From an uncultured Bacillota bacterium (GTDB lineage Bacteria; Bacillota; Clostridia; Peptostreptococcales; Anaerovoracaceae), in assembly GCA_949287095.1 (NCBI GenBank), contig CASEFA010000002.1:62001-126000 (forward strand): 64,000 nt of DNA, read 5' to 3'. Made by a program: the position numbers and the translations under genes. This document shows, piece after piece, positions 1-64,000 of the stretch. The notes below the pieces were generated by a model, which saw nothing but the letters and a program-made list of their open reading frames with translations, was not told the origin of the DNA and did no database searches. The number at the start of each line of letters is the position of its first letter. Within the stretch, counting starts at the first letter, position 1.

Positions 1-665
1 ACGCTCTGGCGATTCCCATCGTTTCAAGCGCAAAGGCGGCAAAGGTCATAACCGGGCTTTGGAAGAGGCACCACGGATATACTCCCGACGCCATAGTGGT
101 GGAGGGCCCGAAGGCGGGAGGCCACCTGGGCTTTGACAGAGAGGATCTTGTGGGCGGAACATGTCCGCCTCTTACGGAAACGGTTGCGGAGGTCAGCAGG
201 CTTTTTCCCGAAATTCCGGTATTTGGCGCCGGAGGTGTGAGATCCCCTGAAGACGTGAAGGCCGTCATGGATGCGGGAGCCTTTGGAGTTCAGGTCGCCA
301 CGCCTTTCATACTGACTGAGGAGTGCGATGCGTCGGAGGGCTTTAAGAAAGCCATAGCGGAAGCCGGAGAAGACGATATATTCATTCTTAAAAGTCCCGT
401 GGGAATGCCGGGAAGAGGGTTGAAGACGCCTTTGACGGCGGCCGTTGCCGCAGGAAGAAGGTTTCCCCCGTCAAAGTGCGTAGGATGTATAAGGACGTGC
501 AATCCGGCGGAAACCCCGTACTGCATAACAGAAGCGCTGAAAAACGCATACCTCGGCAACAGGGAAACGGGACTCTTCTTTTCCGGAGAGTCGGGAGCGT
601 ATATAAATGAAATAAAAACCGTAAAGCAGGTGGTGAAGAGCCTGTTTGGAAAGGACGGAATATGA
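1..665 (+). CDS. FMN-dependent enoyl-ACP reductase / nitronate monooxygenase family, 3' part
   Basis: The last 220 codons of a TIM-barrel flavoprotein whose start lies left of the window; the frame is open from base 3. The GAGGVRSPEDV and GAFGVQVATPF stretches are the FMN-phosphate-binding end of the nitronate monooxygenase/FabK family. By position at the head of fabD-fabG-fabF-fabZ, with no fabI in sight, it is probably the enoyl-ACP reductase (FabK role), which uses NAD(P)H to reduce trans-2-enoyl-ACP. Unlike classical FabK it carries a Cys-rich C-terminal tail (CVGCIRTCNP, then TPYCITEAL) typical of the longer nitronate monooxygenase branch, so the substrate is not certain. Its TGA overlaps the fabD ATG by four bases (ATGA), which implies translational coupling. 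Confidence 0.8.
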   Translation, partial: ALAIPIVSSAKAAKVITGLWKRHHGYTPDAIVVEGPKAGGHLGFDREDLVGGTCPPLTETVAEVSRLFPEIPVFGAGGVRSPEDVKAVMDAGAFGVQVATPFILTEECDASEGFKKAIAEAGEDDIFILKSPVGMPGRGLKTPLTAAVAAGRRFPPSKCVGCIRTCNPAETPYCITEALKNAYLGNRETGLFFSGESGAYINEIKTVKQVVKSLFGKDGI

Positions 666-1597
666 AGACAGGATTTTTGTTCGCGGGACAGGGAAGCCAG
701 CACCCGGGAATGGGAACGGATCTCTACGAAAAGTATCCCGAATTCAGAAAGGTTTTCGACCTGCTGACAGAGGAAGAAAGGGAGGCGGCATTTAACGGAA
801 GCCCCGAGGCCCTTTCCGATACGAGAATCACTCAGCCGGTAATGGTAGCCATGGAGATAGGAATTGCCGAAATCCTTTCGGGCCGCGGAGTCAGGGCAGA
901 CATGGCGGCGGGACTCAGTCTGGGAGAGTACAGCGCACTTGCCTGCGCGGGAGTTTTCACGGCAGAGGAGGCCGTAAACATCGTCCGTGTAAGAGGAAGA
1001 GCCATGGCCGAATCGTCTAAGGGAATAGACTGCGGAATGGCGGCGGTGCTGGGACTTTCGCCGGATGAAGTGAGAGAATGCTGCGAAAAGGCGACCCGGG
1101 ATACGGGTTCCACGGCTGAAGCCGTAAACTTCAACTGCCCTGGACAGATTGTAATCTCGGGAGAAGCGGCAGCCGTAGCAAAGGCCTGTGATATTGCAAA
1201 GGAAAAGGGAGCTAAGAGAACCATGCCCCTTCCGGTGAGCGGACCTTTCCATACAGTGTTCATGGAGCCTGCGTCCCGGGTTCTTGCGGAGGTCTTTAAC
1301 GAAACGGAATTCGGAAAGCCTGAGATTCCGGTGGTCACCAACGTAACGGGAAGAGCCCTTGGTGAAGATGATGACATTGCCGCAAATCTTGTAAAGCAGG
1401 TCAAGTCGCCTGTTCTCTTTCAGGATTCTCTCAGTTATATGGAGGAAAAGGGCGTGAAGGTGTTCATAGAGATAGGACCGGGCAAGGCCCTTTCAGGCTT
1501 TGTCAGAAAGACATGCTCCAGGGACTCGGTAATCCTGAACGCAGAGACGGCGGATGATATAGAAAACCTATTGGAAAAGCTTAAGGAGATAAGATGA
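662..1597 (+). CDS. fabD: Malonyl-CoA:ACP transacylase FabD
   Basis: Transfers malonyl from CoA to acyl carrier protein, supplying the two-carbon donor for cytosolic fatty-acid elongation. The 311-residue length is normal. The N-terminal GQGSQ motif is at residues 9-13, the nucleophilic Ser86 sits in GLSLGEYSA, and the catalytic His197 in SGPFHT. Both gene junctions are ATGA-type overlaps, so it is co-translated with the upstream flavoprotein and downstream fabG. Confidence 0.97.
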   Translation: MKTGFLFAGQGSQHPGMGTDLYEKYPEFRKVFDLLTEEEREAAFNGSPEALSDTRITQPVMVAMEIGIAEILSGRGVRADMAAGLSLGEYSALACAGVFTAEEAVNIVRVRGRAMAESSKGIDCGMAAVLGLSPDEVRECCEKATRDTGSTAEAVNFNCPGQIVISGEAAAVAKACDIAKEKGAKRTMPLPVSGPFHTVFMEPASRVLAEVFNETEFGKPEIPVVTNVTGRALGEDDDIAANLVKQVKSPVLFQDSLSYMEEKGVKVFIEIGPGKALSGFVRKTCSRDSVILNAETADDIENLLEKLKEIR

Positions 1598-2328
1598 AGA
1601 CAGCGATAGTGACGGGCGCGGGAAGAGGCATAGGCAGAGCGACGGCCGTAAGGCTTGCCGGGCCTGACGTGACCCTTATCATAAACTACAACAGCAGCAG
1701 CCGGGGAGCAGATGAGACCGCAGAGCTGTGCCGAGAAAAAGGCGCGGAGGTGATAACCGTTCAGGCTGACGTGTCAAAGGCTTCGGACTGTGAAAAGCTG
1801 GTCTCGGCCGCCCTTGAAAAGACAGGGCGCATAGACGTTCTCGTAAACAATGCGGGAATAACGAGAGACGGACTTCTGATGAGAATGAGCGAAGAGGATT
1901 TTGACGACGTAATAGCAGCCAACCTCAGAGGAACGTTTCTCATGATGAAGGCGGTAAGCGGAATCATGCTCAGGCAGAAATACGGCCGCATAGTCAATCT
2001 TGCAAGTGTGGTGGGAATCACAGGCAATGCCGGACAGGCCAACTACTCGGCCAGCAAGGCAGGAATTTCCGCTCTGACAAGGTCTTTTGCCCAGGAGATA
2101 GCAAGGAAGGGAATCACCGTAAACGCCGTGGCTCCCGGATTCATAAACACAGCGATGACGGAGGCAATGACGGAGACGGCGATGAAGGCTGCCGTAGGCG
2201 CAATCCCTATGGGACGGCCGGGAGAGCCTGAGGACGTTGCCGAGCTCATAGCGTTTCTTGCGGGAGACGGCGCAAAATATATCACCGGCCAGACCATCTG
2301 TGTCGACGGCGGAATGTGCATGAGGTAG
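1594..2328 (+). CDS. fabG: 3-oxoacyl-ACP reductase FabG
   Basis: NADPH-dependent reduction of 3-ketoacyl-ACP to 3-hydroxyacyl-ACP. It is a 244-residue short-chain dehydrogenase: TGAGRGIG cofactor loop at residues 7-14, NNAG at 85-88, and the catalytic set Ser138, Tyr151 and Lys155 (YSASK). The C-terminal GQTICVDGGM is typical of FabG. It starts inside the last codons of fabD and is followed closely by fabF. Confidence 0.97.
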   Translation: MKTAIVTGAGRGIGRATAVRLAGPDVTLIINYNSSSRGADETAELCREKGAEVITVQADVSKASDCEKLVSAALEKTGRIDVLVNNAGITRDGLLMRMSEEDFDDVIAANLRGTFLMMKAVSGIMLRQKYGRIVNLASVVGITGNAGQANYSASKAGISALTRSFAQEIARKGITVNAVAPGFINTAMTEAMTETAMKAAVGAIPMGRPGEPEDVAELIAFLAGDGAKYITGQTICVDGGMCMR

Positions 2329-2333
2329 GAAAG

Positions 2334-3569
2334 ATGAAGAGAAGAGTTGTAATTACAGGCATGGGAGCCGTGTCCCCCATAGGCTGCGGTGTGGACAGAA
2401 TGTGGGAAAACGCCGGAAACGGCGTATGCGGAATAGACTATATAAAGAGCTTCGATACGGAAGGAATGGCGGTGAAGATTGCGGCAGAGGCTTCGGACTT
2501 TGACCCGTCCTCCATCATGGACAAGATGCAGGCAAGGCGTACCGCCAGGTTCACCCAGTTCGCCCTTGCGGCGGCAAAGGAGGCCTTCACTCAGAGCGGC
2601 CTCGACATGAGCGTAGAGGATCCGTCAAGGTTCGGCGTCAATCTGTCCAGCGGAATCGGCGGACTTCCGGTAATAGAAGCAGAGCACGAGAAGGGAATGA
2701 AGAGAGGCTTTGACAGAGTGTCACCGCTCTTTGTTCCTATGGCTATAACCAACATGGCGGCCGGTATGGTTGCCATTGAATACGGTTTCAAGGGAAGCTG
2801 CCAGTGCATAGTGACGGCCTGCGCCTCCGGAACTAACGCCATAGGCGAGGCTTTCAGAAAGATAAGGGACGGATATCTTGACTGCTGCATGACGGGGGGA
2901 AGCGAAAGCTGCATATCGCCTCTCGGAATCGGCGGATTCACGTCCATGAAGGCTTTGACCGAGGCGGAGGACCCGAAGAGAGCGTCCATACCATTCGACG
3001 CGGAGAGAAGCGGCTTCGTAATGGGAGAAGGCGCAGGGGTTCTAATTCTGGAAGAATACGGGCGCGCAAAGGCAAGAGGTGCGGATATTCTGGCGGAGGT
3101 CATCGGTTACGGAGACAGCTGCGACGCCAACCACATGACGGCGCCGCTGGAAGACGGAAGCGGAGCGGCTCTCTGCATGAAAAATGCCCTTGCGGACGGG
3201 GAAATCACTCCGGAGGATATCGGCTACATAAATGCTCACGGAACCTCGACTCCTATGAACGACCGCTGCGAGACAGCGGCGGTAAAGCTGGCATTTGGCG
3301 ATCACGCATATAAGCTTATGATGTCGTCTACAAAATCCATGACGGGACACCTTCTCGGCGCTTCCGGCGGTGTGGAGGCAATTCTCACCGTTATGGCGCT
3401 TAAGGACGGATTCGTTCCGCCTACTGCCGGATACGAAAAGCCGGACCCGGACTGCGATCTTGACATAGTTCCGAACAAGGGAAGAAAGGCAGACATTGAG
3501 TACGCCATGTCGAATTCCCTGGGCTTCGGCGGCCATAATGCATCAGTAGTTTTCAGGAGGTACGAATAA
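2334..3569 (+). CDS. fabF: 3-oxoacyl-ACP synthase II FabF
   Basis: Condenses malonyl-ACP with the growing acyl-ACP. The 411-residue protein has the KAS triad Cys163 (TACASG), His302 (NAHGTSTP) and His339 (MTGHLLGAS). I place the start at the ATG at 2334 ([11 protein letters not shown]), five bases after fabG, behind an AGGTAGGA site; an in-frame GTG at 2316 would add six unconserved residues and lacks a suitable ribosome site. The stop overlaps the fabZ start by one base. Confidence 0.96.
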
Positions 3570-3997
3570 TGAAGCTGAGTTCCGATGAAATCAAAAAGAT
3601 ACTGCCACACAGATACCCGTTTCTGATGGTGGACAAGATTATAGACATGGAACCGGGAAAGTGGGCCAAGGGAATAAAGTGCGTCTCCGCGGGAGAACAC
3701 TATTTCACCGGTCACTTTCCGGAAAGGCAGGTTATGCCGGGAGTCCTCATAATGGAGGCCCTTGCCCAGACGGGAGCCGTGGCTCTTTTGTCACAGCCTG
3801 AAAACCGGGGAAAGCTGGCCGTGTTCGGAGGCATCAAAAACTGCCGTTTCAAGCAGCAGGTGGTTCCCGGAGACGTGCTGGAGCTATACTGCGAGCTGAC
3901 CGCATTCAGAGGCCCCGTAGGATACGGAAAGTGCACCGCCCGGGTGGACGACAGGATTGTCGCCATGGGAGAGATTACCTTTGCACTTACTAATTGA
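3569..3997 (+). CDS. fabZ: 3-hydroxyacyl-ACP dehydratase FabZ
   Basis: Dehydrates 3-hydroxyacyl-ACP to trans-2-enoyl-ACP, completing the elongation cycle encoded here. It is a 142-residue hotdog-fold enzyme with HRYPFLMVD at 14-22, the catalytic His49 in [11 protein letters not shown] and Glu63 on the central helix ([10 protein letters not shown]). It starts on the last base of the fabF stop codon. No ACP or acetyl-CoA carboxylase gene is visible in the window; these may lie to the left. Confidence 0.97.
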
Positions 3998-4043
3998 AGT
4001 TTTTCGTGATTTCTGATAAAATTATTGGCGGAGGAAAAATGTA

Positions 4044-4532
4044 ATGCTGGAACAGAGATTTGCAGAGATATACACGAAATTCAAGCTCAGCCTGTACGCG
4101 AAGGTTTTCGGACAGTTTAACGACAGGGAGGAAGGACTTTCCGCCGTGGAGGTTTTCTGCGTAGAGGTCATATATGCTCTGGGAAGCCCTACGGTCAACG
4201 AGTTTGCAGGTTTCTGCAAGCTTTCGGCTCCCAACGCCGCATATAAGATTAACAATCTCGTGAGAAAGGGCTATATCACCCGAGTTCGCAGCACCGAGGA
4301 CAAGAGGGAATATCACCTCAACGTCACCGAAAAGTACATGAAGGATTACGGCATCACCTACGACTATATGAACGTGGTGATGAAGAGGATAAGAGAGAGA
4401 TTTTCTCCTGAAGAGGTAGAGCAGCTTGAGGAAATCCTCGACGTTATTTCAACGGAGCTGATGCCTGAGGTAAAGCTGAACAGAAACTTTGACGCTCTGG
4501 GAAGACATCCTCAGAACGGGGGAGACGAGTAA
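4044..4532 (+). CDS. MarR-family transcriptional regulator, candidate FabT-like fatty-acid regulator
   Basis: A 162-residue winged-helix protein: an N-terminal dimerisation helix, the recognition region near residues 50-85 (SPTVNEFAGFC, then SAPNAAYKINNLVRKGYI), the wing RVRSTEDKREYHL, and a C-terminal dimer helix. This layout is typical of MarR proteins. The start is fixed by GGAGG at 4030-4034; an upstream ATG runs straight into a stop. It sits 46 bases after fabZ and overlaps ung by one base. FabT, a MarR protein that represses fab genes in Firmicutes, is usually at the head of the operon, so a fab-regulating role here is inferred from linkage only. Confidence 0.85.
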   Translation: MLEQRFAEIYTKFKLSLYAKVFGQFNDREEGLSAVEVFCVEVIYALGSPTVNEFAGFCKLSAPNAAYKINNLVRKGYITRVRSTEDKREYHLNVTEKYMKDYGITYDYMNVVMKRIRERFSPEEVEQLEEILDVISTELMPEVKLNRNFDALGRHPQNGGDE

Positions 4533-5203
4533 TGGTTCACATCGGAAACAGCTGGGACGACCTGCTTAAGGACGAATTTCAGAAAGACTACTATCTGAAG
4601 CTGAGACAGTTTCTCATAGGAGAATATAAGAATCACACCGTGTACCCGGATATGCACGACATATTCAACGCTCTGGTAAACACTCCCTACGAGGACGTGA
4701 AGGTGGTTATCCTGGGTCAGGATCCCTATCACGAGCCGGGACAGGCTCACGGAATGTGCTTTTCCGTAAAGCCGGGGGTGAAGACCCCGCCGTCTCTTGT
4801 GAACATATATAAGGAACTTAAGGACGACCTGGGAATAGAGCCCCATTCTGATGGATATCTCATGAAGTGGGCGGAGCAGGGTGTTCTTCTCATGAACACC
4901 TGTCTCACCGTAAGAGAGCATCAGGCTAATTCCCACAGGAACAAAGGCTGGGAGATTCTCACCGATAAAATAATAGAGCTTCTCAACCAGCGTGAGAAGC
5001 CTATGGTTTTCATATTATGGGGAGCTAACGCCAAGTCCAAGATTCCCCTTATCACGGGAAAGCAGCACCTGATTCTCACAGGCGCTCATCCGAGTCCTCT
5101 GTCGGCGTACAACGGATTCTTCGGCGGAAGATATTTCTCGCGGGCCAACGAGTTTCTCGTTTCCACTGGCCAGGAGCCTGTGGACTGGAACCTTGACCGG
5201 TAG
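4532..5203 (+). CDS. ung: Uracil-DNA glycosylase, family 1
   Basis: Excises uracil from DNA to start base-excision repair. The 223-residue enzyme has the water-activating motif GQDPYHEPGQAHG with Asp64, and the minor-groove loop GAHPSPLSA with His186. It overlaps the MarR gene by one base, so it is probably the last gene of the fatty-acid operon transcript. A small hairpin (CAGGCT/AGCCTG, 5207-5225) spans the gap to the convergent methyltransferase gene and may serve as a weak terminator. Confidence 0.97.
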   Translation: MVHIGNSWDDLLKDEFQKDYYLKLRQFLIGEYKNHTVYPDMHDIFNALVNTPYEDVKVVILGQDPYHEPGQAHGMCFSVKPGVKTPPSLVNIYKELKDDLGIEPHSDGYLMKWAEQGVLLMNTCLTVREHQANSHRNKGWEILTDKIIELLNQREKPMVFILWGANAKSKIPLITGKQHLILTGAHPSPLSAYNGFFGGRYFSRANEFLVSTGQEPVDWNLDR

Positions 5204-5215
5204 CTTCAGGCTTTG

Positions 5216-6367
5216 TCAGAGCCTGTCTATGGTCGGTTTAACATGATAAAATTCACAAAGCCTCTGGTATTCTTCCAGGGCTTTTCTGCTTTTTGGTGAA
5301 TCCGGGCTGCCCGTTTTGACGGCTTTGATCATTATGTTTCTCGCCGTGTGCTCAAGACTGGTAAATTCTATCATGGCAACGTCGTAACCCTTCGACTCCA
5401 GTTTGAGACCTCTGAGGCCGTCGGTCAGGTATTCCGTCAGCCTGTCTCTGAGAATCCCGTACTTCAGCATGGGCTGATGAATCTCGTTTTTTATCTGTTT
5501 AAAGAGCTCGTGCTGGCAGCATGGTACAGACAGAATGACGCGGCTGTTCCACGACACGGCGTTTATGAGGGCGTAGTCGGTAGCGGTGTCGCAGGCGTGG
5601 AGGGTAACCACCATGTCCGCACCTTCCGATTTAAAGTCCGCAATGTCGCCGACCGTGAACCTGAGCCCGTCGTAGCCCAGATCCTTTGCCACACCGGAGC
5701 AGAAGGATATAACGTCCTTCTTAAGGTCAAGGCCGATAATGTCAACATCCCTCTTTTTCATATCATGGAGATAGTGGTAGAGGGCGAAGGTGAGATATGC
5801 CTTGCCGCAGCCGAAGTCGATGATCCTCACCGTCCTGTCCCCGGGCAGGTATTCGTACACGTCCTCTACGATTTCAAGGTAGCGGTTTATCTGGCGGAAC
5901 TTGCCGTAAGACCGCCGAAAAACATTTCCATTTTCATCCGTTACCCCCAGGCGCACGAGAAAAGCTGCCGGCTCTCCTTCGGGAATGATGTAGTTCTTCT
6001 TTCTGTTGTGGGAAAGCTCTAAAGCCGGCATGTCCTTAGTTGCCGGGCCTGTCGTGATGTGAGGCCTTTCGGGCTTTGAGCACAAAATGTGCATATCTTC
6101 GTCCGCAGTGAAAACGTCGGCCTGCTTGAATTCTTCCGTGAGAAGCTTAAGAGCCAGAGCCTCCGCCCGGCTGGCATCCAGATTCTCGTGAGTCACCTTC
6201 TTCTCAAAGGTAAACTCCGCCTGATAGGATATTTCCCCTTTAATCTGCACCGGCCTTACGGTCACCTTCCTGCACTCGCAGGATTTGCGCCTTTTGCCAC
6301 TTATAATCATCTTAATCAGTCGTCCGCTGCTGAAAACGCGGCTGACGGTGTCTTCAAGTCTGTTCAT
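5216..6367 (-). CDS. SAM-dependent methyltransferase, PF13679/METTL25-like
   Basis: A 383-residue class I methyltransferase. The SAM loop DFGCGKAYLTFALYHYL lies in the middle of the protein, followed by an acidic strand end (IIGLDLKK), then the HACDTATDYAL and SVPCCQHEL motifs characteristic of the Methyltransf_32 group related to eukaryotic METTL25/RRNAD1. The N-terminal about 130 residues carry no recognised domain. Substrate is unknown; RNA is plausible by family. It stands alone on the minus strand, converging with ung. An internal ATG (MIISGKRRKS) could be the true start. Confidence 0.75.
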   Translation of the reverse strand: MNRLEDTVSRVFSSGRLIKMIISGKRRKSCECRKVTVRPVQIKGEISYQAEFTFEKKVTHENLDASRAEALALKLLTEEFKQADVFTADEDMHILCSKPERPHITTGPATKDMPALELSHNRKKNYIIPEGEPAAFLVRLGVTDENGNVFRRSYGKFRQINRYLEIVEDVYEYLPGDRTVRIIDFGCGKAYLTFALYHYLHDMKKRDVDIIGLDLKKDVISFCSGVAKDLGYDGLRFTVGDIADFKSEGADMVVTLHACDTATDYALINAVSWNSRVILSVPCCQHELFKQIKNEIHQPMLKYGILRDRLTEYLTDGLRGLKLESKGYDVAMIEFTSLEHTARNIMIKAVKTGSPDSPKSRKALEEYQRLCEFYHVKPTIDRL

Positions 6368-6695
6368 AATCTTTATTTCCTCCCGGCAGTACGATTATCC
6401 CCTATTTTGGAGGAAAAGTAAAGTGATCATTGCCGAATCCGCCTACCGCTGTAAATCCCGCAGCATGCTTCAGTTATGAGCGGATTTATGGTATAATATA
6501 ATATAACTTGTGCGCATTTTAAAAAGCGGTTGAAGGTCGGACTGAACTGTGTTAGTATTTAAAGAAATGCGCTGTCAAAACCTAATTATATTAAGTTTAT
6601 ATAGTATAAAAATTAAAATTATTAAAGCGGCCGGACTGCGGCGAGGCTGCAGCCGGAACTGAATCAGGACTAAATAAAGAAGAAGGTAGACGTTA
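6368..6695. other. Intergenic region with divergent starts and an AT-rich typA leader
   Basis: No gene is seen. A TATAATATAATA run at 6492-6503 is the best -10 candidate for typA. A second possible promoter is TTGAAG (6530-6535) and TAGTAT with a 17-base spacer. The 3' half is very AT-rich, and near 6629-6658 there is an imperfect hairpin (CCGG/A/CTGC against GCAGCCGG) without a T-run. An AGAAGGTAG ribosome site precedes typA. Confidence 0.5.
6469..6497 (+). promoter_or_regulatory. Candidate typA promoter
   Basis: TTCAGT at 6469-6474, a 17-base spacer and a perfect TATAAT at 6492-6497. The -35 box is weak; the -10 is doubled because TATAAT recurs at 6497-6502. Confidence 0.45.
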
Positions 6696-8567
6696 ATGGC
6701 AGACAAGCAGAAGATTATCAACATTGCAGTTATAGCTCACGTAGACGCGGGAAAATCCACGCTGGTGGATGCGTTTCTTAATCAGAGCGGGGTTTTCAGA
6801 GCCAACGAGGAAGTGGCGGACTGCGTAATGGACAGCGACGACATCGAGAGGGAAAGAGGAATCACCATCTATTCCAAGAACTGCTCCATAATGCACGGAG
6901 ACACGAAGATAAACATAGTCGACACTCCGGGGCATGCGGATTTCTCATCCGAGGTGGAGAGAATAATGAAGACGGTGGACACGGTAATACTGCTGGTGGA
7001 TTCTAGCGAAGGACCGATGCCGCAGACCAGATTTGTGCTCAGCAAATCACTGGAGCAGGGGCTTAACCCCATACTGCTCATAAACAAGATAGATAAAAAA
7101 GACGCCAGAATAGACGAGGTGGTGGATGAGGTATATGAGCTTTTCATGGACCTTAACGCCAATGACGACCAGCTGGATTTCCCTATTCTTTACGGAATCG
7201 CACGGCAGGGAATAGTCGTAAGGGATCCGGCCGATGCTGCGGGAATCTCAACGGAAGAGGGAGGCGCCAAGCTGAAGCACACACCTGCAGGCTTTGGGGG
7301 ACTGGACATTACGCCGCTGTTTGAGACCATCATCGAACACTGCGAGCCTTACCCTGACCTGAGAGAAAAGCCGCTTCAGTTTCAGGTTTCAACCCTTGGT
7401 TACGACGACTACATCGGAAGGCTGGGAATCGGAAGAATCACTCAGGGCGTGCTGAAGGCGGGAGAGACCGTTGCCGTCGCAAAAGAAGACGGAAGCATAG
7501 TCCAGAGAAAGGTAAATCAGGTATTCGTATACAGAGGCCTTAAGAGAGTTGCCGTAGACGAGGCAGAGTGCGGCGACATAGTCGTGGTTTCCGGAATTGC
7601 GGACATTTCCATAGGAGAGACGATAACCGACCCGAAGGACCCTCAGCCTATGGAGATGATACACATAGAAGAGCCGACTCTGTCCATGAACTTCATGGTA
7701 AATAAATCGCCTTTTGCGGGCAAAGTGGGCAAGTTCGTAACGTCCAGGCACATAAGAGAGCGCCTTAACAAGGAGCTTGAAGTAAACGTGGGGCTCATGG
7801 TGGAAGAGACCGATTCCACCGACTGCTTCAAGGTGTCGGGCCGGGGAGAGCTGCACCTTTCCATACTCATAGAGAACATGAGGCGCGAAGGTTATGAACT
7901 TGCCGTGTCAAAGCCTGAAGTAATCATAAGGCGCGACGAGGCGGGAAGAAAGCTTGAGCCTGTGGAAGAGGTGGTCGTGAGCGTGCCCGACGAGTATGCG
8001 GGAACGGTAATTTCCAAGCTGAACATGAGAAAGGGAATCATGGTTCAGATGACGGGAGAAAACGGATATTCGAGACTTGAGTATCACGTTCCGACCAGAG
8101 GACTTTTAGGCTACCGCTCCGAATTCATCAACGACACCAGAGGCGAGGGCAGCATGGAGAGAAGGTTCTACGCCTTTGAGGAATATAAAGGCGACATTCC
8201 GGGAAGAACCAACGGAGTAGCCATAGCCATAGAAGAAGGAGTGGCGACGCCTTACGCCATATTTAACATAAGCGAAAGAGTTCAGATGTTCATAGAGCCG
8301 GGAACCAGAGTTTACGAAGGCATGATAGTGGGCATGAACTCCAGAAGCGACGACATGGAAGTGAACCCGTGCAAGGCGAAGAAGGTGAGCAACATGCGTG
8401 CCGCAGGAAGCGACGAGGCCATAAAGCTGTCGCCTGCCAGAGTTTTCACCCTTGAAGAGGCTCTCGAGTTCATCGAGGATGACGAACTGGTGGAGATAAC
8501 GCCGGACGACATAAGACTGAGAAAGAAACTGCTTCGCGAGATAGAGAGAAGAAGAGCCGGAAGGTAA
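6696..8567 (+). CDS. typA: Translational GTPase TypA/BipA
   Basis: Ribosome-associated GTPase related to EF-G and LepA, needed for stress and low-temperature growth and for late ribosome assembly. Full length at 623 residues. The P-loop AHVDAGKST lies at about 14-22, followed by RGITI (switch I), DTPGHADF and NKIDKKDA; EF-Tu domain 2, the EF-G-like domain and the TypA-specific C-terminal domain follow (VPTRGLLGYRSEF, NPCKAKKVSNMRA). It begins a run of plus-strand genes and is followed after 12 bases by an mscS-type gene. Confidence 0.98.
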   Translation: MADKQKIINIAVIAHVDAGKSTLVDAFLNQSGVFRANEEVADCVMDSDDIERERGITIYSKNCSIMHGDTKINIVDTPGHADFSSEVERIMKTVDTVILLVDSSEGPMPQTRFVLSKSLEQGLNPILLINKIDKKDARIDEVVDEVYELFMDLNANDDQLDFPILYGIARQGIVVRDPADAAGISTEEGGAKLKHTPAGFGGLDITPLFETIIEHCEPYPDLREKPLQFQVSTLGYDDYIGRLGIGRITQGVLKAGETVAVAKEDGSIVQRKVNQVFVYRGLKRVAVDEAECGDIVVVSGIADISIGETITDPKDPQPMEMIHIEEPTLSMNFMVNKSPFAGKVGKFVTSRHIRERLNKELEVNVGLMVEETDSTDCFKVSGRGELHLSILIENMRREGYELAVSKPEVIIRRDEAGRKLEPVEEVVVSVPDEYAGTVISKLNMRKGIMVQMTGENGYSRLEYHVPTRGLLGYRSEFINDTRGEGSMERRFYAFEEYKGDIPGRTNGVAIAIEEGVATPYAIFNISERVQMFIEPGTRVYEGMIVGMNSRSDDMEVNPCKAKKVSNMRAAGSDEAIKLSPARVFTLEEALEFIEDDELVEITPDDIRLRKKLLREIERRRAGR

Positions 8568-8579
8568 GAGGAACGGCAT

Positions 8580-9389
8580 ATGAACGATAAACTGATGAGC
8601 ATACTGCTGCTCTGCGGCAAGGTGATCCTCATAATAGCCCTGGGGCTTCTGGTAATCAAGATACTTCTCGCCATTGAGAAGAAGATGCTTAAGCACACCA
8701 GACTTGACGAGGCCCTGCATCTTTTCATATTAAAGAGCACCAAGGTGATACTCATAATCATCCTTGCCATAATGGCCATACAGGCGACGGGAGCGTCCAC
8801 CACGTCTCTCGTTACGGTGCTGGGCGCGTGCGGAGCCGCCATAGCCCTTGCTCTCAAGGACAGCCTGGGGAACGTGGCGGGAGGAATACTGATACTCCTG
8901 AACAAACCCTTCAGCAAAGGGGACAGCATCGAGATTTCCGGCTCGTCCAGCGCAACGGGAATAGTTGACAGCATAGACCTTATGGTCACAAAGCTTCACA
9001 CCTACGATAACAAGATAGTAATCGTGCCCAACGGCAGCATTACCACATCGGTAATAGTCAACTTCTCCGAGGAGGGCGTGCGCCGGGTGGACTGCACCTT
9101 CGGCGTAAGCTACGATTCCGACCTTGAGAAGGTGAAGAACGTGATGAGACAGGTGGTCTCGGAATGCGAAGAGATAAAGACGGATTCCGAGCCTGTCATA
9201 GGAGTTTCCAATCTGGGATCCGACGCAGTCATAATGGACTGCAAGGTATGGTGCGAGACAGAGGACTACTTCACTGTGAAGTACTACCTGGAGGAGAACA
9301 TTAAAAAGGCATTTGACCGGGAGGGAATAAAGATTCCTTATCCGCAAATGGATATACACATCGTTGATAAAGAGAAGAATGGAGAGTAA
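8580..9389 (+). CDS. MscS-family mechanosensitive channel
   Basis: Tension-gated inner-membrane channel that releases solutes on hypo-osmotic shock. It has 269 residues, short and close to E. coli MscS: three hydrophobic segments at roughly 8-28, 48-66 and 74-105. The third is the Gly/Ala-rich pore helix (LGACGAAIALALKDSLGNVAGG) shown by shorter excerpts such as ALKDSLGNV, and is followed by NKPFSKGDSIEI and the VPNGSITTSVIVN beta-domain motif. It lies between typA and pyc in the same direction, with the pyc start just after its stop. Confidence 0.93.
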   Translation: MNDKLMSILLLCGKVILIIALGLLVIKILLAIEKKMLKHTRLDEALHLFILKSTKVILIIILAIMAIQATGASTTSLVTVLGACGAAIALALKDSLGNVAGGILILLNKPFSKGDSIEISGSSSATGIVDSIDLMVTKLHTYDNKIVIVPNGSITTSVIVNFSEEGVRRVDCTFGVSYDSDLEKVKNVMRQVVSECEEIKTDSEPVIGVSNLGSDAVIMDCKVWCETEDYFTVKYYLEENIKKAFDREGIKIPYPQMDIHIVDKEKNGE

Positions 9390-9393
9390 AGCG

Positions 9394-12300
9394 ATGAAAG
9401 AAATCAGGAAATTCAAAAGGGTTCTGGTAGCCAACCGGGGCGAAATAGCCATACGTATATTCAGAGCCTGTCAGGAGCTTGGAATCAGAACGGTTGCCGT
9501 ATACTCCGAGGAGGATAAGAACACCCTGTTCAGAACGAAGGCCGACGAGTCCTATCAGATAGGAAAGGGCAAGGCCCCCGTGGCGGCGTACCTCGGAATA
9601 GACGAGATAATCGATCTGGCCAGGGCAAAGGGCGTAGACGCCATTCATCCGGGCTACGGATTTTTGTCGGAGAACGTGGAATTCGCCAAAGCCTGCGAAG
9701 CCGCAGGGATAGAATTCATCGGACCTACCCACGAGATGATGGACAGGCTGGGAGACAAGATAAAGTCCAAAATAGTAGCCGACGAGGTGGGAGTTCCGAC
9801 CATACCGGGCGTTGAGGCCGCAATTAAAACCGAGGAGGAAGCGATAGAATTCGCAGAACAGTGCGGCTATCCGGTTATGCTTAAGGCTGCGGCAGGCGGC
9901 GGCGGCCGCGGCATGAGAATCGTCCGTGACCGCGAGGATATTGTCCAGGAGTACAGGACGGCCAGAAGCGAAGCGGCAAAGGCTTTCGGAATCGACGACA
10001 TATTCATAGAAAAATATCTGGAGAACCCTAAACACATCGAAGTGCAGGTTCTGGGAGATAAGGAAGGAAACCTGGTGCACCTATACGAGCGTGACTGCTC
10101 TATCCAGAGAAGACACCAGAAGGTGGTGGAGTTCACTCCGGCTCTCTGCCTCACAGAAGAGCAGAGACAGGCAATCTGCGCCGACGCTCTTAAAATCGCA
10201 AGAGCCGTGGACTACAGAAGCGCCGGAACGGTGGAATTCCTTTTGGACAAAGAGGGCAACCACTATTTCATAGAGATGAATCCGAGAATTCAGGTAGAGC
10301 ATACGGTTACTGAGATGGTTACGGGAATCGATATCGTTCAGTCCCAGATTCTCATAGCCGAGGGCTATTCCTTAAGCGAGATCGGAATCGACGGACAGGA
10401 CAGCATCGTGGCAAGGGGAGCCGCAATACAGTGCAGGATCACCACCGAGGATCCGGCTTCCGGCTTTGCTCCTGACACGGGAACTCTGGAGCTCTACAGG
10501 AGCCCTTCCGGATACGGAATAAGACTTGACGGCGGAAACGGATTTACCGGCTCCGTGATCACGCCGTATTACGACAGCCTGCTCGTTAAGGTTACGTCGT
10601 GGGCGATAACCTTTGAGGATGCGACGAGAAAGGCCATAAGAGCGCTCAGAGAAACTCAGATAAAGGGCGTAAAGACCAACATCGGCTTCCTCCTTAACGT
10701 GTTGAACCATCCAATCTTCAGGGAAGGAAACTGCGATACGGGCTTTATCGCGGCACATCCTGACCTGATGTACGTTCCGGTAAAGGAAGATAAAGAGCTT
10801 AAGCTGATGACTTTCCTTGGAAACAAGGTGGTAAACGAGACGAAGGGCATAAAGCCTCAGTTTGACGTTCCGGTATTTCCGAGAATACCGTCTTCGGAAA
10901 TCAAGGCTCTTTCGGGAACGAAGCAGATTCTCGACGAGAAGGGACCTGAAGGCGTAGTTGACTGGATTAAAAAACAGAACAGGCTCCTCCTTACCGACAC
11001 CACCATGAGAGACGCGCAGCAGTCCCTTATGGCGACCAGAGTCAGAACCATAGACATGGAGAAGATAGCTCCTGCAGTGGCTCTCTACGGAAAGGATTTC
11101 TTCTCACTGGAAATGTGGGGCGGAGCAACCTTTGACACCTCATACAGATTCTTAAAGGAATCTCCGTGGGAAAGACTGGACACTCTGAGAGAGAAAATTC
11201 CTAACATCATGTTCCAGATGCTCATCCGCGGAGCCAACGCCGTGGGATACAAGAACTATCCGGATAACGTAATAAGGACGTTCATCGAAGAGGCGGCAAA
11301 GGGCGGAATCGACGTATTCAGGATTTTCGACGCTCTGAACTGGATTCCGGGAATGGAAATCGCCATCGACGAAACCCTGAAGCAGGGAAAGATTGCGGAA
11401 GCATGCATATGCTACACCGGAGACATTTTAAACGACGCCAAGACCAAGTATAATCTGGACTACTATATCAGAATGGCCAAGGAGCTCGAAAAGAGAGGCT
11501 CCCACATCTTAGGTATCAAGGACATGTCGGGACTGCTGAAGCCTATGGCGGCATACAAGCTGGTGAAGGCTCTGAAAGAGGAGATAGGAATTCCTGTACA
11601 TATCCATACCCACGACACCAGCGGAAACGGTGTTGCGACGGTGCTCATGGCGGCACAGGCCGGAGTTGACATTGCGGACGCCGCATTTAACAGCGTGGCG
11701 GGACTCACTTCCCAGCCGGCTCTTAACTCCATCGTGGCATCTCTGCAGCACAGTGACAGGGATACGGGAATTGACCCTGACGGAATCCAGAAGATAAGCG
11801 AATACTGGAGAGACGTGAGACCTGTATATGCAGGCTTTGAGTCGGAACTTAAGACCCCTTCGGCGGAGATATATAAATACGAGATTCCGGGAGGCCAGTA
11901 CTCCAACCTTCAGTCCCAGGTGGAAAGCTTCGGACTGGGTCACAGACTCCACGAGGTAAAGGACATGTACAAGGCCGTGAACAAGATGTTCGGAGATATC
12001 GTAAAGGTTACGCCGACTTCAAAAGTGGTAGGCGACATGGCCATATTCATGGTTCAGAACGACCTCACGCCTGAGAACATCGTGGAAAGAGGGAGCGACA
12101 TGGACTTCCCTGACTCCGTGGTTTCTTACTTTGAGGGAATGATGGGACAGCCTGAGGGCGGATTCCCTGAAGACCTTCAGAAGGTGGTTCTCAAGGGAAA
12201 GACTCCAATCACCGTAAGACCGGGAGAACTTTTAGAGCCTGAAGACTTTGACTACATCAGGGAAGGACTTCAGAAATACTTCGGCCTGGAAGGAAACATG

Positions 12301-12837
12301 CGCGAGATAATAAGCTACGCCATGTACCCGAAGGTATTCGAGGATTACCATAACAGCATTAAGAAAGATGGAAGCTTCAGATACATGGGCTCCGACATAT
12401 TCTTCCACGGCCTTGAGGAAGGTGAGACATGCGAGGTCAAGCTGGAGGAGGGAAAGATTCTCGTTGTCAAGCTGGCCGAAATAAGAGACGCGGACAGTGA
12501 AGGCTACAGAGAACTTGTCTTTGAAATCAACGGCAACAGAAGAATCGTCCGCATAAAGGATAACGATATGGAAGCTGCCGTTTCAGGAACCGCGACCCGC
12601 TATGCAGACGAGGAGAATCCTCTTGAAATCGGCGCGAACATTCCGGGAAATATCGTAAGAGTTCTCGTAAGCGCAGGCGATACTGTAGAGGAAAAGCAGC
12701 CGATTGCGGTAATAGAGGCCATGAAGATGGAGACCAACATTATCGCAAAGACTGCCGGAACCGTAGAGGAGATTTTCGTCAAGGAAGGCCAGCAGGTAAA
12801 AGCAGGAGAGATGATAGCTCTCCTTTCACAGGAATAG
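9394..12837 (+). CDS. pyc: Pyruvate carboxylase
   Basis: Biotin-dependent ATP-driven carboxylation of pyruvate to oxaloacetate, the anaplerotic step. The 1147-residue single chain has all parts: biotin carboxylase (about 1-455, with KAAAGGGGRGM ATP-grasp loop and FIEMNPRIQVEHTVTE), carboxyltransferase TIM barrel (about 530-810, TDTTMRDAQQSL and the metal-binding HIHTHDTSG), PYC/OADA linker domain, and a C-terminal biotinyl domain with Lys1111 in EAMKMET. I chose the ATG at 9394 (MKEIRKFKRVLVANRGE), seven bases after GGAGAG; upstream in-frame TTG (9364) and ATG (9379) lie inside the mscS gene. Confidence 0.97.
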   Translation: MKEIRKFKRVLVANRGEIAIRIFRACQELGIRTVAVYSEEDKNTLFRTKADESYQIGKGKAPVAAYLGIDEIIDLARAKGVDAIHPGYGFLSENVEFAKACEAAGIEFIGPTHEMMDRLGDKIKSKIVADEVGVPTIPGVEAAIKTEEEAIEFAEQCGYPVMLKAAAGGGGRGMRIVRDREDIVQEYRTARSEAAKAFGIDDIFIEKYLENPKHIEVQVLGDKEGNLVHLYERDCSIQRRHQKVVEFTPALCLTEEQRQAICADALKIARAVDYRSAGTVEFLLDKEGNHYFIEMNPRIQVEHTVTEMVTGIDIVQSQILIAEGYSLSEIGIDGQDSIVARGAAIQCRITTEDPASGFAPDTGTLELYRSPSGYGIRLDGGNGFTGSVITPYYDSLLVKVTSWAITFEDATRKAIRALRETQIKGVKTNIGFLLNVLNHPIFREGNCDTGFIAAHPDLMYVPVKEDKELKLMTFLGNKVVNETKGIKPQFDVPVFPRIPSSEIKALSGTKQILDEKGPEGVVDWIKKQNRLLLTDTTMRDAQQSLMATRVRTIDMEKIAPAVALYGKDFFSLEMWGGATFDTSYRFLKESPWERLDTLREKIPNIMFQMLIRGANAVGYKNYPDNVIRTFIEEAAKGGIDVFRIFDALNWIPGMEIAIDETLKQGKIAEACICYTGDILNDAKTKYNLDYYIRMAKELEKRGSHILGIKDMSGLLKPMAAYKLVKALKEEIGIPVHIHTHDTSGNGVATVLMAAQAGVDIADAAFNSVAGLTSQPALNSIVASLQHSDRDTGIDPDGIQKISEYWRDVRPVYAGFESELKTPSAEIYKYEIPGGQYSNLQSQVESFGLGHRLHEVKDMYKAVNKMFGDIVKVTPTSKVVGDMAIFMVQNDLTPENIVERGSDMDFPDSVVSYFEGMMGQPEGGFPEDLQKVVLKGKTPITVRPGELLEPEDFDYIREGLQKYFGLEGNMREIISYAMYPKVFEDYHNSIKKDGSFRYMGSDIFFHGLEEGETCEVKLEEGKILVVKLAEIRDADSEGYRELVFEINGNRRIVRIKDNDMEAAVSGTATRYADEENPLEIGANIPGNIVRVLVSAGDTVEEKQPIAVIEAMKMETNIIAKTAGTVEEIFVKEGQQVKAGEMIALLSQE

Positions 12838-12876
12838 GCGCTGGGAAGGCAGCTTGACAGGGCCTGATTTAAATCG

Positions 12877-12911
12877 TCCGCCCCGGGGAAGATTCCGACG
12901 GGGCGGATTTT
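12877..12911 (+). terminator. Intrinsic terminator after pyc
   Basis: Nine-base-pair stem TCCGCCCCG (12877-12885) with CGGGGCGGA (12899-12907), a 13-base loop and TTTT. It lies 39 bases after pyc and 19 bases before the next gene, so read-through or a promoter nearby must serve the DUF308 gene. Confidence 0.8.
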
Positions 12912-12929
12912 GGGAAAGAGGTAACAGAA

Positions 12930-15818
<2,889 letters not shown>

Positions 15819-15819
15819 A

Positions 15820-16859
15820 ATGAACAGAGATCCTTTTAAAAACTACATAAAAGAGTCTGAGCCGGGTAAACGGGAAAAAGGTTACGCCTGGCAGACTGCC
15901 ATAGGTCTTCAGGCAGTTGACGGGCTGAAGACATCAGAATATCTGGTGCATACTGCTGTTCGGAATATTGAGGGTGAGATTTCCTTTGAAGAGGCCAATG
16001 CGCTTTTGCAGACCTATTACGAGGAAAATCCTCCTCGTGATGCGTCAGATCGTACTGAGGAGGCCGATAAGGTTTCCGCACGGATTGCCGCGCTTCTTTC
16101 CGAACGTGCCTTTAGTTTTACACCGAATGAATATATCTCCATCCACCGGAAGTTGTTCACCGGAATTTATTCCCATGCCGGACGCATTCGGGATTATAAC
16201 ATCACGAAGAAGGAATGGGTGCTGAATGGCGCGACTGTACTCTACGGCAGCGCTGCGGAGCTTAGAGCAACACTTGACTATGATTTCTCGGAGGAGAAGA
16301 AGTTTTCTTATAAGAATCTCTCGATGGATGAGATCATCCACCATCTTGCTGTATTTGTATCCAGACTTTGGCAGATACACGTGTTTGGTGAGGGCAACAC
16401 CAGAACGACAGCAGTGTTTTTCATCAAGTACTTACGCACGTTGGGCTTTGACGTAACAAATGATATTTTTGCAGAGAATGCATGGTATTTTCGGAATTCG
16501 CTGGTCAGAGCAAACTATAATGATCTGAAAAACGGCGTTCACGAAACGACAGAGTATCTTGAAATGTTCCTTCGCAATCTCCTCCTGAACGAGAATAATC
16601 CGCTTCATAACCGGACATTGAAACGGTAAAACCGGACATTGAAAAATTCTTCCGGCCGAAAACAGCAAGCCAGATTTTGAGGCTTCGTGAAGCATTTCCT
16701 GGTCAGACGGTCTTTGGGCGGTCAGATGTAATGAAAGTGATTGATATTAAAGCATCCAGAGCCTCTGATCTTCTGAGGGAAATGGTGGAACATGGAATCA
16801 TTCAGCCTGTGTCGGGACACGGCAAAGGTAAATATCAATTCCGGCAGCATTTGAATTGA
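15820..16859 (+). pseudogene. Fic-domain adenylyltransferase with C-terminal winged helix, split by a frameshift
   Basis: The first frame (15820-16629, 269 residues) holds an N-terminal helical region and a complete Fic core with HVFGEGNTRT, His187 being catalytic. Fic enzymes usually transfer AMP to a protein hydroxyl. The frame ends at a TAA, but the next frame is open from 16611 to 16859 and encodes the usual C-terminal tail of this subclass: KPDIE repeats, then a winged helix (VFGRSDVMKVIDI, SRASDLLREMVEHGII, GHGKGKYQF). One missing or extra base near 16611-16629, beside a 21-base duplication, explains the split. The inhibitory motif is degenerate (NIEGE preceded by Val, not Ser/Thr four residues before Glu). 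It begins one base after rlmD. The Fic core may still work alone; its T-rich codon use differs from its neighbours and suggests transfer. Confidence 0.8.
16610..16645 (+). repeat. 21-base tandem duplication at the Fic frameshift
   Basis: ACCGGACATTGAAA occurs at 16610 and again at 16631, a spacing of 21 bases (seven codons, KPDIETV/KPDIEKF in the second frame). It marks the spot where the Fic reading frame is lost. Confidence 0.75.
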
Positions 16860-16896
16860 GGCGATGGGAGTTCAGACTTGTTTCCAATCGCCGTAG

Positions 16897-17190
16897 GAGT
16901 TTGCCGAAACTCATAGATATTGGCCGACTGTGGCAAAAAAGTTTGTCATGTGTGCCGAATTGAAGGATTCTAGGCAAACTATAATTCCATAAAAAGGAAA
17001 TTAATTCAATTTATACATAATAAAAAGCAATAATATAGGCAAGCCAGACGCTGAACTGCCTCAGAACGGGATAATCCGGCTATAAAAGAGCTACAAAGCC
17101 CACAAAAGTTTGCCGAAGGGAAAATGTAAGCGTAGTTTAGGGCAAACTCTGTTTTCCAGCGTGGTAAAAAAGAGAAGCAGGCTGGCAAAC
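16897..17190. repeat. Noncoding stretch with inverted GTTTGCC words
   Basis: The 406 bases between the Fic gene and the fibro-slime gene hold no convincing gene. GTTTGCC or GTTTGTC occurs at 16899, 16941 and 17108, and its complement GGCAAAC at 16973, 17141 and 17184. They can form hairpins 16941-16979 and 17107-17148 (AGTTTGCC with GGCAAACT) and an outer pair GAGTTTGCC (16897) with GGCAAACTC (17141). The left end is itself a small palindrome, GAGTTT-GCCG-AAACTC. AT-rich sequence separates the arms. Confidence 0.55.
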
Positions 17191-17220
17191 CCGGCCTTAT
17201 CAGTCTTGTTTCACACCAGT

Positions 17221-17258
17221 AGAAAACGCCTGGAGCTTCAATGCTCCGGGCGTTTTCT
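17221..17258. terminator. Strong bidirectional hairpin terminator
   Basis: AGAAAACGCC-t-GGAGC pairs with GCTCC-g-GGCGTTTTCT around a six-base loop. It is seven bases beyond the stop of the minus-strand fibro-slime gene and reads as a terminator in both directions because of the A/T-rich stem ends. Confidence 0.8.
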
Positions 17259-17265
17259 GGAGGAT

Positions 17266-19320
17266 CTATTTATATTTTCGGGTTTGCTTTATACCGTATA
17301 AAAGTGCTGTGCAGGCTGCAGCTGCCGCAAGCAGACCGAGCCAGATATACAGGCTGTTATTGTCTCCTGTTTTTGGAATTGGGGAGGAGACGGTCGATTT
17401 CGCTATGGATCCGTCATTTGTCGGATGCGGCGGATTTACCGGGCTATCCGGTACGTCCGGCACATCAGGCTTGTCCGGCACGTCAGGTTTGTCCGGCTTA
17501 TCAGGTATACCCGGTTCGTCCGGTACGTCCGGCACATCAGGCTTGTCCGGTACGTCCGGTTCGTCCGGTACGTCCGGCACATCAGGCTTGTCCGGTACGT
17601 CCGGTTTGTCCGGTTTATCTGGTACACCCGGTACGTCCGGTACGTCCGGTACGTCCGGTTTGTCAGGCACTCCCGGTTCGCCCGGCTTTTCCGGAATCAG
17701 GGTGTTCACCACCTCGAAATCGTCCGAAACTCCGTCCCCGTCTATATTGGAAAGTGATGAAAGTATGCTGCTGATATAGCCTGCAGTATTAAGCTCTTCC
17801 ACGGAATAGTTAATTCTGACAGAATTGTTGTTTTCGTCGATGCGATTAACCAGCAGGTTTTCGAAGGAACCTGCCCAGCCGTTTTCACTGCTCAGCGTAA
17901 GAGTCATGTCCGCACCGTTTTCATCTTTTGCGGGCATGCCGTCGGCGAGGAGGCGCACCAGAACAGAGTCCGGACGCCTGCCGTCTTTGTTGTCGCCGTC
18001 GTTCCACGTCTTTTTCACGTTTACGTTTTTTACCGTAGGAACGTTGAATCTGTTTATGGAAAGATTCGACGCCACGTCGCCTCTCTCAAGATAAAAGAAT
18101 TTCAGCGTGTGGACTGTGCCGGGACTGTCATCCCAGCCGGCGTTCTGCTCTGCAAATATATCTTTAATACCCCTTGTTACGGTGCCCTTGCCGAACACAC
18201 TGTCCACGGTCACCGTGCTCGTCTGAAAGTTTATATCACCGCTTACCGTGCCGTGGATTCCCCCTAAATCCATGACCAGGTGATTGTCTATGAAAACCCA
18301 GGCGTCGTCGTCTCCGGAGAAGGAGAATTTCATAGGTTTATCCATATAGCTGCCGCCGTCGGACATGACAAAGTGCGTAGACATGCTCAGTCCGAAGTGG
18401 TGGTTCAGTCCGTCGCCGAGATAGCGTTCGATGCTGTTGTTCTCCGGATTGTAGTCATTGAACGGAAAGAATCCGATTGACTGATTCCACGGCCTGTGGC
18501 TAAGATCACGAACGGCAGGATATGTACCGTCGTAAACTCTGAAGCTGTTCGTCTCTTCGTCAAAGTACGCATAGTTCGTGTCACTGGAGTAGCGATATCC
18601 GTCGGCTGTCTTTGTCAGAAGTCCGTTGGTGCCGCTGTAGGTTTTCACGCGTCCCGGGTAATCGGTCTTTTCCGTACTGAAAAGGTAATCCATGCTCTCG
18701 CCGGTTTCCTTTATGACAGGAAAGCCGTTTTCGTCCAGTTCGTTTTCGAGAAGTCCCTGGTATGCGCCGTAATGGTGCATGTACTTTCTGTCGGGATTTG
18801 TGATGGACCAGTTGTGATTGTCGCCGTACACGTTGGTGCGCCCGCGGTTGTCGAAGAAACTGTTATTTCTGATGAACCAGAATTTCGCGCTGTTGCGGTT
18901 GATTCCCTCAGGCTGTCCCGAGAAGTCGTAGTCCCTCGTGAGAGGGTCGACATCGTAAGGAGAATAATCAAACAGGTTGATAGTTATTCCCTCGCTGTTG
19001 TTGTCGATGGTGGAAATCAGCGGAGGCCTGTCGGGCTCCGGTGCTGTTTCCCCGGATGCGGTTTCGTTCGGATCAGCTGAAGCTGCGGGTTCGGTAGTGC
19101 CCGGGTTTTCTGCCGCCGGTGCAGGGCTGGCATCAGTCTTTGCCTCATCAGCGGCTTTCGCAGGTACAGCCTCCGCATCGAGCTCCGGTGCAGGTTCCAC
19201 ACTTTCTCCGGCTGCCGGAGGTGAACTGTCTGCAGGAACCACTTCGTCTGCAAACACCTGCACGTTCAGCGAAAAGAACACTGTAGCCGCAAGAAACAGA
19301 GACAGAAGTTTTCTTTTCAT
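17266..19320 (-). CDS. Fibro-slime-domain adhesin with Cna-B domain, Pro-Asp repeats and IPKTG sorting signal
   Basis: A 684-residue cell-wall surface protein. Signal peptide at 1-24 (cut near VFA-DE); Ala/Pro/Glu-rich spacer to about 100; a PA14/fibro-slime type region to about 430 (FSFSGDDDAWVFIDNHLV, DLGGIHG, HTLKFFYLERG); one Cna-B domain at about 430-545 (VNVKKTWNDGDNKDGRRP); a Pro-Asp-rich stalk (PDKPDVPDVPDEP-type units) at about 543-627; sorting signal IPKTG at 648-652, a hydrophobic helix and a KQTRKYK tail. It would be linked to peptidoglycan by a sortase encoded elsewhere. The start is MKRKLL at 19320, after AAAGAAAGG; a longer in-frame start lacks a ribosome site. Ligand unknown; fibro-slime domains occur in matrix and adhesion proteins. 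Confidence 0.9.
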   Translation of the reverse strand: MKRKLLSLFLAATVFFSLNVQVFADEVVPADSSPPAAGESVEPAPELDAEAVPAKAADEAKTDASPAPAAENPGTTEPAASADPNETASGETAPEPDRPPLISTIDNNSEGITINLFDYSPYDVDPLTRDYDFSGQPEGINRNSAKFWFIRNNSFFDNRGRTNVYGDNHNWSITNPDRKYMHHYGAYQGLLENELDENGFPVIKETGESMDYLFSTEKTDYPGRVKTYSGTNGLLTKTADGYRYSSDTNYAYFDEETNSFRVYDGTYPAVRDLSHRPWNQSIGFFPFNDYNPENNSIERYLGDGLNHHFGLSMSTHFVMSDGGSYMDKPMKFSFSGDDDAWVFIDNHLVMDLGGIHGTVSGDINFQTSTVTVDSVFGKGTVTRGIKDIFAEQNAGWDDSPGTVHTLKFFYLERGDVASNLSINRFNVPTVKNVNVKKTWNDGDNKDGRRPDSVLVRLLADGMPAKDENGADMTLTLSSENGWAGSFENLLVNRIDENNNSVRINYSVEELNTAGYISSILSSLSNIDGDGVSDDFEVVNTLIPEKPGEPGVPDKPDVPDVPDVPGVPDKPDKPDVPDKPDVPDVPDEPDVPDKPDVPDVPDEPGIPDKPDKPDVPDKPDVPDVPDSPVNPPHPTNDGSIAKSTVSSPIPKTGDNNSLYIWLGLLAAAAACTALLYGIKQTRKYK
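17436..17690 (-). repeat. Coding repeat array of the Pro-Asp stalk
   Basis: Degenerate 9- and 18-base units (GTCCGGTAC, GTCCGGCACATCAGG and relatives on the plus strand) encode Pro-Asp-x triplets of the adhesin stalk. The high identity between units makes copy-number change by slippage likely. Confidence 0.85.
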
Positions 19321-19383
19321 ATATATCAATACCTTTCTTTTGAATTTGCGAACTAATATCGGGAGATATAAGCTCACAACCCT

Positions 19384-19389
19384 ATTATA
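19384..19389 (-). promoter_or_regulatory. Possible -10 box for the fibro-slime gene
   Basis: A perfect TATAAT on the minus strand, 64 bases upstream of the ATG; no good -35 box at the right distance, which may mean an activator or an alternative promoter. Confidence 0.4.
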
Positions 19390-19456
19390 CACGATATCTT
19401 TACGACTGAAACAAAAAAATAGTCATTATAGAAAAATCTATAATGAATGCAAAGGG

Positions 19457-19489
19457 AAAATAAAAAGACTCCGGAACTGTGTCCGGAGC
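19457..19489 (-). terminator. Intrinsic terminator after the M29 aminopeptidase
   Basis: On the minus strand CTCCGGA and TCCGGAG (19488-19482 and 19475-19469) form a seven-pair stem, followed by CTTTTTATTTT. It lies about 18 bases after the stop. Confidence 0.88.
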
Positions 19490-19506
19490 CGGTAGATGAA
19501 CTGTAT

Positions 19507-20616
19507 TTACTTCAGATTCTCAGGGTTGAGGCATTCAAGTTCAGGCACCACGAACAGGCCGTCCTTTCTTATCAGGCGGTCGTCGAAGTAGATTTCTCCG
19601 CCGCCGTATTCCGGGCGCTGAATCATGACCAGATCCCAGTGGACGGCGCTTTTGTTTCCGTTAGGAGCGTCCTCGTAGCACATTCCCGGGGTAAGGTGAA
19701 AGCTTCCGCATATTTTCTCGTCAAAGAGAGTATCCTTCATAGGCTTCAGGACGTAAGGATTCACGCCGATGGCAAATTCCCCGAAGTATCTTGCGCCCTC
19801 ATCTGTATCGAGCATGGCGTTTATCTTTTCGGTGTCGTTGGCGGTGGCCTTTACGATTTTGCCATTTTCAATCTCAAACACTATGTTCTCGTAGGTGAAG
19901 CCCTGCTCTTCGGACGGTGTGTTGTAGGAGATAACGCCGTTCATGGATTCGCGAACGGGAGCGGTGTAGACCTCGCCGTCCGGTATGTTGCACTCTCCCG
20001 CGCACTTCACCGCGCCGATTCCCTTTATGGAGAAGGTAAGGTCGGTTCCCGGCCCGGTGATGCGGACTTTGTCGGTGCGGTTCATAAGCTCTACGAGAGA
20101 GTCCATGGCTTTGCTCATTTTGCCGTAGTCCAGGGTGCATACGTCGTAGAAGAAGTCTGCGAAGGAATCCACACTGGTTCCGGCGAGCTGAGCCATCGCT
20201 GCGTTAGGATAGCGAAGGATTACCCACTTTGTCTTATCTACGCGGTAGTTTAAAACGTCCTCGTAGGCCCTGTCCCAGACGGCGTGCTTTTCGGAAGGCA
20301 CGTCGGCAAGTTCGAAAGCGTTTTCCGTGCCGCGGATGGCGATGTATGCGTCCATGCCTTTCATCTGGTGGAGCTGAAAATCGCGCTGAAACTTCAGGGA
20401 CTCCTCGGTACAGCCCATCATAAGGTCGCGGTTTACGGCCGAATCCCTGATATTTACGTAAGGGTAGCCTCCTGCGGCGTATACGTCTCTTATGAGCTGC
20501 TTGACGAGATTACGGCACTCAGAGCCCTCGTAGTCGATGAGAACCTTCTCGCCCGGCTGCACACGGCAGGAATAGTTTACAAGAAGATTTGACAGTTTTA
20601 TTTCTCTCGGATCCAT
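19507..20616 (-). CDS. Aminopeptidase, M29 family (AmpS/PepS type)
   Basis: Broad-specificity cytosolic metallo-aminopeptidase that trims peptides. The 369-residue protein ends with the M29 metal-site motifs in order: GEFAIGVNPY (Glu), GSFHLTPGMCYED (His/Glu) and KSAVHWDLVM (HxD). The start MDPREIKLSN at 20616 follows GGAGGG by six bases; an in-frame upstream start would lie beyond this site. Single gene with its own terminator. Confidence 0.93.
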   Translation of the reverse strand: MDPREIKLSNLLVNYSCRVQPGEKVLIDYEGSECRNLVKQLIRDVYAAGGYPYVNIRDSAVNRDLMMGCTEESLKFQRDFQLHQMKGMDAYIAIRGTENAFELADVPSEKHAVWDRAYEDVLNYRVDKTKWVILRYPNAAMAQLAGTSVDSFADFFYDVCTLDYGKMSKAMDSLVELMNRTDKVRITGPGTDLTFSIKGIGAVKCAGECNIPDGEVYTAPVRESMNGVISYNTPSEEQGFTYENIVFEIENGKIVKATANDTEKINAMLDTDEGARYFGEFAIGVNPYVLKPMKDTLFDEKICGSFHLTPGMCYEDAPNGNKSAVHWDLVMIQRPEYGGGEIYFDDRLIRKDGLFVVPELECLNPENLK

Positions 20617-20687
20617 AGTTTTCCCTCCTATATTATCTGCTGGAAAGATTTTATCATTTTTCACCGGCCGCCGCAATACGGGCGGGG

Positions 20688-20716
20688 TTGAAATTCAAAG
20701 GGTTATAATGTAATAT
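20688..20716 (+). promoter_or_regulatory. Promoter for the lipid kinase gene
   Basis: TTGAAA (20688-20693), 17-base spacer, TAATAT (20711-20716). Confidence 0.55.
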
Positions 20717-20753
20717 GTATGGGGTAATTTCCTGACAAAGGGTGAAAACAGGC

Positions 20754-21713
20754 ATGAAAGACGTATTTTTTATAAATCCGGCCGCAGGGCAGGGAAAGGG
20801 AATCGAAGAGCTCAAGGAAAGAATTTACTCCGAAGCGGAATCCATTTCACGCAGGGCCGAAATATTTATGACTAATTCCGTAGGAGACGGAGAAAAGGCC
20901 GCAAGGCGCATGGCGGAAGAGCTTGCCGGAGAAGAGGGCAGATTTTACGCCTGCGGAGGAGACGGCACGGCCAACGAGATAATAAACGGAATACACGGAT
21001 TCGGCAACGTATCCCTCGGAATCATACCCATAGGCACGGGAAACGATACGGTGAGAAATTTTGCCGGCGGCACGGACTTTATGGATATAAGGGCGCAGAT
21101 GACGTCTGAGGCCGAGACCATAGACCTTATGAAGTACGACGGGATAATAGACGGGCGCAGGCAGGTGAGGTACGCCGTCAATATGTTCAACATCGGCTTT
21201 GACTGCAACGTGGTGGAGCTTGCCGGAAGGCTGAAGCAGAAACCTATGATTAAAGGTTCGTTTGCCTACCTCATGGCGGTGCTGGGCATGTTTATCCAGA
21301 AGAAGGGCACGGCTCTTAAGATCACTTCGGAAGGAGAGGTCATAAGGGACGGAGAAATGCTCCTCTGCGCCGTAGCCAACGGTTCCTATTGCGGAGGGGG
21401 AGTCTGCTCTGCGCCGCAGGCGAAGATGAACGACGGCCTCTTTGATCTGAGCATAATCAACGACGTGTCGCGAACCACATTCCTCAGGCTATTTCCAAAG
21501 TACCAGAAGGGAACTCACTTTCAGACAAAGGGCGTGGACAGGATAATCGAGGCAAAGGCCATGAAAGAGGTGACTTTAGAGCCGCGGAAAGCGGAGGATT
21601 TCTTTCTCTGCGCGGACGGAGAAATAGCCCTCTGCCGGAAGGTGACCATAACCGCAGAGCCGGGAGGACTCAGACTCATAGTCCCGAAAAAACCTGTTGA
21701 CAACGGAATATAA
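20754..21713 (+). CDS. Diacylglycerol kinase family (DagK/YegS-like) lipid kinase
   Basis: A 319-residue soluble lipid kinase of the DAGK catalytic superfamily: NPAAGQGKG near residue 8, the nucleotide motif GGDGTANE at 68-75, and GIIPIGTGNDTVRNF. Such enzymes phosphorylate diacylglycerol (recycling it from lipoteichoic acid synthesis) or related lipids; the exact substrate is unknown here. I start at the ATG at 20754 (MKDVFFINP), nine bases after AAAGGGTG; an in-frame GTG at 20742 overlaps that site. Confidence 0.88.
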   Translation: MKDVFFINPAAGQGKGIEELKERIYSEAESISRRAEIFMTNSVGDGEKAARRMAEELAGEEGRFYACGGDGTANEIINGIHGFGNVSLGIIPIGTGNDTVRNFAGGTDFMDIRAQMTSEAETIDLMKYDGIIDGRRQVRYAVNMFNIGFDCNVVELAGRLKQKPMIKGSFAYLMAVLGMFIQKKGTALKITSEGEVIRDGEMLLCAVANGSYCGGGVCSAPQAKMNDGLFDLSIINDVSRTTFLRLFPKYQKGTHFQTKGVDRIIEAKAMKEVTLEPRKAEDFFLCADGEIALCRKVTITAEPGGLRLIVPKKPVDNGI

Positions 21714-21724
21714 TGTGTTAGAAT
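21697..21724 (+). promoter_or_regulatory. feoA promoter
   Basis: Consensus TTGACA (21697-21702), 16-base spacer, TAGAAT (21719-21724). The -35 box overlaps the end of the lipid kinase gene. Confidence 0.65.
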
Positions 21725-21736
21725 AGGATTATAAAA

Positions 21737-21752
21737 GTTAGAGGAGGCTAAC
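21737..21752 (+). promoter_or_regulatory. GTTAG-N6-CTAAC palindrome over the feoA ribosome site
   Basis: GTTAG (21737-21741) and CTAAC (21748-21752) flank AGGAGG. The half-sites resemble those of DtxR/IdeR-type metal regulators; position just after the start point and over the ribosome site would allow repression. Confidence 0.35.
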
Positions 21753-21761
21753 ATAAATATT

Positions 21762-21974
21762 ATGAATCTACTTGATGCCGAGACCGGCGTAACATATACC
21801 GTAAAGGAAATAAATACTGATGACGAGGACCTGAAGGGGTTTCTTCTCAGGCTCGGATGCTACGGCGGCGAGCCTGTTACCGTTGTTTCCAGAAAGAAAA
21901 AATCTCTGGTTGTCGCCATCAAAGACGGCAGATATACCATAGACGGAAATATAGCCGAAGCTATAGAAATATAA
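21762..21974 (+). CDS. feoA: FeoA, ferrous iron transport accessory protein
   Basis: A 70-residue SH3-like protein (LKGFLLRLGCYGGEPVTVVSRKKKSLVVAI) of the FeoA family. FeoA is cytosolic and needed with FeoB for Fe2+ uptake under anaerobic conditions. AGGAGG precedes the ATG at a long distance of 14 bases. A hairpin with a T-run separates it from feoB. Confidence 0.9.
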   Translation: MNLLDAETGVTYTVKEINTDDEDLKGFLLRLGCYGGEPVTVVSRKKKSLVVAIKDGRYTIDGNIAEAIEI

Positions 21975-22008
21975 TATAAAGCAGGGCGGCAATATACCGT
22001 AATTTCGG

Positions 22009-22029
22009 AGCGGCGCGTTCGCCGCTTTT
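22009..22029 (+). terminator. Hairpin with T-run between feoA and feoB
   Basis: AGCGGCG (22009-22015) pairs with CGCCGCT (22020-22026) around CGTT, then TTT. Probably a partial terminator that sets the feoA:feoB ratio. Confidence 0.6.
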
Positions 22030-22043
22030 AAAGGAAACATAGG

Positions 22044-22062
22044 TTAGTTAAATATAACTTAA
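22044..22062 (+). promoter_or_regulatory. DtxR-like palindrome upstream of feoB
   Basis: TTAGTTAAATATAACTTAA contains the exact inverted repeat AGTTA-N4-TAACT and matches about 13 of 19 positions of the DtxR/IdeR consensus as I recall it; TAGGTTAG just before it matches the left half. It sits about 53 bases upstream of the feoB start. Confidence 0.35.
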
Positions 22063-22114
22063 GATAGAAAAGTACAACTATACTATGTAAAGACTAACAA
22101 CAGGAGGACGTAAG

Positions 22115-24124
22115 ATGAGAATTGCTTTTGCCGGCAATCCCAACAGCGGTAAAACCACAATGTACAACGCGCTGACGGGAAGACATGAACACGTGGGTAA
22201 CTGGGCCGGGGTTACCGTGGGAAGAAAGGAAAGCCCTATCAAAAAGGAATTTGGCGGAGAGGGTCTTATTGCGGTGGACCTTCCGGGAGCCTACTCCATG
22301 TCTCCGTTTTCTCCGGAGGAGAGCATAACCAGCGGTTACGTCAGAGACGAAAACCCGGACGCCATCGTAAACATCGTTGATGCGACAAACCTGAGCCGAA
22401 GCCTTTTCTTCACGACACAGCTTCTGGAGCTGGGAATTCCGGTGGTTGTAGCTTTAAACAAGAGCGACATAAACGAGAAGACCGGAACGAAGATAAACGT
22501 TGAGAAGCTTTCGGAAAAGCTGGGCTGCCCGGTGGTTGAAACGGTTTCCACAGGCGGAAGAGGCCTTAAGGACGTAATGACAAAGGCTGCTTCCCTTAAG
22601 GGAAAGGGTCAGGAGGCGCCTTATCTTCAGGCCGACATTGACATGGAAAACAAGGCGGCCGTTGAAACCGAGGACAAAAAGCGTTACGCCTTTGTCAGCA
22701 AAATAGTTTCCGAGGTGGAGACGAGAAAAATTCTCACCAAAGAGGAGACGGTTTCTGATAAAATAGATAAGGTGATAACCAACCCGATCGCCGGAATACT
22801 TCTGTTCGCTGCGGTAATGTGGGGCGTATTCTATGTTTCACAGGTATTGGTAGGACCCCTTATCGCCGACTGGCTGGTAGGATGGATTGAAACCTTCCAG
22901 GGATGGGTATCAGATAAACTGGCAGGAGGATCGCCGTTCCTTCAGGCTCTCATAGCTGACGGTATCGTGGGAGGCGTAGGAGCTGTAGTGGGATTCCTTC
23001 CGCTTGTAATGGTAATGTACTTCCTTATCGCCCTTCTTGAAGACTGCGGATACATGGCCAGAGTAAGCGTAGTTCTCGACCCGATATTCAAGAGGGTGGG
23101 ACTTTCCGGAAAATCCGTAATTCCTTTCGTAATAGGAACGGGCTGCGGAATACCGGGAATCATGGCAACCAGAACCATAAGAGACCTGAGAGAGAGAAGA
23201 GCCACCGCAATGCTGACGACCTTTATGCCTTGCGGAGCGAAGATTCCGGTCATAGCTCTTATCGCCGGAGTGTTTTTCCCTGAATCCAGCTGGGTGAGCC
23301 CTGTAATGTACTTCACGGGAATATTCCTCATCTTCATATGGGCTCTTATCGTAAAGGTTATTACCGGACATAAGTACAGAAAATCCTTCTTCATCATGGA
23401 AATGCCGGAGTACAAGGGACCGAGCGTTGCGAGAGCTACCCTTTCCATGCTGGAGAGAGCAAAGGCATATATCATAAAGGCTGCCACCATCATACTGGTG
23501 TGCAACGCCGTGGTTCAGATCATGCAGAGCTTTACATGGCAGTTTACGCCGGTTCCTGAAGGAGCGCAGGAAACCTCCATACTGGCTTCCATCGCCACAC
23601 CTTTTGCTGTAATCCTCGTTCCTCTGGGATTCGGAGTATGGCAGCTTGCCGCGGCGGCGGTTACTGGCTTTATCGCCAAGGAGAACGTGGTGGGAACTCT
23701 GGCCGTAGTATACGGACTTACCAACTTCATCGACGTGGATGCGCTGGAACTTACCGGCGGAGCGTCCGACGTTGCGGGAGTTCTGGGAATGACCTCGGTA
23801 GCGGCTCTTGCGTACCTGATGTTCAACCTGTTCACACCTCCGTGCTTTGCGGCTATCGGAGCAATGAACTCGGAGCTTCAGAGCAAAAAGTGGCTGTTCG
23901 GAGCCATAGGACTTCAGCTTTCGACGGGCTACATCGTGGCGTTTGCCGTATATCAGCTGGGAACCCTGTTCACTGAGGGACATCTCGGAACGGGATTCTT
24001 CCCTGGACTCATAGCCGTGGCTCTTATGATAATCGCCATCGCATATGTAACTATTTCATCTCGTCGTAAGGTTGCGGCAGAGTACGCCGCCCTTCATGTA
24101 AAGAAAGCAGGTGCAGCAGCATAA
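22115..24124 (+). CDS. feoB: Ferrous iron transporter FeoB
   Basis: Inner-membrane Fe2+ transporter with a cytosolic G domain. The 669-residue protein has the G1 loop GNPNSGKTT at 7-15, DLPGAYSM (G3) and LNKSD (G4), an S-helix region, then the membrane domain with the two mirrored gate regions (VIPFVIGTGCGIPG and the ENVVGTL segment) and about eight to ten membrane helices. CAGGAGGACG gives a strong ribosome site. Its stop overlaps the start of a small Cys-rich membrane gene. Confidence 0.97.
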   Translation: MRIAFAGNPNSGKTTMYNALTGRHEHVGNWAGVTVGRKESPIKKEFGGEGLIAVDLPGAYSMSPFSPEESITSGYVRDENPDAIVNIVDATNLSRSLFFTTQLLELGIPVVVALNKSDINEKTGTKINVEKLSEKLGCPVVETVSTGGRGLKDVMTKAASLKGKGQEAPYLQADIDMENKAAVETEDKKRYAFVSKIVSEVETRKILTKEETVSDKIDKVITNPIAGILLFAAVMWGVFYVSQVLVGPLIADWLVGWIETFQGWVSDKLAGGSPFLQALIADGIVGGVGAVVGFLPLVMVMYFLIALLEDCGYMARVSVVLDPIFKRVGLSGKSVIPFVIGTGCGIPGIMATRTIRDLRERRATAMLTTFMPCGAKIPVIALIAGVFFPESSWVSPVMYFTGIFLIFIWALIVKVITGHKYRKSFFIMEMPEYKGPSVARATLSMLERAKAYIIKAATIILVCNAVVQIMQSFTWQFTPVPEGAQETSILASIATPFAVILVPLGFGVWQLAAAAVTGFIAKENVVGTLAVVYGLTNFIDVDALELTGGASDVAGVLGMTSVAALAYLMFNLFTPPCFAAIGAMNSELQSKKWLFGAIGLQLSTGYIVAFAVYQLGTLFTEGHLGTGFFPGLIAVALMIIAIAYVTISSRRKVAAEYAALHVKKAGAAA

Positions 24125-24321
24125 TGACACTTACAGACGTAATTGCAGTACTGATAGTAGCGGCCGCATTAGGCGGAGCCATAGCTTATATTATTCGCGC
24201 CAAAAAACGGGGAGCAAGATGCATAGGATGCCCGTCGGCAGGATGCTGCAGCAAGGCTCACCGGAAAGAAGAAGGATCCGGCGGCAGCGAAGACTGCGGT
24301 TGCGGCTGCTGCGGGAAGTAA
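24124..24321 (+). CDS. FeoB-associated Cys-rich membrane protein
   Basis: A 65-residue protein: one membrane helix at about 5-24, a basic stretch (RAKKRGAR), then eight cysteines (33, 36, 41, 42, 58, 60, 62, 63) in CxxC and CGCGCC patterns. It starts on the last base of feoB, so it is co-translated. Proteins of this type follow feoB in many Firmicutes and take the place of FeoC; a metal-handling or sensing role is inferred, not shown. Confidence 0.85.
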   Translation: MTLTDVIAVLIVAAALGGAIAYIIRAKKRGARCIGCPSAGCCSKAHRKEEGSGGSEDCGCGCCGK

Positions 24322-24374
24322 TCCGGTCTGCGCGCGTAACGGCATGGCGGACCTGTGTAACGGACGCAGAGGGC

Positions 24375-24567
24375 GGATTTGACAAAATCCGTGAATAAGA
24401 GGAAAAAGGTCAAGGCGAAATTTGACATTTTGCAGAGACAGAAGATAAGAGGTCAAGGAATTTCTTTGAAAGGCAGGAGATTTTCTTGACCTCTTTGCGT
24501 GTGAGAGGTGGAATTGTCAAAAAACGCCTTGACCAGAGCGCCCGAAAATGGCGTGTTTGTCAAATCC
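24375..24567. repeat. Three nested inverted repeats in the noncoding region after feoB
   Basis: The 473 bases 24322-24794 contain no supported gene. Outer pair: GGATTTGACAAA (24375-24386) with its exact complement at 24556-24567. Middle pair: GGTCAAGGCG, AAA, TTTGACA (24408-24427) with TGTCAAA, AAA, CGCCTTGACC (24515-24534), i.e. ten plus seven paired bases round a symmetric AAA/AAA loop. Inner pair: AAGAGGTCAAG (24447-24457) with CTTGACCTCTT (24485-24495). All arms share a GTCAA/TTGAC core. It could be one long RNA hairpin or a small inserted element. Confidence 0.75.
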
Positions 24568-24612
24568 TTTCAGCAAACTCTTTCAGCAGATCCATTCAGC
24601 AGACCCTTTCAA
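24566..24612 (+). repeat. Short direct repeats TTCAGCA
   Basis: Immediately right of the outer inverted arm, TTTCAGCA-like words recur three times at 12-13-base spacing (CTTTCAGCAAACT, CTTTCAGCAGAT, CATTCAGCAGAC), then CCTTTCAAACC. Confidence 0.6.
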
Positions 24613-24715
24613 ACCTCATCAAAAGACACTTTTGCCCGACCCGGCTGCCTCGCCGCCGTCAGATTACAAAAACATTTTCCGTGCAGAATTTTGCTGATTT
24701 TGTCCCTCCGTCGCC

Positions 24716-24744
24716 TTGATATTGAAAGACAATTATTCTATGAT
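24716..24744 (+). promoter_or_regulatory. Promoter for the ABC exporter
   Basis: TTGATA (24716-24721), 17-base spacer, TATGAT (24739-24744). Confidence 0.65.
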
Positions 24745-24794
24745 ATATCTTGGATTTAAGACATTGAAGGAGAGGAGACTGAAAAGAGATATTC

Positions 24795-26549
24795 ATGCTG
24801 AAAGTACTTTTTAGATATTTTAAACCTCATATGAATATTTTCGTACTGGATATGTTCTGCGCCATAATGGTCGCGGCAATCGACCTGGCGTTTCCGCTTA
24901 TCTCGCGACACGCCATGAACGTGATGCTGCCGGAAAAGATGTATCTGGTGTTTTTTGTGGTCATGGCTCTCGTCGCCGTATCATACCTTCTCAGGTCGGT
25001 GTGCTACTTCATCATGACCTACTGGGGGCACACCTTCGGCGTAAGGGTTGAGGCGGACATAAGGGCGGACCTGTTCAGGCATCTTCAGGAGCTGGACTTC
25101 GAGTTTTACGACCATAACAGAACCGGTAAGCTGATGAACAGGCTTACGGGAGATCTCTTTGAAATAACGGAGCTTTCCCACCACGGCCCCGAGGATGTGG
25201 TGATTGCGGGCCTTACCATACTGGGAGCGCTGGGCTTTATGTTCACCATAGAGTGGAGGCTGGCGCTGGTTGTGGCCATCATCATTCCGATTTTTGTGGC
25301 GGTGATAATGACTTCGAGAAGGCGTATGTCGTCGGCATCGTTAAACGTAAAGCAGAAGATGGCCTCCATAAACGCGGACATCGAGTCCTGCATATCGGGA
25401 ATCAAGACCTCCAAGGCCTTTGCCAACGAGGACGTGGATCAGGAGAGGTTCGACCGCTCCAACGATATATTCAAAGGCGCAAAGAGCGACTACTACAAGG
25501 CTATGGGGTTCTTCTTCGGAGCCCAGGAATTCTTCATGTGCATAATGCCGGTGGCCGTTATAGCTTTCGGCGGATACCTTATCATGAAAGGCCAGATGAA
25601 CTACGTGGATCTCATCACATTCACCCTGTTCATAACCACCTTTGTAACGCCTATAAGAAAGCTTTCCAACTTTGCCGAGGTATTCGTAAACGGCATGGCG
25701 GGACTGAGAAGATTCAAGGAAATCATGGATATGAAGCCTGAGGTTTCGGAAAAGCCGGGGGCTGAGGATCTTCACGTGACAAAGGGTGATATTGACGTTA
25801 ACGACGTAAGCTTTTCCTACGACGACGATACGGAAGTTTTAAGGAATGTGGATCTTCACATCAAAGCCGGCGAAACCGTTGCGGTGGTGGGTCACTCGGG
25901 AGGCGGAAAGACCACTCTTTGTCAGCTTATACCGAGATTCTACGACGTCACATCGGGAAGCATAACCATAGACGGCGAGGACATCCGCGACGTGACAAAG
26001 CATTCAATCAGGGAGAACATCGGAATCGTTCAGCAGGACGTGTTCATATTCGCGGATACCATTCTGGAGAATATAAGATACGGAAGACCTGAAGCTACCT
26101 TTGAAGAGGTAATCGAGGCGGCAAAGAAAGCAGAGATTTACGACGATATCCTGGATATGCCCGACGGCTTCGACACGTATGTGGGAGAGCGGGGAACCAT
26201 GCTATCGGGCGGACAGAAGCAGAGGGTGTCCATTGCGAGAATCTTCCTTAAGAACCCGAAGATACTCATTTTAGACGAGGCCACGTCAGCCCTCGATACC
26301 ATTACAGAGGAAAGAATCCAGAGGAGCTTTGACGAGCTTTCCGTGGGAAGGACCACCATTGTCATCGCTCACAGACTTGCGACGGTTAAAAACGCCGACA
26401 GAATCGTTCTCATCGACGACGGCAGAATTGCAGAAGAGGGAACTCACAGCGAACTTCTGGCTCTCGGCGGTATGTACGCCAAGCTGTACAACACCCAAAA
26501 GCTGATTGGCGAGAAGAAGATGGGAAACGACGTTGGAGAATCAGAGTAG
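24795..26549 (+). CDS. ABC exporter half-transporter (MsbA/LmrA type)
   Basis: A 584-residue fusion of a six-helix membrane domain (about 1-310) and an ATPase. ATPase motifs: Walker A GHSGGGKTT at 366-374, signature LSGGQKQR at 470-477, Walker B ILILDEATSALD, and the His switch IVIAHRLAT. It would act as a homodimer, or with a partner not seen here. Substrate unknown; this class covers lipids, peptides and drugs. The nearest GGAG site is about 19 bases upstream of the ATG, longer than usual. The next gene, an LCP protein, has its own promoter. Confidence 0.92.
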   Translation: MLKVLFRYFKPHMNIFVLDMFCAIMVAAIDLAFPLISRHAMNVMLPEKMYLVFFVVMALVAVSYLLRSVCYFIMTYWGHTFGVRVEADIRADLFRHLQELDFEFYDHNRTGKLMNRLTGDLFEITELSHHGPEDVVIAGLTILGALGFMFTIEWRLALVVAIIIPIFVAVIMTSRRRMSSASLNVKQKMASINADIESCISGIKTSKAFANEDVDQERFDRSNDIFKGAKSDYYKAMGFFFGAQEFFMCIMPVAVIAFGGYLIMKGQMNYVDLITFTLFITTFVTPIRKLSNFAEVFVNGMAGLRRFKEIMDMKPEVSEKPGAEDLHVTKGDIDVNDVSFSYDDDTEVLRNVDLHIKAGETVAVVGHSGGGKTTLCQLIPRFYDVTSGSITIDGEDIRDVTKHSIRENIGIVQQDVFIFADTILENIRYGRPEATFEEVIEAAKKAEIYDDILDMPDGFDTYVGERGTMLSGGQKQRVSIARIFLKNPKILILDEATSALDTITEERIQRSFDELSVGRTTIVIAHRLATVKNADRIVLIDDGRIAEEGTHSELLALGGMYAKLYNTQKLIGEKKMGNDVGESE

Positions 26550-26599
26550 TATAATTTACGGAAGGGGCTGCATCTGCGGCTCCTTTCGAGCATTGCGGA

Positions 26600-26628
26600 T
26601 TTACAAACAGCGGCTTTTGTGGTAAACT
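26600..26628 (+). promoter_or_regulatory. Promoter for the LCP gene
   Basis: TTTACA (26600-26605), 17-base spacer, TAAACT (26623-26628). Confidence 0.55.
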
Positions 26629-26689
26629 GAACCGGTTAGAAAAAGCTGTTAAAAAGAGACCTTTAAAGGGTATATGAAGGATAAGACTG

Positions 26690-28189
26690 ATGACAAAACA
26701 CAGCAGAGGAAAAGCTGCTCCGGATGGAGCCGAAATGGTGAAGAAGAAAAAACTCAAGACGTGGCATAAGGTTTTGATTGCCGTTCTGCTGCTTCTATTA
26801 ATAATCGGAACAATCGTGGCGGTATACGCCATGACCAAGCTTAATAAGATTGAAAGAGTCGAGATAGATGAAACGGAACTTTCATGTGTGGATGTTAACG
26901 GATACATAAACATTCTTCTTGCAGGCGTCGATTCCCGGGATATGGACATGGACACCATACAGACCAGCGGCGGTGACGCCCTCATGATAGTCAGCATTAA
27001 GGAGGATACCGGAGCCGTCAAGATTACGTCCATATACAGAGACACTTATCTCAGGAATGCGGACACCGGCGGTTATATGAAGATAACCGATATATTCAGA
27101 ACCGGCGGCGTCGAGACCACCATCAAGAGCATCAATGAGGCGATGGATCTTAACATTAAAAATTTCGTGGCCTTTAACTTCAAGTCTGTAGCGGATCTGG
27201 TGGACGGTGTAGGCGGAATAGAGCTTACCATAGAAGATTACGAGATCCCGCAGCTTAACAAGTACACTAAAGAAACGGCAAAAGCCATAGGAGTGACGGA
27301 TTATCAGCTCTATGAAAGCGCCGGAACCCAGACCGTCGAGGGTGTTCAGGCCGTGTCGTACGGACGCATCAGAAAGGGTGTCGGCGACGATTTCAAGCGT
27401 ACTGAGAGAATGAGAACAGTGCTCGAGAAGGTGCTTGAAAAAGTTCAGACCTTGAGCCTGGATAAGATTGACACGCTGATTGACGACCTGATGCCTGAGT
27501 TTATGACTAATCTGAGCAACAGCGATATTATAGGACTGGCCATGAAAGTGATGGACTTCAACATATCGGGAAGTGCAGGATTCCCTTATGATGTGACCAC
27601 AGGTTATCTGGCGGGAACGGTTACGTCTTATGTATTCCCGACGAAGTGGCTTGACAACGTGAAGGAAATGCATGCGGAGCTGTTCGGTCAGACTGATTAC
27701 GTTCCTTCCGATACTGTAATAGAGATTGCCAACCAGCTCGATTATACGGCATCCTACGAGATATCGCAGGTGCCGGGAGGAAGCGGCGGGCAGGCCGCTG
27801 AAGCGCCTATAGAAATACCTGAAGGCTGGACAGGCGGGTCATCCGGAACATCCGGCAGTACAGGTACAGGAGGAAGCTGGAGTGCCGGAAGCGGAACCTT
27901 AACCGGCGGTACTGCAGGAGGGTCAACGGATACCGGCAGCAGCTCATCAGGCGGTACAGGAAATACAGGAGATTCAGGAAACACCGGAAGCGGAACTACG
28001 GGAGGCTCTGATGTAACCGGAGGAGACAATACAGGCGGCAGCACGGGAACCGGAGATTCGGGAACGGGAAGCGGCTCTTCGGATAACACGGGCGGCAGCA
28101 CATCGGGTGAAACCGGTGGAGCAGGCGCAGCAGGAGGAGAAACCGGCGGAACCACCGCCGGCAGCACCGGAAGCGATGCTGCTGCATAG
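26690..28189 (+). CDS. LytR-CpsA-Psr (LCP) family protein with Gly/Ser/Thr-rich tail
   Basis: LCP enzymes move wall teichoic acid or capsule from undecaprenyl-phosphate to peptidoglycan. This 499-residue protein has a basic N-terminus, one membrane helix at about 27-48, and an extracellular LCP domain at about 70-240 with LLAGVDSRD, SIYRDTYL and the RIRKGVGDDFKRTER arginine/aspartate motif. After residue about 360 comes a roughly 139-residue low-complexity tail made almost only of Gly, Ser, Thr with some Asp and Asn, ending in Ala-Ala-Ala. The tail is unusual for the family and may cross the wall or be glycosylated. It is 32 bases upstream of thrS. Confidence 0.9.
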   Translation: MTKHSRGKAAPDGAEMVKKKKLKTWHKVLIAVLLLLLIIGTIVAVYAMTKLNKIERVEIDETELSCVDVNGYINILLAGVDSRDMDMDTIQTSGGDALMIVSIKEDTGAVKITSIYRDTYLRNADTGGYMKITDIFRTGGVETTIKSINEAMDLNIKNFVAFNFKSVADLVDGVGGIELTIEDYEIPQLNKYTKETAKAIGVTDYQLYESAGTQTVEGVQAVSYGRIRKGVGDDFKRTERMRTVLEKVLEKVQTLSLDKIDTLIDDLMPEFMTNLSNSDIIGLAMKVMDFNISGSAGFPYDVTTGYLAGTVTSYVFPTKWLDNVKEMHAELFGQTDYVPSDTVIEIANQLDYTASYEISQVPGGSGGQAAEAPIEIPEGWTGGSSGTSGSTGTGGSWSAGSGTLTGGTAGGSTDTGSSSSGGTGNTGDSGNTGSGTTGGSDVTGGDNTGGSTGTGDSGTGSGSSDNTGGSTSGETGGAGAAGGETGGTTAGSTGSDAAA

Positions 28190-28221
28190 GGAATAACATT
28201 TTTTTAGAAAAGGAGATAATC

Positions 28222-29964
28222 ATGGCAAAGATAAACTTTGAAGATGAAGATATGAAGCTGAGATACAGACATACCACTTCTCACATTATGGCTCAGGCAA
28301 TTAAACATATCTGGCCTGACGCAAAGCTGGCCATAGGACCGGCTATCGACAACGGATTCTACTACGACATCGACATGGAGCATAAGCTTTCCGACCAGGA
28401 TCTTATGACTATCCAGAAGGAGATGAAGAAGATAATCAAGGCCAACTATCCGCTGGAGCGTTTTGAGCTGCCGAGGGCGGAGGCTCTCAAGCTGATGGAG
28501 GACGCCGGCGAGCCGTACAAGGTGGAGCTGATAAACGACCTTCCTGAGGACGCGGTAATTTCGTTCTATAAGCAGGGCGACTTCACCGACCTTTGCGCGG
28601 GCCCGCACATGGATTCCACGGGACAGATAAAGGCCGTAAAGCTTATGAGCGTCGCAGGGGCATACTGGCGCGGCGACGAGCACAACAAAATGCTTCAGAG
28701 AATTTACGGAACATGCTTCCCGAGCCAGGAGGAGCTGGACGAGTACATAAACATGCTGGAGGAAGCCAAGAAGCGCGACCACAGAAAAATCGGAAAGGAA
28801 ATGGATCTCTTCATGCTTACGGAGGAGGGTCAGGGATTCCCGTTCTTCCTGCCTAACGGCATGATACTTCGAAACGAGCTTGAAAACTTCTGGAGACAGG
28901 AGCACAGGAAGAGAGGCTACGAGGAGATAAAGACTCCGCTCATCTTGAACGAGCAGCTCTGGAGAACCTCCGGTCACTGGGATCACTACAAGGACAACAT
29001 GTACTTCACGAAGATAGACGACGGCGACTACGCTATCAAGCCGATGAACTGTCCGGGTTCCATGCTCGTCTACAGGCGGAAAATGTGGTCATACAGGGAT
29101 TTCCCTATCAGAATGGGAGAGCTGGGTCAGGTTCACAGGCACGAGCTTTCGGGAGCCCTTCACGGCCTGATGAGAGTAAGAACCTTTACTCAGGACGATG
29201 CTCACATCTTTATGCTTCCTGAGCAGGTTAAGGACGAAATCGTCGGCGTTGCAAGGTTCATCGACGATGTTTACAGCATGTTTGGCTTCAAATACCACAT
29301 CGAGCTTTCCACGAGACCTGAGGATTCCATGGGAACCGACGAGGAGTGGGAGACCGCGGAAAACGCCCTTCGCGAGGCCATGGAGGTGCTCGGAGTTCCT
29401 TACGTTGTAAACGAGGGAGACGGCGCGTTCTACGGACCGAAGCTGGACTTCCATCTGGAGGATTCCATCGGAAGAACGTGGCAGTGCGGAACAATTCAGC
29501 TGGATATGCAGATGCCTCAGAGGTTCGATCTGACTTACGTGGGCTCCGACAATGAGAAGCACAGACCTATAATGATTCACAGGGTAATCTTCGGTTCTAT
29601 CGAGAGGTTCATCGGTATACTCACCGAGCACTTTGCGGGAAAATTCCCTCTCTGGCTGGCTCCGGTGCAGGTAAACCTTCTCACCGTAACCGACAAGTTT
29701 GAGGGTTATGCTTCAGAGGTTGCCGAGAAGTGCGCGGCCGCAGGACTTCGCGTAAAGACCGACTTCAGAAACGAGAAGATTGGCTACAAGCTACGCGAGG
29801 CAAGAAACGCCCGCGACTCCTACATCTGTGTAATCGGAGAAAAGGAGGAAGAGGCGGGAACCCTTTCCGTCCGCTCCATCAAAACAGGCGACCTGGGGGT
29901 TATGTCAGTAGACGACTTCATCGCAAAACTTGTTAACGAGATTGCAACAAAGGCTGTAGAATAG
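28222..29964 (+). CDS. thrS: Threonyl-tRNA synthetase lacking the TGS domain
   Basis: Charges tRNA-Thr. The 580-residue protein begins directly with the second-additional (editing) domain: His17 and His21 of HTTSH and the DLCAGPHMD pair are its site for removing mischarged Ser. The class II core follows (MNCPGSM, HRHELSGALHGLMRVR, FTQDDAH, MIHRVIFGSIERF: Cys and two His bind zinc), then the anticodon domain (APVQVNLLTV, RNEKIGYK). The usual 60-residue N-terminal TGS domain is absent; the clear AAAGGAG site before the ATG argues against a missed start. No T-box leader is present. Confidence 0.96.
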   Translation: MAKINFEDEDMKLRYRHTTSHIMAQAIKHIWPDAKLAIGPAIDNGFYYDIDMEHKLSDQDLMTIQKEMKKIIKANYPLERFELPRAEALKLMEDAGEPYKVELINDLPEDAVISFYKQGDFTDLCAGPHMDSTGQIKAVKLMSVAGAYWRGDEHNKMLQRIYGTCFPSQEELDEYINMLEEAKKRDHRKIGKEMDLFMLTEEGQGFPFFLPNGMILRNELENFWRQEHRKRGYEEIKTPLILNEQLWRTSGHWDHYKDNMYFTKIDDGDYAIKPMNCPGSMLVYRRKMWSYRDFPIRMGELGQVHRHELSGALHGLMRVRTFTQDDAHIFMLPEQVKDEIVGVARFIDDVYSMFGFKYHIELSTRPEDSMGTDEEWETAENALREAMEVLGVPYVVNEGDGAFYGPKLDFHLEDSIGRTWQCGTIQLDMQMPQRFDLTYVGSDNEKHRPIMIHRVIFGSIERFIGILTEHFAGKFPLWLAPVQVNLLTVTDKFEGYASEVAEKCAAAGLRVKTDFRNEKIGYKLREARNARDSYICVIGEKEEEAGTLSVRSIKTGDLGVMSVDDFIAKLVNEIATKAVE

Positions 29965-29970
29965 AAATAA

Positions 29971-30024
29971 AAAAGGTATGGCAGAAAGCTCCGGATTCGG
30001 GACTGTGCCATACCTTTATTTTTT
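29971..30024. terminator. Shared terminator between thrS and the convergent UMF1 gene
   Basis: AAAGGTATGGCA (29972-29983) pairs with TGCCATACCTTT (30006-30017), loop of 22 bases, then ATTTTTTA on the plus strand and an A/T-rich run on the minus strand. Works for both directions. Confidence 0.9.
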
Positions 30025-30027
30025 ATC

Positions 30028-31269
30028 TTATCTTATTCCCGGAGTCTTATCAGCCTTTCCGAACACGAAGAAGCCAATCAGGAACATGACGGAAAGAGCG
30101 CCTACGCCGATGTTGGCGCTTCCTGTCTGCTGGCTTATAAACGAAACGAGAAGAGTTCCGGCAAAGGATGCGCCTTTTCCGCAGATATCGTAAACACCGA
30201 AGTATTCACCGGATTTTTCAGGCGGTATTATCTTCGCATAATAGGATCTGGATATTGCCTGAATGGCTCCCTGGAAAAGGCCCACGCACACGGCCAGAAC
30301 CCAGAACTGCCACTGGTGGGCAAGGGTTATGGCAAAGAGCGATATGAGAAAATATGCGAATATGCACACTTTGATCAGGGTGCCTGATTTATATTTTCCT
30401 GAAATTCTTCCGAAGAGAAGAGCAGCAGGAAAGGCTACGATCTGGGTTACAAGGAGAGCAAGCAGCAGTCCTGTCGTATCCAGACCCAGAGAGGTTCCGT
30501 AAGCCGTCGCCATATCTATGATGGTGTAAACGCCGTCTATAAAGAAGAAGAAGGCTATGAGGAAAATTCCTGCTTTCTTATTGCGCTTAAGTTCGGAAAA
30601 AATGTGACCGAGTCTTTTAAACGACTGACTCACGACGCGATCGGTCTTAGGCTGATAGTTGACCTGTCTGTAGCTTTTCAGCAGGGGGAGGGTCATGAGA
30701 ATCCACCATACTGCCACGAGAAGGAATGCGATGCCCATTGCAAGGTTCATGGAAATGCCTATTTTCTCGTAGAAAAGAACCAGAAGAAGGCTCAGGATGA
30801 ACGGTATGCACGAGCCGATGTACCCCCACGCATATCCTCTGGATGAGACCTCATCCATCCTTTCATGATCCGTAACGTCCGGTAGCATGGAGTCGTATAC
30901 CACAAGGCTCAGAGAGTATGCGGATTTTGCTATAACGAAGAGAATGAGGAACCACAGCCAGGACTGCATGAATCCGAGAGCCACACAGCCCAGGGCGCCT
31001 GTGAGAAGTGTGGCGAGAAATATTTTTTTGCGCCACCCGTGAAAGTCGGTAACGGTTCCGGTAGCAGGCCCCAGGAGAGCGACGATTACAGTGGATATGG
31101 AGGTCGCATATCCCCAGTATGCAAGGTAGTCCACATCGGAAATACCTGCACTTCCGGCGAGATAGTTGAAATATATGGGCATTATGGTGGTCACGAGAAG
31201 TGTGAATGCTGAATTTCCCACATCGTAGAGCACCCATTTCTTTTCAAGGGGATTGAGTTTAAACTTCAT
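30028..31269 (-). CDS. UMF1/Atg22-like MFS transporter
   Basis: A 413-residue integral membrane protein with about 12 helices. The N-terminal KKWVLYDVGNSAF and the SLVVYDSMLPDVTDHERMDEVSSRGYAWGYIG loop, seen as the parts VYDSMLPDV and SSRGYAWGYIG, mark the UMF1 branch of the major facilitator superfamily related to yeast vacuolar Atg22. Substrate unknown; amino-acid export has been suggested for relatives. Its start overlaps the end of the upstream phospholipase-like gene by 11 bases. Confidence 0.88.
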   Translation of the reverse strand: MKFKLNPLEKKWVLYDVGNSAFTLLVTTIMPIYFNYLAGSAGISDVDYLAYWGYATSISTVIVALLGPATGTVTDFHGWRKKIFLATLLTGALGCVALGFMQSWLWFLILFVIAKSAYSLSLVVYDSMLPDVTDHERMDEVSSRGYAWGYIGSCIPFILSLLLVLFYEKIGISMNLAMGIAFLLVAVWWILMTLPLLKSYRQVNYQPKTDRVVSQSFKRLGHIFSELKRNKKAGIFLIAFFFFIDGVYTIIDMATAYGTSLGLDTTGLLLALLVTQIVAFPAALLFGRISGKYKSGTLIKVCIFAYFLISLFAITLAHQWQFWVLAVCVGLFQGAIQAISRSYYAKIIPPEKSGEYFGVYDICGKGASFAGTLLVSFISQQTGSANIGVGALSVMFLIGFFVFGKADKTPGIR

Positions 31270-32116
31270 AGGTTACTTCCTCCTCAGGTGTACAGATTCT
31301 GATGTCGCGCCAGTCTTTTCCGGGGCCGAATGTTTCCTCAAACCACGGGTCAAGGGCGCTGTCGCCGCCCGTATAGCTTATAAAGCTGCCGATAAGTCTG
31401 ACGGCAAGGTCCACGGCTTTTCTGTTCATCAGCTTTGAAAGGCGCAGACAGCTGTCTTCACATTCCGGCGCCGGAATCCTGCTCATGATCATGTAGTGCA
31501 TCGGGTCATATTTGCCTGCTGCCTTAAGACCTGTATAGAGGACTTTTCTTTTAAGTCTTCCCGGCGCCACCAGGACATCAGAGTAGAATACCATGGATTT
31601 CAGCGCTTTAAGCACTTCGGCAGGTGAAATTTCGTCAAAACATGCTGAGATAACCGCAGCATTTTTTTTCGAAGGAGTGATAGAGGACGATGTGTGGTAT
31701 CTTAGAGGATCAAAACCGTCTTCGGTGAGCAGATACCTGTCGAACTCGACTTCTATTTCGGTATGGCATACGCCGTCGGTTTCTATTTTCTTCTCAATAT
31801 AGCCGTGGCACGTGCTGTCGAGGGAGAAGTGGCATATGAAGCCGAGAAGATATGCAAGCATGGCTTCGTTTCTGCCTGATTTAACATACTTTGACGCTGC
31901 GGGTATAAAGAATTCTGAAGCAGGCCTGTCGTGCATCCCGTAGCCGTACCGGTTAATGCGGTTTTTGGAAAGAGGCCTGTAATAAAAGAGAATATCGGGT
32001 CCCTGAAGACCGATGAGATAAAGTTCTTTGTTTCTTTTGATGATGTCTCTTGCACTCTTTGGCAGGGCCTTGAAAACCTTGCTGCCGAAGGTGTAGTGCG
32101 CATACATTGAAGGCAT
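31259..32116 (-). CDS. Zinc-dependent phospholipase C family protein
   Basis: A 285-residue protein with PF00882-type features: an early His (MYAHYTFG), GLQGPDILFYY, and the metal-ligand helix GFICHFSLDSTCHGYIE with two spaced His. In this family the ligands bind up to three Zn ions. No signal peptide is seen, so it is probably cytosolic and not a secreted toxin. Activity on phospholipids is not established for such clostridial relatives. It is co-transcribed with the UMF1 transporter. Confidence 0.78.
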   Translation of the reverse strand: MPSMYAHYTFGSKVFKALPKSARDIIKRNKELYLIGLQGPDILFYYRPLSKNRINRYGYGMHDRPASEFFIPAASKYVKSGRNEAMLAYLLGFICHFSLDSTCHGYIEKKIETDGVCHTEIEVEFDRYLLTEDGFDPLRYHTSSSITPSKKNAAVISACFDEISPAEVLKALKSMVFYSDVLVAPGRLKRKVLYTGLKAAGKYDPMHYMIMSRIPAPECEDSCLRLSKLMNRKAVDLAVRLIGSFISYTGGDSALDPWFEETFGPGKDWRDIRICTPEEEVTYEV

Positions 32117-32219
32117 ATGAATATCTCCTGTAAGTTTTTTGCACGGACCAGTATACCATAAAGGTATAAAATTTCCGTCAGATATAGTTTAAATGTATGT
32201 TAAATTTATTTCAAGGATT

Positions 32220-33533
32220 TTAACTAATTTTAAATCCGAAAAGTTTTTTCTGAATGCCGTAGCACAGCGGAATCATATACAGCAGGAGAGAATAAGGAAG
32301 GGCCCCGTATCCTGTCTGCATGAATTCCAGAGGCACAGTGCAGGCGATGGTCCACGGGACGATACCTGCCAGAATGATTACCGAGTTTTCCATGTCGATT
32401 GCCAGTTCACTTTCGCTGCTTCCCGCATCGATGTAGGTTTTTTTCATTATGTCGTTTACCATCATGGTGGCTATGGTCTGATTGCAGAATACACCCAGGG
32501 TTATAAGAGACATTATCGACGTGACGAAGAATCGGCCTGTTCCGGATGCAAGGGAAGTCACTCTGTCCTGAAGAGGTGTAAGAATTCCTGTTCCGGAAAA
32601 AATACCTGAATACATGCAGGAAATGGCCACTATGAAAACCACCTCTATCATGGAGATCAGTCCGCCTCCGTTCATGATTTCCGCAAGAGGACCGTCGATT
32701 TCATATCCTCTGAGGAGAGTCAGGCATACGTTTCCGACTGATTCGCCCTGTACCAGAATACTTACCGCTGTACCTGCGACTATGGATGCGATGAGAGAAT
32801 TGATTACACTTACCTTCAGCACTGGCAGAATGAGAATGAGCGCCGCAGGAAGAGCGCACCACGGAGAAATACTGAACTCGTCCGTCAGAAGCTCCTTAAA
32901 ACTCTCATCGACTGCGATGATCGGATTCCTGAACGACAGAAAACAGTACGCGATAAATGTAAGCGCTATTGCGGGAGCCCCTGTTTTCAGCATAAGTCTC
33001 ACGTTGTCATAAAGGCTTGTATGGGTAACTCCGGCAACCAGAACGGCGCTGGAGGAAACTGGAGAATTCCTGTCTCCGAAGTATATTCCGCTCATTATGA
33101 CGCCGGCGGTAACGGCTTCGTTCACACCGCCGCTTCTTGCAAGCGCCATGAAAATTACGCCTACGGTTCCTGCAACACCGAAGGATGTACCCAGAGCGTA
33201 GGAGAGTATGCAGCAAAGCAGAAATGTGATTACGAGAAAAAGCTTCGGAGTGATTACTTCCATTCCGTAGTATACGAAAAAGCTGATAGTTCCCGCGCTT
33301 CGCCATATTCCGGTGACAAAACCGATTATAAACATCACTATAACAACGATGACTGCGTCTCTGAGTCCCGACCTGCACATTCCGAGAATGTTTCCGGCGC
33401 TGAAGCCGCGCCTGATGCCGGTAACGGCGAAGCATATAAGCCCTATTCCCAGGGCAATCACCATGGTGTGTCCGCCTGTAAGACAAAACAGCATGGCTCC
33501 AATAAAAATAATGAAACTTACGATAAGATCCAT
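32220..33533 (-). CDS. NhaC-family Na+/H+ antiporter
   Basis: A 437-residue transporter with about 11-12 membrane helices. YFGDRNSPVSSSAVL is the signature of the NhaC/ion-transporter group, and LGTSFGVAGTVGVIF and NQTIATMM are the paired discontinuous helices. Likely exchanges Na+ for H+; some relatives exchange malate/lactate, so the substrate pair is uncertain. I start at MDLIVSFIIF (33533), eight bases after GGAGG; a longer in-frame GTG start has no site. Confidence 0.85.
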   Translation of the reverse strand: MDLIVSFIIFIGAMLFCLTGGHTMVIALGIGLICFAVTGIRRGFSAGNILGMCRSGLRDAVIVVIVMFIIGFVTGIWRSAGTISFFVYYGMEVITPKLFLVITFLLCCILSYALGTSFGVAGTVGVIFMALARSGGVNEAVTAGVIMSGIYFGDRNSPVSSSAVLVAGVTHTSLYDNVRLMLKTGAPAIALTFIAYCFLSFRNPIIAVDESFKELLTDEFSISPWCALPAALILILPVLKVSVINSLIASIVAGTAVSILVQGESVGNVCLTLLRGYEIDGPLAEIMNGGGLISMIEVVFIVAISCMYSGIFSGTGILTPLQDRVTSLASGTGRFFVTSIMSLITLGVFCNQTIATMMVNDIMKKTYIDAGSSESELAIDMENSVIILAGIVPWTIACTVPLEFMQTGYGALPYSLLLYMIPLCYGIQKKLFGFKIS

Positions 33534-33599
33534 AATCCATACCTCCGACAAAATATGAACTCTCCCTGAAACGCCTGACTGTGCGGCGTCCCGGCGAAT

Positions 33600-33632
33600 A
33601 TTATACCATAAAGAACATTTTTATGTTATACT
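33600..33632. promoter_or_regulatory. Overlapping divergent promoters for nhaC-type gene and deoC
   Basis: On the minus strand TATAAT lies at 33605-33600 with ATAACA (33629-33624) 18 bases upstream. On the plus strand TG-T-TATACT (33624-33632) is an extended -10 box for deoC with a poor -35. The two polymerase sites overlap, so firing of one should hinder the other. Confidence 0.4.
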
Positions 33633-33676
33633 TATGGCATTGAAAAATGAAACCAGAACAGGAGGGGACTGACAAG

Positions 33677-34333
33677 ATGAAACCGCTAAATAAATATTTT
33701 GACCACACGCTCTTAAAGACTGAAGCAAAGCCCGTGGATATCGAGAAGCTCTGTGCGGAAGCGAAAGAGTATGACTTTTATTCTGTGTGCGTTAATTCAT
33801 GCTACGTGGAGGAAGCCGCTAAGCTCCTTAAGGATACCGATGTAAAGATTGCCGCAGTGGTAGGCTTTCCTCTGGGAGCCTGCACTACGAAGACAAAGGC
33901 TTTTGAAACGGAAGAGGCATGCCGCGGCGGAGCATCCGAAGTCGACATGGTGCTGAATGTCGGTATGCTGAAGGCAGGCAGAGATTCGTATGTTGAAGAG
34001 GATATCCGCGCCGTTGTCCGTGCTGCGGAAAAATATAACGCCATAGTAAAGGTTATACTTGAAACGTGTCTGCTCACCGATGAAGAGGTGGTAAAGGCGT
34101 GCAATCTGTCAAAGACTGCGGGTGCGCATTTCGTAAAGACATCTACAGGCTTCAGCAGCGGAGGAGCTACCGTTCACCACGTTTCTCTCATGAAGAAGAC
34201 AGTGGGAGAAGCCCTTCAGGTTAAGGCTTCAGGTGGAATCAGGGACTACGAAACGGCCAGAGCCATGATAGATGCAGGTGCGGACAGAATCGGGGCCAGC
34301 GCCACTGTGTCAATAATGAAGGAAGCGGAGTAA
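33677..34333 (+). CDS. deoC: Deoxyribose-phosphate aldolase
   Basis: Splits 2-deoxyribose-5-phosphate to acetaldehyde and glyceraldehyde-3-phosphate in deoxynucleoside breakdown. The 218-residue TIM barrel has the Schiff-base Lys154 in HFVKTSTGF, and [18 protein letters not shown] and KASGGIRD. The ATG at 33677 follows AGGAGGGG; an in-frame ATG at 33647 would add ten unconserved residues. No other deo genes are adjacent. Confidence 0.95.
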
Positions 34334-34394
34334 TAGCGTTTTGCAGAATCCGCAGGCAAGTCATGTGATGGCGACTGCATCGACTTACAAAAAA

Positions 34395-34409
34395 TGTTAA
34401 AAGCTAACA
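34395..34409 (+). promoter_or_regulatory. TGTTA-N5-TAACA palindrome upstream of adhesin promoter
   Basis: Perfect inverted repeat ending seven bases before the -35 box; a candidate activator or repressor site. Confidence 0.3.
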
Positions 34410-34416
34410 AAAAGTG

Positions 34417-34445
34417 TTGCAGGTAAAAAGTCCCTATGGTATAAT
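34417..34445 (+). promoter_or_regulatory. Promoter of the large adhesin
   Basis: TTGCAG (34417-34422), 17-base spacer, perfect TATAAT (34440-34445). It places the start point near 34452, leaving a leader of about 190 bases. Confidence 0.75.
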
Positions 34446-34451
34446 TTACCA

Positions 34452-34644
34452 TGTGAAAGGCTGAGCCGGAGCCGCTCCTGTGTGGGGGCGGCTTTCACAA
34501 CTGGATAAATGCGGCGTTACAACGCCTGTTTCAGAGCAGTTTCAATTTTGAAGCTGCTCTTTTGCTTATGAAAGGAGATGATCGTATCGGGAGTACAGGA
34601 AAATCTAAAAGAAGTCAGAGTAAATTAAGAGGAGGAGCAAAAAA
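34452..34644 (+). ncRNA. Structured 5' leader of the adhesin, candidate riboswitch or attenuator
   Basis: The 311 bases between deoC and the adhesin hold no clear gene. The transcribed part folds into: stem GTGAAAG (34453-34459) with CTTTCAC (34492-34498) enclosing GCCGCTCC with GGGGGCGG; a small hairpin GGCGT-TACA-ACGCC (34513-34526); and a terminator hairpin at 34533-34563. About 80 bases then lead to AGGAGGAG and the ATG. The arrangement of conserved-looking stem, then terminator, then gene resembles a regulatory RNA, but it does not match c-di-GMP or other riboswitches I know. Confidence 0.5.
34533..34563 (+). terminator. Terminator inside the adhesin leader
   Basis: AGAGCAG-t-TTCA pairs with TGAA-g-CTGCTCT (34533-34560), then TTT. 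It lies upstream of the gene, so it should stop transcription before the adhesin unless read through. Confidence 0.7.
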
Positions 34645-37600
34645 ATGAGGATAAGGAAAGGACGTAAGCTGTTCGGCATCGGTGTTATTCTCGCTGTGCT
34701 TATCAGCAGCATACCCATGCATGCACTGGCTGCAGATACGGCTACAGTAACATATCAGGGATGCGCATACAGCTATAACGCTTCAGGAGGGAAACCTGCC
34801 GAGAACATGCACGGCAAATTCACTACGAACTTCGGCGGAGGTGTGGCGTACTGCGCTGAACATGGAAATCCGCCGCCTACAGGAGAAACTCCCGGTGCTT
34901 CTAAAACTTTAGCTTTGGAAGCTTACAGCAACACTTTAATCAAGAAAATTCTTTTCTACGGGTGGAAAGGACCGGAACAGTGGGACGGATTTTCAAGCAG
35001 TACATATAACAGTGTATATAAACTTTTTGCAGGGAATGCAGCCTCAACCAGAGCGGAAGCGTGCGGAATATCTGTGACAGGTATGGCGCTCTCCAGAATC
35101 TATCAGAATTACGGCGGAAAAGGAAGATGGTATGACGTGTCAGGCCTTGAAGCCTTCCTGAACTATGTGAACAGTAAGCCTGCACCGCCTGAAGGATTTA
35201 AAATCTACAGGCTGAACGGAAGCGGCAATATGCAGGATCTGTTTGTATGGGAGTACCGGTCTGAAGGATATCTTAAACTGAAAAAAGTAGCGGCATCCGA
35301 CGGCAGTCTTATAGCGCATTGTCCGGATAACTACAGCCTTGCCGGAGCCGTTTATAATGTATATTCCGATTCTTCACTTACGAAAAAAGCCGGCAGCTTT
35401 ACGACTGATAAGAACGGTAACTCGGAGACCCTCACGCTGGAGGCGGGAACGTACTGGATAAAAGAGGTGAAAGCTTCTCCCGGCTTTAAACTGGACGGGA
35501 AAGTGTATACGGTTAAAGTGAACAGCGGGCAGGTTACTGAATTTACGGGAAAAGAGGAACCGAAGTTCAATCCGCTGGAAGTTATATTATCTAAAACAGA
35601 CGCGGGAGGCAGCGGTCCGTCACCCGAACTTGCCCGAGCTGAATTTACAGTTAAATATTATAAAAAGCTGACGGACGATGTTTCGGGGCTCAAACCTGAA
35701 AGAACATGGATATTCCGAACTGACAGCAAAGGTCTGGCTGCATTTGATGACAGCTGTAAAGTGGGCGGAGATCCGCTGTATAAAAATTCCAAGGGGATAC
35801 CGACGGGACTGATAGGGACTTACGAGATATTTGAAACAAAAGCTCCGGGCGGATATATGCTGAATGAGGAACATTTCATCGTACGTGTTGAAGAAGGCAC
35901 ACCGGGCGGCCCGTCCACCGTATACAATGCGCCGGTAATTCCTGAAGAACGAAAGGAAATCCGCTTCAATGTGGTAAAAGAGGATGCCGATCTGGGAAAG
36001 CCGGTTGCACAGGGAGAGGCCACTCTCGAGGGAGCGGTGTTCGGTCTTTATGAGAAAGACGGGACCCTCGTCGAAAAGTATACCACCGACAGGAACGGCG
36101 CTTTCATGACAGATTACTACGCCGCCGAATATGCCTTTGAGAATGAGCTGTATCTAAAGGAGATTACCCCGCCTGACGGATATCTTCTGAACGGGGAGAA
36201 GTTCGTGCTCGATGTTGAAAATCCCGCTGATATTGCGGTCCGGTACACAACGGTGGACAGCCGGGTGAGTGATGAAGTCATAAAGGGAAAAATCGCACTC
36301 ATGAAGTCTTTTGATGACATGGATGAGACCGGGATTCAAAAGCCTGAAAAGGACATAGAATTTCAGGTGTACCTTAAGTCTGCGGGAAGCTACGATGAGG
36401 CAGAGGAATACAACAGGGACATCATAAAGACCGGAAAAGACGGATATGCCGAGACTAAAGAACTTCCTACAGGCATATACACAGTTCATCAGCTGAATTC
36501 TACTGAAGGCCACGACAGAATCAGCGACTTTGAAGTGAACATATCTGAGAACGGAGCCGTTTACAGATACATTCTGAACAACGCGTCAGTCCGGGCAGAC
36601 CTACATGTGGAAAAAGTGGATGCGGAGACAGGCAGGGCGATAGTGACTGCAGAAGCGGCCTTTAAGATATGGAACATGGATGAGGACGAGTGGGTAAGCT
36701 TCGATATGCATTACCCCCACGACTATGTGCTGGATGAGTTCGTGACAGATGAAAGAGGCGGGTTCTGTCTGCCTGAACCTCTCAGGTACGGAAACTATGA
36801 ACTGCATGAGATAAAAGCTCCGGAAGGTTATGTGCTGTCTGAAGAACCGATACCGTTTAAGGTAGACGGCGGAAAAGAGGCGATATCAATCAGAGTTGAA
36901 AATACGCCTCAGAAAGGGACGTTATCTCTTGTAAAGACCGGAGAGATACTGAAGGCATGGCAGAAAAATGAGAGCGGAACGCATGCGCCTGTATACGTGT
37001 GTGAAAACCTGAAAGGCGCAGTGTTTCAGATAATCGCCGCTGAGAACATAGTTACCGGAGACGGCACAGTAAGGGCCGAAAAAGGAGAGGTCGTATCAAC
37101 AGTTACGACGGATGAGAACGGAAAGGCAAAAACAGAAGCCCTCTATCTCGGGAAGTATATCGTAAAAGAAAAGACTGCTCCGGAGGGCTATGTGCTTGAC
37201 GGCAGGGAGTACGAGGCAGAGCTTAAGTATGGCGGTCAGGATGTGGAGCAGGTAAATGCCGCCGTAAATGACGGTATTCCTGTAGAAAATGTCCTGATAA
37301 AGGGAAGCATAGAGGGGATAAAGACTGATGAAACAGGCGAACCTCTTAAAGGCGCACTGATAGGACTTTTTTCGTCAGAAACAGAGGATTTCACGGACGA
37401 AAACACCCTGATGACTGCCGTATCGGATGAAAGAGGACGTTTTGCTTTTGAAGAGATTCCTTACGGCGAGTATATCGTGGTGGAGATAGAGCCGCCTGAC
37501 GGTTTTACCCTCAGCGGGGAAAAATTTCCTGTGAAAATCGATGAGAACGGCGTAACTGTAAGCATATCAATAGAAAACGAGAGAATAAACCCGGTCCCTA

Positions 37601-37710
37601 AAACGGGAGACGAATCGAGGCTGGCGTTTTTCACGGTAATATTGCTGAGCGCAATGATATTTTCGGGAAGCATTGCCGCTCGTAAAAGGCGGGATAGAAA
37701 AAAGAACTGA
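34645..37710 (+). CDS. Cell-wall adhesin with seven SpaA/Cna-B-like repeats and VPKTG sorting signal
   Basis: A 1021-residue surface protein. Signal peptide 1-29; an N-terminal domain at about 30-210 with YQGCAYSYN and GVAYCAEHGNPPP, reminiscent of adhesin thioester domains but without an obvious partner Gln; then seven prealbumin-like repeats starting near 215, 305, 437, 544, 650, 757 and 885. The repeats end in sequences like KEITPPDGYLLNG, HEIKAPEGYVLS and KEKTAPEGYVLDG, whose Glu is the typical catalyst of Lys-Asn isopeptide bonds. VPKTG is at 984-988, then a helix and RKRRDRKKN. A sortase must attach it; none is in the window. SD GAGGAGGAG. Controlled by the structured leader. Confidence 0.92.
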   Translation: MRIRKGRKLFGIGVILAVLISSIPMHALAADTATVTYQGCAYSYNASGGKPAENMHGKFTTNFGGGVAYCAEHGNPPPTGETPGASKTLALEAYSNTLIKKILFYGWKGPEQWDGFSSSTYNSVYKLFAGNAASTRAEACGISVTGMALSRIYQNYGGKGRWYDVSGLEAFLNYVNSKPAPPEGFKIYRLNGSGNMQDLFVWEYRSEGYLKLKKVAASDGSLIAHCPDNYSLAGAVYNVYSDSSLTKKAGSFTTDKNGNSETLTLEAGTYWIKEVKASPGFKLDGKVYTVKVNSGQVTEFTGKEEPKFNPLEVILSKTDAGGSGPSPELARAEFTVKYYKKLTDDVSGLKPERTWIFRTDSKGLAAFDDSCKVGGDPLYKNSKGIPTGLIGTYEIFETKAPGGYMLNEEHFIVRVEEGTPGGPSTVYNAPVIPEERKEIRFNVVKEDADLGKPVAQGEATLEGAVFGLYEKDGTLVEKYTTDRNGAFMTDYYAAEYAFENELYLKEITPPDGYLLNGEKFVLDVENPADIAVRYTTVDSRVSDEVIKGKIALMKSFDDMDETGIQKPEKDIEFQVYLKSAGSYDEAEEYNRDIIKTGKDGYAETKELPTGIYTVHQLNSTEGHDRISDFEVNISENGAVYRYILNNASVRADLHVEKVDAETGRAIVTAEAAFKIWNMDEDEWVSFDMHYPHDYVLDEFVTDERGGFCLPEPLRYGNYELHEIKAPEGYVLSEEPIPFKVDGGKEAISIRVENTPQKGTLSLVKTGEILKAWQKNESGTHAPVYVCENLKGAVFQIIAAENIVTGDGTVRAEKGEVVSTVTTDENGKAKTEALYLGKYIVKEKTAPEGYVLDGREYEAELKYGGQDVEQVNAAVNDGIPVENVLIKGSIEGIKTDETGEPLKGALIGLFSSETEDFTDENTLMTAVSDERGRFAFEEIPYGEYIVVEIEPPDGFTLSGEKFPVKIDENGVTVSISIENERINPVPKTGDESRLAFFTVILLSAMIFSGSIAARKRRDRKKN

Positions 37711-37729
37711 TCAGGCGCAGCCGGGAACC

Positions 37730-37759
37730 TTGACAAAGGCCGTAAAACTCTATTATACT
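37730..37759 (+). promoter_or_regulatory. tRNA-Arg promoter
   Basis: Consensus TTGACA (37730-37735), 18-base spacer, TATACT (37754-37759), 12 bases before the tRNA. Confidence 0.7.
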
Positions 37760-37770
37760 AACTGTGTTAT

Positions 37771-37847
37771 GCGTCATTAGCTCAGTTGGATAGAGTGCCT
37801 GATTCCGAATCAGTAGGCCGCAGGTTCGAGTCCTGTATGACGCACCA
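37771..37847 (+). tRNA. tRNA-Arg(CCG), CCA encoded
   Basis: Complete cloverleaf: acceptor GCGTCAT/ATGACGC, D-arm GCTC/GAGT, anticodon loop TTCCGAA with anticodon CCG (reads CGG), T-arm with GGTTCGAGTCC, discriminator A and genomic CCA. The outer anticodon-stem pair is C-T. Confidence 0.95.
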
Positions 37848-37851
37848 CGGG

Positions 37852-37878
37852 CAGCCCTCCATATCGGAGGGCTGTTTT
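37852..37878 (+). terminator. Terminator after tRNA-Arg
   Basis: CAGCCCTCC (37852-37860) with GGAGGGCTG (37866-37874), loop ATATC, then TTTT. Confidence 0.9.
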
Positions 37879-37896
37879 CGCTTCATCAGAAATTTA

Positions 37897-37925
37897 TTGA
37901 CATCGTGTCAGCGAAGTGATATACT
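37897..37925 (+). promoter_or_regulatory. Promoter of the flavodoxin-tetR-DUF362 operon
   Basis: Perfect TTGACA (37897-37902), 17-base spacer, TATACT (37920-37925). Confidence 0.8.
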
Positions 37926-37946
37926 ACGCATAGTGACACGGCGTCA
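37898..37946 (+). promoter_or_regulatory. Two TGACA-type operator palindromes
   Basis: TGACA-TCG-TGTCA (37898-37910) covers the -35 box, and TGAC-ACGGC-GTCA (37934-37946) covers the transcription start, 36 bases apart centre to centre. They are likely sites for the TetR regulator of the same operon. Confidence 0.55.
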
Positions 37947-38025
37947 GAATGATCTGTCGAAGCACTGCGCCGTTAAAACAACTGAAGAAACAGTCAGAAA
38001 AAGCGACAAAGAGGAGTGTGATATC

Positions 38026-38496
38026 ATGAGTAAGATTCTTGTGGCATATTTTTCGGCGAGCGGAGTTACAAAACTTACGGCTGAGGAAATTGCCGGAGCT
38101 GTAAACGGCAATCTTTATGAGATCAGGCCGGCGCAGCCATATACGAAGGCGGACCTGGACTGGACGGACAAGAAGAGCCGCAGCACCATAGAAATGAACG
38201 ACCCGGACTGCCGTCCGGAGATAGCAGAACCGGTTACGGGTATGGAGCAGTACGACACGGTCTTTGTGGGATTTCCGGTATGGTGGTACGTGGAGCCTAA
38301 GATAGTGGACACCTTCCTGGAAAGCTACGACTTTGCCGGAAAGACGGTGATTCCTTTTGCAACGTCGGGAGGAAGCGGAATCGGCGGCGCGGAGGAGAGC
38401 ATGAAGAAGCGCTGCAAGGGAGCGCAGTGGAAGAAAGGCAGACTCCTAAACGGTTCCGGCGCCGGCGAATGGGCAAAGAAGGTATTGAGCGAATAG
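38026..38496 (+). CDS. Flavodoxin family protein
   Basis: A 156-residue FMN protein of the Flavodoxin_4 type: phosphate loop [15 protein letters not shown], then [20 protein letters not shown] and [16 protein letters not shown], which surround the isoalloxazine. It carries electrons in the cytosol; partners unknown. The start at 38026 follows GAGGAG; the open frame continues upstream through the tRNA but that part is not coding. First gene of the operon with tetR and a DUF362 ferredoxin-like protein. Confidence 0.9.
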
Positions 38497-38511
38497 GGGA
38501 GATGGACGGAT

Positions 38512-39138
38512 ATGCCAAAAGGTTCAAAGGAGCTTACGGAGGCAAGGCGCGAGGAGATAATAGACGCCTGCGCGGGACTTTATAAAACCATGAGCTTCAG
38601 AGATATTACCATTCGTGACATAGGAAACGAGACGTCCTTTACCCGCACGTCCATATATAACTATTTCCGGACAAAGGAAGAAATCTTTCTGGCCCTTCTG
38701 CAGCGGGAGCATGAGGCCTGGGCCTGCGATATAACCGGGTTTACGGAGTCAGCGGAGACGGTGACGGCCGGGGAATTCGCGTCGGCTATGGCGGAGATTC
38801 TCGAAAAGAGGGAATGTATGTTGAAGCTGATGTCCATGAACATATACGACATGGAAACTAACAGCAGGCTGGAAAATCTGGTTGAATTCAAGAGAGCCTA
38901 CGCAGCTTCGCTGGGAGCGGTTGAAGAGGCGCTGAAAAAGTTCTTCCCGTCAATGAGCGAAGGGGACAGGCAGGACTTCGTCTACGGACTCTTCCCGTTT
39001 ATGTTCGGCGTTTACCCTTACTCCCACCACACGGAAAAGCAGACGAAGGCCATGGAAATTGCCGGGATAAGTCTTGACAGCCGCACGATAAAGGGACTGG
39101 TACAGCCTTTTATACTGAAGATGCTTAAAGCGGAATAA
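38512..39138 (+). CDS. TetR-family transcriptional regulator
   Basis: A 208-residue repressor. The N-terminal helix-turn-helix is at about residues 28-55 (ITIRDIGNETSFTRTSIYNYFRTKEEIF), visible as RDIGNETSFTRTSIYNYF; the rest is an all-helical ligand domain. It sits 15 bases after the flavodoxin gene and likely controls its own operon through the palindromes at 37898-37946. Inducer unknown; a redox-active or toxic small molecule would suit the neighbours. Confidence 0.9.
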   Translation: MPKGSKELTEARREEIIDACAGLYKTMSFRDITIRDIGNETSFTRTSIYNYFRTKEEIFLALLQREHEAWACDITGFTESAETVTAGEFASAMAEILEKRECMLKLMSMNIYDMETNSRLENLVEFKRAYAASLGAVEEALKKFFPSMSEGDRQDFVYGLFPFMFGVYPYSHHTEKQTKAMEIAGISLDSRTIKGLVQPFILKMLKAE

Positions 39139-39166
39139 ATAATTTAAACTGAAGGAGAATTTGAAC

Positions 39167-40309
39167 ATGGAAAACAACAAGAACGCATCCAAGGTGTATT
39201 TCACCGATTTCAGATGCAGACCGGACGAGGGACCCGCCGACAAGCTGAAGAGGCTTATAAAGACGGCGGGCATCGATCAGATAGACATGAACGGAAAGTT
39301 CGTAGCTATCAAGATGCACTTCGGAGAGCTTGGAAACATGAGCTTTTTAAGGCCGAACTACGCAAAGGCTGTTGCGGATACCGTTAAAAGTCTCGGAGGA
39401 AAACCTTTCCTGACAGACTGCAACACCCTCTATCCGGGAAGCAGAAAGAACGCCCTCGAGCATCTTTACTGCGCATGGGAAAACGGATTTACGCCGCTTT
39501 CCGCAGGATGTCCCGTTATCATAGGCGACGGACTCAAGGGTACAGACGACATAGCCGTTCCCGTTAAAGGCGGAGAATACGTTAAAGAAGCGAAAATAGG
39601 TCATGCCGTTATGGACGCCGACATCTTCATCTCCCTTACTCACTTTAAGGGACACGAGATGACGGGCTTCGGCGGAACCATTAAGAACATCGGAATGGGA
39701 TGCGGTTCCAGAGCCGGAAAGAAGGACCAGCACTGCAACGGCAAGCCTATCATAGACCCGGAAAAGTGCCGCGGATGTAAGAGATGCCTGAAAGAGTGCG
39801 CCAACGATGGCCTTCACTTTGACGAGGCGACGGGGAAGATGACTCTGAATGCGGACAACTGCGTAGGCTGCGGAAGATGTATAGGAGCCTGCAACTTCGA
39901 CGCCATAGATTTTGCTCAGGATGCGGCCGTAAAGGAGCTTAACTGCCGAATGGCCGAGTACACAAAGGCTGTAGTGGACGGAAGACCGAACTTCCATATT
40001 TCCGTAGTATGCGACATATCTCCGACCTGCGACTGCCATGCCGGAAACGACGTGCCTATCCTCCCTGACATCGGCATATTTGCATCCTTTGATCCTTTGG
40101 CGTTAGACCAGGCCTGTGTGGACGCATGTCTTAAGCAGGATCCGATGCCTAATACTCAGCTGACCGAGGAAATGGCAAAGGAAGGCTTCTGTGACCATCA
40201 CGACCACTTCGACAATGCCAACCCGAACACCGAGTATAAGACCTGCCTCGCTCACGGCGAGAAGATCGGCCTGGGAAGCAGGAACTACGAGATCGTAACA
40301 GTAAAGTAG
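39167..40309 (+). CDS. DUF362 protein with two 4Fe-4S clusters
   Basis: A 380-residue protein: DUF362 domain (about 10-185, with MHFGELGNMSFLRP and SLTHFKGHEMTGFGG), then two ferredoxin motifs, CRGCKRCLKEC and CVGCGRCIGAC, each followed by the expected Pro-less fourth-Cys geometry, and a C-terminal DUF362 half (CDISPTCDCH, DPLALDQACVDAC). Such proteins are presumed redox enzymes or cluster carriers; function not established. Start at the ATG at 39167, nine bases after GGAG; an in-frame TTG lies six bases earlier. Third gene of the flavodoxin operon, 28 bases after tetR. Confidence 0.85.
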   Translation: MENNKNASKVYFTDFRCRPDEGPADKLKRLIKTAGIDQIDMNGKFVAIKMHFGELGNMSFLRPNYAKAVADTVKSLGGKPFLTDCNTLYPGSRKNALEHLYCAWENGFTPLSAGCPVIIGDGLKGTDDIAVPVKGGEYVKEAKIGHAVMDADIFISLTHFKGHEMTGFGGTIKNIGMGCGSRAGKKDQHCNGKPIIDPEKCRGCKRCLKECANDGLHFDEATGKMTLNADNCVGCGRCIGACNFDAIDFAQDAAVKELNCRMAEYTKAVVDGRPNFHISVVCDISPTCDCHAGNDVPILPDIGIFASFDPLALDQACVDACLKQDPMPNTQLTEEMAKEGFCDHHDHFDNANPNTEYKTCLAHGEKIGLGSRNYEIVTVK

Positions 40310-40385
40310 AGACGGCGCAGACAGAAAACGGGAAGATACAGCCGGGGAAAATTCGAAAAACCCCTGCATCAGGCGGAATTTCTCA

Positions 40386-40414
40386 TTGACAAGCCTTGCC
40401 CCGAATGTTAAACT
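40386..40414 (+). promoter_or_regulatory. Promoter of infC-rpmI-rplT
   Basis: Perfect TTGACA (40386-40391), 17-base spacer, TAAACT (40409-40414). Confidence 0.75.
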
Positions 40415-40420
40415 ATCAGG

Positions 40421-40563
40421 GTATGAAGAAGAAGTTATCCGCTTCTCACCCTGCGGACAGAAGGCTTTGTCAGGGTTAATACTTTGAAAACGGTGCGCTT
40501 TTTGCGTGCGTATGAGCGGATACTTCATGTATCCGCTTTTATATTACACAGGAGGTGCTCGTT
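40421..40563 (+). ncRNA. L20-type leader with terminator and antiterminator
   Basis: About 140 bases of leader before infC. TATCCGCT (40436-40443) can pair with AGCGGATA (40515-40522), the left arm of the terminator AGCGGATAC-TTCAT-GTATCCGCT (40515-40537, then TTT), so the two folds exclude each other. The AAAACGGTGCGCTTTTTGCG segment between them is a further hairpin. In Firmicutes ribosomal protein L20 binds such leaders and favours termination, lowering its own operon. Confidence 0.75.
40515..40540 (+). terminator. Attenuator terminator of the infC leader
   Basis: Nine-pair stem with a five-base loop and TTTT, located before infC. Confidence 0.8.
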
Positions 40564-41079
40564 ATTAGCAAGGAGAACAAGATCAACGAAGAAATTCGTG
40601 ATAAGGAGCTGCGCGTCATCGACGAAAACGGTGAAATGATAGGTATCATCAGCAGAGAAGAAGCTCTGGCATTAGCCGAGGAGAAGAAGCTGGACCTTGT
40701 AAACATTTCTCCTAACGCCAAGCCGCCGGTATGCAAGCTTCTCGACTACGGAAAGTACAGATATGACCTTCAGAAGCGTGAGAAGGAAGCCAGGAAAAAG
40801 CAGAAAACCATGCAGGTGAAGGAGATCAGACTCAGCACTTTCATCGAGGATCACGACATACAGGTGAAGGCTACCACCGCATCCAAATTTCTTAAGGACG
40901 GCGATAAGGTGAAGGTATCCCTTCGCTTCCGCGGAAGAGAGAGAGACCATACAGCCAGAGGCCGCGAGGTAATGGACAAGTTTGCGGAAATCTGCGCAGA
41001 CGTCGGCGTAGTCGATAAGAAGCCGACCTTCGAAGGCAGAAGCCTGACAATGTTCTTAGCACCTAAACCGGAAAAGTAG
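40564..41079 (+). CDS. infC: Translation initiation factor IF-3
   Basis: Binds the 30S subunit and checks start-codon pairing. The 171-residue protein has the N-domain ([20 protein letters not shown]), the basic linker ([17 protein letters not shown]) and the C-domain ([32 protein letters not shown]). I place the start at the AUU at 40564, eight bases after AGGAGG; the in-frame GTG at 40555 overlaps the ribosome site. An AUU start is the classic IF-3 autoregulation device. Confidence 0.95.
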
Positions 41080-41111
41080 ACAATAATAATTATCATAGGA
41101 GGGTAAATCAG

Positions 41112-41312
41112 ATGGCAAAGAATAAGATGAAGTCCCACAGAGGCGCATGCAAGAGAATGAAGCTTACCGGAAGCGGTAAGGTTAAGAGAAACAAGGCATA
41201 TAAGAGCCACATCCTTACTAAGAAGACGGCTAAGAGAAAGAGAGGCCTGAGAAAGGCTACCACTCTGTCCAGCGCTGACGAGAAGAGAATGTTAAGATCA
41301 ATGGCTAAATAG
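41112..41312 (+). CDS. rpmI: 50S ribosomal protein L35
   Basis: A 66-residue basic protein with the L35 pattern [22 protein letters not shown] and ending [20 protein letters not shown] in part. Structural protein of the large subunit. Second gene of the infC operon, 32 bases after infC. Confidence 0.97.
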
Positions 41313-41335
41313 GAAAGGTAAGGAGGTAAATATAA

Positions 41336-41695
41336 ATGGCAAGAGTTAAAAAGGGTGTTAACGCACATAAGAGACATAAGAAGATTTTAAAGCAGGCTAA
41401 GGGCTACTACGGCGCTAAGAGCAAGGTTTTCAGAGCGGCTAATCCGGCTGTAATGAGAGCTCTCCGCTCCGCATACGTGGGAAGAAAGCTGAAGAAGAGA
41501 CAGTACAGACAGATGTGGATCGCAAGAATCAACGCTGCTGCAAGAATGAACGGCATGTCCTACAGCAGACTCATGGACGGTCTTAAGAAGAGCGGAATCG
41601 AAATCAACAGAAAGATGCTCTCCGAGATGGCTATCCACGACGCTGCAGGCTTTGCGCAGCTCTGCGAAACCGCTAAGGCTAACTGCGGAAAATAA
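41336..41695 (+). CDS. rplT: 50S ribosomal protein L20
   Basis: A 119-residue protein: extended basic N-tail ([21 protein letters not shown]) and globular end ([20 protein letters not shown]). Early assembly protein on 23S rRNA and the likely repressor acting on the leader at 40421-40563. AAGGAGG gives a strong ribosome site. Confidence 0.98.
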
Positions 41696-41709
41696 ATTGA
41701 GAAAACAGG

Positions 41710-41741
41710 GGACGTTCTGGCATATGTCGGGACGTCCTTTT
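41710..41741 (+). terminator. Terminator after rplT
   Basis: GGACGT (41710-41715) with ACGTCC (41732-41737), a partly paired loop, then TTTT. Confidence 0.75.
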
Positions 41742-41752
41742 GCATCGGGCTC

Positions 41753-41781
41753 TTGTAATTTAAAGGGTTGTAGGGTATTAT
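41753..41781 (+). promoter_or_regulatory. Promoter of the lar operon
   Basis: TTGTAA (41753-41758), 17-base spacer, TATTAT (41776-41781). It is the only clear promoter before the ten-gene run to 50967. Confidence 0.6.
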
Positions 41782-41840
41782 ATACTCATGACAAAATGTG
41801 CATTTTCCGAGAAGTTTAACGAAAAAATACGGGGTGTGAG

Positions 41841-42596
41841 ATGGAGTTAAAGTTTTTTTTTAAAGAACATCCGAAAGCCGCTTTAGGCTTTTCCGGCGGG
41901 GTAGATTCGGTCTACCTTCTCTATGCCGGTCTGAAAGCGGGAGCGGACATAAAAGCGTATTACGTAAAAACGGCCTTTCAGCCGGCCTTTGAGCTTGCGG
42001 ATGCGGTGAGAGCAGCCGGCGAGATGGGAGCAGGCCTTGAGATAATAGAACTTGACGCGCTTGCGGACGATAAGGTGAGGATGAATCCGCCGGACCGATG
42101 CTACTACTGCAAGAGGCGTATTTTTTCCGCCGTTGCGGCGGCTGCCTTAAAGGACGGATACGATGTGCTCCTCGATGGAACCAACGCAAGCGACGATGCG
42201 GGGGACCGTCCGGGAATGAAAGCGACGAAAGAGCTGAAGGTTTTGTCCCCTCTGAAGGAGGCGGGTCTTACAAAGAAGGATGTAAGAAGGCTCTCAAAGG
42301 AAGCGGGACTTTTCACGTGGGACAAGCCTTCCTATGCGTGCCTTGCCACGAGGATTCCGGCGGGTGAGGAGATTACCCGGGATAAGCTTGCGAGGACGGA
42401 AAAAGCCGAGGAGGCGCTGAAAAGCCTGGGATTTCGTGACTTCAGAATAAGGTATATGGGGGGAGCGGGAAAGCTTCAGCTTACGGCAGCCGATATGGAG
42501 AAGGCCTTCGCCGTGAGAAAAGAAATAAAGAAAGCCCTTGACGGGCTGTACGACGGCATTCTTATCGACCTGGAGGAAAGAAATGGATCAGATTGA
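41841..42596 (+). CDS. larE: LarE, sulfur transferase of nickel-pincer nucleotide synthesis
   Basis: Adds sulfur to the bis-carboxylated pyridinium nucleotide made by LarB. The 251-residue PP-loop ATPase has SGGVDS at 18-23. Three cysteines stand out: Cys87 and Cys90 (CYYCK) and Cys167 in SYACLATRIP, the position of the Lactiplantibacillus sacrificial Cys. LarE proteins with three Cys have been reported to hold a 4Fe-4S cluster carrying the donated sulfide, so this one may be catalytic and not sacrificial (inference). It overlaps larB by 14 bases. Confidence 0.93.
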   Translation: MELKFFFKEHPKAALGFSGGVDSVYLLYAGLKAGADIKAYYVKTAFQPAFELADAVRAAGEMGAGLEIIELDALADDKVRMNPPDRCYYCKRRIFSAVAAAALKDGYDVLLDGTNASDDAGDRPGMKATKELKVLSPLKEAGLTKKDVRRLSKEAGLFTWDKPSYACLATRIPAGEEITRDKLARTEKAEEALKSLGFRDFRIRYMGGAGKLQLTAADMEKAFAVRKEIKKALDGLYDGILIDLEERNGSD

Positions 42597-43341
42597 GATA
42601 AAGAAGCTGCTTGAGAATGTGGCAAAGGGTGAAATCTCCGTGGAGGATGCTCTCTTTAAGATGAAGATGCAGCCCTTTGAGGAAATAGAAGGTATGGCTG
42701 TTTTAGACAGCCACAGAGGCGTGAGACAGGGCATGAGCGAAGTCATCTACGGGGCGGGCAAGACTCCGGAGCAGATAGATACCATAGCCCACGCACTGTA
42801 CGGAGGCGGACAGAAGACTGTGCTCATAACGAGAATGAGCAGGGAGGCGGCGGATTATTTCCACAAGGACATTCCGTTCACCTATCACCCGGATGCGAGA
42901 ATCGGAATCGCAGGGGAAAAGAGCGAGGTCAAGTACAGCGGAACCATTCTCGTTGCAACCGGCGGAACCAGCGACATACCCGTAGCCGAAGAGGCAGCCA
43001 TTACGGCGGAGGTCTTCGGCAACAAGGTGAAAAGACTGTACGATGTTGGAGTTGCGGGCATACACAGACTTCTTTCCCACAGCGAGGACATAATGAACGC
43101 CAACGTCATAATCGCCATCGCCGGAATGGAGGGAGCCCTTGCCAGCGTAATAGGGGGCCTTGCTGACTGTCCCGTTATCGCCGTGCCTACAAGCGTAGGA
43201 TACGGAACGGCTCTTGGCGGAGTTACGGCCCTTCTTTCCATGCTTAATTCCTGCGCCAGCGGAGTCAGCGTGGTAAACATCGACAACGGATTCGGAGCGG
43301 GCTACCTTGCAAGCATGATAAACAGAATGGGAGAAAAGTAG
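42583..43341 (+). CDS. larB: LarB, nicotinate dinucleotide carboxylase/hydrolase
   Basis: Carboxylates nicotinic-acid adenine dinucleotide and releases AMP, the first step to the nickel-pincer cofactor. The 252-residue protein has an N-terminal helical part and a PurE-like C-terminal domain (LVATGGTSDIPVAEEAA, YDVGVAGIHRL, AVPTSVGYGTALGG). The ATG at 42583 is six bases after GGAGG and inside larE; an upstream in-frame start is unlikely. Confidence 0.94.
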   Translation: MDQIEIKKLLENVAKGEISVEDALFKMKMQPFEEIEGMAVLDSHRGVRQGMSEVIYGAGKTPEQIDTIAHALYGGGQKTVLITRMSREAADYFHKDIPFTYHPDARIGIAGEKSEVKYSGTILVATGGTSDIPVAEEAAITAEVFGNKVKRLYDVGVAGIHRLLSHSEDIMNANVIIAIAGMEGALASVIGGLADCPVIAVPTSVGYGTALGGVTALLSMLNSCASGVSVVNIDNGFGAGYLASMINRMGEK

Positions 43342-44625
43342 ATGAAGACTTTGTACATACAGTGCGAAATGGGAGTCGCGGGAGACATGCTCATGGCGGC
43401 CCTCTGGGAGGCGGCGGGAAGCCGTCCCGAACTCATAGAAAGGCTTAACGCCATGGGAGTGCCGGGGCTTCACGTCGAGGCGGAGAAGGCTGAAAGTTGC
43501 GGAATTCACGGCACCCACATGAAGGTGGAAATCTTCGGAGTCGAGGAGATGGAGCACCATCATCACGACCATGACCATGAGCACCATGAACATCATCACG
43601 ACCATCACGACCATGACCACGAACACGGGCATCATCATCACCACGAGCACCATCACCACGGAATAGACGACGTGAAGGGAATTCTGGACGGCCTTGACAT
43701 TTCAGATCATGCCAGAGAAAACGCAAAGAAAGTATACGATATAATCGCGGCTGCTGAGAGTACCGTTCACGGCGTCGACATGAAGCACGTTCACTTCCAC
43801 GAGGTTGGAAGCCTGGACGCGGTGGCGGACGTGGCGGGCTGCTGCATGCTCATAGATGAAATCGGCGCGGACAGGATAGTCGTTTCCCCCGTAAATACAG
43901 GGTCGGGAAGCGTAAAGTGCGCCCACGGGATTCTTCCGGTGCCCGCCCCTGCAACGGAGCTCATCTTAAGGGGAGTTCCGTGTTATTCGGGGAAGGTGGA
44001 GTCGGAACTCTGCACGCCGACGGGAGCCGCGCTGATAAAACACTTTGCGGATTCATTCGGGGCCATGCCGGTTATGACCGTGGAGACGGCAGGATACGGC
44101 ATAGGGACGAAACGTTTTGAGAACCACGCCAACTGTGTCAGAGTGCTCATAGGAGAAGAAACCGCGGAGAAGCGAGAGGCATACGATGACGAGGTTTACG
44201 AGCTTTCCGCCAATATAGACGATATGACCGGAGAGGATATAGGCTTTGCCATTGAAATGCTGATGGAAGCGGGAGCCCTGGACGCCTATGCACAGGCCGT
44301 CACCATGAAAAAAACAAGACCTGCCGTGAAGCTCTGCTGCCTTTGCAGAGAGAAGGACAGGAAAACCATGACGGAGACAATGTTCAGACACACTTCGTCC
44401 ATAGGTATAAGAGAGCAGAAATTCGGAAGATATACCCTGAAGCGGCGGGAGATTTCCGGAGAGGTTTCCGGAGTAAAGGTGCGCGCAAAGGTTTCCGAAG
44501 GATACGGAGTGAGAAGGGTAAAGGCGGAGTTTGACAGCGCAAGAGACCTTGCCGAAAAGACAGGCGTTACCCTGAAAGAGGCTAAGACTGCGATTCTTGA
44601 AGCGACGGGAGAGAAAGAAAAGTAA
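43342..44625 (+). CDS. larC: LarC, nickel insertion enzyme, with His-rich insert
   Basis: CTP-dependent cyclometallase that inserts nickel into the pincer nucleotide. The full protein is one 427-residue frame, while Lactiplantibacillus makes LarC1/LarC2 by ribosomal frameshift. DMLMAALWEAAG and the VHFHEVGSLDAVADVAG region are typical. Residues 71-106 are an extreme metal-binding stretch with 25 His in 36 residues, mixed with Asp and Glu. It follows larB directly and overlaps the next gene. No larA (racemase) is in the window. Confidence 0.94.
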   Translation: MKTLYIQCEMGVAGDMLMAALWEAAGSRPELIERLNAMGVPGLHVEAEKAESCGIHGTHMKVEIFGVEEMEHHHHDHDHEHHEHHHDHHDHDHEHGHHHHHEHHHHGIDDVKGILDGLDISDHARENAKKVYDIIAAAESTVHGVDMKHVHFHEVGSLDAVADVAGCCMLIDEIGADRIVVSPVNTGSGSVKCAHGILPVPAPATELILRGVPCYSGKVESELCTPTGAALIKHFADSFGAMPVMTVETAGYGIGTKRFENHANCVRVLIGEETAEKREAYDDEVYELSANIDDMTGEDIGFAIEMLMEAGALDAYAQAVTMKKTRPAVKLCCLCREKDRKTMTETMFRHTSSIGIREQKFGRYTLKRREISGEVSGVKVRAKVSEGYGVRRVKAEFDSARDLAEKTGVTLKEAKTAILEATGEKEK

Positions 44626-45803
44626 TGATAGCGGTATTCTTATCCCCCTTCTACATCGCGATGAACATATACATTGTCATAAGGCTGCTCAGGTGGCTGG
44701 GAGCCTGCCACACAAGGCTGGAGCACCCGGCGGTGTGGGTTGCCGTCATAACGGTGTATGCGTTCTTTGCGCTGAGCCCCGTAACGGGAATGCTTATTAC
44801 GGCAGAACCCGTTCACAGCTGGCTTAAATACATAACCAACTACTGGACGGGAATCCTGCTCATAGGAGCGGTGGCTCTCGTCATAGGAGACGGAGCCAGA
44901 TTCGTTCTCAACAGGACGGTCTGGAAGGAAAACCACCCGGACAGAAAGAGATTCATAGCAGGCGGCCTTTGCGTGATAATAGTCGTCCTTGGGGCAGGAG
45001 GCTACGGGATTATCCACGGAAAGGATATATCCGTGCGCCACGAGGTCGTTACGATAAATAAGTCGGCGAATACGGACGGACTCAGAATAGCCCTCGTAGC
45101 CGACCTTCATATAGGATACAACTCATCTGTAGACCACATTCAGAAGATGGTTGACATTATAGAGGACGAAAATCCGGACATTGTCGTAATGGCGGGAGAC
45201 ATATTCGATAACGAGTACGACGCCATACCGGATAAGAGAGCCATGGCGGAAACTCTGAAGGAGATGACGGATAAGTATCCGACTTACGCATGCTGGGGAA
45301 ACCACGACGTTGAGGAGATGATTCTCGTAGGCTTCACCTTCGGAGGAGGCGCAAAGGACGATGGGAAGTTCAGAGAATTTCTTGACGACGCGGGGGTAAT
45401 TCTCCTTGAGGACGAAACGGTTCTCACGGATGAAGGCGTATACATAGCGGGCCGAAAGGATCCGTCAAAGTCCGAAAAGGAAGGCGGCGGCAGGCTTTCA
45501 CCTTCCGGGCTTCTTAAGGATGCGGACATGACAAAGCCTGTAATAGTCATAGCTCACCAGCCGGGCGAGCTCTCTGAGCTTTCGGAGGCGGGAGCGGATA
45601 TAGACCTTTCCGGTCATACCCACGACGGACAGATATTCCCGGGGAACCTTACCATAAACATTGCCTGGGAAAACCCGTACGGAGTGATGAAAGTAGGAAA
45701 CATGACGTCCTTTGTCACTTCGGGGGTCGGAGTGTGGGGACCGCCCATGAGGATAGGAACAGACAACGAAGTTATGATTATAGATGTAAGCTTTAACAGA
45801 TGA
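44625..45803 (+). CDS. Membrane-anchored metallophosphoesterase (YkuE-like)
   Basis: A 392-residue protein: about three to four membrane helices in the first 135 residues, then a calcineurin-like phosphoesterase with all metal motifs: ADLHIG, AGDIFDNE, WGNHDVEE, IAHQPGE, SGHTHDGQ. The catalytic domain probably faces outside. Substrate unknown; relatives act on lipid or nucleotide phosphoesters. It starts on the last base of larC and is followed closely by a DUF975 gene. Confidence 0.88.
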   Translation: MIAVFLSPFYIAMNIYIVIRLLRWLGACHTRLEHPAVWVAVITVYAFFALSPVTGMLITAEPVHSWLKYITNYWTGILLIGAVALVIGDGARFVLNRTVWKENHPDRKRFIAGGLCVIIVVLGAGGYGIIHGKDISVRHEVVTINKSANTDGLRIALVADLHIGYNSSVDHIQKMVDIIEDENPDIVVMAGDIFDNEYDAIPDKRAMAETLKEMTDKYPTYACWGNHDVEEMILVGFTFGGGAKDDGKFREFLDDAGVILLEDETVLTDEGVYIAGRKDPSKSEKEGGGRLSPSGLLKDADMTKPVIVIAHQPGELSELSEAGADIDLSGHTHDGQIFPGNLTINIAWENPYGVMKVGNMTSFVTSGVGVWGPPMRIGTDNEVMIIDVSFNR

Positions 45804-45831
45804 CATTGAGATGAGGCCGGGGGAAAAACCC

Positions 45832-47400
45832 ATGTGGAAATGGAACAGAAGAGAAATTAAAAGCGAGGGAAAGAAGTCCCTGAGGAAGAATTACTGGCGC
45901 ATAGTGGGAGTAATGATCCTTGTAACCCTGCTGACTACGGGACTTAACTTCCGTACTCCGAAAACGGAGATAGCCGGAATCAACAGCGGAAGACTTTACA
46001 CCAACTCCAACGCCAACATAATAAACGACTGGTATAACAGTATCGAGACGGCGGCGGAGGGAACGGACGAGGCAGAGGTCCTCACCTTCCTGGGAGACCA
46101 CTATACGCCGAAGAAGGGCGTGCTGGCGCAGGTGTACAATACCATCACCGCCGACAGGTCGGTGCTTTACGGAACGCTTAATTCCGTAAACGATATGGTC
46201 TTCAAGGACAAGTTCGGCGAAGGTATCGTAATAATGGTCGGAGTGTTCCTGTCGGCATTCTTTGGCGTGTTTATAGTGAACGTCATTCAGGTGGGACACT
46301 GCCGCTTCATAATGGAGAACAAGCGGTACGGAGAAGTTAAATTCGACAGGGTTTTCTTCCCGTGGCGGGCAAAGAAGGGCGCAAGGATCGGCCTCATAAT
46401 GCTGAAGAAGTCAGTATTTCAGTTTCTGTGGGATCTGACCGTAATAGGAGGCTTCATAAAGGTCTACTCGTACAAGATGATTCCGTATATCCTTGCGGAA
46501 AATCCCGAGATAAACCACAGAGACGTCTTCAGGCTGTCGAAGAAGATGATGAAAGGCTACAAGTGGAAGGCCTTTGTCCTGGATCTTTCGTATATCGGAT
46601 GGTACGCTCTAAACCTTTTAGTGCCCCTAGGCATTCTCAAATGGGTATGGATCACGCCGTACATGGATACGGTATACGGAGAGATGTACTATCAGCTGAG
46701 GGCTAAGGCAAAGGCTGACGGGCTGGAGCTTGCGGAGCTTCTGGGAGACGAATATCTGTATCCCGAGACTACGGACCTTGACGACTATCCGGTTGAAAAG
46801 AATCCTCTCTACAACGAAAGAGGCAGGAACTGGATAAAGATAGACTACCACAGGAATTACACGGTAACGTCTCTCATACTCATGTTCTTCGTCTTCTCGC
46901 TCATCGGATGGTGCTGGGAGGTATCTCTCCACCTGTTCAACGACGGTGTGTTCGTAAACAGAGGGTTCTTTCACGGGCCGTGGCTTCCGATTTACGGAAG
47001 CGGCGGTGTGCTGATTCTGGTGCTTTTAAGGAGGTTTGCCGACAGGCCGGCGCTCATGTTCGTGCTTACGGTAATCCTCTGCGGAGTGGTGGAATACAGC
47101 GTGGCCACATTCCTGTGGGAGACTCAGCATACGTACTGGTGGAACTACTCGGGCTACTTCCTCAACATTCAGGGAAGGGTCTGCGCCGAGGGGCTTCTCG
47201 TGTTCGGACTGGGCGGTCTCGCCTTTGTCTACGTGCTGGCGCCGCTCTTTGATGAGATATTTAAACGGATTCCGAAAAGGGCGGCGGTATCGGTTTGCTG
47301 CATACTTCTCGTCGCCTTCGGAGCGGATACGGTTTATTCACTGATTTCCCCTAATACGGGAGAAGGAATTACGGATTATACGGTAGAGGAAAGCAAATGA
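45832..47400 (+). CDS. DUF975 - PF06541 (CmpB-like) fusion membrane protein
   Basis: A 522-residue membrane protein with two parts usually found separately. Residues about 1-290 are DUF975 (MWKWNRREIKSEGKKSLRKNYW opening, seen as WNRREIKSEGKKSLRKNYW, then several helices and GARIGLIML). Residues about 340-515 are PF06541, the putative ABC-transporter permease-like family (FSLIGWCWEVSLHLF, VNRGFFHGPWLPIYGSGG, WWNYSGYFLNIQGRVC). I prefer the ATG at 45832, behind GGGGGA; an ATG at 45811 has no ribosome site. Function of both domains is unknown. A second PF06541 protein is at the end of the operon. Confidence 0.8.
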   Translation: MWKWNRREIKSEGKKSLRKNYWRIVGVMILVTLLTTGLNFRTPKTEIAGINSGRLYTNSNANIINDWYNSIETAAEGTDEAEVLTFLGDHYTPKKGVLAQVYNTITADRSVLYGTLNSVNDMVFKDKFGEGIVIMVGVFLSAFFGVFIVNVIQVGHCRFIMENKRYGEVKFDRVFFPWRAKKGARIGLIMLKKSVFQFLWDLTVIGGFIKVYSYKMIPYILAENPEINHRDVFRLSKKMMKGYKWKAFVLDLSYIGWYALNLLVPLGILKWVWITPYMDTVYGEMYYQLRAKAKADGLELAELLGDEYLYPETTDLDDYPVEKNPLYNERGRNWIKIDYHRNYTVTSLILMFFVFSLIGWCWEVSLHLFNDGVFVNRGFFHGPWLPIYGSGGVLILVLLRRFADRPALMFVLTVILCGVVEYSVATFLWETQHTYWWNYSGYFLNIQGRVCAEGLLVFGLGGLAFVYVLAPLFDEIFKRIPKRAAVSVCCILLVAFGADTVYSLISPNTGEGITDYTVEESK

Positions 47401-47813
47401 TAGTAATGGTTGTAGACGGTCAGGGAGGGCGTCTGGGCGCTTCTCTGACGGAAAAGATTAAAAAGGCGTGCCCGGAGGCGGAGGTTCTCGCCATAGGGAC
47501 AAACAGCGCAGCGACGGCGGCCATGCTCAAAGCGGGCGCTGACGAGGGAGCTACGGGAGAAAATCCGGTGAAGGTCGCTTCTACGAGGGCCGATGTTATT
47601 ACGGGCCCTGTGGGAATCATTATGGCGGACTCCCTTCTGGGAGAGGTTACGGCAAAGATGGCGGAAAGCATTACGGCTGCCGGGGCCAAAAAAGTTTTAA
47701 TACCTATGAACAAGTGTAATACTTTAATAGCGGGCACAAACGGAGAAACCGTTTCTGACCTTACGGAAGATGCGGTAAAGAAAATATGCCGCCTTGCTGC
47801 GGAGGAAAAGTAA
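47397..47813 (+). CDS. DUF3842 family protein
   Basis: A 138-residue small alpha/beta protein starting VMVVDGQGGRLGASL, a Rossmann-like Gly-rich loop, with TGPVGIIMADSLLGEVT and MNKCNTLIAGT later. Function unknown. ATGA overlap with the preceding gene and a one-base overlap with coaBC place it firmly in the operon; constant linkage to coaBC would hint at a pyridine or pantothenate nucleotide role, which is speculation. Confidence 0.85.
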   Translation: MIVMVVDGQGGRLGASLTEKIKKACPEAEVLAIGTNSAATAAMLKAGADEGATGENPVKVASTRADVITGPVGIIMADSLLGEVTAKMAESITAAGAKKVLIPMNKCNTLIAGTNGETVSDLTEDAVKKICRLAAEEK

Positions 47814-49000
47814 TGTTCGAAAATAAGACTGTAGTAATAGGAATAGGCGGCGGTATTGCGGCGTATAAGACCGCATACCTTGCGAGCAGACTTGCAAAGA
47901 CCGGGGCGGACGTTCACGTCATAATGACGAAGAACGCCTGCAACTTCATAAACCCCATAACCTTTGAGACGTTAACCGGAAATAAGTGCCTGGTTGACAC
48001 ATTTGACAGAAATTTTGAGTTCAACGTGGAGCACGTGGCTCTCGCAAAGAGGGCGGACGTGTTCATCATAGCTCCGGCAACGGCCGACGTCATAGCGAAG
48101 ACCGCCTGCGGAATTGCCGACGACATGCTCACCACCACATTTCTTGCCGCAAAATGCGAGAAGATAGTGGCCCCGGCCATGAACACGGCAATGTACGAAA
48201 ATCCGGTTACGCAGGACAATCTGGACAGGCTGAGAAGCTACGGAGTCAGGGTTCTGGAGCCGGCTGAAGGCTACCTTGCATGCGGAGACACGGGAAAGGG
48301 TAAGATGCCCGAGCCGGAAGAGCTCTTTGCCGCGGTGGAAAGGGCGGTGGCCAGGGAAAAGGATATGAAGGGCCTCAAGGTGATAGTTACAGCCGGGGCA
48401 ACGAGAGAGTCCCTTGATCCAGTAAGATTCATCACCAATCACTCCAGCGGAAAAATGGGAGCGGCTCTCGCAAAGGAGTGCATGCTCAGGGGCGCGAACG
48501 TGGTTCTGGTAAAGGCCTTTACCACAGCCAGGATGCCGGATTTTGTCAGAACGGAGAACGTCGAGAGTGCAGAGGATATGTTCAACGCGGTCAGAGCCGG
48601 TTTTGACGATGCCGACATAGTCATAATGGCGGCGGCGGTTTCCGACTACACTCCGGATACCTTCTCGGACGAGAAGATAAAGAAAAGCGACGACGACATG
48701 TCCATAAGCCTTAAGAGAACACAGGACATACTGAAATACATGGGGGAACATAAGACCCATCAGTTCCTCTGCGGTTTTTCCATGGAGACTCAGAATATGA
48801 TAGAAAACTCCGTGAAGAAGCTGAAGAAGAAAAACGCCGACATGATAGTGGCAAACAACCTTAAGGACGCCGGCTCAGGTTTCGGAACCGACACTAACGC
48901 GGTAGTAATAATAACGAAGGATAACGAAGAGGCTTTAAGCCTCATGACGAAGGAGGACGTGGCTCACGAAATCGTGAACAGAATCCTCGCTTTAAGGTAA
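47813..49000 (+). CDS. coaBC: CoaBC, phosphopantothenoylcysteine synthetase/decarboxylase
   Basis: Two consecutive steps of coenzyme A synthesis. Residues 1 to about 180 are the FMN-dependent decarboxylase CoaC (GIGGGIAAYK, catalytic His74 in NVEHVAL, PAMNTAMYENP, active Cys in YLACGDTGKGKM); about 185-395 the CTP-dependent synthetase CoaB (VTAGATRESLDPVRFITNHSSGKMG in part, AAAVSDYTP, KKNADMIVANN). The ATG at 47813 follows GGAGGAAAAG and overlaps the previous stop. Confidence 0.96.
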   Translation: MFENKTVVIGIGGGIAAYKTAYLASRLAKTGADVHVIMTKNACNFINPITFETLTGNKCLVDTFDRNFEFNVEHVALAKRADVFIIAPATADVIAKTACGIADDMLTTTFLAAKCEKIVAPAMNTAMYENPVTQDNLDRLRSYGVRVLEPAEGYLACGDTGKGKMPEPEELFAAVERAVAREKDMKGLKVIVTAGATRESLDPVRFITNHSSGKMGAALAKECMLRGANVVLVKAFTTARMPDFVRTENVESAEDMFNAVRAGFDDADIVIMAAAVSDYTPDTFSDEKIKKSDDDMSISLKRTQDILKYMGEHKTHQFLCGFSMETQNMIENSVKKLKKKNADMIVANNLKDAGSGFGTDTNAVVIITKDNEEALSLMTKEDVAHEIVNRILALR

Positions 49001-49016
49001 AAGGAACGGACGGCCC

Positions 49017-49907
49017 ATGGCGCACATTCTCATTCACTCTCTGGAGGACAGTCTCGTCCTTCTGCCCTTTCTCTTCGGAACCTATCTGGTAATAGAGATT
49101 CTGGAGACGGCGGCGGGAGAGCATGCAAAAAAATTAATAACAGGAGCGGGGAAGGGAAGTGTGGCTGTGGGAGCTGCTCTGGGAGTGGTTCCTCAGTGCG
49201 GATTTTCCGCCGTGGCCGCAGGCTTTTACTCCAAGGGAATCATCGGAGCGGGAGCGCTCCTTGCGGTATTCATGTCTACTTCCGACGAGATGCTGCCCGT
49301 ATTCGTGGCGGCAAAGGCTCCGGCGGCGACTATCTTTTCTATTCTGGCCGCAAAGTTGGTTATGGCGGTAATAAGCGGAACTCTGGCGGGACCGGTTCTG
49401 GACAGGGTGTGCAGGCGCAGACCGGCAAAATCCTTTCACGCAGAAGATGGCGGCGACTGTCATGAAGGCCATGATCACGGTGAAAACGGATGCGGATGCG
49501 GACACCGCCACCGCGGGATAATCGCCGATGCTGCGGCCCATACGGTCAAGGTCTTCGCCTTTATATTTGCGGTTACGCTGGTCCTGAATATCGTAATTCA
49601 TACGGTGAGACAGGACGCTTTAGGTTCCGTCCTCGGCGATATACCTGTTCTCGGCGAAATCGTAGCCGGGCTCATCGGTCTCATACCGAACTGTGCGGCT
49701 TCCGTCATAATTTCTCAGCTTTACCTTGACGGTGTAATAGGAGCGGGAGCAATGATGAGCGGGCTCTTAGTAAGTTCAGGCGCAGGTGTGCTGGTTCTGT
49801 TCGAAGAAAACAGAAGCCCCGGGTCAAACGCACTGATTCTGGCCGTTCTGTACGGCCTCGGAGTGGCGTGGGGTCTTCTCGTAGAAATAACAGGTGTAGT
49901 ATTTTAA
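49017..49907 (+). CDS. PF11449-type putative heavy-metal exporter
   Basis: A 296-residue protein with about eight to ten membrane helices in two similar halves: VPQCGFSAVAAGFYSKG and IPNCAASVIISQLYLDGV share the P-x-C and G positions of an inverted or tandem repeat. Between them lies a cytosolic-looking His/Cys/Asp/Glu-rich loop (HEGHDHGENGCGCGHRHRG). The family is annotated as putative arsenic or manganese exporter; the metal is not known. With the His-rich larC upstream, nickel is worth testing. Confidence 0.8.
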   Translation: MAHILIHSLEDSLVLLPFLFGTYLVIEILETAAGEHAKKLITGAGKGSVAVGAALGVVPQCGFSAVAAGFYSKGIIGAGALLAVFMSTSDEMLPVFVAAKAPAATIFSILAAKLVMAVISGTLAGPVLDRVCRRRPAKSFHAEDGGDCHEGHDHGENGCGCGHRHRGIIADAAAHTVKVFAFIFAVTLVLNIVIHTVRQDALGSVLGDIPVLGEIVAGLIGLIPNCAASVIISQLYLDGVIGAGAMMSGLLVSSGAGVLVLFEENRSPGSNALILAVLYGLGVAWGLLVEITGVVF

Positions 49908-49924
49908 CAGAGGGGGTATAAATA

Positions 49925-50158
49925 ATGCAGTACTTTCTAAGTCATCTCATATACATAGTGATCGCGGCGGTAATAATCGGACTCATAGGGTTTCTGGCCG
50001 TATGGGCGGCGGACAAGAGCGCGGCTATGGACAGGGAAAATAAGAAAGACGATGAACTTAAAGGACTTGAGCAGCTTGAAAATATAAGCTGTGATATGGG
50101 CTGCTCCGGATGCGGATTATCCGGAAGCTGCGACAGGGAAGAGAGAAAAGAAAAATGA
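49925..50158 (+). CDS. Small membrane protein with Cys-rich tail
   Basis: A 77-residue protein: one membrane helix at about 6-28, a charged linker (DRENKKDDELKGLEQLE) and four cysteines at 56, 60, 63 and 69 (CDMGCSGCGLSGSC). SD GAGGGGG. It follows a metal exporter gene by 17 bases and overlaps the next gene by four. The plan is like the FeoB-associated protein at 24124-24321, although the sequences differ. A metal-relay or sensing role is inferred. Confidence 0.8.
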   Translation: MQYFLSHLIYIVIAAVIIGLIGFLAVWAADKSAAMDRENKKDDELKGLEQLENISCDMGCSGCGLSGSCDREERKEK

Positions 50159-50967
50159 CATTTGCACAGTGGGTATTGCTGTTTTACGCCTATTGCTTTA
50201 TAGGCTGGATTTGGGAGACGTGTTACGTTTCGGTCAGAGCCGGAAAGTTCTGTAACAGGGGGTTTCTCCACGGGCCGTTTCTCCCTATATACGGCTCTGG
50301 AGCCATAGTGATTCTCTTAAGCACCTTCGGGGTGAGAGAAAATCTCTGGCTGGTATACGTCATAGGCATGATAAGTTCGACGATTCTGGAGTATTTTACG
50401 GGCGATGCCATGCAGAGGCTGTTCGGTGTAAGATACTGGGATTATTCGAAGCACAGGTTCAACCTGAAGGGACACATATGTCTCGGGGTATCCCTGGGAT
50501 GGGGACTGTTTTCCGTCCTTCTCGTAAGGTTCGTAAACCCGCCGGTGATGGATCTGGTTACGGCCCTTCCCTACAGGCTGACGGAAATACTGACTCACGG
50601 CCTCACCGTCGTACTGGCCGTAGACGCCACCGTATCCGTATACGAGGCTCTCGATCTTAAGAAGCTTCTTAAGGAAATGGCGGAAGGCAGCGAGACGATA
50701 CAGAAAATCCAGCGCCGCGCAGACTTTGTCTACGCCATGGCGGAGGACGACCTTAAGAGGCGCCGCCGGGAGCTGGACGAGAGGGTATCGGATGCAAAGG
50801 ATAAGGCCGGCGCAGTTTTAGAGGAGCTTTCAAAACGTGGAGCTCTTGAAAACGCCAGGTTTGTAAAGATTTTAAAGCGTAATCCGGGAGCCGTTTCGGC
50901 AAAGCTTAAGGACGAGCTGGAGGAGCTTAAGCTGCAGCTTGATAATTACATGAAATACGGCGAATGA
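50155..50967 (+). CDS. PF06541 (CmpB-like) membrane protein with C-terminal coiled coil
   Basis: A 270-residue protein. The N-terminal about 175 residues hold five or so helices with the family motifs FIGWIWETCYVS, NRGFLHGPFLPIYGSG and the RYWDYSKHRFNLKGHICLG stretch (seen as YWDYSKHRFNLKGHICLG). The last about 90 residues are a charged helix rich in Glu, Lys and Arg, likely coiled coil. The same core is fused to DUF975 at 45832-47400, so the operon encodes two copies. Last gene before a new promoter. Confidence 0.82.
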   Translation: MTFAQWVLLFYAYCFIGWIWETCYVSVRAGKFCNRGFLHGPFLPIYGSGAIVILLSTFGVRENLWLVYVIGMISSTILEYFTGDAMQRLFGVRYWDYSKHRFNLKGHICLGVSLGWGLFSVLLVRFVNPPVMDLVTALPYRLTEILTHGLTVVLAVDATVSVYEALDLKKLLKEMAEGSETIQKIQRRADFVYAMAEDDLKRRRRELDERVSDAKDKAGAVLEELSKRGALENARFVKILKRNPGAVSAKLKDELEELKLQLDNYMKYGE

Positions 50968-51006
50968 TTTATTTGTGTTGATTAGATGAAAATAAACGGG
51001 AAGGGT

Positions 51007-51035
51007 TTGTAAATTCCCTTTCAAAGTGATACAAT
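51007..51035 (+). promoter_or_regulatory. Promoter of the foldase gene
   Basis: TTGTAA (51007-51012), 17-base spacer, TACAAT (51030-51035). Confidence 0.7.
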
Positions 51036-51045
51036 AGTCCGTGTG

Positions 51046-51075
51046 TAACAGCCGGGAAGAGGTTTCCGGCTGTTA
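51046..51075 (+). promoter_or_regulatory. Perfect 10-pair hairpin in the foldase leader
   Basis: TAACAGCCGG (51046-51055) with CCGGCTGTTA (51066-51075), no T-run. It begins near the expected transcription start and may stabilise the mRNA 5' end. Confidence 0.5.
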
Positions 51076-51110
51076 TGTACGGATTAAATTATTTTTACAG
51101 GAAGGTAACC

Positions 51111-52223
51111 ATGAATAAGAAAATTCTCATTACCGGCATCGCTGCTGTAGTTGTTCTGGCAGGCATTATTGCTTTAATACTTCTCTGGCCTAAGGAAAAG
51201 CCTTATGATTATGACCTGTCCAAATATGTAAAGGTTGCGGAATATAAAGGACTGGAATACACCGTTAACGAGGTGAGCGTGACTGACGAAGAGGTTGATT
51301 CGGAGATAGATTCCAGACTCCAGGCCGCTGCAACTACGGAAAATGTCACTGAAGGTACCGTCGAAGACGGAGACACCATCAATGTGGCGTATGTCGGAAC
51401 CATTGACGGAGAAGCTTTTGACGGCGGATCCACCGATTCTTCGGACATTACCATAGGAACTACTCAGATGATTGACGGATTTACCGACGGGCTCATAGGT
51501 CATGATGTGGGCGAGACGGTTACGCTTAATCTCAAGTTCCCTGATGACTATCACAATGAGGAAGTCGCAGGTAAAGATGTGGTGTTTGAGGTTACCATTA
51601 ATTCCAAGAGCATAGAAAACGTTCCAGAACTTGATGAAGATTTTGTCAGTGAGAACTCTGATGTCGACACTGTTGAAGAGTACAGACAGGTCGTGAAGGA
51701 TGAACTTCTGGAGCAGAAGGAAAGCCAGGAGGATCTCAACACTAAAAAAGCCCTGTGGAATGAGATAGTTTCAGGCTCCGAGGTTATAGAATACCCGGAG
51801 AAGGAGCTGGACGAGGCAAAGAAAGCGGCGGATAACATAGAGTCCCAGTATAAATCTCAGGCTGAATCGTACGGCATGGAATGGGATGATTTTCTCACAG
51901 GTTATCTGGGAATGACACAGGAAGAGTTTGACGACAGCAAGGAACAGTATGCAAAGGATACGGTTCTTCAGGAAATGGTGATGTATTACATCGTCAGGGA
52001 GGAGAACATAGAAATATCAGATAAGGAATATAAGGAATATCTTACCGATACACTTGAAAAAAGCGGTTACACGGAAGATACTTTTGAGCAGGCCTTCGGG
52101 CAGACCATAGAGGAATATGCAGACGCCAACCAGTGGAAGGTAGGACTTCTTCTGGATAAAGTGCTGGACAAGGTTATGGAGTACGGCGTTAAGACCGAAG
52201 GTGACGAGAAAGAGGCTGAGTAG
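51111..52223 (+). CDS. Membrane-anchored FKBP / trigger-factor-like peptidyl-prolyl isomerase
   Basis: A 370-residue protein: N-terminal membrane anchor at about 5-27, a short linker, trigger-factor-like strand (YTVNEVSVTDEEVDSEID), an FKBP domain at about 80-170 (GDTINVAYVGTIDGEAFDGG, IGTTQMIDGFTDGLIG, VVFEVTINS) and a C-terminal helical chaperone part (about 175-360) as in trigger factor or SurA. No lipobox. It probably folds exported proteins outside the membrane, where Clostridia often use PrsA. Start MNKKILITG at 51111, five bases after AGGAAGG. Confidence 0.85.
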   Translation: MNKKILITGIAAVVVLAGIIALILLWPKEKPYDYDLSKYVKVAEYKGLEYTVNEVSVTDEEVDSEIDSRLQAAATTENVTEGTVEDGDTINVAYVGTIDGEAFDGGSTDSSDITIGTTQMIDGFTDGLIGHDVGETVTLNLKFPDDYHNEEVAGKDVVFEVTINSKSIENVPELDEDFVSENSDVDTVEEYRQVVKDELLEQKESQEDLNTKKALWNEIVSGSEVIEYPEKELDEAKKAADNIESQYKSQAESYGMEWDDFLTGYLGMTQEEFDDSKEQYAKDTVLQEMVMYYIVREENIEISDKEYKEYLTDTLEKSGYTEDTFEQAFGQTIEEYADANQWKVGLLLDKVLDKVMEYGVKTEGDEKEAE

Positions 52224-52239
52224 CGGATTGTGTTATTTG

Positions 52240-52281
52240 CAGGCGGACGGCCGCAGACTGGTGCGGTCAACCGCCTGTTTT
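52240..52281 (+). terminator. Terminator after the foldase gene
   Basis: CAGGCGG (52240-52246) with CCGCCTG (52271-52277), inner stem CCGCA/TGCGG, then TTTT. Confidence 0.85.
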
Positions 52282-52308
52282 AGTGTGGTAAACCATAGAG
52301 AAATATTG

Positions 52309-52314
52309 TATAAT
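52309..52314 (+). promoter_or_regulatory. -10 box for nrdR
   Basis: Perfect TATAAT 58 bases before nrdR; the -35 (TGGTAA at 52286-52291) is weak. Confidence 0.45.
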
Positions 52315-52371
52315 TAGCGCAGGCGTAATGCTTTACAGGCGTTTAACGTTTTTGGCAAAGGAGAATGTGAA

Positions 52372-52827
52372 ATGAAATGTCCCTACTGTGAAAACACAGA
52401 TACGAAAGTGATAGATTCGAGACCGACTGAGGACGGAAGAGCCATAAGAAGACGAAGAGAATGCGAACGGTGCGGCAGACGTTTCACCACATATGAGAAG
52501 GTTGAGGAATCCATAATTATGGTGGTGAAGAAAGACGGCAGAAGAGAGGCCTTCGACCGCAGCAAGATGATGAATGGAATAATCAAAGCCTGTGAGAAGC
52601 GACCTGTAGCCATGGACGATATCGAGAAGATCGTCGGCGAAATTGAACGGGGTCTGAACAATCTAATGGAAAAAGAAGTCAAAAGCTCATTTATAGGCGA
52701 GCTGATTATGGACAAACTCAAGGATGTGGATCAGGTGGCATACGTAAGATTTGCATCGGTATACAGACAGTTCACTGATGTGAATACCTTCATCAGTGAA
52801 ATAGAGAAACTTATGGGAAAGAAATAG
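52372..52827 (+). CDS. nrdR: Transcriptional repressor NrdR
   Basis: ATP/dATP-sensing repressor of ribonucleotide reductase genes. The 151-residue protein has a zinc ribbon (Cys3, Cys6, Cys31, Cys34; [17 protein letters not shown]) and an ATP-cone at about 46-136 ([16 protein letters not shown]). No NrdR box or nrd gene is evident in the window. It is followed after 31 bases by cmk. Confidence 0.97.
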
Positions 52828-52858
52828 AAAACGAGGCTTTAGTGAGGGAGAACGGAAG

Positions 52859-53509
52859 ATGATAAGAATTGCAATTGACGGACCCAGCGGAGCGGGAAAG
52901 AGCACGGTGGCTAAAGCCGTGGCGGAAAGACTGGGAATCGATTATATAGACACGGGAGCCATGTACAGAGCTCTCGGATATAAGATGAAGCTGAAAAAGG
53001 TGGAGCCGGTGGAGGATGACAGGCTGGCGGAGCTTTTAAACAGCACCGAGATAGATTTCAGTGAAGGAAATATTTTTCTCGACGGAGAAATTGTAAATGA
53101 CAGAATCCGCACGCCGGAGATATCCATGGCCGCATCTGCGTGTTCGGCTCTCGCATCGGTAAGAAAAAAGCTGGTGGAGATTCAGCAGAGCATGGCGGGC
53201 AGAAAGAGCGTGGTTATGGACGGAAGAGACATAGGAACGGTGGTGCTTCCCGATGCCGAGCTTAAGTATTTCATAACCGCTTCGCCGGAAGAGCGGGCAG
53301 CGAGGAGATACAGAGAACTTATAGCAAAGGGACAGGATGTAAGTTATGAGCGGATACTTTCAGAAACCTGCGAAAGAGATCATAACGACTCCACCAGAGA
53401 GGTCACACCTCTGCGCCGGGCAGACGATGCGGTTCTGCTGGATACGACCGATATGACGGCCGAAGAAGTTATAAACAGGATTTGCACAGACGCATGTAAA
53501 ATGATATAA
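52859..53509 (+). CDS. cmk: Cytidylate kinase
   Basis: Phosphorylates CMP and dCMP. The 216-residue enzyme has GPSGAGKST at 8-16, DTGAMYRALGY, the DGRDIGTVVLPDA motif and the RRYRELIAKG lid. Its last 28 bases contain the promoter for radC. Confidence 0.97.
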   Translation: MIRIAIDGPSGAGKSTVAKAVAERLGIDYIDTGAMYRALGYKMKLKKVEPVEDDRLAELLNSTEIDFSEGNIFLDGEIVNDRIRTPEISMAASACSALASVRKKLVEIQQSMAGRKSVVMDGRDIGTVVLPDAELKYFITASPEERAARRYRELIAKGQDVSYERILSETCERDHNDSTREVTPLRRADDAVLLDTTDMTAEEVINRICTDACKMI

Positions 53510-53510
53510 T
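53482..53510 (+). promoter_or_regulatory. Promoter of the radC-mre operon
   Basis: TTGCAC (53482-53487), 17-base spacer, perfect TATAAT (53505-53510), inside the 3' end of cmk. Confidence 0.65.
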
Positions 53511-53570
53511 TAAGGGTAATATTTCGTACTTTGATTTTTGCCGCTTAATGTCCCGGAAACGGAGGGATAT

Positions 53571-54251
53571 ATGCGGATAAAACTTTTACCTGAAGACGAA
53601 CGCCCTGTGGAAAAAGCATTTTCCTGCGGCATGGAGAGCCTGTCCAATTCCGAACTGATAGCGCTTATACTCCGGACGGGAACCAGGAATACATCAGCCG
53701 TTCACCTGGCAGAAGAAATCCTGGCGGCGGCCGACGGAGGACTTAAGGGCCTGGGAAGCTTTTCTCCCGACGAGCTCATGAAGCTTAAAGGAATTGGAAA
53801 AGCCAAGGCGTGCGCACTGGCAGGCGCAGTTGAACTGGGAAAGCGTATTTCATCTGCAGGAGCGAGGTGCGCATTCACAGCGGAGTCCGCTGAAAGTGTT
53901 GCCGAAATGTTCATGGAGGAGCTCAGGTATAAGAAAAAGGAATATTTCAAGTGCCTGCTCGTCAATGCAAAGGGAAAGGTGCTGTTTTGCGATGATGTTT
54001 CCATAGGGGAACTTTCTGCTGCAGTAGTGCATCCCAGAGAGGTGTTTTCACAGGCAGTTAGAAAATCAGCTTCTGCCGTAATCTTCGTCCATAATCATCC
54101 AAGCGGAGACCCCAGTCCCAGCAGTGATGATATCAGGACTACGGAACGACTGGTAGAATCCGGTAAGATACTGGGAATCAGAGTGCTGGATCACATTATA
54201 ATAGGTGACGGACATTATGTAAGCATGCGGGGCTCAGGGCTTATGGAATGA
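53571..54251 (+). CDS. radC: RadC/YeeS-type JAB domain protein
   Basis: A 226-residue protein with helix-hairpin-helix motifs (LKGIGKAKACAL) and a C-terminal JAMM metalloprotease-like domain (HNHPSGDPSPSSDD with an upstream Glu in GELSAAVVHPREVF). The early role in recombination repair was later withdrawn; function is uncertain. Usual linkage to mreB is kept here. Start MRIKLLPEDERP at 53571, behind GGAGGG. Confidence 0.93.
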   Translation: MRIKLLPEDERPVEKAFSCGMESLSNSELIALILRTGTRNTSAVHLAEEILAAADGGLKGLGSFSPDELMKLKGIGKAKACALAGAVELGKRISSAGARCAFTAESAESVAEMFMEELRYKKKEYFKCLLVNAKGKVLFCDDVSIGELSAAVVHPREVFSQAVRKSASAVIFVHNHPSGDPSPSSDDIRTTERLVESGKILGIRVLDHIIIGDGHYVSMRGSGLME

Positions 54252-54292
54252 GACCCCACAGGAAATCTGACGATAATTCGGAGGTAGTATAG

Positions 54293-55336
54293 ATGATGAA
54301 TTTTTTATCTGTTAAGGACATGGGTATTGACCTTGGAACAGCCAACACCCTTATTTATATAAAGGACAGCGGAATCGTTCTGAACGAGCCTTCCGTTATA
54401 GCCGTGGATAACCGGAGAAATGTTACTCTGGCTGTCGGCAGGGAGGCAAAGGACATGATAGGGAAGGCGCCTGCCAACATTTCCGTCATAAGGCCCCTCC
54501 AGGACGGCGTTGTTTCAGACTTTGACAAGACGGCCGACATGCTCAGTGAATTCATTGCAAAAGCCGTATCTGCCAACAGAATAAAGAATTTCAGAGTTGT
54601 CGTCGGAGTTCCAAGCGGAGTAACGGAAGTTGAAAAGAGAGCTGTAGAAGAAATCGTGCGTCAGATGGGAGCGTCAGAGGTTTACATTCTGGAAGAGCCT
54701 ATGGCGGCAGCTATAGGAGCGGGGCTGGATGTGGACAGTGCTACGGCGTGTATGATAGCCGACATTGGCGGTGGAACCACCGACATAGCCATCGTGGCGC
54801 TGGGCGGTATAGTTGCCAGCACGTCCATCAGACACGCAGGAGATAAGTTTAACGACGCTATAATTCAGTACGTGAGAAAGAGACATTCACTCCTCATAGG
54901 AGAGAAGACCGCCGAAAAGCTGAAGATTCAGGCCGGTGCGGCGTGTCTGGATACGGATGAAAACGGCGATGAGATCATAAAGACGGTAAAGGCCAGCGGA
55001 AGAGACATCATTTCGGGCCTGCCTAAGATTATCGATGTTACTAACAGGGACATAATGCTGGCTCTTCAGGAGTCGGTGGACATTGTAATAGACGGAATTA
55101 AGGCCACCATCGAGAAGGCTCCGCCTGAAATCGCTGCAGACATTGCCGAGAGCGGAATAGTTCTTTCCGGCGGAGGAGGCCTCATCTACAACCTGGATAA
55201 GCTTATTGAGAAGAGAACCGGTATGAAGGCCACCATAGCGGAGAATGCGTTTGAGGCTGTTGCGATGGGAACGGGAATGAGCCTTAACGATATTGAAAAG
55301 CTTAAGGTGTACGCATCCAGTGTTAAGAGAAGATAG
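54293..55336 (+). CDS. mreB: Rod-shape protein MreB
   Basis: Bacterial actin that organises lateral wall synthesis at the inner membrane face. The 347-residue protein has the phosphate-1 motif GIDLGTANTLIYIKD, ADIGGGTTDIAIVALGG and the adenosine motif VLSGGGGLI. It indicates a rod-shaped or elongated cell. First of mreB-mreC-mreD-mrdA. Confidence 0.97.
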   Translation: MMNFLSVKDMGIDLGTANTLIYIKDSGIVLNEPSVIAVDNRRNVTLAVGREAKDMIGKAPANISVIRPLQDGVVSDFDKTADMLSEFIAKAVSANRIKNFRVVVGVPSGVTEVEKRAVEEIVRQMGASEVYILEEPMAAAIGAGLDVDSATACMIADIGGGTTDIAIVALGGIVASTSIRHAGDKFNDAIIQYVRKRHSLLIGEKTAEKLKIQAGAACLDTDENGDEIIKTVKASGRDIISGLPKIIDVTNRDIMLALQESVDIVIDGIKATIEKAPPEIAADIAESGIVLSGGGGLIYNLDKLIEKRTGMKATIAENAFEAVAMGTGMSLNDIEKLKVYASSVKRR

Positions 55337-55347
55337 GATAATTTTTC

Positions 55348-56163
55348 ATGAGGTGGATCAGAGAACATAAAATTTTATCTGCGGCCATAGGCATTCTGGC
55401 GGCTGCCGTAATTATTTTTTCTGTTTCGATGTCCGGAAGCGGCTCCGGGGGAATCACGGGCATGTTTGGAAATCTGTATTCTTATGTGGAAAAACATATG
55501 ACTGCGGCCGGGCGTGCCATTTCCGAAAATGTTTCGGGTATTTTTTCCTACAGGGAACTTATGAAGGAAAATGAAGAGCTCAGAGATGAGATAGATGAGC
55601 TGAAGGAAGAAATGAACAGGATGTCCCTGAATGAAGAGGAACTTGAAGACCTCAGGGAACTTTCGGCGGCGCTTAATTATGACTTTATCGGAAGCAGCGA
55701 CGATATAGTCACTGCAACCATAATTTCCTTCGACGGACTGAACTGGACCAATATTTTTACAATAAACAGGGGAAGTGACAGTGGAATAGAAGAGGGCGAT
55801 GTGGTAATCTGCGGAGACGGACTGGTAGGCAGGGTTTCGCAGACGGGCCGGAACTGGGCCAAGGTCATGTCGCTCATAGATGAATCCGTAAAGATAAGTT
55901 TTAAATCGGAAGATGACACTGACATGCTCGGAATTATAGAAGGCACTTCGGACGGAGAACTCAGCGGATATATGCTGGAGGAGAAGTCGAAGATAAAAGA
56001 AGGCAGCAGACTTGTGACATCAGGTGTGGGAATGTATCCTGACGGCATAGACATAGGAAGAGTATCTGAGGTCTGGTATGATTCGGATACACAGCTGACC
56101 AGAATAAAAGTTACGCCTTCCGTCGATTTCATGGCCCTTGATAAGGTATCGGTGGTATTATGA
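55348..56163 (+). CDS. mreC: Rod-shape protein MreC
   Basis: A 271-residue bitopic protein: membrane helix at about 9-27, coiled coil at about 65-110 (ENEELRDEIDELKEEMNRM), then the beta-rich MreC core (INRGSDSGIEEGDVVICGDGLVG in part). It links the MreB filaments to PBP2. The stop overlaps mreD (ATGA). Confidence 0.93.
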   Translation: MRWIREHKILSAAIGILAAAVIIFSVSMSGSGSGGITGMFGNLYSYVEKHMTAAGRAISENVSGIFSYRELMKENEELRDEIDELKEEMNRMSLNEEELEDLRELSAALNYDFIGSSDDIVTATIISFDGLNWTNIFTINRGSDSGIEEGDVVICGDGLVGRVSQTGRNWAKVMSLIDESVKISFKSEDDTDMLGIIEGTSDGELSGYMLEEKSKIKEGSRLVTSGVGMYPDGIDIGRVSEVWYDSDTQLTRIKVTPSVDFMALDKVSVVL

Positions 56164-56663
56164 AGTACAGAGTAATAGTGCCGGTATTCGCTGCAGCATT
56201 AGTGTTGCAGCCTTTTCTTAACACCCTTCTTCCGTGGGGAGCTGCTCCGGAGCTGATAATGTCGTCGGGCCTGATGCTCTGCCTTTTCTTTGAATCAGAG
56301 AAAGTTCTGCCCGTGCTGATAACAGGAAGTGTAATGGAGCTTCTCTCAGACATGGCAGGAGCGCAGTATGCCGGATTTTCGGTGATTGCCTTTGTACTTG
56401 CCGTGTCCCTTGTCATCTTTGTAAGACAGTTTATTAACATAGAGAATTTCATTGTTGCCGCAGGTATATATCTGGCCGCGATTCTGCTGTATTACGTACT
56501 GATATGGATTTTATACGCAATGGCCGGAAGCCCGTACGGGTTTGTTTATGCCATGTCGAAAATTCCGGCGGCAGTTATCGGAAATTTTATTTTCGGGATG
56601 ATTCTCTATATTGTATTCCTGGTAAGGCTGAACAGGCATAGACGAGACAGGTATTTCAGATGA
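56160..56663 (+). CDS. mreD: Rod-shape protein MreD
   Basis: A 167-residue integral membrane protein with about five helices, in the standard position between mreC and the PBP2 gene and overlapping both by four bases. MreD assists MreC in activating the elongasome. Sequence is poorly conserved, so context carries much of the call. Confidence 0.88.
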   Translation: MKYRVIVPVFAAALVLQPFLNTLLPWGAAPELIMSSGLMLCLFFESEKVLPVLITGSVMELLSDMAGAQYAGFSVIAFVLAVSLVIFVRQFINIENFIVAAGIYLAAILLYYVLIWILYAMAGSPYGFVYAMSKIPAAVIGNFIFGMILYIVFLVRLNRHRRDRYFR

Positions 56664-59338
56664 AAAAAGACATAAGATTTTTCGACTCCAGGTATCGGCT
56701 GATAATTGGTCTCATCGTAATACTGATGGTCATTCTTGCTGTCAGACTTTTCGTGGTTACGGTGATTCAGCACGACAGATGGACCGGTGAAGCGTCAGAG
56801 CAGAATACGAAAACCATTATGACGTCGGCGCCCAGGGGCAATATTTACGACAGAAACGGTGAGCTTCTCGCAGGAAACAGACAGACATTCAACGTGATGT
56901 TTACGGCCAGCTCCCTGAGTACCGAGGAAATAAATGAGTCCGCACTTACGGCGGTAAACATGCTTCTTGAGAACGGCGATGAGTGCATTGACGATTTTGC
57001 CATAGTGATAGACAACGAAGGAAAGTTTTCATACACCTACGACAGCGATGAGAAAGAGTGGCTGAAGGAAAACGGATATTCTACCGACACTACGGCATCA
57101 CAGGTTTTCTCCATGGTCTGCGCCGAGTATAACATCGATGACAGCGACAGATATGAGGCAATGAACACCCTTCAGGAAAAATACGGTGTAAGCCTGCCCA
57201 TTACGGTGCGCACCATGGAGTACAGCTATCAGACGCAGAAGAGAAATTTCTGGTCCAAGTTCGGATTTTCGCAGAGTCAGATAGACGAAGGAATGACGGC
57301 TGAAGAATGTTTTCACCAGCTCAGAAAAAAGTATAAGGTAGATGAAGAACTGTCCGATGAAGATGCCAGGAAGATATTCATAATCAGAGACAAGGTGGCT
57401 TCCAACGGATACACGAGATACATGCCTATTACTGTGGCAAAGGACGTATCCACTGAGAGCGTGATATACTTTGAGGAGTCGGCGCTTGACGGAGTGTCCG
57501 TTACATCGGGTACTGAGAGGATTTACCCTGAGGACAGCACGGCGTGTCATATAATAGGATACATGGGGGCCATTTCTGAGGGTGAAGCGGCGAACTATAC
57601 TTCGGAAGACGGATATATGTCGACTGATCTCATCGGAAAGGATGGAATAGAAGCAGCCTATGAATCGGTTCTTCACGGTATACCGGGAGTAAAGACCATC
57701 AGGGTAAACAGCGCCGGTGAATACGTAGAGACCATAAGCGAGACAAAGGCGAAAAAAGGCAGCGACGTATATCTTACAATAGATCTGGATTTGCAGAATG
57801 CGGCAGAGAAGTCTCTGGAGAAAGCAATAAAAGGCTCTGCTCACAGCGGAAGCGGCGCCGCAGTGGCCGTCGACGTGAAAACGGGAGAAGTTCTCGCCAT
57901 GGCAAGCTATCCGTGGTTCGACCTGAACATGTTCGCGGACGGAATTTCCAATTCAGAGTGGGAATCGGTACAGGCAGATAACCCGCGGGATGCGCTTTCG
58001 CCTGCGCCACTTTACAATAACGCAACGATGACAAGCGTATCGCCGGGATCCACATTCAAGCCGATTACGGCGCTTACCGCTCTTAAATGCGGACTTGATC
58101 CCGACAGAGTCATCGTGGATCAGGGAAGAATAGAGTACGGAGGAAGGACGTTCGGATGCTCGGCGTGGAACTCCGGAGGCGGAACCCACGGTCCCGAAAA
58201 CCTGGAGTGGGGCATAGGAAATTCCTGTAACTATTACTTCTACTGCATTGCGACGAATAAAGACTGGGGAACGGGAAGTTCTCTGGGATACACCGAGGAG
58301 ATAGACGTAGATAAGATGCTGGAGACAGCAAGTCTCTTCGGACTGGGAGAAGCAAGCGGCATAGAGATTTATGAAACGGTAAGACCTATAGCAACGGCTG
58401 AAACCAAGATGGAAAACTACAGGTACGGAGCGTGGAATGCCGTTTACGACAATGCCAGCACCTACTTCCCGGAGGAAGTGACCGATGATTATGACAGACT
58501 CTCGAAGAATATAACCACTATAGTGGATTACATCTACGATAACCCGGAATACTCGGAACTGATAGAGCTCATAAAGGAAAACACAGAGGTAAAGGACAGT
58601 CAGGTCGAGAACGTGGCGTCTATGGTTAAGTTCGATTACTTCAATCAGGCGGAGTGGACTACCGGAGACGTGTTCAATACTTCCATAGGCCAGGGACTTA
58701 ACGCGTATACACCTGTTCAGATGGCAAGATACATCGCAACCCTTGGAAACAAAGGCATCAGAAACGAGCTGAATCTTGTCTACAGCGTTGATGATGAGAA
58801 GAAGGAGAAATCCGATCCTGTGGATATCGGCATTCCTGAAGAGGACTGGGAGGCAGTTCTCAAGGGAATGAAGAGAGTAACCACCAGCGGAACCCTTGCC
58901 GGTGTATACGGTTCGTCCTATCCGATTTCCGTGGCAGCGAAGACCGGTACTGCGGAAAACCAGGGAATAAAGCAGCCTGCAGACGAGGTGGAATACGTAA
59001 AGGAGCACCTTGAATCTTTTAATAATTCTGCGAAGACGAATGTGACCTGGGAAGAGGTTGAGGATAAGATCAGGGAGCTCATGCTGGATGAGCCTCAGAA
59101 ATACTCCACTGAAAATGATACGGTGGATCAGGCCCTCATAGAGGTAAGCGATTACAAGATAAGTCAGAGTATGATTAACTCTGAAAAAGATACCTATGAC
59201 TACTTTTCATGGACGGTGGTTCTCGCTCCGGCGGAGGACCCTGAAATTGCAGTGGTGGTCATGCTTGTTGAAGGCGGATGGTCTACGACCGCAGCGCCTG
59301 TGACAAAGGATATTCTGAACGCATATTTCGGTCTTTAG
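56660..59338 (+). CDS. mrdA: Penicillin-binding protein 2, elongasome transpeptidase
   Basis: Cross-links peptidoglycan during elongation, with RodA (not in the window). One membrane helix at about 16-36, the dimerisation/pedestal domain, then the transpeptidase with Ser464 (STFK), Ser522-Cys-Asn and Lys761 (KTGT). At 892 residues it is longer than E. coli PBP2 (about 630); the distance from SxN to KTG is about 240 residues, some 80 more than usual, and another acidic insert follows KTGT before the FSWTVVLAP strand. Overlaps mreD by four bases. Confidence 0.94.
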   Translation: MKKDIRFFDSRYRLIIGLIVILMVILAVRLFVVTVIQHDRWTGEASEQNTKTIMTSAPRGNIYDRNGELLAGNRQTFNVMFTASSLSTEEINESALTAVNMLLENGDECIDDFAIVIDNEGKFSYTYDSDEKEWLKENGYSTDTTASQVFSMVCAEYNIDDSDRYEAMNTLQEKYGVSLPITVRTMEYSYQTQKRNFWSKFGFSQSQIDEGMTAEECFHQLRKKYKVDEELSDEDARKIFIIRDKVASNGYTRYMPITVAKDVSTESVIYFEESALDGVSVTSGTERIYPEDSTACHIIGYMGAISEGEAANYTSEDGYMSTDLIGKDGIEAAYESVLHGIPGVKTIRVNSAGEYVETISETKAKKGSDVYLTIDLDLQNAAEKSLEKAIKGSAHSGSGAAVAVDVKTGEVLAMASYPWFDLNMFADGISNSEWESVQADNPRDALSPAPLYNNATMTSVSPGSTFKPITALTALKCGLDPDRVIVDQGRIEYGGRTFGCSAWNSGGGTHGPENLEWGIGNSCNYYFYCIATNKDWGTGSSLGYTEEIDVDKMLETASLFGLGEASGIEIYETVRPIATAETKMENYRYGAWNAVYDNASTYFPEEVTDDYDRLSKNITTIVDYIYDNPEYSELIELIKENTEVKDSQVENVASMVKFDYFNQAEWTTGDVFNTSIGQGLNAYTPVQMARYIATLGNKGIRNELNLVYSVDDEKKEKSDPVDIGIPEEDWEAVLKGMKRVTTSGTLAGVYGSSYPISVAAKTGTAENQGIKQPADEVEYVKEHLESFNNSAKTNVTWEEVEDKIRELMLDEPQKYSTENDTVDQALIEVSDYKISQSMINSEKDTYDYFSWTVVLAPAEDPEIAVVVMLVEGGWSTTAAPVTKDILNAYFGL

Positions 59339-59407
59339 AAAGTACCGTCAGGCGTTTGGCGGCGTAACGGCGCAAAGAGTATTTGCGGCGATGCTTTGGA
59401 GGAAAGA

Positions 59408-61481
<2,074 letters not shown>

Positions 61482-61501
61482 ACTTCAAAATATGACTTTT
61501 G

Positions 61502-61529
61502 ACCCGGGTACGGAACTGCCCGGGTTTTT
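61502..61529 (+). terminator. Terminator after eno
   Basis: ACCCGGG (61502-61508) with CCCGGGT (61519-61525), ten-base loop, then TTTT. Confidence 0.9.
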
Positions 61530-61601
61530 CATATCACGAATTCAGTCCAAAAGCCAGATTATAAAAACGTGCGTAAAAAATGTGTAAATTGTGATAAGTT
61601 G

Positions 61602-61630
61602 TTGAAATTCATAAAATTATGATGTATAAT
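61602..61630 (+). promoter_or_regulatory. Promoter of the first AGCS symporter
   Basis: TTGAAA (61602-61607), 17-base spacer, perfect TATAAT (61625-61630). Confidence 0.75.
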
Positions 61631-61696
61631 CATAGCGTAATATTTATTATCTCTATACTTACTAAAGGACTTATTCAGAAAAAGAGGTGATGACTA

Positions 61697-63079
61697 GTGT
61701 CTAATATCGCTGATATTATTCAGACCATTGACAATTGGGTCTGGGGATGGTGGATGATCATCCTGCTGTTCGGAACTCACGTATTCATGACGTTCAGAAC
61801 CGGATTTATTCAGGTAAAATCTATTTCTAAAGGTATCAGATTATCAGTGAGCAAGGATCCTGATGCAGAAGGAGAGGTTTCCCAGTTCGGAGCCCTCACC
61901 ACTGCGCTGGCAGCTACCATAGGTACCGGTAACATCGTCGGCGTAGGTACTGCAATCGCTCTCGGAGGTCCGGGAGCAGTTCTCTGGATCTGGCTTACAG
62001 GATGCTTCGGTATAGCTACCAAGTATTCCGAGTCCCTCATCTCTGTAAAGTACAGAGTTAAGACTAAGGACGGCCGTATGCAGGGCGGCGCTATGTACGC
62101 TCTGGAAAGAGGCCTGAACATGAAGTGGCTGGGTATGATATTCGCCATTTTCGCAGGCTTTGCTTCCTTCGGTATAGGCTGCGCCACTCAGGTTAACGCT
62201 ATCGCTAACATCGTAAACGGAAACTTCGGAGTTCCTAACGTTGTTACCGGTATCGTGATTGTAGTGATGACGGGTATCGTAATCCTGGGCGGAATCAAGT
62301 CCATCGCTAACGTATGCGAGAGGCTGGTTCCTTTCATGGCAGGTTTCTATGTAATAGGATGTATAATCATTCTCTGCCTGAACTACGATTTCATCATTCC
62401 GGCAATCAAGACCATATGCACCCTGGCATTTACTCCGGGCGCTGCCGCAGGCGGACTTGTTGGTACAGGTATAAGAGCCGCCATCCAGTTCGGTGTTGCA
62501 AGAGGACTCTTCTCCAATGAATCCGGTATGGGTTCCGCACCGATTGCTGCAGCAGCTGCACAGACCAGAAACCCTGTAAGACAGGCTTTGGTATCCTCCA
62601 CGGGAACCTTCTGGGATACAGTAGTTGTATGCCTGATGACCGGTCTCGTACTGGTAACTACCATCATGAAGAACCCTGATGTTAATATGGGCGACATCAG
62701 AGACGGCGGAGTTCTCTCCACAGAGGCATTTGCGCAGATTCCTTACTTCGGACCTATCGTTCTTACATTAGGTATCATCACGTTTGCATGGTCGACTATT
62801 CTCGGCTGGGCATACTACGGTGAAAGAGCCGTTGAGTACTTCGCAGGAAGAAAGGGAATCCTTCCTTACAGAATTCTCTACCTGGCAGTTGCTTTCATCG
62901 CTCCTATCGTAGCACTGGATACCGTATGGCTGGTAGCAGACATACTCAACGCACTCATGGCTATACCTAACCTGATTGCGGTACTGCTCCTGTCGCCGGT
63001 AATAGCTAAGGAGACTAAGAAGTACATCAATGACCTTGATGCATACGACGATACGCCAATACCTGTAGTTGATAAATAA
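61697..63079 (+). CDS. Alanine/glycine:cation symporter, AGCS family
   Basis: A 460-residue Na+- or H+-driven amino-acid importer with about 11 helices. Family motifs: FGALTTALAATIGTGNIVGVG (seen as ALAATIGTGNIVGVG), FSNESGMGSAPIAAAAAQT and the ISWAxxGE-like TILGWAYYGERA. The start is a GTG at 61697 after AGAGGTGA; no good ATG is near. Its own promoter and terminator make it a single gene. Codons are richer in GGT and ATC than in most neighbours, as in highly expressed genes. Confidence 0.94.
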   Translation: MSNIADIIQTIDNWVWGWWMIILLFGTHVFMTFRTGFIQVKSISKGIRLSVSKDPDAEGEVSQFGALTTALAATIGTGNIVGVGTAIALGGPGAVLWIWLTGCFGIATKYSESLISVKYRVKTKDGRMQGGAMYALERGLNMKWLGMIFAIFAGFASFGIGCATQVNAIANIVNGNFGVPNVVTGIVIVVMTGIVILGGIKSIANVCERLVPFMAGFYVIGCIIILCLNYDFIIPAIKTICTLAFTPGAAAGGLVGTGIRAAIQFGVARGLFSNESGMGSAPIAAAAAQTRNPVRQALVSSTGTFWDTVVVCLMTGLVLVTTIMKNPDVNMGDIRDGGVLSTEAFAQIPYFGPIVLTLGIITFAWSTILGWAYYGERAVEYFAGRKGILPYRILYLAVAFIAPIVALDTVWLVADILNALMAIPNLIAVLLLSPVIAKETKKYINDLDAYDDTPIPVVDK

Positions 63080-63097
63080 ATATTACACGCTATGAGA

Positions 63098-63130
63098 AAA
63101 GCCGCCTTCCCGTTTCGGGAGGGCGGCTTT
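63098..63130. terminator. Bidirectional terminator between the two AGCS genes
   Basis: AAAGCCGCC (63098-63106) with GGCGGCTTT (63122-63130) and an inner CCC/GGG pair. It serves the convergent symporter genes. Confidence 0.88.
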
Positions 63131-63171
63131 ACCGTGGTGCGCCAGGCGGCGCACGCCTGCTTAAATGTGTT

Positions 63172-64000
63172 TTAATTCCAGTAGTCCGTGCCTTCGACTC
63201 CGATGTCGGAGGCTTTAAATTCCAGAGGTTTTCCTTCTCTCTTTCTCGATGAGTAATCCCTCAAAGCCTTAAAGGCTATATTTCCTAAGATTATACATAC
63301 GGGCACGTTTATGAGAGCCATGCAGCCCATGAGAACGTCCGCCGTATCCCAGGCAAGACCTGCGGAGAACTGAGCGCCGAGGAATATGACGGCTACGGCT
63401 ATGAGTCTGAATACGGTCATAAACGATCTGCACGAAAGGGCGTCCTTATATATGTAGCTTATGTTCATCTCGGCATAGAAGTAATTTCCGACCAGTGTAG
63501 TGTATGCAAAGAGCGCCAGAGCCGCGGTTATGAAGATTCCACCGAAGGCTCCGAAATTTACACCGAGAGAATCCTGTATGTAGGCTCCGCTCAGAGCGTT
63601 TCCCGCTTCGTCAATATATCCGGCAGGGTCTACTCCCGAGCAGAGAACCATGAAGGCCGTGGAGGAGCAGATGAGCAGGGTATCGATGAACACGGAGAGC
63701 ATCTGAACCAGGCCCTGCTTTACGGGGTGGGAAACGTCGGCGGAAGCGGCAGCGTTAGGCGCAGAACCTATGCCGGCTTCGTTGGAATAAAGTCCTCTCT
63801 TGATGCCGTTCATAATGGTGGCTCCGAAAATTCCTCCCGCAACGGAAGTGAAGCTGAAGGCTCCTTTAAAGATTCCGGCTATAACAGACGGGAAAGAGCC
63901 TATATTGAGCACGATTACGAGAAGGGCGACGGCGATATAGGCTATGGCCATTATGGGAACGATGACCTGAGTCGCCTTTGATATGCGCTTTCCTCCGCCG
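63172..64000 (-). CDS. Second AGCS-family amino-acid symporter, C-terminal part
   Basis: The last 275 codons of a second alanine/glycine:cation symporter; the frame stays open to the window end (GGGKRISKATQVIVP precedes the first internal Met). GLYSNEAGIGSAPNAAASADV is the family signature (excerpt: SNEAGIGSAPNAAASADV), and the tail has the usual helices and TTLVGNYFYAE. It differs clearly from the plus-strand copy, so it is a separate subfamily and not a recent duplicate. Confidence 0.92.
   Translation of the reverse strand, partial: GGGKRISKATQVIVPIMAIAYIAVALLVIVLNIGSFPSVIAGIFKGAFSFTSVAGGIFGATIMNGIKRGLYSNEAGIGSAPNAAASADVSHPVKQGLVQMLSVFIDTLLICSSTAFMVLCSGVDPAGYIDEAGNALSGAYIQDSLGVNFGAFGGIFITAALALFAYTTLVGNYFYAEMNISYIYKDALSCRSFMTVFRLIAVAVIFLGAQFSAGLAWDTADVLMGCMALINVPVCIILGNIAFKALRDYSSRKREGKPLEFKASDIGVEGTDYWN

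Follow-up and report, generated by a model that had tools for sequence, protein, structure and literature searches.

An eight-site TTGAC/GTCAA array with a terminator-like central stem-loop at the 3′ ends of genes in Candidatus Avanaerovorax

A 187-base array of eight alternating TTGAC and GTCAA half sites, with a terminator-like stem-loop at its centre, lies behind the feo genes in the window, which is the 64,000-nucleotide stretch of DNA from an uncultured Bacillota bacterium that was analysed. The same layout recurs in 70 copies in four genomes, it is conserved in place between sister species, its two halves do not co-vary, and its copies are placed at the 3′ ends of genes. Judged from the sequence, there is about an even chance that the array is a two-way transcription-end or boundary module, in which a terminator-like hairpin is set inside an eight-site protein array. 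The array is well established, and its mechanism is what we infer: a sequence-specific protein probably binds the array and helps to close off transcription.

Layout of the array and its central stem-loop

The first-pass annotation of this DNA had described three nested inverted pairs around a common centre, which shared GTCAA/TTGAC. A repeat search bore this out, with an outer pair at 24375–24386 and 24556–24567 (12 nt, 100%), a middle pair at 24408–24430 and 24512–24534 (23 nt, 83%), and an inner pair at 24447–24460 and 24482–24495 (14 nt, 93%), and it showed that the feature is larger than had been described. The arms, which had been read as variants of one word, are more compactly described as eight alternating TTGAC/GTCAA half sites in an unstranded array that runs from TTTGAC to GTCAAA (24378–24564). 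The window copy (24379–24563) reads TTGAC-N25-GTCAA-N8-TTGAC-N25-GTCAA-N29-TTGAC-N25-GTCAA-N8-TTGAC-N25-GTCAA, with start-to-start spacings of 30-13-30-34-30-13-30, and the layout is mirror symmetric as a whole. This copy matches the eight-word layout at all 40 of the 40 specified bases, and scores of at least 34 out of 40 were confined to such arrays among the positions scanned around the fetched loci. The TTTGAC and GTCAAA ends form terminal inverted repeats, which are 12 nt long in the window copy.

Among the 70 copies, the outer TTGAC of site 1 (24379–24383, minus strand, TTTGACA type) and the GTCAA of site 2 (24409–24413, plus strand, AGGTCAAGG type) are each intact in 66, and the TTGAC of site 7 (24529–24533, minus strand, CCTTGACC type) and the outer GTCAA of site 8 (24559–24563, plus strand) in 67. 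The two arms of the central hairpin, GTCAA at site 4 on the left (24452–24456, plus strand) and TTGAC at site 5 on the right (24486–24490, minus strand), are likewise intact in 67 copies each. The variable sites are site 3 (TTGAC, 24422–24426, minus strand), intact in 38 copies, and its partner site 6 (GTCAA, 24516–24520, plus strand), intact in 46, and both are intact in the window copy. Words 2, 4, 5 and 7 have the extended context AGGTCAAGG, and words 1, 3, 6 and 8 read TTTGACA/C or the complement. Across copies, the lengths of the gaps differ by no more than one base, and the spacer sequences are unrelated. The second gap is 13 bases in 69 of the 70 copies and 12 in one, the sixth is 13 in all 70, the fourth is 34 in 69 and 35 in one, and the four 30-base gaps are all 30 or 29, the shorter length being found in 12, 4, 4 and 11 copies, respectively. 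Helical phasing of the eight sites was seen and was set aside, as it was equalled by 11.6% of random symmetric layouts.

The central stem-loop (24447–24496, unstranded, −23.1 kcal/mol) has a T-rich tail on both strands and is terminator-like. Of 69 copies, 56 have T-runs next to this stem-loop on both strands (at least four T of eight on each side). The hallmark of intrinsic terminators, a stable stem-loop followed by a T run, is present, and this stem-loop may end transcription; a stricter terminator scan found none in the window copy. When the pairing of the central loop was compared with shuffles, the mean z was −1.03 in the own genome (4 of 23 copies below 0.05) and −0.92 in the related genome G001 (4 of 16 below 0.05). 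Signs of pairing at the RNA level are modest and are limited to this central stem-loop.

Copies of the array and their conservation in place

The BLASTN search that the first-pass annotation had proposed gave 19 matches in the own genome, which identified a dispersed family. A spacing pattern of three consecutive words matched this genome 65 times, while the reversed control gave no match. The stretches fetched from four genomes contained the 70 full copies, which were 24 in the own genome (G000), 27 in G002, 16 in G001 and 3 in G003, with one or two bases of slack allowed in the spacing. The own 24 are spread over many contigs, and sub-families are found among the dispersed copies, with the C4, C5, C10a and C2a copies alike. 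The site chains numbered 81, from which 11 scoring below 32 were left uncounted: partial or contig-cut copies (L013, L014, L075, L077), a weak match (L045), and second chains overlapping a counted array (L018, L021, L042, L050, L053, L072). L014 was restored for the gene-context count only, which brought that count to 71, and L015, which is cut by a contig end, is within the 70 and was excluded from the 69-copy tests. An apparent extra 43-base unit in G001 (L091) was a chance four-of-five match and was dropped.

Several single loci were irregular. The own-genome array at L014 (1931–2050) stops after site 5, and its positional counterpart in G002 is a full array. At L077 (1660–2900) in G001, a module that by eye resembles a toxin–antitoxin or HTH-regulator pair takes the place of the array's right half. 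L020 is an array remnant, and beside this degenerate remnant the start of the contig (G000:C23, 1–110) resembles, also by eye, the 3′ end of a group II intron. L035 and L036 (G000:C1) are two near-identical arrays 12.6 kb apart, and a single array locus in G001 combines a left flank shared with one of them and a right flank shared with its partner, which suggests a duplication or an exchange.

Among 40 relatives, the pattern was present in number only in three genomes of the same genus (Ca. Avanaerovorax); one further genome had a single match with two mismatches, and the controls were all zero. A search for the exact geometry of five words in one genome per species, which covered 84,980 species, returned 11 stretches, and their records were Ca. 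Avanaerovorax faecigallinarum, CASFAX01 and CALXBQ01 (G002, G001 and G003, respectively). When a sequence model was run over 148 genomes of the family, its strong matches were confined to the three members of the genus in that sample. In other genera the model gave five isolated weak matches, which lacked the layout, scored 19–21 out of 40, near chance level, and were not counted. No array match was found in the viral contigs, plasmids and phages searched. Within the genomes searched, the array family is restricted to the genus Ca. Avanaerovorax, and no description of such an element was found in the literature at the level of titles and abstracts.

At 22 own copies an orthologous copy was found at the same place in the sister species G002. 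The half sites of these pairs differ at 11 of 879 positions, as compared with 279 of 3175 in the spacers (Fisher p = 9e-19); the flanks differ at 882 of 11939. The outer words played no part in the pattern by which the G002 copies were located, and they differ at 1 of 219 positions (p = 1.5e-7). Gap lengths differ in 4 of 154 cases, and there are 14 indel events per 4054 aligned bases inside the array versus 117 per 11939 outside. Because the words change far less than the spacers, selection acts on the words in place, and the distances are likewise kept by selection at each site. As both words and spacing are conserved in place, the array is not a decaying element.

Placement at 3′ ends of genes and sites without the array

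The arrays are placed at the 3′ ends of genes. Using gene calls made from codon usage, the 71 copies are flanked by convergent genes in 32 cases, by tandem genes in 29 and by divergent genes in none, and in 10 the neighbours were not both called. The own genome has 12 convergent, 9 tandem and no divergent copies; the window's gaps of at least 100 bases, minus the array's own tandem gap, are 1 convergent, 13 tandem and 3 divergent, which gives p = 0.0015 for the excess of convergent copies against this small baseline. The tandem copies do sit upstream of one gene. In the window, the array follows feoB (22115–24124, plus strand, Pfam FeoB_N 3.6e-55) and the last gene before it, which encodes a FeoB-associated Cys-rich membrane protein (24124–24321, plus strand, Pfam PF12669 4.6e-7), and the next gene encodes an ABC exporter (24795–26549, plus strand, Pfam ABC_membrane and ABC_tran). 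Across the copies, the neighbours include feo, ftsZ, ftsW, glutamate dehydrogenase, TyrRS, peptidases, permeases, Crp-like and DtxR-like regulators, rubrerythrin and others. These genes are unrelated, and the regulon of a single pathway was therefore rejected. The first-pass annotation had also considered a regulator target with several sites close to the ABC exporter. We favour a binding array of several sites but do not tie it to the exporter, since copies lie behind unrelated housekeeping genes and never in a divergent promoter region.

Some neighbouring features were noted in passing. Three imperfect 13-base tandem units (TTTCAGCAGAYCC, 24561–24611) abut the end of the window array and are also present in G002. 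One array (L044, 2078–2665) adjoins a gene for a UPF0236 protein (Pfam PF06782), a member of the ISLre2 transposase family. An ORF of 265–268 aa, nuclease-like by eye and with no Pfam match, lies between two arrays in G000 (L017, 1109–1906) and in G002 (L119, about 2473–3272); its relatives are intact in G003 near the L010 locus and decayed in G000 at L010. As an array-linked gene it was rejected, because it occurs at just two own loci of the set (L017 and L010, with the G002 counterparts L063 and L049), and it is therefore not a general partner of the array.

The window locus can be compared with relatives that lack the array there. A 353-base segment (24315–24667, unstranded) is present in the own genome and in G002. 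In G001 and G003, which share the flanks at 93–97%, its place is taken by 79 bases, in which a symmetric stem-loop, AAAGGACAGGAA-GAT-TTCCTGTCCTTT (−16.3 kcal/mol), directly follows the last feo gene. In this one clear case, the position of the array is thus occupied in relatives by a plain terminator-like stem-loop; the terminator scan did not list the stem-loop of the G001 site. G003 also lacks the array at the L037 locus, where, as read from the sequence, 329 bases are exchanged for 44, and the 44 bases contain a stem-loop with no clear T run. At three loci at least, L010, L016 and L042, the left gene has by eye its own intrinsic terminator before the array, and therefore the array is not always the sole terminator there, which counts against a pure terminator role. 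The L042 locus in G003 (L107, 1270–10990) has about 9.8 kb of extra genes and no array; among the extra genes are two for large, secreted-looking proteins that resemble each other in their C-terminal domains and, by eye, a tyrosine-recombinase-like ORF.

Possible roles and comparison with known systems

In the reading that we prefer, a sequence-specific protein, probably an oligomer with several identical DNA-binding domains, would assemble on the array, and the bound protein together with the central hairpin would end or block transcription from both sides; alternatively, the array may otherwise insulate the neighbouring transcription units. More specifically, and tentatively, a protein-dependent two-way transcription boundary may have evolved in one genus of gut Clostridia, with a dedicated oligomeric protein on the eight half sites. 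If this is true, the array would replace or reinforce intrinsic terminators at some two dozen gene ends, and it would be a bacterial analogue of an insulator. Dispersed bacterial repeats are mostly treated as decaying selfish DNA; here, direct comparison of sister genomes shows that each site retains its words and spacing but not the sequence between them. The array thus offers a clean opportunity to look for a new site-specific chromosomal protein and to ask whether protein arrays are used in bacteria to end transcription or to insulate it.

An RNA hairpin of about 190 bases, which the first-pass annotation had suggested and which could act as an sRNA or a 3′ UTR structure, would agree with the proposed folding check, in which the single strand was more stable than shuffles (z −6.56 and −5.38), and with the comparison against spacer-shuffled versions (mean z −1.12; 14 of 69 below −2, none above 2). 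However, a chimera test showed that the low folding z arises because the words themselves are symmetric. Chimeras that joined the left half of a copy to the right half of a different one were equally stable, with mean z of +0.2 and +0.12 on the two strands for 23 own copies and 0.0 for 16 copies of G001, and none of the 23 own copies was better than 95% of its chimeras. Only 3 of 93 deviating pair positions in the words were compensated in the other arm, and the spacers paired no more within than between copies (0.23 vs. 0.30 and 0.32 vs. 0.34 for 12 copies, in three of which the right half was shifted by one base, a shift that the chimera test corrected). Rfam returned three chance-level matches, all below the gathering score. 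As the halves are interchangeable without loss of stability and do not co-vary, the long RNA hairpin is very improbable and a DNA–protein array is likely; the fact that the words are kept as words, and not as pairs, points to binding of the double helix.

The other readings concern DNA. The degenerate miniature transposon of the first-pass annotation survives in part, since the family is dispersed and differs in presence and absence between species, but it is not degenerate, as words and spacing are conserved. The array could also be a non-autonomous mobile element, its words being transposase or recombinase sites of an unseen mobile element and its copies having spread recently; the dispersed copies with sub-families, the presence and absence between species and the inverted termini would fit this reading. 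We regard it as unlikely: fixed copies keep words and spacing under selection, no duplicated target was seen, the one aligned array-less site shows a 353-for-79-base exchange instead of a clean insertion, and the viral contigs, plasmids and phages gave no match. The Y1 transposase (PF01797) was found in G000 and G003, whereas G001 with its 16 copies and G002 with its 27 lack it, and RAYT/REPIN identity was rejected because the transposase is missing in two of the four array-bearing genomes. The main rival, somewhat less doubtful than the mobile element, is that the array is a site at which a nucleoid or topology protein binds to organise the chromosome or to handle supercoils, in the manner of BIME/REP sites, its position behind genes resulting from supercoils collecting there or from promoter avoidance. 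The absence of divergent copies (0 of 61 resolved, with 32 convergent), the 24 full copies on many contigs beside unrelated neighbours, and the copy numbers found, which vary by species (24, 27, 16 and 3), are consistent with it. Yet on this reading the T-tailed hairpin at the centre, which has its tails on both strands in 56 of 69 copies, would not be needed, and a terminator-like stem-loop can take the place of an absent array.

The two-way transcription-end or boundary module that we favour shares features with several known systems. CtsR heptads are GGTCAAA direct repeats, and the words of the array differ from them in orientation and spacing. Oligomeric regulators, for example of the Lrp type, bind regularly spaced operator arrays at promoters, and the eight-site array is like these in its repeated half sites at fixed distance, but none of its 61 resolved copies lies in a divergent region. 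MITEs such as RUP, Correia/NEMIS and ERIC are short dispersed non-coding elements with inverted ends, as is the array; in contrast to them, its internal words are under selection in place, it has the eight-site layout, and no target duplication was seen, the window locus showing the 353-for-79-base exchange against the site without the array. REPs are reported to be 20–40 bp long, many of them tagged GTAG or CGTC, and usually to exceed 100 copies per genome; for REP, BIME and REPIN sequences, roles in supercoiling and termination have been proposed, and protein binding is mentioned (PMC3733652, PMC2817692). The array resembles them in being dispersed, intergenic and palindromic with alternating orientations, but unlike REPs it is 187 bp long, has eight identical half sites and was found in 3–27 full copies per genome, and the invariant columns among its 187 spell neither GTAG nor CGTC. 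Bidirectional intrinsic terminators resemble the array in that a stem-loop lying behind convergent or tandem genes has T runs on both strands. The array differs from them in that nearly all copies have the same stem word, GTCAA, and in that six more copies of this word stand outside the stem at fixed distances and are conserved without co-variation.

Follow-up and report, generated by a model that had tools for sequence, protein, structure and literature searches.

The leader that precedes the gene of a 1021-residue adhesin in an uncultured Anaerovoracaceae bacterium is real: it is structured, and it is conserved in a pair of sister species of Avanaerovorax. Its best reading is one more instance of 5' control of known kinds, not a new riboswitch class. 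The leader lies in the window (the whole stretch of 64,000 nucleotides that was analysed), which comes from a genome of 1.95 Mb (G000). Our leading, still tentative interpretation is a cis-acting, two-part tuning of expression, in which an attenuator is followed by a STAB-SD-like docking site, GAAAGGAGATGATC; ligand sensing is unnecessary to explain the data. The leader is of interest as a possible way for an uncultured gut anaerobe to tune the expression of a large surface adhesin in the absence of any known riboswitch.

In this scheme, transcription would start about 6 nt past TATAAT (near 34451), so that the transcript would open almost directly with a very stable hairpin. Following a small hairpin, a terminator of moderate strength would end a share of the transcripts near 34563, and those that read through would carry the 14-nt GAAAGGAGATGATC, predicted to bind the 16S rRNA tail while serving no start codon. 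By docking at this site, a 30S subunit would shield the long mRNA of the adhesin against 5'-3' decay, as for the cry3A STAB-SD, and may also hold ribosomes near the true ribosome-binding site (RBS), about 50 nt downstream.

The adhesin (Table 1) contains seven SpaA-type stretches; no other SpaA-domain gene was found in G000. Its gene is located between a gene for a DeoC-type aldolase (deoC) on its 5' side and a tRNA-Arg(ccg) gene on its 3' side. Among named relatives, the same adhesin was found only in Candidatus Avanaerovorax faecigallinarum (G002), and no adhesin follows deoC in G001 and G003. In three species of the window's genus, each with a different adhesin, the tRNA-Arg(ccg) gene comes just 3' of the adhesin gene, and this flank is possibly an adhesin hotspot in the genus.

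Table 1. Features of the adhesin locus and related elements (positions in the window unless a locus is named)
Feature	Position	Strand	Remarks
Two 15-bp direct repeats, CTTACAAAAAATGTT / CTAACAAAAAGTGTT	34384..34418	+	20 bp apart
Promoter TTGCAG-17-TATAAT	34417..34445	+	consensus match only; extended TG
5' hairpin	34449..34503	+	outer stem, small junction hairpin, GC-rich inner helix
ORF1; ORF2	34509-34571; 34568-34648		chained to the adhesin by two ATGA overlaps
Small hairpin GGCGU-UACA-ACGCC	34513..34526	+	
Candidate intrinsic terminator	34533..34563	+	moderate; 12-bp stem, UUUU
GAAAGGAGATGATC, STAB-SD-like	34570..34583	+	13/14 complement of the 16S rRNA tail
GAAAGGAG			leader sequence assigned to the docking half
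Adhesin RBS, AGGAGG at 34630	34630..34637	+	-12.3 kcal/mol with the 16S tail
Adhesin, 1021 residues	34645..37710	+	signal peptide, SpaA-type domains, PKTGD sortase motif
tRNA-Arg(ccg) next to adhesins	window 37771-37847; L097 1418-1494; L098 121-197		
Pseudoknot leader, examples	L013:1315-1395; L152-L171; L172-L201		other genomes of the family

The elements described in the earlier note are confirmed, and the folding is beyond chance. The promoter is present as claimed (TTGCAG at 34417-34422, TATAAT at 34440-34445), with the addition of an extended TG at 34437-34438. Upstream of it, the second of the two direct repeats touches the -35 box, and both repeats are kept in G002 with one change each while the surrounding sequence has diverged, so they are possibly the binding site of an activator. 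The GTGAAAG/CTTTCAC arms (34452-34459 with 34492-34499) and the GC-rich helix within them (34470-34478 with 34485-34493) exist too, but in the minimum-energy fold the outer stem pairs only as UGUGA/UCACA, with a small GGC-UGA-GCC hairpin at the junction and the CUU taken up by the inner helix. The other small hairpin, 3' of this structure, was found where it had been described. The 116-nt block 34448-34563 folds at -52.9 kcal/mol, versus -34.8 kcal/mol when shuffled (z = -5.0, 0/200 shuffles), and the longer stretch 34452-34660 gives a folding z of -2.8.

Comparison of G000 with G002 delimits a conserved block at 34433-34591, limits that were chosen after the fact, with 3 changes in 159 positions versus 20 in 133 in the flanks (p = 3e-5); the block thus extends past the terminator, to just after GAAAGGAGATGATC. 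Two of the three changes fall in the apical loop and the third turns a U-G pair into U-A in G002, so that pairing is kept; from 34488 on, the two genomes are identical over 104 nt, and the terminator hairpin is perfectly conserved. The upstream flank differs at 14 of 80 aligned positions and by a 19-nt indel, and the spacer before the start codon at 6 of 53. Between these two sequences, the only ones available for the comparison, no compensatory change (on both sides of a pair) is found. DNA searches of 61 and then 350 genomes retrieved the leader in G000 and G002 only, with no copy in the 348 other genomes of the family, and neither a copy of its core in viral contigs nor a second copy within the genome was found. 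Other matches of the DNA search, about 20-46 nt long, were set aside as chance.

The hairpin at 34533-34560 is strong (-17.1 kcal/mol), but its U tract consists of UUUU only, followed by GC, and the d'Aubenton-Carafa-type score d ranges from -26.9 to +6.1 depending on the stem cut point (-3.4 when the last A-U pair goes into the stem). Values of d above 0 were obtained for 22 of 286 gene ends of G000 and 3 of 400 random 92-mers, the genome's own statistics being computed on 464 kb of its 1.95 Mb. The element called a textbook terminator is therefore better described as moderate; as to its position about 80 bases before the ribosome site, its end is about 67 nt away from the RBS and about 82 nt from the ATG at 34645. 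The order of a promoter, a GC-rich hairpin with a U tract, and an RBS is that of an intrinsic attenuator, and it is plausible that the hairpin terminates transcription. Elsewhere in the window, a terminator-like hairpin, GAGCGGATACTTCATGTATCCGC-TTTT (40514-40540), immediately precedes the infC start (IF3, with L20 downstream). Attenuation in the infC leader is known and the window's hairpin is placed likewise; it is without a match in Rfam.

Overlooked in the earlier note, GAAAGGAGATGATC begins about 7 nt past the U tract, and the conserved block stops just after it. It matches the tail of the 16S rRNA of the same genome, as checked in G000, and is nearly unique there: the pattern GAAAGGAGNTGATC has two occurrences, one in the leader and the other, in complementary form, within the 16S gene. 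Its pairing with the 16S tail amounts to about -18 kcal/mol, an energy that is not unique by itself since 87 overlapping windows in 0.93 Mb of strand positions reach -17.5 kcal/mol or below. No ATG, GTG or TTG lies at a usable spacing after it (the ATG at 34578 touches its SD core), so that translation cannot be initiated from GAAAGGAGATGATC in the usual manner. An extended, upstream SD-like sequence with no translation start is what characterizes a STAB-SD. In Bacillus thuringiensis, the non-initiating SD-like sequence of cry3A binds 30S subunits and blocks RNase J1 (PMC4113751); it shares with GAAAGGAGATGATC a position far upstream of the start codon and the lack of a protein product. Unlike in cry3A, the window's site is directly behind a terminator hairpin, the host belongs to another bacterial class, and the stabilising role is a predicted one. 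The leader thereby offers a natural test of whether a non-initiating 14-nt anti-SD complement stabilises mRNA outside Bacillus.

How much of the leader's effect would pass through termination is the main point on which the readings diverge. The leader could be a pure mRNA stabiliser in the manner of aprE or cry3A, with the hairpin and the extended SD protecting the transcript and the terminator-like hairpin hardly terminating. This is possible, though not probable: the hairpin at the extreme 5' end, the weak U tract and the conserved extended SD without a start codon all speak for it, as does the aprE leader of Bacillus subtilis, in which a 5' stem-loop and ribosome binding, not translation, matter for mRNA stability according to the title of Hambraeus 2002 (cited in PMC7509114). 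Both leaders combine a stable 5'-end hairpin with a ribosome-binding sequence, but the window's leader is longer and carries a terminator-like hairpin, and stabilisation would be its presumed role. On the other side, the terminator hairpin is perfectly conserved and terminators recur ahead of other adhesins. The attenuator half of the preferred, two-part reading is weakened by the short U tract and borderline d, and by the fact that terminators between tandem genes are common anyway; it is made plausible by the terminators found at the same place before other adhesins of the family. Could the terminator simply belong to deoC, the adhesin having its own promoter 3' of it? This is very improbable: 15 of 99 tandem genes do have a terminator in between, but a good promoter precedes the hairpin, none of similar quality follows it, and the conserved block runs on past it.

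Regulation of the terminator by a dedicated factor was weighed along with these. Control by an RNA-binding protein or a small RNA, exerted on the 5' hairpin or by blocking the terminator, is rather improbable. It would agree with a conserved 5' hairpin whose changes are limited to the apical loop and one kept pair, and which a terminator follows; against it, nested folding gave no antiterminator fold, no candidate regulator was found, and the leader stands before a single gene in the genome. In pil1 of Streptococcus gallolyticus, a premature terminator in front of a pilus adhesin is opened when a leader peptide is translated (PMC3894217). Leader-peptide attenuation of this kind would require translation of ORF1 across the terminator and its coupling to that of ORF2 and the adhesin. 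Apart from this precedent, which shares with the window a premature terminator between promoter and surface-adhesin gene, ORF1 does span the terminator and the two ATGA overlaps are suggestive. Yet ORF1 and ORF2 are without an SD (-3.1 and -2.0 kcal/mol with the 16S tail), every change of ORF2 in G002 alters an amino acid, the leader contains neither GCAGA repeats nor any phase-variable or tandem repeat tract, and a 20-codon ORF is often expected by chance, so that such a mechanism is very unlikely here. Two further reading frames were rejected: the ORF at GTG34480, which stops within the loop of the terminator, lacks a start codon in G002, and the MGAAFTTG leader ORF, inside the GC-rich helix, has CTG for its GTG in that species.

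A new class of metabolite riboswitch, proposed in the earlier note, is extremely improbable. In its favour are the strong folding of 34448-34563 and a position before a clostridial-type adhesin that resembles, in the kind of target gene and the place in the transcript, the c-di-GMP-II riboswitches that precede adhesin genes in Clostridioides difficile (PMC6200980). The leader differs from these in matching no c-di-GMP riboswitch family of Rfam, as the earlier note had correctly judged for the c-di-GMP-I and -II motifs. No Rfam family matches it at the gathering score, and up to E = 10 only two chance matches appear, far below their gathering scores. The covariance search on which support for a new class was to rest went against it, as CM R1, a roughly calibrated two-sequence model run over 198 family genomes, returned elsewhere (with E down to 1e-7) only chance matches, which on inspection were unrelated hairpins and RBSs preceding unrelated genes, a tRNA gene among them. 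Conservation of the stem upstream of homologues is confined to G002; in G164, whose adhesin is the closest homologue beyond the genus (54% identity over the N-terminal part), the leader hairpins differ. Prefix folding, limited to nested structures, yielded independent local hairpins and no mutually exclusive terminator and antiterminator folds, and LoaP, a NusG paralogue, is absent from four genomes of the window's genus, each of which has only one NusG. Taken together, the lack of an Rfam match, the two-species spread, and the absence of alternative folds and of LoaP argue against a metabolite riboswitch, and an element known from two sister species and one gene, with neither covariation nor an antiterminator fold, does not make a new class. 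Of the proposed read-through device, the attenuator remains plausible (promoter, conserved hairpins, terminator, RBS), but the riboswitch part is unsupported.

Terminators ahead of adhesins are found well beyond the window. For genes in 464 kb of G000 that have 100 nt or more of upstream sequence, a same-strand terminator lies 15-200 nt before the start in 2 of 76 divergent cases and in 15 of 99 tandem ones. Among related adhesins of the family, 19 of 40 have a terminator 10-220 nt before the start, as do 18 of the 30 whose upstream stretch is 100 nt or longer, or of unknown length; the comparison pools genomes irrespective of kinship, and some tandem terminators in it must serve upstream genes. 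Several adhesins (G149a, G149b and G091) have two terminators, the first behind the preceding gene and the second beside the start of the adhesin, and those of G121, G014b and G187 have a promoter upstream of the terminator. In G003, of the window's genus, an adhesin near the same tRNA-Arg(ccg) is preceded by a hairpin unrelated to the window's and by a terminator whose end lies about 70 nt from the ATG, and the G164 adhesin has a terminator leader of other sequence. This suggests that what is kept would be the position of the terminator, not a shared aptamer. That sortase-type adhesins of the Anaerovoracaceae are generally under unrelated leader terminators, the window's leader being a regulated attenuator with a non-initiating docking site, is a broader proposal that we consider unlikely; the devices cited for it are the leaders of the window, G164, G003 and G121 and the pseudoknot class described below.

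Some of these leaders have features of their own. Near terminator hairpins ahead of adhesin genes, L114 (G149a) and L015 (G014a) contain short leader ORFs with good SDs that end in Pro-Pro-stop (MAKKLKGIPP* and MRKNVRPP*, respectively) and are possibly ribosome-stalling leader peptides. Upstream of the adhesin start in L023 and L027, an outer stem (GGCAAAATA...TATTTTGCC and GGCAA...TTGCC, respectively) encloses a terminator hairpin with its U tract, so that the U tract itself may be paired.

A different RNA, found on the side, is the better riboswitch-like candidate and more interesting than the window's leader. The leaders of thioester adhesins in G187, G125 and G323 share AGGUCUUAUCCGGCCGGGCC-AUUCGCAGGC-ANNNN-UGCGUGAGGAU, and a terminator comes next. 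The motif turned up in 18 of 350 family genomes by DNA search and, with the covariance model CM R2, in 32 of the 394 genomes searched across the order; these 32 come from the same family and represent 12 genera, with up to six matches per genome and none in the window's genus. No match was found in Rfam, phage or plasmid records, or viral contigs. The structure tested is an H-type pseudoknot, GCC:GGC interleaved with CGCA:UGCG, inside an AUCC:GGAU stem, in which 98.9% of cells are paired versus 16-40% in slid controls, and four pairs have changed on both sides. As the 3' strand of the second pseudoknot stem falls in the 5' arm of the terminator, pseudoknot and terminator should, to judge from the sequences, exclude each other, and the motif is a strong candidate for a new class of regulatory RNA. 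It deserves a study of its own as a terminator-coupled RNA standing before both thioester adhesins and mobile accessory genes: the genes 3' of it encode BrnT, DUF1016/YhcG, RhuM, ORF6N, KilA-N, Fic and TED/SpaA adhesins, and also an integrase, an IS605 OrfB fragment and an AbiEi-like protein (below Pfam's cut-off).
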